Source of the DNA: Caenorhabditis elegans
Taxonomy: Eukaryota > Nematoda > Chromadorea > Rhabditida > Rhabditidae
DNA: 64,000 nt
Direction: 5' to 3'
NCBI RefSeq assembly: GCF_000002985.6
Contig: NC_003284.9
Coordinates: forward strand, 6,944,001 to 7,008,000
Positions 1 to 64,000 of this stretch are shown here, one piece after another. Numbering within the stretch: position 1 is the first letter of the stretch; every line of letters begins with the position of its first letter. The notes under the pieces are model-generated. The model did no database searches and was not told the origin of the DNA. It saw only the letters and a list, made by a program, of their open reading frames with translations. The translations under genes and the position numbers were made by a program.

Positions 1-791
1 AGGGAAGAGGGGACCATACACCCGATGAAAATTGTATAGAAAATAATTCCCTAAGAGAATTTGAAAGGGAACAATTTTGAAATTTTGAAAATTCCTATAA
101 ATTTAGATGAGAAAAGAAAAATCAGAAATACGATTAAGTTATAGTGCCTAAACTTATTAGAATGGATTACTGCACGTTGCCTTATTACCCGCTATAAACA
201 GTCACTGTATCGTTTTGTAAATTGAGAAGTGCAGTTCACAAAGGTATTTTTTTGTAGGAAAGACAATTAAATAGTCCAACATTTGTCAGAAAAGAGGGTC
301 AGAAATAGTTGGGGAGGAAAGGGGCTGTACAACAAATGACTAGAATTCACTCAGCTTTTTTTTGATTTGGGTAAGGGTTTACCAAAGGTTTATGGCGTGT
401 CGATGTGTGAAGTTTGAGATTTCTTGGAAAGAGAGCACCTAAAATATTGGCACTGGGGGATGGGAAAAGGTAGAACAAGAGCTGTGCTCAATTTTGTTTC
501 AGAACGGGGTCGAAAAAGTACCCAGGTATTTGAATGATTCAGAGAAGAACTTATGACACATTTCATAATGCTTTGTACAATTATTTTGGTTATAAAAGTT
601 GGAATATTCGAACTAAATTCACCAAATAATAAAACAAAACATTTTGAAAATTGAATAAAAACATGAAATGGCACAGAAATACATATTATCAAATAATTGA
701 AAGATGTGGACGATAGGCGAGCACCACGTGGTCGGGTTAGATGAGAAGTGAGGAAAGAACTCGGGAAGGTTGAATAGTTGAATGCAAGATA
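1..791. other. AT-rich non-coding stretch, nothing recognised
   Basis: There is no open frame with worm-like codon use and flanking splice sites here. It follows the candidate terminal exon that ends at 792 on the minus strand, so part of it may be 3' untranslated or intergenic DNA of that transcript. Confidence 0.4.
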
Positions 792-1000
792 TTAGACGAA
801 CGTGAAGTAACCATCTGATTTTCGGCGTTTCTTTCCACGCGTCGGATTTGAGCCGTCGAAGGGCGGCTTGCCCCTGCAATTCAATTCCAACTTGAAGTGA
901 GGACACACGGTGTAGGATGATTGGGATTCTGACACTTGGGGCGAAATCGGCGCCACATTAGCGAGCAGACAGCAGCCGAGAGCCCCCGTTGGCCTCCGCC
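792..1000 (-). CDS. Candidate 3'-terminal coding exon, possibly the innexin tail
   Basis: On the minus strand an acceptor (TTGTATTGCAG, just above 1000) opens into sequence with strongly worm-like codons that stops at 792-794. Two readings are possible. Read straight through with one incoming base it gives about 69 residues ending RGKKRRKSDGYFTFV. Read in phase 0 with a 62-nt intron (donor after 936, acceptor before 873) it gives GGGQRGLSAAVCSLMWRRFR followed by a short bridge and the same basic end. The second reading is in phase with the last certain innexin exon (3778-3876, which ends in phase 0), so it could be the innexin C-terminus 2.8 kb downstream. The short tail exon at 3526-3552 competes with it. 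Linkage to the innexin is inference. Confidence 0.4.
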
Positions 1001-2555
1001 CTGCAATACAACAAAACACAGGCTCGACCAATCAGTGCGCTCTCGCTCAACTATTCTAGGATTTTACATTTTGTCAAAAATTTTCACATTTTTGCGAACA
1101 CTAAAGAGCTTTTCTGTCTGCTAGCTAATCACTAATAATGGTTTGTGAACTTGTCATTTATTTTGAATTGTTAAAAAAGTTCGCATAGAATTTCCTCTCA
1201 ATTTTTGAGCTTTACTTTTTGGAGCTCTTAATGTTTTTGAAAATAAAGATATGTTCTTCATAAAATAAAAAGTCAACTAGTTATTCTGCTTTGAATTTAT
1301 TTTATACGATAATTCTGATCATGGCTGGTAAATTGAGCTGCTAGAGCATATTTAAACTTTTTATTGTGTTCGCAAAAATTAATTTGAGAACAATTATAGA
1401 ATTTGAATAGGTTGAATAAGTTGTGACACTTCTTCGTCAAGAAAATTTAGAAAAATATTTATTCGCTCTCAGTCAGCTGGTTGGCTAAAAAGTATTTGCA
1501 AAACTTGTGCGCATGTTTTTTCTACATACTTTGCGCCAATGACTAGTTTAGGGGTAAATCTATACAAATGAAACCGCATTGCAAATTTGATCTAACTTCC
1601 GCACAGCCCTGCTTTTAAGTTAATAAAAAATAGTTTGTTTCTACAAATGAAAGAGACTTTGAAATATATTTAACATTTACATCTAACTTTTTAAAGCAAG
1701 TTCACAAACCCTAACAGTTTTGCCGTACACACACGCACATCCATACATATACTTTGACATTTACAAATTACTATCACGTCACTTGAAACAAAAACACGTT
1801 GACAAGCTGAAGTCTAATTTTGCAATTTTCAACATGTCAGCGTGTCAGTACATGTGTCCATCTTGACTCACCTCGTCTGGCCGAGAAGCCACGTTTTGAA
1901 ATTGGCGTCTAATTTGCTAGGTGACTGAGTGACACCGCCTTCGAACATCTCGATTGGACTCTGTAAGTGGCAAGCGTTTTAGGTTATCTAATGAAATTTG
2001 TAGGAGCCGCCTGTCACACAGGCATTCATTGCGTTTTGCCACCCCTTGAAAATCGGTTTGGTATCAAATCAAAATCAAGGAATCAAAATCAATGTAGTAC
2101 ACTAATGAAACAAAAGCAAGTCTTGGGTTGGAGAACTCAAGTAATATAGCACTGAATTATATTAAATTCGTTTTTTTCATGCATTCTTTTTTACTTCTCA
2201 AATTATAGAATTATATCAAAATTTTTCAAAACGGGAAACATAGGAATTTAGGGGCAGGCATATCGTTGTTTACATATTCGATACAAGAATCGGACCAGGT
2301 TTTCAGAGTAAACAAATTTGTGCAGACAGATTGTTGAAAGTCAGAAAAAAACAAGAAGAAAAACAGAAAGCCAGGCACAACCGGTGAGTACATCTAATCT
2401 AATTGCATGCCAACCGCCTGATGGTGGGGATCATGGTGATAAATGGGTGAAGAAGGCAAATTGTCGACAAAATAGGTTCAAAAAATATAAAAAGAGAGTG
2501 CATTCCGAAAAAAGATACGACTACATACAACTGACTCTCGCTGTGTTACTCTGTT
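1001..2555. other. Non-coding stretch with one possible 5' exon edge
   Basis: This is mostly AT-rich with no supported gene. A good plus-strand donor (AACCG then GTGAGT, about 2382) ends an A-rich stretch starting near 2320. It could be an untranslated exon of a plus-strand transcript, but nothing proves it. Confidence 0.3.
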
Positions 2556-3101
2556 ATGGAAACCAAAAACCCGGTTCGGACATACGTGTTGGCTGGAGGT
2601 AGTGGTGAGTTGTGGTGGTTAGTGGTTGAGGGATTCCGTTGAGTTGAATTGTATCTTCAAATCGGTTACAATGGAAAGCAAAAAATTCAATCGAATTATT
2701 CTTGCAGAAAATTGCGTGTTTGTGCTTATCCGATTGTATGAGTGGTCTCGTTTGCGATGATTGTACAAGTTAACCTTTTACTTGTTCACAAAAATTGTTC
2801 TACAAAACTTTGATTCAGTATAAATGTTTCGAAACTTTTTTTCAGAATGCACAGTTTTAAAATTAGGAAGATTTTCACACATGACCACCCATCACAAGCG
2901 GACAAACACAGGCACTATGAAAGAACTACTACAGTAGCCATGAAAAGTGATAGAAAGTTGTGTGTTAGTTTCAGATCCGACTATATTAATTCTACAACGG
3001 ATCATGCAGTCTTCTACACTTTATATTCGATATACTGTAATTGGAAGAAAAAAAAAATCACAGATTACGATACAGTGTGTGTGAGTGACTGTGTGAGTTA
3101 G
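2556..3101 (+). CDS. Candidate small three-exon gene, unidentified
   Basis: An ATG at 2556 opens METKNPVRTYVLAGGS and runs into a consensus GTGAGT donor at 2604. A TTTTTTTCAG acceptor at 2846 continues the frame as ECTVLKLGRFSHMTTHH and onward. A third piece at 2975 follows TTAGTTTCAG and ends at a stop at 3099-3101, for a total of about 87 residues. The first junction is convincing. The second uses a poor donor (ACA then GTAGCC) and only a 41-nt intron, which is near the lower limit for worms. I recognise no domain. It may instead be non-coding 5' leader sequence. Confidence 0.25.
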
Positions 3102-3451
3102 AGGAAGAGAAGAGGGAAAAATGTGTATGTGAATGTGTAAGTGTGAATTGGAAAAGGGAAATTAGAATTATATTCAATCCAGATAATCTTTCTTGAAATT
3201 TCAAATTCTTGAGTTACACCACTTTGCTTTTTGCAACGTGGAAACTGGGATCCAAACGTTTTAAAAAAAAAATAGTGCAGTGTGTGACGGCGAAAAATGA
3301 AACAAAGACAAAATAATCAGTTGAATGGGCAAAGAATCGAATCAATCACTAAAGGCACTTCGGTGGATGGTGGACACAAAAACTATAAACTGGTTAGTGA
3401 GTTTGATAGGCTGTTATGCGTTTCCAGGGGGCGGGGCGCATTTTTTTTCAG

Positions 3452-3590
3452 ACAAAGCTACATTAGAATGGAAAAACCAACATTGATAGATAGAGAGATA
3501 GAAGCGCTGTTGGAGGATTTGGCGTCTACTGCTCAGAGACTTGCTCGAAATTCTGGAAACAATAGAAATGATATGCCTTTAGGGATTGGA
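3452..3590 (+). CDS. Candidate coding exon with an amphipathic helix, unassigned
   Basis: A long pyrimidine tract ending in TTTTTTTTCAG precedes an open frame reading MEKPTLIDREIEALLEDLAS and then TAQRLARNSGNNRND. Codon use is worm-like and the leucine and alanine spacing suggests an amphipathic helix. Incoming phase (two bases) would match the weak donor at 2933, but no good downstream donor is visible. The same bases on the other strand hold the short candidate innexin tail exon (3526-3552), so the two readings compete. Confidence 0.25.
3526..3552 (-). CDS. Alternative short innexin tail exon
   Basis: A minus-strand acceptor (TTGTTTCCAG) opens NFEQVSEQ and then a TAG stop, in phase 0 with the certain innexin exon ending at 3778. 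It would give a 380-residue innexin, close to the length of UNC-9-type proteins. It is too short to judge by codon use, and the 792-1000 exon is the competing tail. Confidence 0.35.
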   Translation of the reverse strand, partial: NFEQVSEQ

Positions 3591-3777
3591 TTCGTCGGCC
3601 ACTCATTTGACTTATTCGATCTGTCGTGGTTTTTTTTTGTCTTTTTAATTGATTTTGTTTCAGGTTGTTTGAAATAAATGAAAAATAAAAATTGAATACT
3701 ATTGCTGGGTTGAAATTAGAATGAAAACTTATTGAGAAGCAAACCAATCCGCAACTTAGCCGATCTTATTAGCTCAC

Positions 3778-5556
3778 CTTCCTGACACGATCATTGAAGT
3801 TATGCCACAGAGCAACAATTAGTTCTGTAGCAAGAATATCTCCAGCATGTGCCGAAATCATTCTCATACAAAACACCTAAATACATCTTGTTAGTGAAGT
3901 GTTTCGAAAATCATAACATACTCCATCATATCCGAGGAACTTGTGAACAAACTTTTTCACCGACTGCCTGTCAGTTGCCAAATCTGTAGCTCGTAGATAT
4001 TTTCTGATGAACTTCATGTGCTGGAAAATGAAAAACAAAAGTTAAGTAAATCATAAAAAAAGGGTATTTCGGTTACCTGTCCTGGTAAGAAAGATATAAT
4101 AATCCAATGGAACATGGACACTGCTGACACAAAAGCTACCATGAAGTACCAGAACCAAAGGAACAAAAATATTTTCTCATTAAACATGTTAATCATTAGC
4201 ACGCATTGGACTGTATGATGATGCACATTACCCAGTACTCGTACCTTAAAACATTTTTTAAAACTGATACTAATCCACGTTGTTTTACCTCGAAATCACA
4301 CATAGTTACACGTGGAAAGTTCCCACTAACTTCCCATTCACGACCATTCAACAAATCTCTCAAAATGTGAAAGCCGTAAAAAAGGTTGTCAGTACCAAGG
4401 AAACTGTTTAACATAAACACTTGTAATACAACATTTCCAAGGTAGAGCATTTTAATAAATACATATAGTAATGTCACATAGTTTGCCCATCGCTTCTGGA
4501 CACACATGCCCGACACATCGGTGACCTGAAAATAGAGTTGATTTTGTTATTCACCAACATGACTTCCACAGACCTCTCGTTGAATTTCAAGAGCGTCTTC
4601 CATGTGCCCTGCAATTGTCTGCACGGTGGCTGCCCTGGCATCAGCATCCATCATTCGTGCATCGCATGCCATTTGAGTCAATGATTGCACATTGATTCCT
4701 GAAAAATAAAACAACGTAGGTCTCCCGTCTACTTATGTCAAATGGCACGCTGCGTTCCGAACACATCCTTCTCTCGCAGCTTTCATGATCAAGGCCCTCA
4801 TTTTTCTTCCAAGGTGATAAAAGTTTCTCTAGAATCGTTAGGCAATAAATTATTAATGGATCGCCTCTCCACTTCACACTTACTTTTCTCTAGACTACTT
4901 TCTTTTCTTTTTTCATTCTTTTCATCATCTCAGGCCTTGGCACATACGTATACACAGACACACACAGATTGCACAGTTGTGCGGTTTTAACGACCAATAT
5001 CGTCAGTTGGAAGTTCTTTTTTCTTTGGTTTCATCTCCCGTTTCATTATCTTACCAGAATGCCAGTGCAGCAGTCCTCTCCACATTATGCACGGGATGTA
5101 GAAACATAACGCTTCGAGCGCTAACACAAACGGCACCCATTGATAGTAACTGATTTGTCGTGCCCTGTAACAAGAAAAGTTTCTGAATAAGCTTGAATGT
5201 TTTAAATTACCTCCTGTCACCGTATTCTAATGGAAATGCACTTGTTAACGGGAGGTAGTATGTGTTTTCCACCCAACAATAGTTTTCGGTGTACTGTTCC
5301 CAAGCATCGGTGAACTGCGCAGGCACCCAACATTGTATCGGATAACCTGAAAGTAATTGATTTTAACGTGAAAAGGTAGGCGCAGAGAAGCTGAATTAAT
5401 GAAATCAGACTTACCTACGTACTGCTTGGCAGACACAATAATCGCAAACGCGAATATAATAGCAGAAGTATAGTGATAATTGAGCTTGTCCACAAAATCG
5501 TCGTCGACTCGCGGATGTAAGCCCTTGAATATGGCCGCCAGATAATATAGAAGCAT
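3778..5556 (-). CDS. inx-1: Innexin gap-junction channel protein, INX-1-like
   Basis: Innexins assemble invertebrate gap junctions and hemichannels at the plasma membrane. Eight exons join in phase: 5415-5556, 5211-5346, 5055-5164, 4574-4698, 4289-4525, 4077-4244, 3922-4020 and 3778-3876, giving 372 residues before the tail. The start [20 protein letters not shown] has the innexin N-terminal pattern. TM1 follows ([20 protein letters not shown]), then extracellular loop 1 with conserved cysteines (QCWVP, NYCWV), and the family signature YYQWVPF at the start of TM2. TM3 lies near [13 protein letters not shown] and the second loop carries further cysteines. TM4 is [20 protein letters not shown]. 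The family is certain. The symbol rests on recollection of C. elegans INX-1, not a search. An acceptor 15 nt before the ATG (FLSAG in frame) allows N-terminally longer isoforms. The terminal exon is uncertain (see 3526-3552 and 792-1000). Confidence 0.93.
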
Positions 5557-6906
5557 TCCGGCGGACAAGAACTGCAATGAAAACTACTTCATCCGTGCCG
5601 GCCGAGGATGTTTAGTGTGCGATGTTCAGGATGATACTTATAATGATCAGACTTAGAAATAGAATTATGCAAAAGTACGCAGTAGAAGCGGAAGAAAAAT
5701 AGAGCTAGAAAAAAACAAATATGTTAAACAGACAGAGGTGGATGAAACTCGAAAGGTTTCCCTGTGGGGCGTGGTCTAATGTCCACCCGTCTCTTTGCCG
5801 ATGAAACGATGACAAGCTTCTTCTTCTTCTTCTTCTTCTTTTCCATCTCGTCAGGAGGATACCTCCCGAAGAGCATATCAAATTGAGTTATAATCCTTTT
5901 AGTAGATTTTCATCCGTCCATCGCCCTCTTCGGCCAAATTTTTTATTGCCATCTTTTCTTATTTAAAGTCAAAAATGAAAAAAAAGTTGAAGAGCACGTA
6001 TGGACCGAATAAAACACAAAAAGAGGATATTAAAAAAAAGAAGATGAAGAACTATAAATATGATAAATGGATCTTGTGCATTTTGAAATAAAATTTCAAA
6101 AATTAAGAAAATAAAGACTTATGGAGTTTTTTTGTAGTTTTGTACCGTTTATCATTTTTAAGCCTCAAGAGAAAACAAAATCATCAAATGAATTAAAATT
6201 TAATTTATTTTCAAACTGTGCCTCGATAATATACAAGTACCAAAAGGATATCACCTCAAGGAAACGTTTGAATTCATTCACACTCTCCAAGTTATGATTG
6301 AAAATTAGGTATAACATTTGTTAAACGCATTTTAGCTATTTTTGAGATGTATGACGAAAGAAACTTAAATTTAATTTATACATTGACTTTGAACAGCAAA
6401 TATTCAAAAGTCGTAATTTATGGTACATAGACAGTTATGAATCTGATATCCGCGACAAAAAAAACTTCAAAGTTTACCCTAAAAAATTTCCCGCGTGTTT
6501 AATTAAAATATGATTACCTAAAATAAAGTGTATTTGTGAAAAGCACAGAAAATAATTTTTGAATCTATTTAGTAACATTTAGAAATTTAGATTTATTGAA
6601 AAAGATAATACCCATTATTAGTTATTTGTATTTTTATATACCGTACTTCAAGGAATTGTGGTAACTACAGAAATAATTAACTTGGTGTTTTACTTTTCAA
6701 AAAATTTAATAAATTTAGATTTCTGGGTGTTACTAAAGTTTTGGTTTGAAACACATTAATATATAAATTTTATTTAAAAAAACATTGTATTGCTTTTCAG
6801 AACTGTAATCAATTATTTATCATTGTTTTTCTGTGTTTCTGTTCAAAATTCGAAACGGCAAATTTGGCGCAAATCTGAATACCCAATTGTTTATGAGCAG
6901 ATTTTT
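5557..6906. other. Innexin upstream/first-intron region
   Basis: There is no coding signal. An in-frame acceptor lies at 5571. A (CTT)n microsatellite sits at about 5818-5840. From 5900 to 6860 the DNA is very AT-rich with T-runs. If the 7399-7518 exon is used, this is its 1.8-kb intron. Otherwise it is the innexin promoter. Confidence 0.5.
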
Positions 6907-7011
6907 TTAGTAGCATGGATCTAGATAATTCGCAAAACACATAAGAAGGAGAAGAAAAAGCGGAACGAAAATTGGGAATTTCCTGACAGACGCCGTCGCC
7001 GCCGTCGCCAT
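6907..7011 (-). CDS. Possible small ORF with a signal-anchor-like segment
   Basis: A minus-strand ATG at 7011 reads MATAATASVRK and then FPIFVPLFLLLLMCFANYL before a stop, 34 residues in all. The pattern (short basic leader, hydrophobic stretch) is that of a signal peptide or single membrane anchor. It lies between the innexin and its possible upstream exon. No good donor is visible inside, so it would be a stand-alone micropeptide. Low GC flanks and the repetitive GCGACGGCG start make chance likely. Confidence 0.15.
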   Translation of the reverse strand: MATAATASVRKFPIFVPLFLLLLMCFANYLDPCY

Positions 7012-7398
7012 TTCTGAGACTGCTGTCCTTTATTTTTTCTTACGCGCAGGTGAGCGCTATTTTGTATAATGAGCAAAAAAAGAAAGTTGAGCGCTTCAAG
7101 GGACTTTGAAGAAAAGGAGACGTGTTGAGATGGATGGGTGTGAGCCGCCCTGTGCAGGACGGAAAAAAGAAAATTAAGGCGAGAAGCATCTCCTGCCTCT
7201 TTTTCCTTGAGTGACAACCTATAGTGTCAGATTGGACTAATTTGTATCGAGCCATTCTTTCTTTTGCGCAGAGGCTTGTGAGCAAAAAAAACGAGATGGC
7301 TAAAAGAATTACGTGCCTTTTTTGGAAAAAAAAACCTTGTTCCAGGGCATAGAATATAAAATTTCGGCCAAGATACTGTATTTTGTGGATTCACTCAC

Positions 7399-7518
7399 CT
7401 TTCTGTCCTTGTTGAGGTATGTCTTTGAGAACTTAGTGTCGTGAGGTGCGGCACTGCTGGGATGAACTGGATAGCGTGCAACGTGGTTCAATCGTTCGCA
7501 TTTCTTGAGATTTGTATG
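7399..7518 (-). CDS. Candidate alternative 5' exon extending the innexin N-terminus
   Basis: A 40-codon minus-strand block is bounded by an acceptor (CTCATTTTTTAG) and a consensus donor (AAG then GTGAGT). It reads HTNLKKCERLNHVARYPVHP, then SSAAPHDTKF and ends LNKDRK, with worm-like codons. It ends in phase 0, and the next minus-strand acceptor, 15 nt before the innexin ATG, is also phase 0. The two therefore join in frame through FLSAG into MLLYYL. The related innexin gene unc-7 is known to make long isoforms from upstream exons, so this is plausible. It has no start codon of its own, so a further upstream exon ending in phase 0 is needed. Confidence 0.45.
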
Positions 7519-9753
7519 CTAAAAATGAGAAAATATTAGTTTTTTTGCAAAATAAATCAATGTACTGGTGAGTGGGAGGACGATATAATTTGGGGCGGGA
7601 AAAAAACGTGGAAACGTCAGCAAAATACGATCGTGTATCGTATAACTCTGTGCTTAGCAACCGGCAACTTTTGAATTTCGATCTTGGTGGTTAAGTGCGA
7701 AAGCTCGAATGTCTGCTTTCAAAAGTATTGCGTCCTTTTTTAGTCTGACAGGACATATGTACATCTGCGTCGAAATTAGGGGAAGATATACTTGCATATA
7801 CATGAGTGAATGAGTGAGAGGGGGGGGGGGGGAGTGGAAATGCGCGGAAAAAGTATAAGTTGAGTTGGTTTCGCATGCAAACGTATTGGTTCCTACTCTT
7901 CTTTTTCACAACCGCTTTTTCGGGAAGTCTATATTTCTTCATTTCTATTTCCTATTTTTCAAGTATCTATGCTCTTTGCATATTGCCACGGTTCAGCTGA
8001 TACAAATTGACAAAATGAGGAGCATGTTTCAAAGTTTCAAACTTGTAGCTGTCATACTATGCAGTAAAATTGTACAAAAAAATTTTGCAGGACGGATACT
8101 TAAACATGAACATCTGCGTTTGCAACATTCGGGTGGTACTATGAAGAGTGTTCTGAGAGCCCAATTGACACGTCACTAAAATGAAAAGTAAGAAAAGCAA
8201 AAAGAAGCACGCGTTTACAGTTTTTTCTATCTCTCCAACCTCTCTCTTATGAGCTGTTGTTGAGGTGAGAGGAGAGGACTAAAAGGATAACACCGGCCGC
8301 CAGTCGTCCCCGTGTTTGCTTGCCGAAAACGATACAGACAAGAGGGAGAACAGAAAGACGTTTCGAGAAATTTGAAATCTTGCGCAGATTTGCTGTATGT
8401 GTGTATTGAGTCGGCAAGCTGAGAACAAGGTGAAACAACTGTGCGCGAGATCCTTCAGATTTCTGCTTTTTGCACTGTCCAATTTTATTGAAGGTACAAA
8501 AAATCAGGTGGACGGCTTGATCTTTGTGTGTGAATGTGTACTAGAGAAAAGTTCGGGGATAAGAAAAAGCTGCAAGTTCTTTAAAACTAGTGATAAGTAC
8601 ATGTCTTCAATAACTTAAAATTTGAACACTTCGGATGTAGAAAAAAAATGGTATTACACTTCGCTAGTACATTAGTACATTTAGCTGAAATCTTCAATTT
8701 TTGTCACTTTTTCTTGCCGCAGCGGTCCCAAATTGGTTTTTTTAAAATTATTTTTTACTATTGTGTGTCAATTAGCTTCAGTTATTTCGTTTAATAAGGC
8801 GCATTTAAAGCCGAAAGGTGACCAATTTTTGTCATTTTTGATCACCAGTGGGCTTTGAATGTATCTTACCTCACAGATATACGTGAGATAAACAACCAAA
8901 GTATGCAATAAAAAATGATAATTTTAAAAAAGTTGGAACACTGCGACACGGAAAAGTAAACAAAACTGAAGATCTCAGCAAAAATTAGGACATTTTTTCG
9001 AAATTTCGAACCATCGTAATGTGATCACATTTTGACTCTATATGTTTAAAAACCCATAACCGATATTCCTTCTTTTAGTCACATTAGATTGGTGGTTCAT
9101 TTATTCTTCGAAATAGAAGGTATTTCATTAATTAAAACTTATGAAAACTGCCAAAACAACACACAGTACGAAAGTTTTCGAAATTTCAACAACATCATTA
9201 TACTGGAATTTTTCGTCTCTAGAGGAAGGATACACACATCAAATTTACTAGCGAAGCTTGTGGAGGATGAATCGGAAAAGAATTGTCAACCAGCTCTTTG
9301 GCGGAATGATTGTAGATTGTGATTTGACTCCAAGATGTAGACGCGCCCAAAACGGGTGTGTGCAGCCTCACAATAAGAAGAGCGACTAACAAGAGGCGTC
9401 TCGTAAGTGAGACTCGCAATCAACGCATCTTCTGAGGGCGACGACACCACTACCAACAAGGGTTGCAACAAAGCGGGACTATTCTGTCTGCATGTACATC
9501 GTACGCCCCACACTTCCACACAACAGGGCCCCCCTCGACGCGCTCAAGGGGAAACAGTGAGAAAAGGAAGAAGAGTGGTGGGGGGATGTGAAACTTGTAA
9601 TTAAGGGTGAATTGACAAGTTGGTTAGGCGAGAATGGTGTCGACGCTAAGGAGCTGTATACAGATTGAGCCCCCCAGAAAAAGAGGCACTTGCTTGCACA
9701 AGGATAGGATTGAGTTAGAGGAGTGAAGTGGGGGAAAAAGTTGAACATCTTAC
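7519..9753. other. Gene-free stretch with a poly-G tract
   Basis: There is no supported gene. It contains an uninterrupted 13-G run at 7820-7832, GA/CT-rich blocks around 8220-8350, and a GC-richer patch at 9330-9560 in which several frames stay open on both strands without a convincing exon. The 8990-9075 stretch resembles DNA near 45070-45200. Confidence 0.4.
7820..7832 (+). repeat. Poly-G tract (13 G)
   Basis: Thirteen consecutive G residues lie on the plus strand, flanked by GAGTGA and AGTGGA. In C. elegans such mono-G runs can form quadruplexes and are deletion-prone when the DOG-1/FANCJ helicase is missing (established for this species). The run itself is directly visible. Confidence 0.95.
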
Positions 9754-9820
9754 CATGGCTCTTGCGATCCTCCTTGATATAGGAGGTGGCATTACACTTA
9801 ACGCGGTCTCCATCCTTCAT
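9754..9820 (-). CDS. Candidate first coding exon, unassigned
   Basis: A minus-strand ATG at 9820 opens MKDGDRVKCNATSYIKEDRK then SH, ending in a consensus donor (CATG then GTAAGA) after one extra base. Codons such as GAC CGC GTT AAG and ATC AAG GAG GAT CGC are typical of expressed worm genes. Joined directly to the 7399-7518 exon it would read a different frame from HTNLKKC and reach a stop after about 29 codons, so an intermediate exon or a different gene is implied. It may be an alternative start of the innexin transcript. That is inference. Confidence 0.35.
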
Positions 9821-11234
9821 TTTTATGAGATAAATACTTAGAATTTAATAATTATTTTGATTTCAGAAATTGGGGAAGAGGGAGGGTTCTTCGTTGGAAT
9901 ATTTTCTTGTGTTATGATCCAAATCCACTTTGACCAAGGTGATTATCAATATCGATAATTGTTGTGAACAGCCACAAATTTACAATATGTTCATTAACAA
10001 TGGGAGGAAGGGAGAATATAATATTTAGCTTAAGCAAACTCAGACTTTGCGCAATAGACGTTGGATATGACTAGGTCTTTGGGAGCAAGGGCAATAGGAT
10101 AAGAAGCACACGGGGAGGGTGTCAATGAGTCTGTATTTGTATGCGCTTGGTGCGATTCTTGGGCTATCTGAGTCTGAGCCTGTTTGCAAGTCTCGATGAC
10201 ACAAACACTATCTCAGTTTTCTCCGAGAGATTTGATACTATCCCGTGTTTTTGAGAATCTTTACTTATTTCTTGGATATTGATTAGTCTCATTAAAAGCA
10301 GTGATGGTTATAAGCCAAATTTGAGATGGCGAGTACTAGTGTTTTCATCTCATTTTTCGTCTTGCCGGGCTCTCGTTTTTCTGTAGTTGTTCTTGCTCAT
10401 TTGTGTTGGCATACGGTAAGGCGAGTGTAATTTTAGCTTTTAAGATGGTGAGTTGGGACACTGGAAGGATTAAAAATAGCTGCAGACTAGATTCAGAATA
10501 GTGTGAGTCAAATCGTGCAAAGCAGAGACAAGCACTTATAATTGAAAGAGCCTAATTAAACAGTCACCTGAAATAAATGCTGCGATGAAGGTGGTATCAT
10601 CCGGACATACTAGTTTGTTTAATTCAATAACGGTGACAATATCTAGACGCGAAGAATAGTCAAATAAGAGGCTTGTGGTGCAAATTGAACCATCTCAAAA
10701 ATAGTCGAAGAAGGAAGAGAAGCGAAGTCAGATTTTAGGATTGTCGCGTCAAGAATCCGAATAGGTGGTTTGATGTGATGTGACTGAGAGCCGCCAAGAA
10801 GACATGCTTAGGCTTCTCCTTCTTACGCGTGATTAATAATTCACGCGATCGGCGTTTAACATCGCAATTTTTTGTGCTCGTTTTCTTCGTATTCACCACT
10901 GTCTCTTTACTAATTACTGCTCCTTACCGACGATTAAGAGTCATGCGGTATGCTTCACCCTTTGTGAATAATACACTAAGTAGGAAACAAGGGGTAGACG
11001 TCGGTGAAAAAAAAAGTTGGCACAATACACTACTGTGGGATTTCTAATGTCGCGTGTGATCATCAGAATGAAAAGTATTATCCTACATTTTAATTTTAGA
11101 TGTAGTTATAAAAAGTCAAATCTATAAAGAAAATATAAAAACTCATGTTTGAAAGTGTGGGTGCAATCAGGACTGTGCGGCTATTGCAACTTAGTCGATT
11201 TTGTAATTTTCGGTAAAAACATGAAAATTCGCAG

Positions 11235-11900
11235 TCGCGCACCCTTAATATTTTTCCTGCCGCGCACCCTTAATGTTTTTCTTTTATTAGTCTTGCAACG
11301 CACTGACCAACTTTTCACAGCACTGACCAACTCTCATTTTTTGGTTATTCGGTTTTATCAAAAACATTTAATTATGTACTTCTTTTTGATTGTGTATGTA
11401 GTTGAACACGTTTTGAAATTTTGATAAACAAAATTAAAATAGAGAACATATGATAGGTTACAAAATCCACACATTCCATATTCGAATTTTAGAAGACGAA
11501 TCATTTCAAAAAGAAACTACATGTACCCTAAACTTAAACTTTCACTCTCTTTGCTCTACATTAACGGTTTATGTCTAGATCATCTTGCGTTTTCTCCAAA
11601 CATGTGTCACCATCAAAATGTAGAATAATATTCTGCACTTTTTTCTTGTTTAAAAAATCTAGAAATACGCTGTCAAAGTAAGGGAGTGGGGGGGGGGACG
11701 TAAGGGAGAAAGTAAAGGAGTGCAAGTCTGATAGGTAAAATACGGTAGTTGTTTTGAAACTAACTTTTCTCTAGAAATTAATTATTTCGAAATTCTTAAT
11801 AATATGATGTATGATGTTTGAAAAAATTGAACCTGTGCATTGTTGACAAAGAAACTTTGCACTGACCAACTGTTTTGCACCGCAGCACTGACCAAAAATA
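11235..11900 (+). repeat. Cluster of CACTGACCAAC and CGCGCACCCTTAAT repeats
   Basis: Two adjacent copies of a CGCGCACCCTTAATRTTTTT unit at about 11235-11275 are followed by CACTGACCAAC at about 11300 and 11322. The same motif returns twice at 11863-11895. One more related copy (CACTGACCAAA) is seen near 54770. The spacing suggests a degraded dispersed repeat rather than a simple satellite. Confidence 0.6.
11688..11697 (+). repeat. Poly-G tract (10 G)
   Basis: Ten consecutive G residues follow GGGAGT, so two more G-triplets are adjacent and could join a quadruplex. This is the second such tract on the same strand in the window. Confidence 0.9.
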
Positions 11901-13309
11901 AAAATATTTCAATTTCATAAAAATTTGAAGAAAAAAATTTTTGGTTCAAATTAGAATTCTTGGCTTGTAGTTCCTATCCACTGTTTGGTGCGGACCACTT
12001 CTTATGAAGCCGGATATCCGTGAGATAGTAATATACACGTCGCGTCTCTATTATTCTCATGATTTCTACGATTCTACTTATTAGAATAACTTCAAAACGG
12101 CAGTTTTGGTGTGGACATTTTGGAAACAAGTGGAAAATGAGTCAATATTTCATGGCAAGTATATGCAAAACCATGGTGCGGTCAGCCGGTTTGACTCGCG
12201 TCCATGATAAATTGGGCCTCTGGGTCATAACCAAGTGTCAGGACTTGTCATATTGGGTGAAAAATGTTGAGATCAGAAACACTATGCAGTCAAAAAATAA
12301 GGAGGATGTTTGGAAAAACTAACCTAGGCGGTCGAATGACCATAATACACTCTGAAAGCTCCTTCCTCCTGTGATCGAACCTTTCTTTCTGCCTTCCTTC
12401 TGAAAGCACGATTGAATATTTTTGCCAAAAAAAAAATGAAAGCAAAAAAGGGCGAGAGTCTGGAAAAGCGAATCGAATCGAATCGCTTCATAAAATATTT
12501 AACGTAGAAACAGAAAATGAATGGGACCTCGGTAAAATAGTCTCAAAAATAGGACGAGACGAAAAAGAGAGAAGATGAAAAGGGCAATATGGAGCTTGAG
12601 GGTTTTAATAGAGCATATCGTTATGAGTAATAGATCACCAAAAAAGTCTCGAGACACGGTTGGATTGGAAGTACGTGGATATCGGTTGAAATGAAAAAAA
12701 AAACTATGCAGAAGGGTGAAATGTATGACGAATGACTCAAGAAAAGAGAATGACGATGGAATATGAAAAGAAAACTGAATGAGTGAGCATTTTAGGTTGA
12801 GTGACTCTACTCAAAAGAAGAAATATGGAAATAAATTGAATGGCTTTCTAAAAGCATAATTTTTATTGTTCATTGTGAATTCGAGTGGAAACGCCAAGCA
12901 AACGGAGATGTAGGGGCGAAAAAAAGTACGGCACAAGCCGTAGTTGTTGTCAGCAACAATTGCAATGAGATCTGATCCTATTTGCAATCAGATTGAAAAC
13001 ACTGACCACCCCCGTTGGAACCAGCACCACCACCGAAAAGCACACAACTCCACTACCGTGTGGTGTAATGTGTAGTACCACAACGCAGTGTGGAGAGATG
13101 GAGAGCCAACACAGCTCCCTACAGCTCATTTTACATCGTTCACCTCTGGGTCCCTTCCCGCCATCTACTGCGCACACCTTAGACACATTAGCGAACGCTG
13201 CTTCAACGTGCATTTTAATTCGACAGGTGGCTTGAAAAATTTTCGCCCACACCGTTTGTCTTTCTTCCTCTATAATGATGTTTTGATAGGAAATCGGCAA
13301 TTTTCAATA

Positions 13310-13363
13310 ATGGCACCTCTGGATAGGCGACCCTTCCGGTCAACGATACCTCAAGTGCCGACG
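13310..13363 (+). CDS. Candidate first coding exon, unassigned
   Basis: An ATG opens MAPLDRRPFRSTIPQVPT in 18 codons and ends in a strong donor (ACG then GTGAGT) in phase 0. It looks like a genuine plus-strand first exon. The next plus-strand exons that I trust (23626 onward) need an incoming phase of 1, so it does not join the KIAA1549-like gene directly. Its partner was not found. Confidence 0.3.
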
Positions 13364-16300
13364 GTGAGTAACAATTTTGGAACGCTTCTCTATGCAAACT
13401 CAAAACTTTGAGAAAAAGTGAGGAAATTGTTCACAACATTTTGAAGTTCTAACACTTATTTTGACCGTTTTTAAAAAGAAGTATCGGTTCTGGGTATTCT
13501 GAACAAATATGTATACACAAAATGGGCTCAAATAAACGAATTTTGTAATGAAACTTCTCAAAATAAAACAAAAAAGTTTGCGACATTGGGGATCATAGAA
13601 AAAATTAGCCCATTTCGGTCGAAATTTTGGAGAGACTAATAATTTTGAACAATTTTTGAAAAATTTCATCACTAAATTCGTTCATTTAATAACATTTTAG
13701 ATCTATACGTTCAAAATTCCCAAAATCGTTACTCTTTTTTTAATAAAAAAGTAAGTTAACAACAAGATGTAAATTAAATTTTCATGGAGAATATTCAACT
13801 TTACGGGAAACAGAAATTTGTAAGAATGATATGATTAGCAACAGAAAATTTTTTAAAATTTTAAAAATTGGAAGGAATCATGAATAGCGTTTTGCACTAA
13901 CACTCATTACACAAGCTTTATTCAAGTAAAAAAGAGGAAAAGAGCATAAAGAGCATCAAATGTGGGGGCAGAATATCTTCTTTTTCCAGCTCCTTCTAAT
14001 AATTTTCAGGCAAGTTGTGGCTATATTGAGAGAAGACGTCCTTCCGTATTTAGATTACGCGGGTTCCACTTTTTCTCTTTTTTTCGCAGTGGCGGCAATT
14101 CAGTAAATTCTCAGTTTAGAACTATTTGATTTGGTTTTTGGCAAAACTAGACGTTGTACCGTTTCACTTATGCGGACTAGTTGCTTGCAAGAAAACAAAT
14201 GCAGAAACGGATTTCGTGGGTAAAGAAGAAAGACGTTTTTTTCATCGAAAAAAAGACTAAGAAAAGGACTCGAGTTCTTGTAGTGCATTTGTGTGTGTGC
14301 GGCCTTCAAATTTTTAAGTATGACATATGCCCCGTATTAGTCGGTAAGCGACTTGCGCCTTTTGGAATCATTTCGTACTATCTTTACGAAAGATTAATGG
14401 GACGGAAAAAAACGTCTGGAAAGCTGTGAGCTACAGATCGAGAACCAAAGATAAGAACCGAATCAGAAAACTTTTTTTTTGAATAAAAATATTTTTACCC
14501 CGCATTTTTCAAGGATATTTACAATTTTATTTCCGAGAAAAAATTTTGAGTGGTGTGAAATTTAGAAAAGAAAAGATAAACGGCACATCAAAAATTTCAA
14601 AAAAAGTTACACTGTTGCTCTCATAATTTTTCTCATGTCAGGATCTTGATGAAACATTTACGAATTCAAAACTCAAAACGATTGAATAATTTAATATTCA
14701 AATTGTTAATTTGCAATCTTAGGTGCAGAATGTTATCCAGAATAAGTGTACTAGAGTTGGACTGCACCTCGTCGTGCATGCACTAAACCATTTTACGAGC
14801 CGAACAACAATAAAACTCCGGCCTGCATTACGAATAGTCACTTCTAATCCAGAATACGTGGATGGCGGATGCAAAAAAGTCGAAGTTGAAGATTTTCTTC
14901 TCTCTACCGAACGACGAGGAAGAAGACAATGACAAAGCCGGCACTGGCAAATGTAGGCTGAGAATGCCAATTTTGAAAATTGGAGGGACCCCCTCCCCTT
15001 TCCTTCTCCTTCTTCACTTCGTCTTACCAAAATCTGCACATCAAAAGAAAAGAATGGGGCGAATGGAATTGAGAAGCAAAATAAAAAGAATGAGAAAAAA
15101 AGGAAGGAGGAGCATGAAAAGGGGGACACTGGATTTACTCCAATTGATGGATTTATTGGCCGACAAAGACGAAAGACAGTGCTCGCGTGCCTCTTGAATG
15201 CGACACTATGAATAAAATGATAGAACAATAGGAATATATATGAACAAGCAGAAATGACAAGTGTGATTATGCCTTAAAGCTTTCCTAAATATTGGAAAAC
15301 GGCATATAATTTTAGCCAGGTTTGACGATCCAAATTACAAATCCAATTTATTTTTTGAAATAACGAGAAAAAACTGAAAGTTTTAACAAACCTAATTATT
15401 TAGATCAAAATGTTTTGACCCCTTTTCACTAAGTGTGTCAATCCTGGAATCTTAACAATTTAATCTAAATATCTAAATTTGAGAAAATGTCCTGAAATAA
15501 TCAATTTTTCAATTTGGAATATAGTTTTAGTACTTGTAAAAACTTTCTAGCCAGGAGGAAGTGGTCACAGTCGGTGATTGTTAAACAAAACAATTTACGA
15601 CTAGAATGCGGAGATCTAAAGCACACAAGAAGATGATTGCAACACGGGTGGAATGAATGTTGGACAAGAAAATATATGTGTCAGTCATCACGCCAATTGT
15701 TGCGTTTTCTAGGTTTCTCGACACTGACAAAAACGCATTCCTGTGTCGGCAGGAAGAATCATATCTTCAAGCATCCCCTCTTCATTCAGTCAAAAAGCTC
15801 TTGACAACATGATAACATCGTGTCCATTGTTTGTAGGTGAGTGGATAAATCGGACAAAGAACTGAGAATAATGATGTGACAAGCTGTCCACCGCCTGGCA
15901 CAGAAAGAACAAGAAATACTTTTTCATGATAGTTTGCTTTGATTTTAAAGTGATGCCTATCACCTTCGCGGCTCGAAAATTTTTGCAAACTGCTCGCCAG
16001 TATCTGGTTTCGTAACGGAAAGAGGTGAAAAGAAGGGTAAAAAGACAAAAGAGTGCCGCAAGGTCGGAAATTAGGTCAGAGTGCTAATTTAATGATTTAT
16101 GTGCACCCCCAGGAAAGCCATTGCCGTAATGTGGTTTGAGGGGAAAAAAATCAGGAAAAAAGTGTGCGGATAAAAAGATTTGTGGGAAAAGTATAGTAAA
16201 AATAAGTATAGTAAGAATCCAAGATGGTAATGCAACGAGAAGAGGGCATGACTTCTTCAGACTTCAGTGCTATGGAAGAAAAAGTGGGTGAGAAAAGATT

Positions 16301-19300
16301 CTTGGTCCGGAATAATTTATAGGACCCATTTCAAAGGCTCATTGACTCACTCATTCCAACTGCGCCGTTTCAAAATGTTTACGATGCAACAAGGAGTTGG
16401 AACATTGAGGGGGAGAAGAAGAAGACCCGACGGGTAGAAAAAGGAACAATGCGGTTGGAAATGGTGACACTATTAAGCAATTTTTTTCAGATTCCGGATT
16501 CAAAAAACAACAAAAGGAAGTTTATGTGCCATACATCAAAAGTCACTAGAGTGACCTTTTTACATTTTTAGCTTTGTCACTATTGCAACTTGGAAGACGT
16601 GATGGATGAGCTAAAGCTGAAGTCAAAACTAGACATAGAAAAGCCAACCTCGGATGGCCTCTGAACAATGACTTTCTTTTGTTTTTAGAAGGAGGCGGTT
16701 TTGGTTTTTGGAGAAGGTATACGTGGGAGCATTGTGATCTATGTCCTAATTTTTTGAATCAGACGACAATTTTTATTTACAAGAACTCGAGCACTGACTG
16801 CACTGGAAAACGTTTTTTACAGAAACATCAGCAATGAATTTTTTCACATCCTCCGATTTCCATGAATATCTTATATATTCTGTTATTACTTGGAAAGAAC
16901 AAGCATCCAAATCCGAGATCTCCTTTTAGAAATGTATGAAAATGTAAAATGTAGTAGAGGCACCAGAAATAATGATGTTCGTATCGTTAAGAAAAATGCG
17001 AAAAAAACGACAAAAAAGGTGGAGACTGCGAATGAGATGATGTATACGTATTTTGCATTGTGTCGCTTTTTTTGTTAGTTAGACAAAAAATAACGAAAAG
17101 AAAGGAGAGGCTAAGGATATGATCACAAGCAACGGATTTTATTTCTTCAATTCTCTCCTCCAGAGATTAATCAACAGGGGCAAAACTCAATTCTAGTTGA
17201 ATTTATTTCTTCGATGTATAATATCTTGCGACGAAATACGCTATCTCATCCTAGAAAAAAAAACGGGGAAAAACGCAAAAACCCCGCAAAGAGTCCTCTC
17301 TCGGACTTTGGATAATCTTTTAGATTGCTTGGGAACCTCACAACGTGGAGAAGCTCAAAGGACTCAAAAATGTGGGAAACTGGCGGGAGGCGATGAACCA
17401 AACGGGCACTTGAAGAACACAACATGTAGAGTAGAGTGGTTGGAAAATGTTTGGCAGGGAAACGGGGCGAGAAGGACTCTGTGGAGGGGCGGAAAGGAAA
17501 TGCGGGAGAGCAGTGAAGAAGGAGCGAAAGGAAAGGATGTGTGAAGTCGTATCTACAGGATTAATAGAGAAAACACACTCACATACTACCCGTTTCCTTT
17601 TTTGTCTAATTTTTATGCATGTACATCTATGTATAGTTTGAGTTTCGACGTGTCTTAATAACGGATTAAGCAGGAAACAGGCAACAAGTCAGCGAGTCGT
17701 GGTGACCTGCTAGGATCAGATCAAGTTAGACCTTCTGTAGAAGTAGATCTAGGAAATATGTGTATAGAAAACAAATATCAAAGAATATTTAAGGACATTT
17801 TATTTAGGTTCTTATAATTATTTTTACTGGTGTATTTTCATTAGGATTGTACCCCAATCTTCAAATTTGACAACTTATATCTCAGCTGTCTTTTGCTCTA
17901 TCAAAAAATATTCAACTAAAAATGTGGTAATTTTTCTTCTGTCGATTGTAGGCATCAATTTATTTATATCAATATTTATTTATATACAATTTGGACTAAG
18001 TTATAACTTTTTAAAATTAAGTGTTCATGTGTCATTATCAAAGGACTATTAGAGATAGTATGGTAATAGCTAATTTCTGTAAAAGCTAATCAACATAATA
18101 ATCCTAGATAACGGTAAGAACGTTCCCGAACAAAAAAAAACCTGGAAATTGTCTTATTTCGAGTCAAAAGTGGTTGAACAATTTCAAATAAAAAAAACAG
18201 AAAACCATTTTCAAAAACGTTTAGTTGTACTTTCTAGGTAACTAATAAACCTAGAAGCTTTCAAAAAAAAGTTTATGTGTAAACAATTTTTTTGTGACCT
18301 CCAACTTCTTACCTTTGCCTTAACTTAACCGTAACCTGTGCAATTTCAGAAAATAAATTTCGAAGATTAGGATCTTGTAAATTTTTTATTAATTTTATAA
18401 AAGGAGGTGAAAAATCATAAAAATAAAACCCGAGAGACTGTGTTTTAAACACTCGGAAATCTTTGAACATTGTCAGAAAAATCTGTTATCAGGTTGAGGT
18501 GTAACACGACGGTTGCGTTCGCAAATACTAGAAACAGTTGGTCGTGAGGGAAAGAGAACTTTCCCGGGAGACTAGCGAGAGATAGAGAGCAACTGGAGGG
18601 GGACAAAAAGTTTCTAGGTCCACTCGCTAGGAGTTTTTGGGGAGTCGATGACGCCAACCCAGCCGGAAGATTCAAAAAAGATAGAGAAACATGCACAAAA
18701 ACGTGTAGATGTATGCAGAAACCAGCCAGAAAAGTGGAAGAAGGGAAAAAAGAAGAAAAAACGTGAGGAGTGAGTTTTTTTCAGAATCAGACAAGTTGGA
18801 GAAAAAAAAAGGAAAAAAGAGACAAGTTAGAGCTAGGGTAAGTTGGCCCCGGGTAGAAAAAAAGTGTGGGTTGAGCCTTTGTGGGGCCACTGGAGGTATA
18901 CGTCGCCGTGGTGAGGTTGGCGCACACAAGAAAGTTGACTGCATTGAGTCGTCCGGTTCTCCGGAATGCGCATGCATGAGCTGTCAAGGAGAAAATCCAC
19001 ATTTTCCACACAACCAAGCATCCGCTAGGGCGTTAGAGCTCTCTTTATTAATTACTTAGTTGGCACGTGTCGTTACAGTATAGTCGGACACAAATAAATC
19101 CAAAATTGAAAAAAAGGAGAAAAGTTTTTATGTTAAAAAATTAGAAAAAAAATTAATTAAGACATCTTTGTTCCGCAGAGGCTGGCGGAGTTTAAAAGCG
19201 TACGACGTGGTTCAACTTTTATTTAAAGCTTTATAAATGGAGCATAGATGAGTATTTCAAATGCTAAATGCAAAAAGAATAAGCAAAAAAGCTCACAGCC

Positions 19301-19985
19301 CCGTCCGTCATTGCCGAAAAACGCCGTTTAAGGATCGATTGCTACATTTTGGCAGTATTAAACAGATTTTGTTTTGAATTGTTTCAAATAGTTTCGATAT
19401 ACAGTTATTATGATAGAAAACATTGATAATAAAATGTTATGTGCTTTTTTCTACTTTTTGACAAAAAATTCTTGTATTCTCTTTAGGCCTTTCTACAATT
19501 TGCAGACAACCTCATTCAAATTACAGTTTACTTTAAGTAGAAGGTGAAATTCGAAATTCTTTTGTAGATATTTAGAAACACATTTTCCAAGTGAAAATCA
19601 GATTTTACGATCGTTTCTGAAACAAATGATCAGTTTTATGAAGTTCGAGATAACTTTTTAAACTTAATTTTTTCTGTAACTTAAAAATTATTATATGTTC
19701 GCAAGTTAAATTTTAAAAAATATCTTACAAGGTTATTTATTACATTAGTTAGTTCACAAGCAAAGTATACTAAAGAAATGAATAAGTGTTTCTCTCGCTT
19801 TCTAGGAGAAGAGCACAAAAAACATTAACAGCTATAACGTTCTCAAGAGAATTTTTCGAAAAATGAATATGTGCACCAGATGATGCCGAAGCCATAGTGT
19901 TGGTGACTTAACCACTTCTAATTGCCACAAGTACTAGTAAATGAAAAAGTGAGATGTGAGTTAGGAAGTGGGGGGAAAAGCTTAC
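13364..19985. other. Long gene-poor stretch with GC-richer open patches
   Basis: No gene is supported. At 14710-15200 both strands carry long open frames, including a 169-codon minus frame rich in S and F, and a plus frame starting MADAKKSKLKIFFSLPNDEE at about 14865. Overlapping opposite frames argue that at most one is real. At 18440-19050 all three minus-strand frames are open. One minus frame after a CCTTGACAG acceptor near 18980 fits the phase of the 19986-20089 exon, but the choice of frame is not secure. Confidence 0.35.
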
Positions 19986-20089
19986 GGGAAACACGTCGAA
20001 AATCGAAATAATCGAATCAGGGAGTTGACTGCTTGCCAAAATGGCTCTACGCCACCGGGGTCTACGGGATAATTGTTGTTGAATGTCAT
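19986..20089 (-). CDS. Candidate first coding exon, unassigned
   Basis: A minus-strand acceptor-like TTTATCAG lies 16 nt before an ATG at 20089 that reads MTFNNNYPVDPGGVEPFWQA, then VNSLIRLFRFSTCF. It ends in a good donor (CCC then GTAAGC) with two extra bases. Codon use is worm-like. A possible partner is the open frame starting SCMRIPENRTTQCSQ near 18975, which accepts a two-base phase, but that region is open in three frames. It could be a distal start of a long minus-strand transcript. Confidence 0.35.
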
Positions 20090-23000
20090 GGCAGGAGAGA
20101 ATAATCTGATAAAGTCTCCTTCTTTCGCAGAAAGTCGTTGAGGGCAATAAAAAAGAGATTAGCGAAAAGAGACTACCCCACAATGGCAAGACACCGCCAA
20201 AGAAGCTGTTCAGATTTTCTGGAAAAAAAGAAAAGTGAACGTATTCTTAAACAAACCACAGCCGACGTCAAAAATGTTACTTTTTTGGCTATTTTTTCAA
20301 CAAATGTCAAGTTGAAACTTCTTAACTACTGAGTTGGGATTTAACACAAAAAGAGCCGCGACAGTTATTATCTACCCAGTATTTTCAAGAATTTGAGTCA
20401 CATCGAGGCAATAAATAAATAAGATCGAAAAAAATCTTCTATGTATGTTTTCCTCCGGAATAGAAAAATAGAAAATAAAAACAACGATGATGTAACATAC
20501 TTCCAAGCGGGAGAAATGGAAAAATATGAAAACAAGAAAAGTACCTATTTTCGTCGTCATCCGCTCGCATCTCATCTGCTTTTGCTCTTCGCCCCCCAAT
20601 GAATAACTAATTTTGTTCTCGATACGGAACGTACATTGAAAAGTATAAAGCTGGCGGGATAAGATCACAGAATGCATGGAATGTGGTATGAGATCACGAA
20701 ACAAGCACATATAGAGTAGGAAGAATATGATCAAAAATTCACGAGATGGGACATCTCGGTCCTTGCAAGGCAAGCTTTGACGAGATGTTCAAATTTTACC
20801 AAAAATATTTTTGATAGAACAAACTAAGATAGTGCAAGTTAGTGGTTATAGTCTACAGAATTATTTATCATTTTACAGATATTGTAAACTTCAAGAAAAC
20901 CTGCATTTTCACCCGGAATTAAAGTTGAATGGGGATCGTACGGTATAAATTTTGAACTAATGTATTTCATTTTTTAAAGATGGAACATTAACTGTGGGGA
21001 TTTTGTATGAATACTTCTATAGACGCCCCACAAAGCTAACTATCTTAATGAAAACTAACAATATGATCAAGTTTGGGCAAACTTTCAAACTCGAAAAATA
21101 TGTTATTTCCAAAATTTTGCTGAACAATTTCAGAAAAAAAATTTAGAAGGATAGTTCAAGCTTTTACATGCAAACTTTTTTAATTGAATACTAATGAGGG
21201 TTCAAAACTCACAGATATATCATTTGTACTAAGAGATGAAAAACGGTATATGTCTTCCTAAGTTAATTAGTTTTCTAATATGATGTGTCAGATGTTTTAA
21301 AAAGACAGTGCAGAGTTTTTATTTGCATTTTTATTGACATGTACAATTACAGATATCGTGCCCTGTGTTTGACTCCAAACATAGTGAGTTTAAATTAAGC
21401 AAAAAAAAACTACGGAAAGACACTTAAAATACTACGAGTCTTATTCTCGAGTGATGGGACACCCGGAGGAATGTGGCTCTGACCACAATCGTCGTGGATA
21501 ATGAAGTTTGGTTCTCAAAAAGTGGCACAAAGAACTTCGGAATTAGACGAAGACGATGCAATTCTGAGGAGAACCGAGGCAAAGAGAACCTTGCTCTGAA
21601 TTTTTTGTTGATTGAACACTTCACTTGTACAATTTTTGCATTTTGTTGGATGCACAAAAAGTTGGAATAAGTGGGTCTGGCTTTACTATTAAAGTATTGG
21701 TGCTCGGAAAGGCAAAAGCTTTTAATCCGGAAGGGGTGCCAACCAGCTGATAAAATGATAAAAATCGGGAAATCGAAAAGTGAGTGAAGACTATCTCGCA
21801 CAATTGTGCTATCTCGACTATCTCGCACAAATGGAGAATGAAAATTGAAAAATAATCTTTCCGCTTTTCACCATCAGGTATCAAACTTTCTGTGATTTTC
21901 TGAGATGTTCGGATATAATAATGGGAAATATAATTCAATTTTTGGACTTTGATTTAAATATTGGTATTTTGGTTTGGCGGTTTTAAAATCAAAATTTTTT
22001 GATACGACTTAGCAGAAAAAGGAAAACAGCTTCCATTGGAGAAAGAGATTGGAAATCAAAAAACCTTTTTTCAAATCTGGATTTGTTTTTTGCGGGCTTC
22101 ACCGATGTTCGACAATTTTGTGTGTATGCCATTTCATGTACAACTCATCGGTAGACTGGATGAAAAAAGTGAAACGAAGGAAAAATGAAACGAAAAACAT
22201 GCAAAGCTGCATGAAGATGTTGAGATAAAAAGTGAGTCGTAGTAGATGACCATTCTACTAATCCACGCAGAGATTAATAAAACAACGCAACTTGCACTTC
22301 TCATCAGTCGACCAGCTCAATAGATTGCAAGAATATGCATAAAAAATTCAATGTTCTCGATAATAATTTTGGAAATTTAAACAATCAGATTTTTCGATCA
22401 ATTATCGGATGCCTAAATAAAAGTTACATGTTGATTAACATTTTTAAGATTGAAATTTTAGTTTGCAAATTTTTTTATAAAAATATGCGATATTATGATT
22501 CAAAATACTATTTTCAATAAGAAAAATAGTACTTATGGCTTTTATTCCCCACAAAATCAGAAACTTTTTGGGGTGATCGAAACTATGCAACATATACATA
22601 AATTCAAAAGTTAACCTTAATGTTTTGAAATGTTTTACTATTTTCAAGGGTATCAGTTAAGTTTCGGCAAAGTGCTACATTTTCAATAAATTTGGACCTC
22701 ATGAGAAACTCTATGCCTTTCTACTTACTACAGCTTTCAAGCTATACTATTTATAACTTCTCAAAAATAGGTCAAAAATAAATTTAAAATTCGTTTTTAA
22801 ATATCTAATTAAAAAGAAAAATATTCTCTCTCTATTTATGATTTTCTTCCAGATGTGTTTATAGTGCAAATTTTGGAAAGTTTGTAGTTTGTAGTTTTGC
22901 TTGAGGAACGTTTGTAGGTAAAAAGATATGTGTTCAAATCCGATAGTCAGAAGCGTCCTATAAATATTGTACTTATTGAACAAATGCTCCACCCATTCAA

Positions 23001-23413
23001 AGAAATAGTAGTAAGTTAATGAAGGGTTGAGAGATAAAGGAGGCAAAGTGTATGCTGATTGTGAGAATGGAGAATTATAGAGATGTGAAACAAGAGTCAG
23101 AAGTCAAAATGAAGACAGCAGGAAAAGGAGATATGATAGATAGACACACTTTCTAACTTGCCGACAAGACCGCTTAGTTCTAGCCACTTTTTCTCCTGGA
23201 CGACGGATCAATCGGTTGTGGTGTCAGACCTCATCACCTCCTGAGAGCCTCACTGCCTCTCATTCCGTCTCTTCCTTCTGCATATTCTCCTCCAAATACA
23301 TATACACGCACACACACGCTATTCTGGCCACCCACCTCACCAAACAACACCATAGCAACAAGGTCTTCATAGCAGAGAAACACGTTCTGGTCAACGTTTG
23401 TCGATTTTTTCAG
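20090..23413. other. Intergenic DNA upstream of the KIAA1549-like gene
   Basis: This is AT-rich with no supported gene. A 15-bp direct repeat (GACTATCTCGCACAA) occurs at 21789 and 21816. A stretch at 23216-23460 with a CA-rich patch precedes a TTTTTTCAG acceptor at 23413, which would give the downstream gene a 90-nt leader, perhaps trans-spliced. The promoter is probably here. Confidence 0.4.
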
Positions 23414-23503
23414 TTTTATTTCAAATTTCTCTCGTGTTCTTCTACTTGTTAGCATCTTCGACCTGTCCGGGCTCCTTCAAAAAAGGACACCCGGACTTTT
23501 GAC

Positions 23504-26500
23504 ATGAAAATTATCATTGTCTATGCAATAGTAATCAGTTTCATAGATATTTCACAAGAGCAAGCGCCAGACTCCCCAGGTAATTCATCCAAATTAAATA
23601 AAATTGTTATATTAAAAAGTTGTAGTGTCGATTATTGCACAAACACTGGAAAACAGCGGGACGACAACTGACGGAAATAATGCAAATTTAACATCAGATA
23701 ATGTTATTGGAACTATTGAAAAATATCACAATGCAACAGAGCCATCGTTTTTGTACATAGTGCAATTAGGTAAGAAAGACTTATATATGTGAATTTAGAA
23801 TTCTGTGTGAGAGCAAAAACAAAAATAAATTAATTTCTCTAAATTTAGTGTTTTGAAAATTTGTTTGAAAGAGCTCCACTAGTTTCAGAAAGTAGTGAAA
23901 TGTTTTTCATGTGAAAAAAATGGTCCGAATTGTTGATAAAAAACAAATTTGAGAATATTTTCACTAAATGCTACAAAAAATTTTTAATTTTTTGATACGG
24001 TTCAAAACAATAAACACCTTAATTAAAATCTTATATTTTACCAAAATTTTCATCCGGTGAATAATGTTTTCTGATCTGTTTTATGCTAGTTTATCTTGTG
24101 TGTTTCTGTTGATTTAGGTTTTTTGAGTCAAAAGCCTGGAGAAATTACTTATAAATTGAAAATGTTCCATAATCAACATGAAATCCGGAAATTGAATCAC
24201 CAAAAAAAACCAAGGTTAAAGTATGTAAATGACTAGAAGTTAATTTCCGCCTGTTAACTGATTTCAATGATTTTCGATTGTAAACCTACATTGAAAATTT
24301 TGAAAAGTTTTCATGTGGTCTCATTATGAATTTCAGTATTTTGTTTCATTTCTAAGCTATTAATAGTGACCGAATATCTTAATAAAGCAGTTTAAAAATA
24401 AATAAGGGGTTTTCAAAAATGCTATTAAAGCGCCAACTTTCCAAAAGAATTTTTTAAATTGTAGAAAAAAAATTATAGGTGAACAAAGAGTTTAAACTTT
24501 TTTCAAATGCCCATAAAAAATCACTAAATTTTTTAGAAACGCCTCACATTCGGTCATTTTAGCAAAACAAATGTAGCTGTAAAAGATTATCCATAAACTT
24601 CACACTGTCATTCATCACTGTCATTTTAGAGTTAAAATCAAGCCGAGTTGAAGAAACATTCACGGAAATAGAGAAGAGATTAGACCAATTAGTTGACATG
24701 GCATTCATCCTGGCTGCATATAAACATAGAAAGCAAACGCCACCTGCGGAAATTGTTGCGTCTAATTCAAGTTATAGCACAAAAGTGAGTTGAGGTCTTT
24801 GATAAAAATAGCCTTATTAGCTGCTTGATATCACAAAAATGTTCATGATTAATCCATGGTGACGAGGATATGAATATGAGAAACAGTCAATACATCAACA
24901 TTCTTTAATGGCTTTTACGTCGCTATGCGAAAAAGCACATGAGTAGCTTTTGTCTTTTGTCTCCTAGTACCTCGCAGTATTCCCCAATGGTTCATTCTTC
25001 ATCATCAACTTTTTTCGAGACGTGGTCACTGGAGTTTAGAAGTTTGAAAGTTTAATCGCACAAAACAATTAATCGCTATTTCAAGGGAACTCGAAAATAT
25101 TTCTTCAATAATCAAACAAAAAAATCAAAATGCAAAAAGAAAATGAGAACCTAGACACTGCACTTTTGGAGCACTCAATAAATAATGGCGGATATTTTTC
25201 ACTCTGTCTACATTTTACTCTAGTCAGAATGTATTTATATTCTACGACCTGCCGGAAACAATGCAAAAAATAAAGCATTTAGAGAAAGAGTTTGAGGTGA
25301 ACATACACTTATATCGTTGAAAACGGCAGAAAAATAGTTCTAACTATTCCAATTCCAACTTGAATATTTTTCACTATAATGTGCTTGTTGTTTGTTTTTG
25401 TTTTCTTCTCTTTTAGCTGGTATCCCTATTTTGTTCCAGACTCTAACTGACATCAGGCAGTGATTGATTTACGAATGTCACAAAAAGAAAACAAAAACAA
25501 ACAACAAGCGAATGTCACAAGAGATTTCGTGTTCCAAATTTAGTTAGAGTTTCACAAGAACAGGAAAACACGACATACCAAAAAACCAAAAAAAGTTTGT
25601 CTACTTAAAAAATCTTAGTGAAAATGTAGTTTCATAGCCTATTGAAGGATTTCAGAGAAATTTAAAATCGAAAAATTGTGCTCTGCTCTAATATTATTTG
25701 GATCTTGATTTTCAAACTATTCAGAAAAAAAGGATTAAAAAAATGTCCCGAATAAACTTGCTGAAAATAAGAGAGTACAATTTTTTCAAAAGAATTTCAC
25801 AAAACACATTTATATACTTCTTCCTGGGCCCTCTTGAATTTGAGGAAGTATGTTTCAGGAGAGCGATAGATGCAAAAAGATAGAGCATGTTTGAAACAGG
25901 CGCAAAAATAAATAAAGTGCAAATGCGGCAGCCGTCTGGACCTCTGGACCTCTTTTACCAAAAGCCGACGCTCTCTTTCTTTTCCACTTCTTCCAAAAAA
26001 AAAATTACTTGACCCTAGGTTTTTTTGGAAGGAAAAAAGAGAGCAAGGTACACAACATACGTAAATTCACATTTTTAGAGCATCAATGTTTCGTAGAATG
26101 AGTTCAGAAAAAATGAAGAGCCCCAACGGCAATAGCGTCCAAAGATCCGGCGTCCGGAAATTAGCGTTAGGCTTTTAAAGCGACTAGTTTTGCGAAAATA
26201 AGGGCGAATATTAGACTTTTTTCAAAGAAAAAACTGCAAACCAAACTCTATCTTCAAAAATACTTATTGACCAATAAATTGGTTGGTGGGTGAGCAGAAA
26301 TACCCGACCCAACTTCCGAAATGCAATTTGCAAGCATTTCGATGCCACCCAGACCCACTAGGGGCCATAATGACCACAATGGCTGGCGAGAGATGATATA
26401 CAAGAAAAGAATTTACGAAAATTTTGAAATTTTTGTTTTAGTAGCCCAAAAAAGTTACTTAAAACAATATTAAGAACTGAAGTAAGTTGGAGCATGTTTT

Positions 26501-29500
26501 AAAGTTGAAGTTCGGCTAGTGGAAAAATGATTAAATGCATTCATATAATGACCAAATATCACAGTTAAAATTTAAAAAAAAGTCTTATTAACAAAAAGTG
26601 GCAGTTACTAAGTTTTGCCACTTTCCAGGAAGTTATAAAACTGCATATTCGAATTCCTACAGTGTTTGAATATTGAAATATAAATAGACCATTCTTGGAC
26701 CGTTTTTCAAGTATTTCCCCACTGGCGCTACTCCTCGTTTGAGCATTAAGCTGTATCTAAAATTTTTTTAATTTAAATTTTTATTGGTTTTTGAACTGAA
26801 CTATTATTTTGTTTCAAAACAATATTGCACTTGATTTCATAAAGCATCTTGATTCCAAACTTTCAAAAAATTCAGCAAGCATCATACATAGTTTCATGAT
26901 GAATTGACGTACTATTAGGCAAAGTTCCCACAAAAGTGCATTTCATGTGCAATAAGTCCCTTTTTGGAAAATTCGGTGTTGTTAGTAGTATGGGGAATAG
27001 GAAAACAAAAAGAAGAGAAGACGCAGGTGGAGAAACGTTGTAATTATAGTTTCAAGCTCTAGAACTTTGAGCACTGACTTCAGTGACCAACTGAGTGTCA
27101 TATTTGACTTCAGTGATTTTAGAAGTGGAGTGGAGGAAAAGAGTAGTTCAATTGTGAAGTTGAAAGATTTTTGGACTGTTTTCATTTTAAATAATCAACA
27201 GAGATTCTAATTCTAGATAAGGCGAACGGAATTTAGGTATATGTGAAATAACTGTTCTGGAAATAAACAAAATAAAAACAGTAAGTGAGAAAAATCCATG
27301 ATTACTTATGCCAAAACTTCAAGATCAGAATCCACCAGTAGCATCCTATAACCCTGCATTTTTGCCATCTTTTTTGCGCCATGCCACCACCAAACGGACA
27401 CCCTCTTTTCCTCCCTCGCGTATCCTACTCTTGCCTTATTCCTTCTTCATTCCTTTTTCTTCTTCCTCCTCTCCTCTTCCTCTTTCTTTTGGTCCTTTAA
27501 TCGATGTCTTGGTGTTACATTTTTCCTTCTTTCTATGGTGAGGCTCAACCAAACATACAAATCGAAAACGCGTGCCGAGACATGGGCCCCCACGAAAATT
27601 TCGGAAATACTTGGAGAGCAACCGAAACAAATACACATTCGGTTAGAATTTGTTGGGTCTTTGTCTGGTGGGTTGCCGTTTTCTAGCGTCAGTTTTGTGT
27701 CAGTTTTTCATATCTCTATTCGCTCAGTTCTTATAGTTTAGTTCTAATAACATATCTACAATTCTTGTTTTTTAATTTTACTAGTTTTACAGATTTCAAA
27801 TGTTTTCTGATCGTTTACAATTTTACAAACCTCGTCTAATTTTTTAACCATTTTTCTAACAGTTAGGAATATTGACATGTTAAAACTTGTATTAAATGTT
27901 AAAACTATCATTTTAAATTTGCCGTATTTTTGAAAAATTCAAAAATTTTTGAAAATTTAAATAATTTTTTAATTACAAAGTAATTGAAAAAGAAATCGCA
28001 AGTTTTTTTCTTCGTGGACAACCTTTGAATAGAATAAACGATAGCATAGATATAAACTGTGAAAGTTTAACGATGATGTGCAATACTAATAGAGAGTACG
28101 ATATACATATGTATAGTACTTAAAATTTGCACTAACCCAATAAAGTACATGTCAATCATTAGACACGCAGTTTTTGAAACAATGACATACATTTTCTATT
28201 CATTAAAATCGGAAGGCTCAATGATAATTCAAGAAACTCCTAGAAAGAACTCCCAGAAAAAGTGTATTGTCGACGGAAAGCGGAAAGTTTTCGCACGAAG
28301 AGTCACTTACTGAAGCAGTCGCCTATAAAAGAAAGGTTGAAGACGTGTTCAGTCGCCTTTTTCATCGCTTTTTTTGTGAAAGAAAACAATCATTTGGGCA
28401 ATAGCCAGGTTTTCCAGAAGGAGCACAACATCAACAACAATAAAGGGGTTCAGAACACTGAGGGTCAAAAAAACACAACTTTTCATTTGCAGCTTCTTTT
28501 AATATATTTCAAAAGTCATATTTTAGTCTAGAGTTTGAATTCTATAGTTTGCCATGAGATAAAATCTAACAATATTAAAAAAACAACAACTGCGGCATAA
28601 AAAAAAATGAATAACATGTCTGAATTTAATAAGCGTTCAACTAGAATTAAAAGGAAAATATATATTAAACCGAAAGCCATTATAACAATCTACTGAGCAC
28701 TCAATTCAAATTTACAATTATTGACGTGGAAAAAATTGAATTTTCCACGAAGTCCAAGAACCGGTAATCTGATTTTTCGGTCTGATTCAGATTCAGATCT
28801 GGTTGCAAAAAATTTGAATGATGTACTTGGAAACCATAGACTCTCAGATATTTCAAATTCCTCGAAAATGAACCGGGAGCAAGAAGCTGAGAGCAAGCGC
28901 ACAGCAGAAATATTTGAAACTATACCTCACCAATAGTTTTCAAACTCATGTTTTTTTTCAAATTTAGAAACAATATTTTTAAAAGCACTCACCATGGAGA
29001 AGCTACGCGGCATAGTAATTTCTGGAGCAGAATTTTTCAGTAGACTAGAATTTTATGTTTTAGCAGACACGTGCGGCTCTTGAACAAACGGATAGAAAAT
29101 TGGTTTGATTAGCTTAGTTTATCATTTGCTTCTCTAAAAAAAAATAAACAACACAAAAAAGCATTCACACGAATAGTTTTCAAACATGTTTTGGGGTTTT
29201 CTTTCTTCACATTACTTTTTACAGATAATCAAAAAACGAACTGCAGGAGAACTAACATATATCCACTTTGTAACATATGCAGGGACTGCGCCCGTACTTG
29301 GAGAGGTAAAGATTTTAAGATACTTATTATACGTCAAAAAAAACGATTTCCGTATTCCTCTATTAGTCTTGCATGCAAGACTAATTTTCAATCAACCCAT
29401 AGGGGTGCAAAACTATTAGAGGCTGCAAGACTAATTTTTGAAAGCCCAATAACTTTGGAAATGTTACCAACATCTGTTGAAAACTTAACTTTACACCGTT

Positions 29501-32500
29501 TAAGCCATGAATAATTTATTCTTTTCCAATATTTCATTAGCTATTTAATCACTTTCAAGTTCAATTTATCCAAAAAATTAAGAGGGTAAGTTCCGGGTCA
29601 AATTAATACTTTTTATATCAATTAAACTAACACCCTATTTCTTACGTAAAGTTTTTAACAATTTAGTTCATTGTATGAATGGGTAAACGGAGAATAAAAT
29701 ACGAGTTTCAATTTATAAAACGCTAAATCAAAAATTAAATCAGATTTCCAGGTTGTTGCTGATGATTTGACACTGCTCACTATTTCACAAATTTCTGCTA
29801 CTTTACGCTATCCGCTTGGAAGAATAATATGTTTGTGTTTCTAAGTAATTTTTTTGAAAAGTAAGCTGCCTTTTTCAGCTGATAGAGATATCGAAAACGA
29901 AAGTTCAACAAAATGGTGGTTTTTAATTGGAGTTATTGGAACCGGTGTGATCATTATAATGATTGGATGGTTTTGCTTGTTTTTGTTTTTCAATACTTGT
30001 GGTTATATGTATGGCACTGAAGTTGGAGACGATATGACAAGAGCTCAAAGAGCCAGTATGAAGAAGCAGTTGGTCATTAATCCATTGCCGATGCATTGTG
30101 AGCCGTAAGTTTTAGTATCGAAAATTGTACATACTTGAGCATTTTATTCCATTTTTAAATAAAGTTGAAAAGTCGAATTCAAGTGAAATCAATTTTTCGT
30201 GTAGGCCTTGTAAGATAGAAAAATTCTTGAAACTTGCAAAACTGACAAAAACACATACAGTGTGTACTGCTCTGATAATTTCTTCTTGAAATTACAGTAT
30301 TTTGAGCTGAAAACGGATTGTGTTCTAATAGTGACATCGAAAAACATTGTTGGACTTAAAATTCCCAATTGTAAAAAATAGAGTTGGACAAATTTTGTTT
30401 CAGTCGGTCTCCTCTTTCTCTCAACTTCAATCAAATTATTTGAAAAACTTATGTAGCATAAATCTAACTCAATCATTGAATTTTCTCGTCAAAATTGGTA
30501 CACGAGAACATTTTAACATATAACAAATTTTGGAAAAATTCTAGAGCCTAATAGCGATTAAATAATTTTACGTAAATCACTTCTGGAAATTGTAACTGAA
30601 TAAAATCAGTCTAACAATTTGCAGCGCAGTTGCTTCCGTTTACACGTTTTTTAAAATCTGTATAAAAAACAAGAGACGTACCGCTGTAGTGCGTTTTGGT
30701 TGATTACGAATACGATAGTGGCGATCGTGATGTAGCCAAAATTCCATACGACCTTCAGTTTAACTTTCAGAGCTGCCGAGCAACTGAACGACGTGCTCCC
30801 ATCTGACAATCCGAACGTTGTGGCTGCCAAGAAACCAAAATTGAACAGTAAGTTGGGTAAATAGGTTTCAAAACATTTCAAGCAGGGATTTAAAAAGGAC
30901 ATGGACCGGAAAAACTAAAAGAACAAGAAAACATAGACCCACTGTGAAGAAGAGTTCATGTTCTTAATGGTTTCTGGACATCCGTCACATCTAATTACAA
31001 CTCGTTTTGCAACTGCCCAATAACGTCATATTGCACTCTGGGGATGTGTTCTCAGGCTAAAATTGGTCGCAAAACGAAAACATCACCGGGACCAAAAATA
31101 AAAGGAATGTGGGATGAAAATAAATGTGGAAATGTCAATATGTATTACTACATAAAATTTCAAAATTCAAAATTCAAAATCGAAACCAAGATTAGTGGCT
31201 AATGGGAAATTCGAAATGTATAATGTGGGGTACCCGTTCAAAAATACGTTTTTTTGTTACTGGAGGATAAAGATATGTCGGAAGAAATTTTGTTCATCCG
31301 CAAGTGGAAATACTAATAAACTCACTTGCAAAGTGCTTCAGGGCGAAAGAGTAATTTAATAGTTATGCTGGATGATGGTGACGTGTTTGAATTTGTTTCA
31401 AAACGTAGTGTCTGCACCAATATAGATTGAAGGTATTCTGTGTAAAAAATAAATCATAATGTTTACAAATCGTAGAAAATTTTGAAAATTTAAAAAAGAA
31501 ACGAAAAAAACTATGAAACCATGTTAAGATTTTCCGAAAGGAAGAGAAAAAAAGCAGTGAGAAACTGAAACTAGCAGTTAGTTTTTGGCAGCCAGGAATA
31601 AGTGTGAGAAAATGGAGAAGTCGCTGACAAAATTGGCACGCCTCGCATGGACACATACACTATTGCAGGAAAAAAATTTGGATGCGGAATTTCCGAAATT
31701 CGGAAGACGTTGTTGAAAAATTGTAGAAAGACACGAAAATTAGCCAGACCCACCAGGTTCTAGAATTATCGTTTGCATAAGGATGTGAAACATTTCTCAG
31801 AACAAGCTATGTATTAGGGTGGTATTATACACGGCGGCGCACAATTACCCGGACAAAGTTTGACATAACGATGACGCGCGCTTACGCATGATATGCGCAT
31901 CAATACTATTTAATTTAATCATTAAGCATTTGTTTATTGTTGTTGAAAATTTCAGCTCAATGGGACAATTTTCAGCCAAATGGCACTCTTCAGCGCACAT
32001 CGTGTTTGAATTATCGACTTTTTTCGGAAGTGGTGAGCCGAGTTACCACTTCTAAAAAGCTTGCCGTTGCTCGCCAGACAGTTTAAGATAAAATTGGAAG
32101 GACCGGGGAGCTTGGTAATTTACTGGACCGTGCTGGGCAAGAAAAAAGAACCAGGTGGCCACTCCGGAAGTCGTGACGACCGTAAGAGAGAGGATCCGAA
32201 GAAATCCACATCGAATTATGAGAATAATGGCTGCTGGCCTGGGCTCGAGTAGGATGGATCAAAACGAATCGTCAAAGACAAGCTTAGAATCACACCCACC
32301 CTCCCAGCACCACAGTTTTGGAGAAGCATGCTCAACTGGCAAGTATCATTTGAATTTCATCGATTATGGCGTGAAAATCAAGAAAACGTGTAAATCAAAG
32401 AGATTTTGAAGAAGGAAATTCTTCCCTAATTCCAAAATCATCTCGGAGGATGTCATTGTGTGTTCCAGCTATGTGGAGCGCTTGCTTATACTGCAAAACT

Positions 32501-35500
32501 CTCCAACAGTCGTGCGCAACTCACATCCAAGCGTTCAAACCAAAGGAAGATTAGCCTGGTTTCTCGCCGGACCTAAGTACCTGCGTACGGACATCGAAGC
32601 CTACCCGCGACTTCTTCGAGCTGCCATCGCCACGAAAGGAGGTCGCAAGGAGTATGACTAATTAAATTGTGTTGTATGGGATATAAATAAACTTTTTGTA
32701 ATGTTTCATATTTTTCTGACGTCTGGTGTTAAAGTTACACAACAATACTTTTGTACGGGTAATTGTGCGCATTACATTAAATTAAACCTATCACACCTAT
32801 TACATCAAACCTATTGCATTAAATTAAACCTATTAAACCCATTAAACCTATTAAACCTATTACATTGAATCTATTTTTCCAGATTAGCCACAAAATAAAA
32901 AATTTGCAGTTTATCAACTTTTAGAATAGATTTAAATCATTTTTAATTTGAAATTATTAGAGATTAATTTCATTGACTTTTTAATTTTTTAAATGTTTCA
33001 CTAGTTTTGTACAAACGTAATCCGACAAACTATATATTTATGTAAAACAGAACCCACGTTGATAAAATCAAAACTGAAAAGTGGCGCTTTTTGAGAAAAA
33101 GTTTATTTTTTTTGGGGTAAACCCAATTTACACAATTTTACAAGTTTTCAGATAATAGTCGCTGTGATTAATCTTTAATGAGTTAAATAGTGCTAAATAA
33201 TGTAGCAACAGTACAAGATAAAAAAAAGTGTTTTTCATGTTCAATTGTTCAGAACATCTGATACAATTTTCAGGAAGTTTTTAATTTGCCGTATTTTTTA
33301 AAAATCATTCTAGACAAAATTCGAAAGTCATATTGGACATCAAAATATCGACTTGGATAGGTTTTTTACAGCCTATTTCGAAAAAATGTTTTGAAATTTA
33401 AAAAAAAGGCCACAAACTAATGCGTCACAATGAGCTGTGTTAAGTAAAACCACAAGAAAGTACTTCAAGTAGTGTATCCTAAGTTCAATTGAACTTATTA
33501 ATAGACAACTAGCTTCAGCGATTATTAAAGTTCTTTAAAAAAAAGCGTACTATAATGAGAAAGACTCCAACTCAGAAGTGTAAAAAACAATTGGGAAGTT
33601 TTAATGACTTTTTCATGATGAGTGTGAGAAATGGTTCGGCCCTTTTCTTGCAAACTTTCTATTCGAGAAGAAATAAATGTGTTCTGCTCTGGAAAGTCTG
33701 GGAATGTGAATGAATCCAAAAAGAATTTGAACCCAAAGTTGAACGTTGTGATTTTTAAAATCGTATCTTTGATAAAATGTTTCAAAAATAATTTACATTG
33801 TTTCATTTTCACAAGAGTTAAATGCCTGCATCACTTTTTTCGTTCACAAAACCAAGGCAATCAGTCAAAATAAAGACAAGCTTTTTTAAAGAAGCGTTTG
33901 GCAATTTCCTTCTCCACCACTCTATTCCGTCGCCATCGTTGCCCCATCAAACGTTAAGCTTCGGAATAGTGTGGATGGAGACGCATGTGTGTATGTCACT
34001 CTAAGACACGACTTTAATTGACAAAATAAGATGGACGTGATAGTGATGAGTATACTTCTCTTTTTCCACTCAATTCCTTCAACTTCATTCTCATTTCCAC
34101 ATTTCTGGTGAACCCGGAAAAATAGAAAAAAAAGAGTAAAAATATAAATAAAAGTACGGCTAGAAGTTTTCAAATAGGCACTTGAAACAAATTTGAATGA
34201 GAGTTTGAAGCGCAGCAATCACAGAAGCACTCTTATTAAATTTTATTAGTTTCTTTTTTAGATTTTCTGGGAGGGGGGAGAACAAAATTTGAAAACACAA
34301 AAACGTAAAATAAAAGAAATTGAAGAGCGAATAAGAAAATTCGATGAAAAAGAATAAGAGGCTGGTGGACTCGGTTATTGAGAGAAAAAGAAAGGGGTAC
34401 TGATGAGCACCACAGGATATGTGCGTAACTTTCATTTCGAATTCATGCCCCCACAAATTAAAACTTCTAAAATATACCAATGTCTTGAGAAATGACATTG
34501 CTTTTTATGTCATCGAATAGATGGTCGTTCTCGCTCGTTTGTCTTTACTTGCCCAAAGAATTAGATCATAAATAATAATTAATGAGAATTAAAAGTGCAA
34601 ACGTTCAGTGTGAGATTTCTCAAGAGAGGGTAAAGGTGGTATATTTAGTTTTGCGAAAATTATTCTAATCAAAAACTCTGCAATGCTGGTTTAATAAGTT
34701 AAAAAATACAGCAAATTTTGCAATTCGTAAAAACAAACATAAAAAAGTAGGTTTTACAAACATTTTGATAATTGCCGTCTTTTAGTTGTTTTAATTAATG
34801 TCAGGAGATCCAGTCAAAGTTTTTGCAAACTGCCAAAATTTTAAAATTGTGAGCTTTAAGGAAATCGAGAACATTGCCACATGAATCGACCCCTACAACA
34901 TCTTAACACAAATAATTAAGACAAAACTAAAATATTGAAAATTGTAGAAAAAACTTTTTTGGCCGACTTCCAAAACTTTGAGAGGCAAAAGCTGAGTAAT
35001 TGTCACTTTTCGACAGTAAATTCAAAATTTTCTTTTACTATGATGTTCGGTTATTTTTGTACCATTGGAGTAGTTTTTAACACTTTCCCCATTGGCACTA
35101 CTCCACCTTTAATTTTTCTCCTATTGGAAACCTAATTATGTAGTTCGAAATCAAAAACAAAACCTTAAGATTTTCGAAAGCTTGACTGGTGGAATTTTTA
35201 AAACTTGTGAAGTTGTAAATTTACAGTAAATTTTAGTAAAGTTTAGAGTAAATTTTAAAAAATTTCTTCACAGCAACATTTTTCAAACTTTCACAAATAA
35301 TGAAACAGTTTGCAAAAACAAAACTAAACTAGGGTCTGTTGTGATGTTTTTTGTCATTATCTATTCTCCGCTAAACGTTTCCAGAACGGGCCAAATCCTC
35401 TTAAAATGAAAAATGAACTCCATGGGTCGGGCCCCATTCGTAGCTGAAAACAACACTTTTCGTTTACATTTAGAAGCTCAAAACTGCTCCTTTTTTGTTT

Positions 35501-38500
35501 CGTTTTGCTTCTTACTACCACGCAGGTTTTGTTTTGATGGCAATGCGCTTAAATGTGCTTACAGCCCAAAAAAACTAAAAGAGGCAAAACGGTTTGTAAA
35601 AGAGTGGGCGTGAAAAATGAGGCGTCGAAGTTTTGAAATGAAAAAATAGACAAAAAAGAAAAAGAAAACGTTTCAGTCAAGATAACATCTATGGTTTTTA
35701 AGCATCGTCTATGCTTTTGCAGGAAAAAATAGGCCAAAGTGTTCGCTGTCGTTTTTGTTCGGAACATCTCAAGGGGATTCCTGACATATTTATCGCATAG
35801 ATGTAACATAGTTCTCCTATTCACTAGTTTTTGCACTTCGAGCAAATGTAGTTTAACGAAGTGATCGCATACCTTGTAGAGCAATGACTTAGCTCTTGGG
35901 AATTTCTAAATGTAAGAATTAAAAACATCCAAACTATGATATATGAAATATCGAGTTAGTTTGTGTTAGGGGAACTAAGACTTTGAAAAAAAAGTTAATT
36001 ATGATTTACCTTAAAAGTGGAGTTGCGCCAGTTCAGGTATTTTATGAATGCCCTCATTATACTTTTTTATCAGAAAATATTACAAAAAGAGTTCAGAATT
36101 TGTTAGAGAATTTGTGAATAAACGTTTGGCAAATTGCCGAATACATATGTTAAACGCCTACAGTGCCGGTCAATATTCTAATTATTTTCGCACTAACACA
36201 ATGTTGCTGATAATTTTTCCACAATTTTGTCAAAGTAGGAATATACAAACTTCATTCGGAAAAAATTACAGCAGCTCATCTCACTGTGGGTCTATTTTTG
36301 ACTAGATTTTCTAAATGACCAACCTGCCGGTTGTCAGCTGCTGTAACTTCTACCTGATTAAATTATTCAAAGGCACTGATAGAAAATTAGGAAAAGTAAT
36401 CAGCAGTATTTAATTTTTAAAATATAAATTTCTAACAAATCTAGTTTTTAAGTTATAAGTGGGTTAAAAACTCATGCATATCACAAGAACAAAAACAGAC
36501 AGACTATTGACCGACACTGTACATAATTTTAATATCCAAAAACACTCCGTAACTCTGTATCAAAAATTGATAACTGTATAAATATTTATTATTTCTTTTT
36601 TTAATCGGTTTTATCGGCTAATCACGCATAAATATCCAAAATTCAAAAACTTCCGAAAAATTTTACTATGATTTTTTTACAGTTATATGAGTAGCTTCAA
36701 ATAATTTTACCATTAATGATAATCCATCTTTATCTTGATGTAACCGTTCTAATCATCATTTAGCAATTTCTGTTTCAGGAAAAATGCAACAGTCCTGTGG
36801 CACACTATCTGAGATTCATCTAGAACGTCGTATCAAAAACGAGCGTGAAAACATTCGCAAAGCAATACAGGAAGCGTTCAACAAGGCGGTCGAGGAAAAT
36901 AAAACAGCTGCTCTGGTGCCACTTCCATCATCTTTTGGTCCAGTTGGTGTTGATATGCGTAACACGGATGTTGAAACCGCCGCGCAACGTGTTGTCGAAG
37001 CGAAAAGTGAGAAAAAGAGACGAAAAACTAAGATTGGTCCCATTACCGCTGTCACATCCACCACGACCACCATTACCACGAATGAGCAAGAAAGAAAAGC
37101 TGAGGAAATTAGTGGAGTGAGCAGTGTTACGACAACGTCCACTCAAGAGTTAGATGAGTTTGATGTTGCCAATTTACCAGAGACTACATTGAAAATAACC
37201 AAGGTTCGTTGATTGGGGTGAGAAATTTTTTGAAAAATTTAAATCACGATGTAACAGATTCACAAGCCCCTATTTTGCTTGAGATTCTCAAACAATTCAG
37301 TTTAAACTACCGTATGATCAAATAACATAACAAATTGTTAAAAACCACTCCTGTAGTGCTAAGTAACACGGTGAAACTTAAAAAAACAATTATTGACAAT
37401 TTTTTATTGGGGTTCCAAAAGTGAGAAAAAGTGAGTTTTTCCATTTTTGAGAAAACTGTAGCACTATCGCATGTTTGTTTACCTACAATGTTTAATTATT
37501 AATTTTTAAAACATAAGTTGACCACAAAATTTGAAGGAAAATGTTTTTTTTTTTGATTGAACAATTCCAAAAAAAGTGGTAAAAACTAAGAAATTACCTT
37601 TTTTGGGATAAAGTAAAAAACCTTTAAAAAAATGTCATCAATTGTCTTAATTGATGCCAGGAGATCCAGTCAAAATTGTTGCAAATTGCCAAAATTTCAA
37701 AATTGTGAGCTTTCAAGGAATTCCAGAACAATAACACATGTTTCGACCCCTACAACGTCTTAGCACAAATTTTTAAGACAAAATTACAACATTAAAATTG
37801 CAGAAAAATTACTTTTTTTGGTCGACTTCCAAGATTAGTGGCAAAAGCAGGACGATTGTCACTTTTTGACAGTAAATTAAAATTTTCAAAAATGATTTGA
37901 AAAATGAAAGGTTTTACGACGAGCTGCTATTGAAAAGTTAAGAATACCTGTTTAATAAAGAAAAAATCCTTTTTTTCTGTACATTTTGATATTTCATTTT
38001 CTATAGAATTACGGGTTTGTAAATTTAAGTTATACTACTTTTCAAATGAAAGTTATAGCAACTCAATCAATTCAATCAAATCAAAATATTACAGAAGAAA
38101 AAGGGGAAAGAAGAAAGTGACGTAAAAAGTGAACCGGAATCCGATTATGGTAGTAGTTTGGAAGATGAAAAGCCAAATGAGGATGAAGGAGTGGCACAAG
38201 AAATTCATGAAGAAGTTCGAACAAGACCAATGACAGCAAAAAAGCAACGGACTTCTTTGTTTGGAGGTGAGTAGTTAAAAGAGAAGTGCCACCCAGTCTC
38301 AAACAACCAAGAATAAAGAAATCAGACGACGAGCATCTCCCATGCCTTTTCATTTTCAAAATTGTTTGGTTTTTAAAAAAAGACGCTATTTGGACAAGTT
38401 TTGTTGTGCTGCACAAAACGATTTTTATATACCTTTTAGTATATTTTCAGTGTAACAGTGGTAGAAAAGTAGTTCAGCCCAAATCTGACTTAAATTTGAA

Positions 38501-38967
38501 ACCAAAAAGGGTTCGTGTTTTTAAAAGTATTTTCTGAGAGAATACTGCTTGGAAATGCTTTTGGGTTTTTATCGTATTTTTTTTAAATTTTCTGTAGAAA
38601 ATCAGTTTGTGACTGAAAAATACAACTTTTTTAAATTCTCTGAAATTTTCAGCTTTGATTGAGAATATTTAATTAAGTGTTGTTTGAAACAATGAATGAC
38701 AAATTATAGAAAATGTGATATTTTTGAAATAATTTTCAGGCAACGGGATTTCTCCTCTTCCTGTTCAACCAAGGGCGTGGACTGTGTATCAAGCCGGTGA
38801 TAGAGTTGCAGCTTTCTGGAATAATGTAAAATTGTTTATAGCAATATATTTGAATTTTTTTAAATTTTTTTTAATTTCAGAATCAAATGCATAGTCATCC
38901 AACGCCTTCCTCTCCAAGTGAAAATGGAGTTATTGAAGTCAAGTCTTCAAACAATTTTTTTGGATAG
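23504..38967 (+). CDS. Single-pass membrane protein of the KIAA1549 (UPF0606) type
   Basis: Eleven exons join in consistent phase to 535 residues: 23504-23579, 23626-23769, 24630-24784, 29225-29305, 29752-29830, 29879-30104, 30771-30847, 36779-37203, 38095-38266, 38740-38825 and 38881-38967. The start MKIIIVYAIVISFIDISQEQ looks like a signal peptide. The ectodomain (about 25-185) has N-glycosylation sequons and the run FTEIEKRLDQLVDMAF, then KKRTAGELTYIHFVTYAGTA. A juxtamembrane SATLRYPLGRII precedes one transmembrane helix (WWFLIGVIGTGVIIIMIGWF). The cytoplasmic part has a helix (ERENIRKAIQEAFNKAVEEN), a Thr/Lys-rich stretch and an acidic stretch, and ends SSNNFFG. Human KIAA1549 as I remember it has RLAQLF, AELTYYTLYNGK and LGYVV before its helix, and an EEAFSLASAG helix near its C-terminus, in the same order. 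The family call is therefore homology by eye. Function is unknown to me. The 4.4- and 5.9-kb introns are unusually long. Confidence 0.8.
25383..25509. repeat. 25-bp inverted repeat with a 77-nt loop
   Basis: GCTTGTTGTTTGTTTTTG followed by TTTTCTT (25383-25407) is exactly the reverse complement of 25485-25509. The transcript would form a perfect 25-bp stem. CGAATGTCACAA also occurs as a direct repeat at about 25472 and 25509. No transposase or known MITE termini were recognised. Confidence 0.9.
28234..28936 (+). pseudogene. Coding-like remnants inside intron 3, unidentified
   Basis: Two plus-strand blocks have strong worm codon patterns. Block one, after TAATTCAAG at 28233, reads KLLERTPRKSVLSTESGKFS, then HEESLTEAVAYKRKVEDVFS and on to a stop at 28402-28404. 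Block two, within 28721-28936, reads NFPRSPRTGNLIFRSDSDSD, then LVAKNLNDVLGNHRLSDIS, and ends ETIPHQ before a stop. No convincing splice joins them, and neither fits the host gene, which is still extracellular at this point. They could be a nested gene with exons I could not connect or a decayed duplicate. I recognise no family. Confidence 0.35.
31837..32770 (+). mobile_element. Decayed mariner/Tc1-type transposon
   Basis: Terminal inverted repeats GCGCACAATTACCCGgACAAA (left) and its reverse complement with one mismatch (right) bound 934 bp. Inside, one plus frame keeps an N-terminal helix-turn-helix-like piece (TPEVVTTVRERIRRNPHRIM, then RIMAAGLGSSR). Another ends IEAYPRLLRAAIATKGGRKE at about 32661, matching the RLRAVIKAKGG-type C-terminus of mariner transposases. 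The catalytic core is missing and the pieces are in different frames, so it is not functional. It lies in an intron of the KIAA1549-like gene. Confidence 0.85.
32771..32870 (+). repeat. Degenerate minisatellite abutting the mariner end
   Basis: ATTAAACCT and AAACCTATT-like units of about 9 bp recur roughly nine times immediately outside the right inverted repeat. It may have grown by slippage after the insertion or at the insertion target. Confidence 0.7.
34797..35040 (+). repeat. Dispersed repeat, copy 1
   Basis: From AGGAGATCCAGTCAAA to CGACAGTAAATTCAAA this stretch matches 37641-37890 in the same orientation at roughly 80 percent by eye. The copies lie in introns on either side of the 425-nt exon at 36779-37203. 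I recognise no open frame or terminal repeats. Confidence 0.8.
37641..37890 (+). repeat. Dispersed repeat, copy 2
   Basis: This is a direct-orientation partner of 34797-35040. Shared blocks include AGGAGATCCAGTCAAA, CGACCCCTACAAC and TTGTCACTTTT, with small indels. It sits in intron 8 of the KIAA1549-like gene. Confidence 0.8.
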
Positions 38968-39145
38968 ATTATGGTTTTCTTTTTTTTCTAGTGACAATTA
39001 CTTGACTTTTATAGTTCTGAAAATTGAACAAAAACAATCCGTTGATTTTTCTTATTACTTATTTAATCACATAATTTACTGATATGATCAGATTTCACAA
39101 CTATTTTTCAATTCAATACAAATTACTTTTTCGATATCGTGATAT

Positions 39146-39490
39146 GTACTTACTTACTTTGATACTTTGATGTCCGTTGGGTTCAAGTTGCAAAGCAACT
39201 GCGGACAAACTCTTTCCATTTTTCACGGTCAGTACGTGCGATGGACAGCCATGAAACCTTCGGAGTTAGCATTCCAAGTCTTCTTTTTCCGACGACGACT
39301 TGTCCTGACATGGCGGAATCGTGTGGAATTTTGCGTTTTCTTCGTCGATATCCTTAGCCCATCTCTTCTTCTGTCCTACGACTGCATGTTTCCAATTTTT
39401 GTTGAGGCTCGGGTCCCATTCCGTGCAGATTTTCGTCCAGCGGTTTGGATCTCTCCGGCCGACACTGACAATTTTCACATTTCACATTTC
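39146..39490 (-). mobile_element. 3' fragment of an RTE-type non-LTR retrotransposon
   Basis: On the minus strand broken frames read GRRDPNRWTKICTEWDPSLN, then GQKKRWAKDIDEE, then SWLSIARTDREKWKEFV. This matches the C-terminal region of worm RTE reverse transcriptases, where a RWxxDI motif and a KxxWxxxARDRxxWK motif recur. The element ends in a short AAGT tandem tail (39146-39159), as RTE 3' ends do. It begins about 180 bp beyond the stop of the KIAA1549-like gene, in opposite orientation. Stops and frameshifts make it a dead 5'-truncated copy. Confidence 0.65.
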
Positions 39491-40644
39491 AGGCATTCAG
39501 AAGAAGAGCATTTCGGTGGGTTAAGATCTACGTCTGTGATAATTTTCATAACTTTTCGTCCGGTAGTTTTTTTGTTTCAACACATTTTTTTAGTGTTTTT
39601 TTTTGGTTTTCGGAAGTCCCAGCCCTGATTCAGATGATATTATGTAAAAATGATTAGATTGTCTTTTGGTTCTAATACACAATTATTTCAACTATTTTGT
39701 TTTTTCTCAAGTTAACTTTGTATACTGTGACCATTCCCTCCTTGATAAAATTGTTTCCAACATAAAGGCATTTCAAAACAACTTCCCTTCTTTTATCGAA
39801 AAAACGAACATTGAACTTGCAACTCATTAGTTCAAACTTTTTTTCTACAATTTTTTGGTAACAAACAAGCATGTCACTCGTTCACTCATTTGCTGATGGT
39901 GACGTACCCAAACTCATTTGTCGCGGCCCACGCTCATCACCGCTATTTTTTTGGTCCAGAACACAATACGTGGAATATGATGCAGGAAACCACCGGATAT
40001 GCACGACAATACAATTTTATCTTTATTTACTGTTTACAGGTTTTATAACAGTTCAGTGTAACACACTATACACCAAAGAAATTTGAAGCTTGATCAAAGC
40101 TTCAAATTTCTTGTGAAAATGGCATGTTTATGTAGTGCAAAACTTCATTCAAAACCACAATAAGTTATGTATGATGTTCTGGAAATACCTCAAACTTTTC
40201 AAGAATTGAGATAGCTCCTTGTTCGGATGTTATAATATGTTTCTGGATAATAATTTATAAATCCGATCTTGGAACACTATGAAAAATGATTGATAGAGCC
40301 CCTGAAATGATTTATTTGTAGTTTTAAAATATGCTGACAGTCGTACTTGTCCTATATTATTTCTAAAAAAATATATAAAATTTAGAAACCGTTTCGATTT
40401 GTTCTACTGTGATCAAACTTAATTAAATGAAACAACGAATAGTTAGACAACAAAATGTGAAAGAGTAATGATATGGCAACACCTAGAAACCACTTTGATT
40501 ATTCCGAGTAATAAATTTTAGAGGTTTGGTCATTGTCAATAAGAAAATCAATACAACTGCCCCAGAAGAGTATTCATTCAAACATATTTCGTTGAACTAA
40601 CTCAATTTATCTTTAATTTCAAAGCCCTTCACAACAAAATGATA
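39491..40644. other. Intergenic DNA, nothing recognised
   Basis: It has no coding signal with splice support. It lies between the RTE fragment and the MITE. Confidence 0.4.
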
Positions 40645-40966
40645 TTAGGTCAAGGAATAAGTTTTGTCGTTTTTTTTCACTACCAAAAGAGGGTGCCTGG
40701 AGCTGTTATTGCACTATTGTGATTAACTAACAGTCTAATACCTCAGGGCATGTAAACTTTTTGGTTTCACGAAGAAATGTAAAAAATCGAAAAAACAATT
40801 TTTTTTTCGTTGTCACAGTTTTGAGCAGGAAATATTCTTAGAGGTGTCTGATATGACTGATATTGATAGGCTTGTCATTGCTAGCAGTCTTCTATAAAAC
40901 TACAAAAAAACATTTGAGAACAAATCAAAACTGAAAAAAAACGACAAAACTTATTCCTTGACCTAA
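40645..40966. mobile_element. 322-bp mariner-type MITE
   Basis: TTAGGTCAAGGAATAAGTTT continuing TTGTCGTTTTTTT opens the element. Its exact reverse complement closes it at 40966, and a TA dinucleotide lies on each side (40643-40644 and 40967-40968). TTAGGT-type ends and TA target duplication are hallmarks of mariner elements. There is no coding capacity. The arms of about 33 bp are nearly perfect, which suggests a fairly recent insertion. Confidence 0.92.
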
Positions 40967-43900
40967 TATTTTCAAAAGTTTCATACATCAAAAAAACTAC
41001 ATGTTATTCTCATCTTCTATCAAATCAATGATAATAGTAATCCAACTGTCACTTTTACTATTTCGCTCTTTGATCATAGCTCCATCACTTCATTGTCATT
41101 GCAAGACAGCGTCAGAGTGAATCAACACTTACTGTTTTCATATGTATAGCCTGACGTTTGTTTTGTTTGAAAAAGAGTCTGAAAAGGAAAGACGACTACT
41201 TGCACATAATTTCTGATGCTCATGCAGAGCATCATTTGAACTTTTGACCGATTTCCCTTCTGCGCCACCAAAACGCTTTTCCCAGCAAAAAAAGACGTTT
41301 TGCTTTTCCTGTTAATGAAAACTCTCAACGGCTCTAAAAACGTTCTGACGTGAATTGAAATATTTTGTGAGAACTTGAAGTATTCGATTATGTGAGTAGT
41401 TGGAAAAAATTTATTTTTGAAGTGTGTTGCTTTTTTTATATCGGTGAATAATATAATTACCTTCAAGAGCTAGAATGCTGAATCACTGAAATTTGATTTC
41501 CAGTCTGATCTGTTAGATTCCAAATTCTCAAACTTTGGTTTGACTTTTTTTGCGCAAACAGCACGAACCTCCCGAAAATATTTACAATGTTCATTCTGTC
41601 CTAAAAAAAAGAAAAGTGAAAATTTTGCTGACTTATACTCATAAACATAGTCATGGCCTTTCCAAACAGTTTTTAGATTTTTCAAAATTTTCCATTAAAC
41701 TTTTAGTAAATCACATTTTTTCAAAACGTTTTGAACATTGCAACGTCTGTACCGTTTGAATATTATACAATTAATTAAATCATAATAAAAACAGTTAATC
41801 GAAGAAAAAACAATTTTTGTCGATTTCCGGGGTTTTAAACAACTTCTCCTTTGAAGACACTCTTCTTTCAAATTCACCCTTTTGTTTAGTCGTTGTTGAT
41901 AAAACACAAAAGGAAAAGTATTTAGAAAAATCATTTTCAGAAATGCTAGAAAGCCAAGATATGGGGGGAGCCAGAATTAGTATTTTTGATATGGGCGTAA
42001 AAAGTTTAGTTAATATCAATCTGTGGCTACAGACTACAGACCTGTCAAAATTTACCTGTAATTCAATATTTCTAGTTCAAAACTCGTGGGATTTTCCAAA
42101 TCTGCAGAAACCATATTCTTAAAATAGATAATATTCATTTACGTATGTATGAACAAAAAAAATTTCAAATAGCTACGTGTGCAACATATAGAGTGGTGAT
42201 CATGACTATTGCGTGAGTAAATCCTTTTCTTAATCCTCTTTCGACCATTCAAGACCTTTAGTGCGTAAATGACTTTGAGCTTTTTGTAGGACATCCCTCC
42301 CATTATTTGTAACATATATAAACCTTTGAAAAATGATCTTTCTCATAAAAATATAAATGTTGTTGCAGAAATTTTAATAAAACATTTCATACATTAATTG
42401 TTGTAAAATGTATCCATTTGAGCAACAAGGAAAAACATTTTCCAATTGAGTTAATTTTCTTTTTAAAAATACTGTTTAGTTCTATACATAAGTGTGACTA
42501 AAACTAAAAGTTTGAAAAAAAATATCTACAATAATTTCTAACTTTGATTTTACTTGCTTTAAACTTTGAAAACAATGTACTTTGAAATTTTGTACAGTGT
42601 ACAGTGCAGTGTTTTGTACAGTGTTTACAATAGTGAATACAATGTTTTGATTTTTCGTTTTCATCGAAATTTGCAAATTGTTTGAACCGTTTGATCACTG
42701 CAATATTTCGTGCGAAAACGGTTGATTTGTGTAAACCAGACGCCTGGTGACCTTCTCAGAAATTACTGAAAAATTAAGCGAGGCGCCACATTAAAAAGAG
42801 GTCAACTTTTTTTGACCTTCTATTCTTTGCGGCTGATCGCTTTCAATTAAATTTTTCTTTAATTTAATGTTCTAGCTGCTGACTCAGTTTAAATTTTGTT
42901 TTTTGTTGTTCGGAAAGTTGACTTGAAAACTAGTATAAATTCGAAACATTTTTGGAGCTGAATGGCAGGAAAACAAAATAAATTTAATATTATGACCTAA
43001 ATTGCACGCTGAGATTATACGACGTTCTGTTTTCTCCATAGGTTAAATGTAAATTGAAAACAATCAGGCATTTGCGGGATATTCTAGAAATTCTTTTTGT
43101 ATCAAGATGACGAGCTTTCCACGATATTGGGAAAGGTTCACTTTTATTCTTTGCATTAAAGAGGAGTACCAACATTTGAGACGTTGATTTTTAGAACCAA
43201 AATAACTCAGAACTACTTAATTTTGTGATGAGACGTTCTGAAAACTTTTCAAAAGGTTATGGCATTTCAAAACTTTGGAAAAATGCATTTTTCAGTTAAA
43301 ACCCCAAATTTGTTAACTTGTCAGTGTCAAAGAGCTCGGAACATAACTTTCATTTTTTAAAATCATTCTGCAATGCATATTTTGATAATTTTTACTCGTT
43401 TATTCGCTGAGTTAGTTAGGTAACACCGAAACTTGAGATTCTAAAAACATACTTTTTTAACTTTGATCTTCAATAAGTTTCTTTTTTAATTTTCGAAACG
43501 CCTTATTAGAAAATTAGGTAATTTTTGGCCTTTTGGGCACCTTCAAAAGCCAAATTCCTTGGAATCCTTGGTATCTCAGGATTTTTAATATCCCTGGCAT
43601 GCGTTTTCTACATAATCAGAAATTTTTAATTTAAGAGAAGATGATATTCGGAAACTGAAAAATAAGAAAGACTAGACATGACCTGACCTACTAATCCAAT
43701 TAGGTCTATTCTACTCTTCGCAGAAAAAGAAACAAAAACGAAGCCGCCCCATATAAACATATTTTAATTTGACTCGCCTCATCATTGAGTCAAATAACCC
43801 GGAGGTTATGAGTTTTTTTTTCTCTTGCAATGTTTTCTGGCTCCATGACAGCTATTTTTAAAAGTTGTGCACAATGCTGTGTAGTTTTTTTCAGTTTCTA

Positions 43901-45856
43901 GTTTTTTCTATGAAGCAGTAAAAATTCTCTTCACCCCAAACGGCAACACCCACTCTTTTTGGTAATTCGACACATTTTTACGTTTCGTTTTTTTCAAAAC
44001 GTGTGTTCTCGTTTTTCTGATTTTAAAGAGAAGACAAATTGGAGGGTAAGTGCGTTTTAGAAAGCAACAAAAAAAAAGAACAGAACCTGCTGCTGGTCAA
44101 CCCCAAAACTAGGCCCCGCCTCTTTTCGTGAAAGTTCCAACTCATTCTTTCGGTCAACTCTTAACCTAGGACATTCCATTTTCTTTATTTCCTTCTTCCA
44201 TCCTCATTTTCACTCCCACCCCATCACCTAATGATCATGATTAAAAGGATTATGAACAGATTAACTTAATACCATGAGACCAATTCAGAATCAACACTGG
44301 GCTCTTTCAAATCAGAATAATATGCTGCCCAAAAAATTCTGGATTCCAAATTTTCAAGTCTGTCTGCAACCCACAGCATATTCATCCATTGTAAGAAAAG
44401 AGTAATAATCTAATCAAGGACTCCTTTTTTCTGCTCCCCGCTTTCATTAACAATAAGAAAACGTACTAACACTGGCTTCAAAAATTTTGGCTCCGCCCTC
44501 CGATAAATCTAAAGTTCTACGCCCAATCCCAGTGGATAATAATTCACTGTACTGAATATCATCCTTATTTTCATCCTAATTTTTAGCTTCATTTTCATCC
44601 TTATCTTCAACAGCAAACATATTTTTCAGTAACTCTTTATTTTTTCTGTCAACAAACCTTTACTACTGCTAAATCTGAAATTAAGTTTATCAATTGAAAT
44701 AAAATAATGTAATTGGATTAAAAAATGAGTATTTTTTGGGAATTGTATTGTATAGACCCAAAATGTGCTCAACATTTTTTATGGCGGTTCCAATTTCATC
44801 AAAAAATTATCTCTAAAACCTCTACTCTCGCCAACTTTTTATTTTTGCGACAGACGGAAGAGAGCATTTTTTTTAAAATTGCATCCTCCCCCCAATTCTC
44901 TTTTATTTTTCGTTAATTAAAGTACATTTCAAGCAGATAGGTAACCAAAAATGGTCAACATTGATACCTATTGGCTTAAATGCCCCTTAATTAACAAAGA
45001 AACGTGACTTAAACAATCAAACTATGCAATAATATATAATAGTTATATGATAGCTAATAGCCAAAAAAAAGTAGGTTTTTTTTTCGAAATTTTAAACCAT
45101 CATGAAAATTTTGAAAGCAGTTTGATAGATCATAACAAAGTTTGTTGATTTGATCACATTTTGAGACAAAAACCCAATACCGAATAACTTGTGGTAATGT
45201 CGATTTTTTTTACAAATTCTTCTGAAATATTTAACATTTGCTATAGTCCATCAATGATCATCAAGGAAAAAAAACAAAAATCTTATAGCCTAACAAAAAA
45301 CTTTATAAAGCAAAAATTGTAATTCTCTCCTTTTTGTCTCGAGTTGTCAAACTCGTTTTTATTGACGTCATTGTTTTTTCTCATCAACGGAAATGGCCCC
45401 CGTCAATTTATCCAAAAATCTTTGCTCAATCTCAGGAGACGAACGCTGCAACCTGATGAGAATCAAGCGGTCAGCGCAAAAGCACAATTTTGTTCTTTTT
45501 TCTCCGTTTCGAATTCTAGACACTAATCATCGTTTCCTCTATTAATGTTATAGCAATCTTGACTAAAATGTCGGGAGTTTTTATTTATTTAACGAATTTT
45601 TTCCAGAATAAAAACTTTTATTTCTCATTTACCCTACTTGCAGATTTGGCCAAAAAGTTTGCCATTGCGCGCTTCATCACATAACTAGCTCAATCGGGGC
45701 CGGTTACATCTCACTGACCTTCACGTGAAACATTGTGCCGGCAGAAGAAGTATAAGAGAAATCTGTCGGATTGTTGAAATCGTCTAATAGCTCAAGTGGC
45801 AAAAAATACTCACGAAAAGTATACGTCGTCATTTCTTCGAACTGACTTTCAACTAG
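40967..45856. other. Intergenic DNA upstream of the peptide gene
   Basis: This is about 4.9 kb without a supported gene. A plus frame at 41817-42122 (about 100 codons) is open but opposite frames are too. A TGTACAGTG tandem lies near 42593-42625. A CT-rich promoter-like area occupies about 43900-44520. DNA at 45070-45200 resembles 8990-9075. Promoter elements of the peptide gene are expected in its last kilobase. Confidence 0.4.
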
Positions 45857-45877
45857 AAGTCGGTTCCCCTATTCCTG

Positions 45878-46643
45878 ATGACATCAATTTTTTACCCATT
45901 CTGCTCTGCTTTAGTCATTTTTCTACTTGCGATCAGAACACAGGTTTGTCAATTGTTCTTGAATTAGGAATATTTATGTTTTACGTACCAAATAATGACG
46001 ACAAGTCAGCTAGAAAATTCTGGAAGAATATTTTACTATTTTGATACTCATTCGATATTCTCGTGTGTACTGCAATTTCACATTTCTTCCGGTTCTTCCA
46101 TGACGAGGATTATTAATTAAACAATTGAATAACTTTTTTGTAGTTTTAAGAACAACAAAGGCTTCCTTGATGTTTGATTGTTCAATTTTAATAAAAATAT
46201 TTGATTTTAAAATTGAAAATACAGTGAAATCATTGAAACCTTCAAGCGTCAAAACACTAATGAAAGGTTAATCTTTCAATATATTTGTTTCTTTGCAGGC
46301 TTCCCTATTTGATCCTTCACAATCAGATGTTAGTTTATTTGACAGATTAAGACTGGTAAGTTAATATTCATTTTATAAAGTAGGAAATGAAAAAGTGAAA
46401 ACTCAAAACACAAGTGATATCATTAGTGTTTCAGGAAACGGATCTTAGAAATGGAGCTTCTTTAATACGAGAGATTCTTGAATCGAAAACAAACAACGCT
46501 CAATTACAGGACTTGGAAAGATTAACAGGTAGACAACATAGAATAGACTTTCTCAGATTACCCACAATTTTTCAGAGCACTACCGTTCAAAAAGATGCCG
46601 CTGGAAGCTTTGTGGAACAGGTCGGCGTTTCCGGTTCAACTGA
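45878..46643 (+). CDS. Secreted prepropeptide with CRWKLC loop, candidate neuropeptide
   Basis: Four exons join in phase to 94 residues: 45878-45943, 46299-46355, 46435-46528 and 46576-46643. The last intron is 47 nt and ends AATTTTTCAG. Exon 1 encodes a signal peptide (MTSIFYPFCSALVIFLLA), with an acceptor-like TTTCAACTAG 21 nt upstream. A pro-region follows (ASLFDPSQSDVSLFDRLRL and onward). The end reads HYRSKR, then CRWKLCGTGRRFRFN. KR is a proprotein convertase site. The two cysteines would close a six-residue ring, and GRR could give an amidated CRWKLCGT. Reading through the last intron also stays open (ending FIRAFLHHPS), but its codon use is worse. CxWKxC recalls the ring of vertebrate urotensin II (CFWKYC). 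That likeness is by eye and does not prove descent. I cannot name the gene. Confidence 0.78.
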
Positions 46644-47848
46644 TATTCGCATCAATCAAGACATGATCTCCTTCAATATCTCAAGTTCAACGTTTTATTT
46701 TCTCAGTATTTCCATTTTTATACGCGCATTTCTTCATCACCCGTCGTAGTTATCGTCATCTCAGCTTGTATATCAGAACTGTCTAGAACACAAATATATT
46801 GTCCCGTTGGCTACGATGCACATACGTCACGAAACACAAACCTTTCTCATTAACCAATCTCTCCTGTCACTTTTCGTTTTCACAGTCACTGTCAAAATTG
46901 TCAATCATTTCCTGTGCTTGCTCTTCTGTACATAAAAATTTTTGAGAATGGAATTTAAAGCACAAATGAAGAGAACAGTTTTAATGAACCTTTTCTACTT
47001 TTTCAAATGTAACACTTCAAAAATATGAGAGTTGATATTGAAAAGTGTTTTATATTCTTAAATTGGTGCTGATTGCTCAAATAACGAGAATACTGTTCGT
47101 AAATTAAAAAAAATTAGAATTTTTCCTTTTGTGAATGTCCTGAATATAATATCAAATAAGTCTAAAACTCAACACTTATCCGTTGAAAATTCGCAATGAA
47201 CAATTTTCAGAGCATTTTCTCACTGATATCAAGGTTAGAAGAAAGGCGCCAAAAGTGGTTATGCAGACTTTTAAGAATTTGAACAGTGCTTGAAAATAGG
47301 AGAGCATTGAGGAAGCTTTTTGAAAACAATTTTTTTTTTGATAAAATCTTAAATAATTTTCTAAACATTTTTCAAAAAAGTTTCAGAACTGTTTCCGACT
47401 CTAAACATTCTTAAATTACAGAAAAGTTGTTTTCAGCACAGTTTCACAGATATTGCAACTATTTGAAGTATGTCTTGAAAAACTTGAATTCAAAATTTTA
47501 GGAGTTTAGTGGTTTTTAGTGGCAGGAAAATAGCGATTTTGAACTATGGGAATGGCATGACTAAAATTTTAGTTATAATAGTATAATAGCATTACTGAAT
47601 TTCTATTTTCAAATTAGTTGGCAAAGTTGAGTTTTTTGCGATTAGTTCCTCAAAAAGATAAATCTGTTTGGCCATCGCGTTGACCCTCCCTTCTTACCGC
47701 CAATGTCCACGTCGGCCAAGAGAGTCAATGTTTGCCGTACCAGGCAAGGAAAGTACCGTGCCCATAGCTCCACATTGTGCCTTACCTACCCCCGTCGATC
47801 GACTCGTTTATTCACTTACTCGTCAAACCTCAATAGGTCACCCTCACT
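46644..47848. other. Intergenic DNA between peptide gene and UGT
   Basis: There is no gene. It includes the read-through open frame after the peptide stop (to 46749), AT-rich DNA, and a C-rich patch at 47680-47800 close to the UGT start that is probably its promoter. The acceptor-like CTCAATAG lies 15 nt before the UGT ATG. Confidence 0.5.
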
Positions 47849-50014
47849 ATGCGGATTTTAATATTATTATTGGGATTGACACAAATCGTTACTAGTCTAA
47901 ATATTCTCGTGTTTTTGTTGGGAACCAATCAGTTTGAAAGGAACATTTTTGAATTTCTTGCACAACAACTTGCTCTACGTCACCATAATGTAATTTCAAT
48001 CAAGCCAGTACTAATCCCAGAGGAGCCTCGCCTAGTCAAGCCGAAGTTGCACCTTGTCCGTGAGAAAGTTATCAAGAATGTTTTGAACAAGTAAGTGACC
48101 CCCCCTCTCCTTTTGCCACAAATTAAGTGGCGGCTTGCAACAAAACGAAGAAAGATCCCACGCAATGCGTAATTTGTACACATTTCGTCATAGCGGCACT
48201 TGTACTTATTCATCCACAAATCAAATTCGTCATTTTCTAGGGACTTGTTCAAGCCATTAGAAGATGCTGTGCCAAATGCTGCGTGGAGATCTACCTATGA
48301 TTTCGATAACTACTTGGAGCCATATTATAAAGCTCACAATGCCAGTTGCTACAAAGTGAGATCAGAGTGTAAATTTAGAAAAAAATAAAAATATAATTTT
48401 GTTTTCAGCTTTTGAATTCCAATCTTGTTGATTCGCTGAAAAAAGAATCTTTGGATCTGGCAATTGTGTACTCTGGAAACCCATGCCTAAACGCACTAAC
48501 TCATCTTGTAGCGGTTCCTACAATATATTTCGATACGGAAGGTAATAACAAATTTTGAAAAAAAAACAAAGTCCCACAAATAACCTTTCAAGGATTGACG
48601 GACGAAACATTGATTGCCGCTGGAGCCCCAATAGACTTGCTCACTCCGCCATCGCACTGTTTTATCGCCGAGTCAAAAGGATATCCAATTCTTAATTTGT
48701 ACAAAAACTCAGTGTGCTACTTCCAAGAAATGATTGCTCAACTTGGACTTCCAGCCGTATCATCTCTTGTTTCTTCACGTCATCGTCTTCTTGATGAACC
48801 CATTACGAATATATTCAGAACGGATTATACTATTAAAAAGAGGTGAAATTTTTTTGATCTTGTGTGTTCTGGTAAAGTAAATCCCATTCTAATCCAATTA
48901 GGTATGGTTTGCAAAAACTTTTTGAAAAAGATTTGTAGATACATTAAATTAGAAACATTATTTATTAATTATTTGGTTCCAGGTTCAAAAACTTCCCGAA
49001 TGTCAATACCTTGAAACAACAAAGTGCCGCTTATTTTGTGAACACCGATCCACTCCTCGAGCCGCCACGTGCTCTTCCATTAAATGTGATTCCTGTTGGA
49101 GGACTCCATATCGATCACCCCAAGCCTCTGTTCTCGGTACAAAGTTTCTCATTTTGATTATTTTTCAAATTTACTATTTCCAGCCATGGAACACTACCAT
49201 TGCATCAGCAAAAGAAGGATTGATTATTGTGTCGTTTGGAACTCAAGCAGATAGCAGCAAAATGAGCGAATACCACGCCAAAGCAATTTTGAAAGCTCTT
49301 ACAAACTTGAATGACTATAGAATCTATTGGCGCATCGGTCCAAACATGCATCTCGATGGAATTGATATAGAAAAGATTCCAAAGCATATCAACTTGACGA
49401 CTTTCATTCCACAAAATGATCTTCTTGCCCACAAATCCTGCAAACTTTTTGTAACGAATGGTGGAATGTCATCTGTCATGGAAGCTGTTGCTCATGGAGT
49501 TCCAATTGTTGGAGTACCATTATACGGATCTAATAGATACAATTTACAAAAGGTTTCAAACAAGGGTCTTGGTATTGTCATTGATAAAGACGATCTTAAT
49601 GAAATTTCACTGTATGGAGCAATGAAAAAGGTTTTAGAGTCTGCAAAGTAAGTTAAACTAGGACTTTTTTAAAAATTTATATTGCTATTTTACAGATACA
49701 AGAACACTGCAAAGGAAATGTCAAAAGAATTCAAATCCCGAACCACTAGCCCATTTGCTGCTGCACTTCATGTTATTGATCACATTGGACGTCATCATTC
49801 ATTTGCATACATGCAACCTGCCTTTCAGCCAATTTACACACGTGTCGACTTTTATCTCCTTTTGCTCATCATTCTTCTTCCAGTCATACCTCTTCATCTG
49901 TTCTTCACATTTTGTATCAAATCATCAGCAATGAATGTGCAAGATAACAAAGTCCTAGAGGCGGAAAGGAAGTTTCTCCCGAAAAAAGTTCCGGAAACTA
50001 AGAAAAATGCGTGA
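47849..50014 (+). CDS. UDP-glycosyltransferase, ER type I membrane protein
   Basis: UGTs transfer a sugar from a UDP-sugar to small lipophilic molecules in the ER lumen. Seven exons join in phase: 47849-48090, 48241-48355, 48409-48541, 48593-48842, 48983-49136, 49184-49647 and 49696-50014, giving 558 residues. There is a signal peptide (MRILILLLGLTQIVTSL), then an N-terminal acceptor domain. The UDP-sugar signature FVTNGGMSSVMEAVAHGVPI, then VGVPLYGSNRYN is near residues 400-435. A C-terminal membrane helix (FYLLLLIILLPVIPLHLFF) is followed by a lysine-rich cytosolic tail ending KKVPETKKNA. In most UGTs an SH motif supplies the catalytic histidine about 15 residues before the GHNV-like motif. 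Here the region reads GTNQFERNIFEFLAQQLALR then HHNV, with no histidine at that place. A polyadenylation signal AATAAA is at 50140. It may be ugt-50, but I am not sure enough to assign the symbol. Confidence 0.95.
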
Positions 50015-50783
50015 TTCGTTTATAAATGGCTGGCGTATTCTGATTTGTATTCTCAGAAAAAATTACGAGTGTTGTCTAATTGAATTGTTGTTTGAGTTTT
50101 TGGTTTTTTCTTTCGCTCTGAATTTTTGTTCAGCACTAAAATAAATAAATTTGAATTTGAATATTTATATTCATCATTGAGGGAGGTGTATCGTGGTTAG
50201 TTAAAACACTTCTTTCATCTCACTTGGGAGTACTTGACTGTTGATTCAATAAACCAAGTTTCATACCTTACAGTTAACTGCATCAAATTTTAAAAAATAT
50301 CTTGGGGTACACTGGCATACGCACAAGAGTTTCCTCTCACTTTGATCTCCAGAATGTTTGTAAAATTAACAAAGGTGTACATTGAACTGACCACACTGTA
50401 CTGACGCCACACTGTAAGAACTGTGTGGCGTCACATTTTTTTGCGAATATTACCCTAAATTTCTATTCATGTTTATGGCGCAAACTTTGCCGATTTATTG
50501 CGCCAAAAATAAGCTATCCGGTCTCGACACGACTTATGGGTCTCAATTGTATCTTTTTTTAAATTGATTGAACCATTGAAAACAAAATAAATAAACAAAA
50601 CAAAACAAGGAAAGCTATAATTTCAAAACTCTCGATGCATATTTGTTTTTCTAAATTTGTTCCAATTTTAGTTTTGTTGGTCATATTTGCGTTTCTCATA
50701 TTATATAATTTGATTTCACCAAAAAAAACGTAAAGAATTTTTTACTGTAAACAAAATTCGAAAAACAGTAGTCATAAACAAAT
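50015..50783. other. Intergenic DNA between convergent UGT and tetraspanin genes
   Basis: It holds the UGT 3' end with AATAAA at 50140-50145, and a hairpin at 50402-50433. The rest is AT-rich. Both genes end here, so each probably has a short 3' UTR. Confidence 0.6.
50402..50433. repeat. Perfect 11-bp stem hairpin
   Basis: TGACGCCACAC and GTGTGGCGTCA are exact reverse complements separated by 10 nt. The stem is GC-rich compared with its surroundings and is preceded by another ACTGACG-like half. It could be the core of a small palindromic repeat. Confidence 0.85.
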
Positions 50784-51968
50784 TCATTTGATAACTTGAA
50801 ATGGCAATGCTTCTCTGCTGATCTGATAATTCAGCAACCAAATTAATGTACTCAATGCTAAAAAAGCTAAGAAAGAAAGTGAATAAATAAAAATTCTAAA
50901 TGAGAAAAACTCCAGCGTTGTACGGAGTGGCTCCAGACATCCACCAGTATATCGATAAGCATCCGCAGAAAGACGATAGTCAGAAGAATAGTGTTGACAA
51001 ACTTCTCGATTAGCGATTGAAGAATCCGCTGATAAACACCCGTTACTAGCTAAAAAGGTTTGAAATAACTTTGAGAATCATATTTAAAATAAAATGTTAC
51101 CTTGTAAGCAAATAGTTTGATTTTTAACCAGTTGATGTGGCTGATTTCCGGGCTCTTTGAAAAATGCAACGCAGAATCTGAAATTGAAAACTAGTACTGT
51201 GCACTTATTATAAAAAACTATTACCTTTCATGCATTGTTGCACAACTAGCACAACAGCTATCTGGAATTCGCTGCCTTGGGTGCTTCTTCTGCATTATGT
51301 ACCATTTACTCTCCACGAAGTCCGTTAGGTTTCGTACTCCACAACATTTGAACTGAAGGAAACTAATTGTTCAGAATCAGAATTCTTTCTTATATGCATA
51401 GCTAACCTGCCGATGAGCTTTATTCCACTCTTCCATTATATGAGGTGCTGTTGGATTCCCATAATCTTCCTTGATTGAATGCTTCATCCAATGCTCCATG
51501 TCAGAGCTGCTTACCTACAAACAGTTGATTCTACTGATAATTTTCAAAGTTCGAATAAATTACTCACGTGAGAATTAAGGTCATAACCCAAAATTGCTGT
51601 CATCGCACATATTGTAGCAAAAAAAATTGTTGCAAACATATGTGTTATCATAATTTTGTTATCATTCAAAATAATCGAGAAGAATCTAACAGGTGTCATC
51701 ACAAAACTTAAAATCCCCACAAGAATCAACAGATATGGACAGTACACAATCAAATTTGTTCCAATCACTGAAGCAGTGAAAGAAACTTCACGAAGAGTTT
51801 GAATTCCGAATCCAACTATGAATCCTGACCCAATCTAAAAGTTTTTACTCATTAAACTGTAGAAATAATGATTTTTGATTACCATTGTCAGGACAGAAAG
51901 CAGAAGAGCCAAACATTTTTTTAAACATTGGCCGCGTTTTTGTTCAACATGTCGATTATTTATTAGTA
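50784..51968 (-). CDS. Tetraspanin, 5' end not resolved
   Basis: Tetraspanins organise membrane microdomains. Six exons join in phase: 51883-51968, 51568-51834, 51407-51514, 51225-51352, 51101-51177 and 50784-51049. Membrane helices appear at CLALLLSVLTMIGSGFIVGF, then VYCPYLLILVGILSFVM and MFATIFFATICAMTAILGY. The large extracellular loop carries the defining CCG motif (FKCCGVRNLTDF), PDSCCASC and several further cysteines. TM4 is FRIFIYSLSFLAFLALSTL and a short tail ends REALPFQVIK. The first exon listed (VEQKRGQCLKKC precedes TM1) needs one incoming base and has no in-frame ATG, so a start exon lies further up. A frame at 52310 (MDNFFVSAADIEHVWR) could supply it only through a weak donor. 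The family call is firm. I do not know which tsp gene it is. Confidence 0.93.
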
Positions 51969-53086
51969 CTGAAAATTGAAAAATGGATGGTTGAGTAGTG
52001 CCAGTGGTGAAATGCTTAAAACTACTCTTATAGTGCCAAGATAACCCAATAACCTTGTAGTAAAACTTTTCAAGATTTTTTGAAAAATTTTGTAGACGGT
52101 CAAAAAGTTTGACCAGTGGCTGTTGTTTGTCTGCGCCAGGGACGAGCCTATTCTAGGCGGTCTGATGCACCAATAAATGTACAGTAATTTAACTGGGCTT
52201 TTATCTCGAACTGACAGGTAATGAATGAGTGAATTAATCACTGAAGGACTGTGAATGGCACATCGCCAAACATGCTCGATGTCGGCTGCGCTTACAAAAA
52301 AGTTATCCACATACTACTATAAGAAACTTTTCATAGCCTTTTAATTTTTCTGTTTAAAACGATTACGTTTTTGACTGGTTTTTAGGCGCCGCAATTAGTT
52401 CCTGAAAACGCAGTTTCTTCTCAATGTACCACCTATAATGGTCTGATATTTTCATTTTTTGTAAGTGTTTCAATAAAGTTTCGCATTCCGACAAAAAACT
52501 TACTCATTATTTTTAATCTTAGATTTGTACAGGAATCAATAAACACATGGTATTAAATGAACACACAGTATGTCTTTTTGACCCGCCTGACAGCGGTGAG
52601 TGGGATCCGATCGCTCTCATTTCCTCTTGGCCCTTCCTTTTCTCTTTCAAAGGACTCTATGTGCCTGTGTGCAGAGGGAAAAACGAACAAATATTGAAAG
52701 GTGACAGAGCCGAGGAGGACACAAAGTCGGAGGCAAACACACTGCCAAAAGTACTTTGAGTTACTCGATACCGTCTCTGTCAAATCTCGCATTCGGACAC
52801 TGTATCTTGAGATTTTTTCGATAAAGTCAAGTGTTTGGTACTTAATATTAAAAAAATTTAGTCTGTAAGTTTATTTTGAAACAAGAAATTAGAAATTGAG
52901 AATGAGACATTAAAACCGAGAAAAAGCTAGGAAAATACACCTTGCTTATGGAAAAATGGAAGCAATAGAACCCGAGATGGCAATTGACATGGTTGCTTTA
53001 TGCTGCACAGAGCATCTACAGTAACTGATAAAAGCGGTAGAAGTTTAAATGTACAGAAAAAAGAATATAATCACTAGGAGCATAAA
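51969..53086. other. Intergenic region between tetraspanin start and GPCR end
   Basis: It must contain the missing tetraspanin first exon and promoter, and the receptor 3' UTR. A patch at 52547-52790 is open on both strands without splice support. Otherwise nothing is recognised. Confidence 0.45.
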
Positions 53087-56000
53087 TTAGACACGAGAAG
53101 TTGAGCTGGGTTTCTTTTCCGAAGTGAAAAGGCGTTTTAAAGCAATTTGATAGTCTCTGTTAAATACCTGAAAAAAATAATACAAATAATAGCATCAGGT
53201 TTTAATTTGAAAATCTTACCGTATAAATGATAGGATTCATTGCGGAATTGCTGTACCCAAGCCAAGTAATGAACATCTCAATGTGAGCATTCGGACTGCA
53301 ATCTTTGCAAAATTGAACCAGCACATACATTCTATAAGAAAAATTAATGAATTACTTGTTTTGATTTTTAATTTTTACGTGAAAAATGGAGCCCAGCAAA
53401 CTGTGAAGCATCCTAGGATGATGCCAAGTACTTTGACTCCACGTCTTTCTTTGGCTGCTGATATAGCCTTAGGCTTTCGCTGTAGACTCTTACGGTATAT
53501 ACGCTCTTTCCTGAAAATAAAATTTTGTGTTTCGTAAGGAATAAGAATTAGTCAGTTTTTTTACCTATTCTTATGACGTTTTACTTTTTCATAACTGATC
53601 GCCATAACACTCCTCATAGGCTTAGCTTCTCGTTTTTGAATCGCCGATTCTTTTTCAATTGGTACAGATTTTGAGATTTTCGCTTCTCTTTTCATGTATG
53701 GAGCTTCAGTTGGACCAGTCACCGTTGCAGTCACTGTTGTCATTGAAGTGTGATCCTGGATAAAAATTAAATTTAAAATAAAAAGCGTTTAACAATCTTA
53801 CATCTCGCTTTTCATCCGAGTCTTCATCTTCACACTCGTCTTCTTCAATTATTGCATCGTTTCCATTGCCAAGTCCGTTTTCGACTTGCCCACTACTTTC
53901 GCCTATAAATTTTACATTTTTGAAAAAAATTTTATAGCTGTGATATTGAACTGACACCAGACTTTTATCGACTACGGCAGGGGAAAATGATTAAAAATCA
54001 TTCCTATGGCAAGGAAATATAACAAATATCATATGAAAACTGTCAAAAAAAATTTGCAATGTTTTGTTTCGAGTCAAAAAGTGTCTCCCACTAATTTTTT
54101 GGAAGTCGTCAAATAAAAAAAAAGTGTTCTTCCAGTTTAGTGTTTTAAAAGTATTAATATTCCAAAACTCTCGAGATTCAAACCTTCGACAGTACTTTAA
54201 AGTTCTGGATAAGTGGCGCGAGCAGTAAAGTTTTAAATTATTTTCAAATTTAGTTTTCATTTATTTTTTACAAAAATTTTCGGCATTTTTATATTTGCTC
54301 AATTTAGTACTATTCGAATGATTTCTGGTACTTGTGCTTGATACCATTCATTTTTAAAATTAATTCAACTACTAAACGTGATGTTTATTTTCCATGTTCA
54401 TTACAGAAAGGTAAGTTCTTAAACCTAAAGATACAAAACACGATTTTATTTAAAAATTTAATTTTAAAAAATGAGGGGGTATAATACACCTGATTTTTAA
54501 TTGTTTCCCTACTGGATCCAGTCCAATTTAAATTCATATTTGCTCGAATTTTTTGATTTTGTGTCATTAGTCATGCACCTCAATCACTTTTTAAACTTAC
54601 GTTCATTTTACAGTATATTTCGGTCATGGGTCTATTCATAAATTCCTAAAACTACAGAATTTAATAAGGAGATGTCTTCAAGCAAGTTATAGCCTCTCAA
54701 AATATTTATTAGAAATGGTCTATGTTGAACAAAAATCTCTAATTTCACTAATTTGTCCATAGAGCACTGACCAAAACTTCACTACTTTAACAGATTTTAG
54801 TTAAGAAAAATCATATTTCCCTTTCGTTCATGAAGTTCAACTCACTATCTTCTTCCTCCTCTTCCTCTTTCGCAAACTCATCTGACGTCGGCAGGACGTG
54901 GCTAATCTCATGGAGAATAGTTGACTCAATGTGTTTTCGAATAACCTAAAAACAAAGATATTATTATTGAAGAGCATGACCCAGTGGTGTTCACACTAAA
55001 CGCTTTCCAATCAGACAATAACCACTCATCAAGGGGTTGAATGTAGGAGTTAAAATCACCACACAAGAGACGAGGAGAGAAGATTTTCGAAATAGAAGAG
55101 GGTAATTAATATATGAAATTTTGGTTAAATTTTCCTTGGATTACTGGTTATCGACCCATTAGAGAACTTTCCTATTTCACACATTCAATGTACATAAACT
55201 AGATACAAAGAAGTGGGGTTTACAGCTAATTTTGAGTGATGAAGGTGCGCATCCTTGCAAGAACTCATAAAATGAACAAAGAATTAAGATAAAACATATT
55301 GGATTCTGAAAATAAAAGAAAAACTGAAAAAGGGGAAAAGTTCATAAACTAGGATGCTCACCTACCAAATATTGTTACTACTAATTTATGTATTGATTTT
55401 ATTTATTTTTGTCTTTGATTAACAATTAAAACTGTCAGTTTCACTAGAAGCGGTCGCGCTGCCCACCATGCTATTAGAAAATGATAAGAAACACCATCGG
55501 CATGTTCACATCATTAAAGGAAATAGAGTTGAAGCAAGCATCACCAGTAGCTCTGTTAGGAAAGTGACGGGCAGATAGAATTGAAAAAAGGATAGATTCG
55601 AAAGATTCGGGCAAAATTTTCCAATTGCTTTTCGAAAGTCTGGGCGGCAAATTTTTTAAATGTTTTCCAATTAGGACATTTCTAAAAATTCTGTTGAAAC
55701 TCTAGATATCGCATTTAAAAAACTGGATTTCGCAATTTTCCTTTTTAATATATTATTACACCCGCCACTAGCTGAACTTGTGTGTACTCAAATCTAGGAT
55801 GTTTTCATATTTCTCAAAAAGTTTTTAACCGATAAAAAGGTGGTTGTATTTTTAAAACTTTTTTGAGTTCAACATTTTCTGAAAATCAGAGACCAAAGTG
55901 TAGACTGTCAAAAAAGAATAGATAGGTAGATAGTTGTTTGTCTTATTCGGCTGAATTCGTGTTTCAAACATTCACGTTGTAGATATTTTCGATATAGTTA

Positions 56001-59000
56001 GTTTATTTTGTGAACCTCATTCTTCTTGTGACAAGTTTTTTTTCTATAATTTTTAAGGAAGAAAATGATAAATTTTGATGGAAAAAGGTTTATCATTGAA
56101 ATTAAAACGAATTCAAAAACATTTTTGGGTACAGCTAATACAGAAAAAACTAACTATGTTAAAAGTATCCGTTTTAAAAAAATATTTGTACCGTGTATAC
56201 TTTTTCATGTTTTTTTTCAGAAGCAAAGTTAAAATAGAAAGCAAATCAACAGTTTCTGTTAATCGATTTTGTATTGAAAAAATCATCTATATTAAATCGT
56301 TTTTAATTTAAAATATTTCGAAAGTTATATTCAAGGTTTGTATTTTTTTGATTCCTTTGTCAATCTTGTGTGGTTCTTTTTTCAAGGAATTTATAAAAAA
56401 TTCATGCGTGGACAATCAGAAAAGCGGAAAATCCATGCGTGGCAGTGTGCAGTATGACTATCTGATTTGAATTTTCAGAACCTCGGTTTCTAATTTGTTA
56501 AACGTCTAGTTTCTATATTTCTGTTGCAGACCACATACACACACACTCTAGTGCTCTATAGCTATGGGGAAGGTGTTGGTGAATTGAAGTGGTGTTGTGG
56601 ACAAAACACATGGTGAATAAATATCAAAAATATGTATGAAAATGGTTCTTACATGAGACGAGACGGCCAGCTAAAAATTGAGGAGATTTATTTTTATGAT
56701 TACATACATTTATTTGTAATATTGAACAGTTTCTTCATTTTTGTATAAGGATTCATGCAAAATTCATGGTTGATAATGAAAATCATACGATGAAAAATGC
56801 GGGCTTCATTTTGCTTTGTTGGTTGTAAGATTTATTGAAAAACGGTTTTTTCTTATTTTTAACGATCTTAAATTGTTTGCAGCAAATTTTTCACTGAAAC
56901 TCACCTTCTGACGGTAAATCTGCCGAGCGCGATGTTTTGCAAACGCTTGATAGATTTTGAAGTATACAAAAAACATGAGCAGTGTTGGAATGAAGAACGA
57001 GCCTGTTGCCGAGTAGACCGTGTAGCTAGGCAGGTCCAAAAATGTGCATTGGCGGACTGTATTGTTCTTTTCGTAGATTAAATTTGGAGTTTGAGCAGTC
57101 TAAACGATGATTTTGATTTATTTATCTCATACTTATAATAAATACCTGTTTCCAGCCGAGAAGTGGTGCAAGGGATATCAATGCACTAGATATCCAGACT
57201 GATAATATCATTATACCCGCTGTTCTCTTGTTTCTTTTACTCATATAAGCGACCGGACTGGTGATAGCCCAATATCTGTCAAGACCGACGATTGAGAGGT
57301 TCCAGATAGAAGCGGTCGAGCAGAGAATGTCAGCTGAATTTTTTGATATATATAGAATATTATTCTGCTTGGAAGGTATTTTTCGGCCGAATTCTGCCCA
57401 GACCTGTGCGCATCAGAATATTGCCTTTTTTTTGGAATTTTTTACAAATTTGGAAAATCGGCATTTTTCAGATTTGCCGAATTTGTCGGAAATGAACTTA
57501 GCGAACGACTATTTCCGCTAATTCTTCAGTCTATTCATCTAATGAATTTCACTTTCAGAACATTATCTTCATACAAACTTTTTCTATTATTACCTGACAC
57601 AAAAACTTCACATAATGCGTCAGGAAAAACCCATTCTCCAGCAATAGCATACACAGATGATAATGGCAAAACTATTAATCCGAGAGCCAGATCGGAGAAT
57701 GCCAGATTACCGACCTGCAAGGCATGGCGTACTTGTTTTATCCAAGTTTAAACTACACATACCAATAGATTAGGAACAGTTTGAAGTCGTGGGTTTTTGT
57801 ATAGCACTATGAACACCAGCGAGTTTGCAAAAATTGTCCATAACACCAGTAGGAAGAGTGCGCTTCCTTTCAGGATCTGAATTGTTTCATGTTGGTGATA
57901 TTGATTTCTGATAAATCCCTTCAAATTCCCAACCAACTTTTTAGGGCAGAAAAGAGAATGATGGTCTACATCTTCTCCTGCTCCTTCTCCTTTTTCTGCG
58001 AAGCACATATGAGATTAAATGGATATGAGCAGTGTGTATGTGTAATATTATAGGGATGAGAGCACACACGCGTGCGCGTGTTAAAACTAGCCGTGGACAC
58101 AAATTTATGATGATTAGTTGTTCTGGGTCTCCCTAGTAGCGTCCCTGGTATGTCCTGCTCATCAAACTTTTTTTCGTGCATCCTCCCGTCATTTTGTCCT
58201 CTCACCAATGGCCACTTCTATTTGTCGTCAAAACTTTGGATGGGTGTATAGAAAAATTTAGGTTTGGGATTCTTATTGAGTTTCACCACAGATGTGTTTG
58301 GGACATGACGGATATTTCAGAATGTCAGAGATCATGTTGGGCAATTTCAACAGTAATTCTTCAAATATTTAATGTGTTAATCACTGTTCTTGACAAGAAG
58401 CTTCCGAGTACTTTCTAGAATAGGAAAATTAGTTTTTGTTCAATGTCAGTATTTAGTATGCTCTTGCCTTCTGTCCACACTTATACAACCCGTTGATTGC
58501 TGAATGATCAATGAGGGCAGGTCAACTAGTTCACAGATCTTCCTCACTTTTTTTCACAGTGTAAATTACCTAATGATATGACAAAAAAACCCTAAAATTC
58601 AGTCTTGCTTCAACAAAATTGAATGTTTTCAAATAAAATCCGGGACTGCTTTGGAATTCTGATCAAACTTCAAGGAGGCATATATAATCAAAATTTTCAG
58701 ATTTTTGATTCAAGCGATTCTCAATAGACTTTCAACTCCCATGTTGTCGACTTTATCAAATAAATCTCAAAATGCCATGTGATGCTTTGAAATCAGATTT
58801 TTTTTCGAAAAATAAAAATCAACATTTTTGTGCGGCAGAAACAACTAGTGGACCCATATTCCGCATCAACAACTATAAATAGCAAGCCAATCAGGGACGG
58901 CTGTTGAGAAGAGGAGAAGTCTTCTTGTGCCTTTTGTGGAGGCGGAAAGAGATTATGCAATTTTCTTGGCTTCAACCTAAATCTTCAAATCTACGAGCAT

Positions 59001-61444
59001 ACTAACACACACAGAACCAAAGATTTGGATTTGTACTGGTTTGGGTGTGGGAAGACCCGGTTATGACGTTTGGCTCAACGAAGGGAAGTCCTGATGTGAA
59101 CAACTAATGAAAGTTCAGTGCAAAACTTACTTGAAACAGCGTGTAAGTTTCGTCGACAGGGCTCATCACATAACTCGACCTGAAAAAACACAGTTAGCTT
59201 GTGTACATTTTCCATGAACATTTTCAGTTTTAGAGAGTATGGAAAGCAATTACTTTTGACTTACAAAGCATAAACATTTATTGTAGATTTTGACTCAAAA
59301 TGGATCAAATGACCAAAAGTCTTTAAAAATACAAACATACAAATACAGTTTCAGACAGGGTTTTTGAAGGCATTTAAATTTGCATGCTCTGAACGGAGTA
59401 ACAAACTTTGGGATTTTGCTTTATTATACTCAAAACGGGCCAGGACTACCAAATTTCAAAATGAATAGTTCTGAAAATTTCTCAAAAAAATTGTTCAAAA
59501 TTTTTTTAAAGCCCATTTTCAGCAAAAATCGCGCAACTTCGCTGCTCAATTTTTCAGAATCTCAGACTAAAATATTTACAACTTGTGCTTCTTACAACAA
59601 TTAGTACAAACGGACATTGTGTCAAAATATGCCAAACAAGGATGAAACCTACTGTAGGTTTTAACAAAACGTTTTAAAATTGCAGACTAGGCTTTGGCAA
59701 ATTGCCAAATTATTTGAAGATGTTTTGAGATTTCAGAGCATTGCTGCATCTTCGACGAACTACATTATCAAAGTGAAAAATTCGTAGAAAAATTAATCTC
59801 CATTTTCAATTGCCAAAGGTGAAAACTGCAAAATTTTCACATTTTTTTTCACGACTCCATATAAAAAAAACTTATTTTCATACTTTTTTTTTTCAACTGA
59901 AAACCGGGAAACTTTAGAGGAAATAGAACATATGAAATATTTTCAATTTTCTTTCTGTATATCACAAAAACATAATATTTTCCATGTTCTAAAAAATACG
60001 ACTGATAAAAGGTCTGGAAAATGACGTAAAAACAAGTTCCTCCTAGACACATAGATAATCTTGTGACAATATCCTTATTAATCTTGAATTTGAATTATTG
60101 AGCGTGGCCATGAAGACAAAAGGCAAAAATGGGGAACGCAGGAAAAAGAGACGTTATGAGCTCACGACAAGGCGCGACTGAGTTTTTGTTTTGTAGATTA
60201 ATTGAATTTTTGAAAAGAGTTGGATGTGTATGTTTGTGTGTGTATTTGAAGTACGTGTTTTGCTTGTTTGCTATAAGTAGGTCCGTCACAAACTCCACAA
60301 ATATTTTTTCTCGATTTTTTTTCATCTGCTATGTATGTGTGGAGTGAAAAGTTCAAAGATAAATTTTTTAGATTATTCAAATATTCAATACTGAATAAAT
60401 CACAGGTCACCTAGAGCCAATACCTCAATTACATTACTGATCATTGATCACTATTTCGAAAATTAAATTTTCCTCATCTACTAGCTTTTATTGAGTGCGA
60501 ATTAAATAGCCGTTTACTTGCATGATAGTTTATTCCGCCATTTATGGCCGAGTTGATCTCTATCTCGTGAAAAAAGATGGAAACATTAGTTTTTGAATTA
60601 TTAATTTCTTATTAATTTTTTTTACCCCAAAACTTTAAAAAAAATTATGATGAGAATTAAAGAAAGTACATATTGGTTGTATAGAGAGAAGACTTGCCTG
60701 AGGTCCATTGAAGGGAACCGGGAGATTAACATTTCAATGTTAAAAAAATAACAAAGAGAAATAGGTTTAGCTAGTATATCTGTGTATTGAAAATTATAAT
60801 AATTTCAAAAAGTTAAGAAGCAGAATATAAAAGAAGCTTTTTCTTATCGCTTGAAAAAATTTCACAGGTGAATGATAAGCTTCTGTTTTTTTGCCTTTCT
60901 GCTTTGTTAGAGCAAAAGCTCATGAAAGAACGAATCGCTAATATGAAAGGCTGATATTCAAAGTTTGCGGTTCTCAGAAACTCATTTCAAATTGGGGGTT
61001 TCTGCAAAATTATTGAAGACTTGGCAAACTGAACATGCTGCTAGAATTTCATATTTGGTTAGCACATGAAGTTTAACTAAAATGAAAGTTCAGCTAGCCT
61101 CCTACACCTTTTTTTCGTCACAGTTGGAGGTGAGTTTTCACCTGCAAGGTGTTTGCTCGGAGAGAAAATAGAAAAAATAAAATATATCTAACTTATTAAA
61201 AGCTGTTTTTGACAGCTTTTTAGATTTCAAGTATAACGTATATTGAGTTTCTAGAAGTTAGGAACTCTCCTACAATCCTATCTTGTCAAAATTTCCCCCA
61301 TACCAAAAATGAAATCAGAAAAAAAACAAAGAGACAACTCACATCATCTTGATGACTCTGTTTTGAGTACTTGGAGCTCTGACAATAAGCTTTCTGGTAA
61401 CTCTTGGCTCACCGCCAGGCAGAAGTTGCAGTGTTTTTACTTGT
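53087..61444 (-). CDS. Class A biogenic-amine GPCR, dopamine/octopamine type
   Basis: Twelve exons join in phase: 61343-61444, 59131-59179, 57763-57876, 57594-57714, 57146-57333, 56905-57099, 54846-54945, 53802-53902, 53565-53755, 53379-53510, 53220-53331 and 53087-53167, about 494 residues. Landmarks are TM2 AFSDLALG, the amine-binding aspartate in [22 protein letters not shown] after TM3, LLGWK at the end of TM4, SATGS in TM5 (serines at 5.42 and 5.46, alanine at 5.43), CWAPFF in TM6 and NPIIY in TM7. The third intracellular loop is long, with an acidic run (EEEEEED) and a second acidic patch ([12 protein letters not shown]). A short tail ends KKPSSTSRV. The N-terminal exon reads [20 protein letters not shown]. 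It needs two incoming bases, so the start lies further up. The pattern suits D1-like dopamine or octopamine receptors. DOP-4 of C. elegans is my best guess, not verified. Confidence 0.92.
54946..56904. other. GPCR intron within the third-loop coding region
   Basis: This 2-kb AT-rich intron has no second gene visible. One AT-rich plus-strand frame at 56075-56311 is probably chance. Confidence 0.6.
57877..59130. other. GPCR intron, 1.25 kb
   Basis: It contains a purine/pyrimidine alternating run (CACACACGCGTGCGCGTG, about 58065-58082) that could adopt Z-DNA. The frame immediately upstream of the TM1 exon stays open to an ATG at 58008, giving an alternative N-terminus ([18 protein letters not shown]). 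I prefer the spliced start because phase and acceptor (ACAATTCAG) fit. Confidence 0.55.
59180..61342. other. GPCR upstream intron, 2.2 kb
   Basis: This is AT-rich with T-runs and no supported exon. A short self-complementary AAAGCTGT...ACAGCTTT pair lies at about 61199-61221. Confidence 0.5.
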
Positions 61445-61534
61445 CTGGATTAGACACAGAAGTAGTAAATGGAATAAGATGATGAATTACTGAAAATGTG
61501 ATGCTACTGTGGCATCATCATTGTTGTGTGACAG

Positions 61535-61713
61535 TGGGGATAGTTGGAAGAATTATAGAGGCGATGTAGGAATGTGGGGGCCCCCTCTACACTCTAGCAC
61601 TTCTCCACAACGGATAAGCCCGCCCTCTGGTCAGACAGCAGCAGCGGCAGCCGGTTCAGGATATGTGACGGAAAAAAGGACGATGACTTTGCCGGAATGG
61701 AGCACTAGAAAGA
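61535..61713 (+). CDS. Candidate plus-strand coding exon near the window end
   Basis: After GTGTGACAG the plus strand reads DSWKNYRGDVGMWGPPLHSS, then TSPQRISPPSGQTAAAAAG, then YVTEKRTMTLPEWSTRK, and reaches a donor-like GTATAG. Composition (GC-richer, alanine run, PEW) is unlike the AT-rich surroundings. The window ends eight bases after an acceptor-like ATTTCAG (63985-63991), so a plus-strand gene could continue beyond it. It lies upstream of the known GPCR exons on the other strand. Family unknown. Confidence 0.35.
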
Positions 61714-64000
61714 GTATAGGGCTTTCTGTTTCTTTTTTCTTGTCACACCCAATATATCAGACAAAAATGAATGCCGTTATTTTATAACACTCTTATTTTT
61801 TCCCATTATTCTTAAGAGCCTAAAGCTTAGGCGGATCAGCGAGAGATTTTCAAAAACATACTTAGGAATGAAGAAAATTCGTTGAAATACGATTATTTCG
61901 TTATAGAGCCAGAAAGATATCACTAGACGTTTTAGAAAAATTTGGATAATAGTGAAATATTAATTGGTCAATATTGATGGTATCTACACTCAAAATAAAA
62001 ACTGCGTGGCGTGTACGCAGAAAACCGGATATTAAGGTCCAGCCTTTTTCTTGTCAACTCACGTGGAAAAGGCAAACTTCGGGACCCCAACCAATATCAG
62101 GCCGCCGACGTCTGACGAGTTCCGCGCGCCGCTGCATTAAACTCACTGTGGGCGTGGCGAGCTGTCTCCGTCCGCTGCGAGTGAAACGTTTTCTGCGTAC
62201 ATGTTCCCTTTTTTGAATGTATATTTAAAATAGTTCCACACTATTTTGAAAATTCTATTATAATTTTTGTTAATTTTAGCACTGTATAAATGGGATTTAA
62301 AAAAGTCGCAATTGGTGCAATAGCTTTAGTTTTGAAAAAATCTGGTATTTGAGTCAATCAGTTGAACTTCAATGTTCAACCGATGGAAACAATACTCGCT
62401 TTCCGAGAATTTAACTGTTTTCACATATTTTATTTTTTTATAATAACTAGTTACATCATTAAGATAAAAGGTGCAGCAGCTTAAAAACAGCGATAGAAAC
62501 AAAAAATTCTCAAAACATCTAATAGGATAGCACTATGAAAAAATCTTTCTAATCCGATTGCCCACGGCATGGAAAAAATTTGATAAAGCATGTACATCAA
62601 GGTGAAGCAATACAATATTTTTCATTTTGCAAGAAAGTTTTATGTGCGAACACACGTTTGGAGTTAGGATCAATAGCGTGTGCAGCGGATTAGAAGTATT
62701 GTTTGCAGTTATAGTTTTATTGCGGCTAACTACAATATAAAAGAATTTCAGTGAACAGCGGAAAAAGTGAAGATATTGTGAGCCTCAGAAATGAGTTGAG
62801 TTGCAAAAAGGTGGGATGCAGAATATAAATAAGTACGGGAAGAATCTAGTGTTGTGAGAATCAAATATTCAAAAAAGAAACGATCAAATTTCATTATTAC
62901 CGAGCAGCGTGCTTTTTGAGGAAATCGCAAATAGACAGCAGGTCACAGAAGTGAGCAAATCACGCATGTTTTTCAGCTCTTGAAAAGAAATTATGGAAGG
63001 TTGAACGCTCACGTCATGCATATTCAAGATCTTAGTTTATGTTGAACAACGAATTTAAGCGCATAGTTTTGCAGAGAGAAAACTTTCCCAACATAGTGCA
63101 TTAGGAAAACTTTAGGAACTACTTTTGACTCGCAGTGCGACAATTTACGCATTTTGGGCATTAAGATTTTCCCACTTAAAACAACTTTAATTGTAATGTG
63201 GTGAAACTTGTGAAAACATTTAAATTATTAAATATATACCAAAAAGAAATGTGTTAATTTAGAGAAATTTCTGTGCAAAAATCAAAAAAAAAAGTTAGAA
63301 ATTTTTATTCGCAAATCAAAATTCCCAAATGAGACCCACCAAATTGTCTGGGTTTTTTACTTTTTGTAACTAATTTATTCGACAGTAACCAATTAATTTT
63401 GTGTACATTACATATAGAACAGACTTGAAGAAATTCAAAAAAAATCATCACAGTTCATTTTAAACGATGCCAAAACTAAGAAGCCATAAAAAATCAATTT
63501 GTTGATGTTTTTCACCTCTTTTCAACTGCATTCTATGAAGAACAATTATTATTATTGTTAATGGTTTTTGACTACTATTTTATTTCAATTGATACATTCT
63601 GAATCAATCAACAAAAAGAGCTAACTTTTTTGAATCGCAAATCCAAATCATTCAAATTATTTTTTCAAACACTACTTGTAATTACAAGTGCAGTTTTCAG
63701 TAATCAACTCTCATGGGACAAAAGCAAAACAAGTGAAGTCCTATCTCAACATTATCTTTTTAGGTTTTATAGTTAGAAAATCATATAATTAAATACTTGT
63801 GAAAAATACCAGAAAATTCCTTTCAGCGCCACAAGGGGAATTGTTTTTAAAGTATATCTAATATTATTATAATGATAAAACTTCTCAGATTTTACATTTT
63901 AAATATGTTTTGAATATTTAAATTAATATTTGTTAAGATCAAACATTTATCTGAAATATCAAAAGTGACGTTTTTTTTTTCGTAATTTCAGAAAAGGACG
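61714..64000. other. Terminal stretch, mostly non-coding
   Basis: This is AT-rich DNA with one GC-rich inverted-repeat element (62012-62201). The upstream start of the GPCR may lie here or outside the window. No exon with the required phase was identified. Confidence 0.4.
62012..62201. repeat. 190-bp GC-rich element with 14-bp terminal inverted repeats
   Basis: TGTACGCAGAAAAC at 62012-62025 is exactly reverse-complementary to GTTTTCTGCGTACA at 62188-62201. The interior is much richer in GC than the flanks (GCCGCCGACGTCTGACG, GCGCGCCGCTGC, GGGCGTGGCGAGC). It looks like a non-autonomous inverted-repeat element. No clear target duplication was seen. Confidence 0.75.

Follow-up and report, generated by a model that had tools for sequence, protein, structure and literature searches.

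Does a short stretch of the Caenorhabditis elegans X chromosome (X:6,989,878-6,990,643) encode a peptide hormone? The peptide signalling of the C. elegans nervous system is the subject of comprehensive mapping, in which a missing ligand gene would leave a hole; genes that are short, have poor splice sites and lack homologues are of a type that can escape such surveys. We examined the locus within a window, by which we mean the whole stretch of 64,000 nt that was analysed (X:6,944,001-7,008,000), and positions below are counted from its first letter unless a chromosome is named. The stretch probably encodes a small secreted protein. The reading that we favour, at slightly better than even confidence, is a C. 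elegans gene that codes for the secreted precursor of a peptide hormone and gives rise to one cyclic, possibly amidated peptide, CRWKLCGT-NH2.

Gene model and predicted processing

Four in-phase exons with GT-AG ends at all three introns translate into a 94-residue secreted precursor (Table 1), reproducing exactly the coordinates and protein that an earlier note on this DNA had put forward. The frame comprises 285 nt and closes at a TGA stop (46641-46643), with the fourth exon contributing EHYRSKRCRWKLCGTGRRFRFN to the product. The C-terminus reads HYRSKR-CRWKLC-GTG-RR-FRFN, in agreement with the dibasic site, two-cysteine hexapeptide ring and GRR that had been described there.

Table 1. Parts of the candidate precursor gene and its probable leader, in window coordinates
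Feature	Position	Strand	Basis or remark
ATG-free stretch, probable 5' leader	45569..45877	+	previous ATG starts 310 nt upstream
Acceptor-like TTTTTTCCAG; TTGCAG; TATAA	ends 45606; ends 45643; 45751	+	inside probable leader
Exon 1, signal peptide MTSIFYPFCSALVIFLLAIRTQ	45878..45943	+	translation; Kyte-Doolittle; allowed cleavage site
Intron 1, 355 bp, phase 0, CAG/GTTTGT ... TTTGCAG	45944..46298	+	
Exon 2, pro-region ASLFDPSQSDVSLFDRLRL	46299..46355	+	translation
Intron 2, 79 bp, phase 0, CTG/GTAAGT ... GTTTCAG	46356..46434	+	
Exon 3, pro-region ETDLRNGASLIREILESKTNNAQLQDLERLT	46435..46528	+	stops in both other frames
Intron 3, 47 bp, phase 1, weak donor CAG/GTAGAC, strong acceptor TTTTTCAG	46529..46575	+	
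Exon 4, EHYRS-KR-CRWKLC-GTG-RR-FRFN-stop, putative mature peptide	46576..46643	+	
KR dibasic cleavage site, within RSKR	46590..46595	+	
C-R-W-K-L-C ring	46596..46613	+	
G-T-G-R-R tail: amide-donor Gly and second dibasic site	46614..46628	+	

Exon 1 is hydrophobic (best 12-residue Kyte-Doolittle mean 2.96), and TQA/SLFD is one of three allowed signal cleavage sites. In the spliced form, and in that form only, no second hydrophobic segment follows residue 23 (best 19-residue mean -0.11), which gives the combination of a predicted signal peptide and no other hydrophobic segment that is general to neuropeptide precursors. Past the signal peptide there are just two cysteines (80 and 85) and only two dibasic sites, which flank the ring: KR 78-79 stands before the peptide and G-RR 88-90, with its amide-donor glycine, after it, again as in neuropeptide precursors generally. 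On the hormone-precursor reading, the signal peptide would be removed, probably after A23, and a proprotein convertase would cut after RSKR (residue 79), presumably a furin-type site, and after RR (residue 90). A carboxypeptidase would then trim RR, the exposed glycine would be converted to an amide and the two cysteines would close a disulphide ring, yielding CRWKLCGT-NH2; were the second site left uncut, the product would be CRWKLCGTGRRFRFN. In cyclic form the two predicted products have calculated [M+H]+ values of 963.465 and 1897.954, respectively. Neurons or gland cells would release the peptide, and its receptor would most likely be a class A GPCR.

The charge of the precursor is unevenly distributed, with an acidic pro-region (net -3) and a basic C-terminus (net +5), the latter charge falling within the 15 residues of CRWKLCGTGRRFRFN. 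This contrast is also what speaks for a secreted cationic host-defence peptide, in which CRWKLCGTGRRFRFN would be released from the acidic pro-region and target microbial membranes. A single short two-cysteine ring followed by G-R-R is, however, a neuropeptide pattern, and the precursor has no Pfam match; we regard a host-defence role as quite unlikely.

Beyond the locus, Pfam identified a UDP-glucuronosyltransferase exon at 48953-49648 (+) and two 7TM receptor exons at 56809-57099 and 57125-57412 (-), the second of which has 5-HT1A as its nearest solved structure; we take this receptor gene (56809-57412, -) to be tyra-2 (F01E11.5). At about 53.6 kb the minus strand carries a neuropeptide-like KREAK text, which we discarded, as on inspection it lies amid receptor-loop-like sequence and probably belongs to the neighbouring GPCR. 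The window also contains an innexin exon (5248-5583, -), close to its left end.

Chance, composition and the leader

Open frames and splice-like sites might line up by chance in AT-rich intergenic DNA, in which case there would be no gene here. Total codon evidence near zero is consistent with this, as is the lack of a homologue in Pfam, among solved structures and in the paralogue search; on synonymous codons, exons 2 and 3 both score below zero (-2.26 and -0.87). The null model admitted chains of up to four exons whose product has 60-160 residues, a hydrophobic N-terminus and [KR]R-C-x(3-12)-C within its last 30 residues. The splice thresholds were 1.5 bits for donors (locus minimum 1.52) and 4.0 for acceptors (locus minimum 4.44). 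Dinucleotide shuffling of 45401-47400 yielded no such precursor in 3000 trials, with this motif or a stricter one, and among real 2-kb segments, taken from both strands of the window and of 20 further 10-kb pieces, only 1 of 366 yielded a model, which was this locus, against 0 of 366 reversed segments; these figures are optimistic, because the thresholds were placed just under the locus's own splice scores after the locus had been seen. A rate just under 1/1000 per 2 kb of strand would allow up to about 100 false models genome-wide.

The exons (GC.36,.35,.36 and.515) are richer than the introns between them (.28,.25 and.34), and the flanks, at.40 upstream and.35-.375 downstream, are as rich as exons 1-3. 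Exon 4 is a local GC peak: just 22 of the 2433 segments of its size in 45000-47499 are equally rich, and the last of these 22 start at 46574-46583. No ATG begins anywhere in the 309 nt that precede the start codon, against 5.1 predicted by composition, whilst other triplets checked in this leader occur 2 to 7 times each; an ATG gap as long as this one accounts for 67 of 8784 gaps. The GC differences and the ATG-free leader are independent signs that point the same way as the chance tests, and together with the shuffles and reversed segments they make the absence of any gene very unlikely.

Two palindromes upstream of the start codon each occur only once in the window. The first, a perfect CRE (TGACGTCA), occupies 45363-45370, some 515 nt before the start codon; the second, an E-box (TTCACGTGAA), occupies 45720-45729, some 158 nt before it. 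Both are possible promoter elements.

The last intron and the frame of exon 4

The earlier note had cautioned that reading through the last intron gives a different, hydrophobic end, and translation confirms this: with intron 3 unspliced, the frame stays open to a stop at 46747-46749 and the product has 145 residues. A real gene might thus produce a secreted protein of that length ending ...FNISSSTFYFLSISIFIRAFLHHPS, perhaps membrane-attached, with CRWKLC an out-of-frame accident. An open frame of 116 residues at 46399-46749 (+), which reads out of intron 2 and across exon 3, intron 3 and exon 4 into the hydrophobic end, is the main competitor for the frame of the last exon.

The splice signals of intron 3 are uneven. 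Its donor, CAGGTAGAC, is weak at 1.52 bits (on assumed frequencies), which favours read-through; it sits at the 30th percentile of 27 self-trained donors, and 15% of all GTs in the window score at least as well. The acceptor is ACAATTTTTCAG. Across 264 kb, TTTTTCAG was seen 99 times against 54-78 expected and is only 1.3 to 1.8 times commoner than expectation, so that the acceptor alone is modest evidence. The length of the intron, 47 bp, is the commonest among C. elegans introns, and if intron 3 is not spliced both this length and the TTTTTCAG acceptor would be coincidence. Exon 3 has a single open frame and no other GT inside it; given a GT donor in that exon, the TTTTTCAG acceptor and the frame therefore stand or fall together.

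Codon usage was scored in two ways. The full codon log-odds in exon 4 were -0.05 bits for the spliced frame versus +3.1 for read-through, in favour of the latter, and +2.2 for the third frame, and 54% of 613 out-of-frame segments scored at least as well as the spliced frame; over the whole read-through (73 codons), however, the same measure falls to -1.6, against the unspliced protein. The synonymous-codon score also runs against it, at +1.79 for the spliced exon 4 versus -0.99 for the overlapping read-through, with -1.74 for intron 3 taken as coding. The two versions of the score disagree and are too weak to decide the frame of exon 4.

The ring motif was also searched for across the genome. 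KR-C-x-W-K-x-C occurs in three places (reversed-pattern control 0), and at both of the others a longer open frame runs alongside, so that they look like out-of-frame readings, a point in favour of an accidental CRWKLC here. The ring motif alone is nothing special genome-wide. A variant, KR-C-x-W-x-x-C-G, is unique to the locus, yet its reversed-pattern control gave 1 + 2 places and we do not count it as evidence. Against the unspliced protein are also the coincidence of the GC peak with exon 4 and, on inspection, an arginine in the hydrophobic end, which is poor for a GPI signal. Weighing these points, we consider the 145-residue protein unlikely though far from negligible, and are reasonably confident that splicing occurs as drawn in Table 1.

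Relatives and known ring-peptide systems

No family in Pfam matches the 94-residue precursor at E<=10. Among solved structures it has no relative, the one match (E 1.3) being meaningless, and the paralogue search of the genome, in which the best candidates were scored, returned nothing beyond the gene's own exons; a lone outside match on chromosome II (E 1.3) was rejected as it is not a recognisable precursor. These results bear out the earlier view that the pro-region fits no known family. Bacterial and viral collections, searched on the slim chance that they contain stray nematode DNA, gave 153 and 39 pattern matches, none of which was confirmed, as expected. Pieces of the sequence were not found in the open-access main texts searched, nor did a search of these texts for later nlp numbers find anything, and no title or abstract opening among the matches listed concerned this peptide; it is quite possible that a name already exists in WormBase or a supplementary table.

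Vasopressin/oxytocin-type peptides, including nematocin, have a C-x4-C ring that opens the mature peptide and a short tail with a Gly amide donor ahead of basic residues. The candidate is similar in that a C-x4-C ring opens the predicted mature peptide and is followed by a short tail with G-R-R, from which amidation is predicted. It differs in having no neurophysin domain (no Pfam family was matched), which in vasopressin/oxytocin precursors lies downstream, in the position of the ring, which is C-terminal after KR rather than directly behind the signal peptide, and in its tail, which is G-T as opposed to P-x-G.

With urotensin II and URP the candidate shares a six-residue ring, C-x-W-K-x-C, present in a single copy in the C-terminal region of the precursor after a dibasic site. 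The ring of vertebrate urotensin II is CFWKYC and stands at the extreme C-terminus, whereas CRWKLC has Arg for Phe and is followed by nine residues (GTG-RR-FRFN). A whole-genome search with the Pfam urotensin II profile (PF02083, E<=10) gave six matches, none at the candidate locus, and two of the six exceed the family cut-off (E 0.036 and 0.33). UII/URP genes have a phase-1 intron in the N-terminal coding part (PMC7536072, in part), whereas the candidate's first intron is phase 0. Membership of the urotensin II family was rejected on the missing PF02083 match and the phase of the first intron. The parallel drawn in the earlier note thus holds for the ring pattern and fails for the profile, leaving what appears to be a resemblance confined to the C-x-W-K-x-C ring.

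One of the PF02083 matches, on chromosome IV (16,814,492-16,814,515, +; E 0.33), consists of a urotensin-like ring, SECFWKHCETFN, with a stop and AATAAA after it, in an open frame of 22 residues. It alone of the six has both cysteines; in the other five a second cysteine at the spacing of a ring is missing. Attempts to build a signal-peptide precursor around the chromosome IV ring failed, both at the splice thresholds used for the candidate and at looser ones. Base counts predict that chance would produce about three rings of this kind in a genome of this size, and this one is probably chance.

The nearest known set of ring peptides in C. elegans is the allatostatin-C-like one, which includes nlp-55, -62, -64, -66, -67, -71, -79 and -88 to -91. 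Of these, nlp-88 to -91 have RNCFF(S/T)P(V/A)QC in common (PMC8764417, in part). NLP-99, the C. elegans somatostatin/allatostatin-C peptide GDGYGWNDCEFSPLSCLL with NPR-16 as its receptor, has the ring CEFSPLSC with six inner residues (PMC13082328, in part). As described in part of PMC7536072, rings have six residues in protostome ASTC and ten in human SS, and SS/ASTC genes carry a phase-0 N-terminal intron. The candidate has the two-cysteine ring and the small secreted precursor of this group, as well as a phase-0 intron after codon 22, although a phase-0 first intron alone proves little. It differs in a ring of four inner residues and an RWK core, with no F-x-P or FWK/IWK, the cores given for the group (PMC7536072, in part).

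A positive-control pattern, CFF[ST]P..C, was found in ten places in the genome (reversed-pattern control 4 + 2), of which, on inspection, seven have RNCFF(S/T)P and the other three look accidental; the nlp-99 locus was also located. The seven (L038, L040, L041, L042, L044, L045 and L046) are spread over chromosomes II, IV and X, with a group of three inside 7 kb of X (8,218,519-8,224,591), and are probably the published AstC-like nlp genes. For eight of the eleven ring loci, the surrounding open frames were aligned with the candidate; the three that look accidental had been left out beforehand. Seven of the eight aligned no better than shuffles (34 to 198 of 200 equally good), and for L046, where 9 of 200 shuffles were as good, the alignment ran through a frame not shown to be that locus's precursor. 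As ring size and F-x-P differ and the alignments gave no convincing similarity, membership of the allatostatin-C group was rejected: the candidate is not allatostatin-C-like.

The somatostatin type, with its FWK/IWK core, is argued to have been lost in protostomes (PMC8851493, in part), so that a nematode W-K ring would be either a convergence or a survivor. We favour convergence because ring size differs and there is no sequence link. The C. elegans somatostatin/galanin-like group comprised 24 receptors, none of which had a known ligand in 2012 (PMC3527849, in part). That CRWKLCGT-NH2 belongs to an unrecognised Caenorhabditis ring-peptide system, keeping or re-inventing the receptor-facing core of somatostatin and urotensin and acting on a somatostatin/galanin-like GPCR, is a speculative idea to which we attach little probability. 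If the ring did act on such a receptor, it would bear on the origin or persistence of W-K ring hormones outside chordates and echinoderms.
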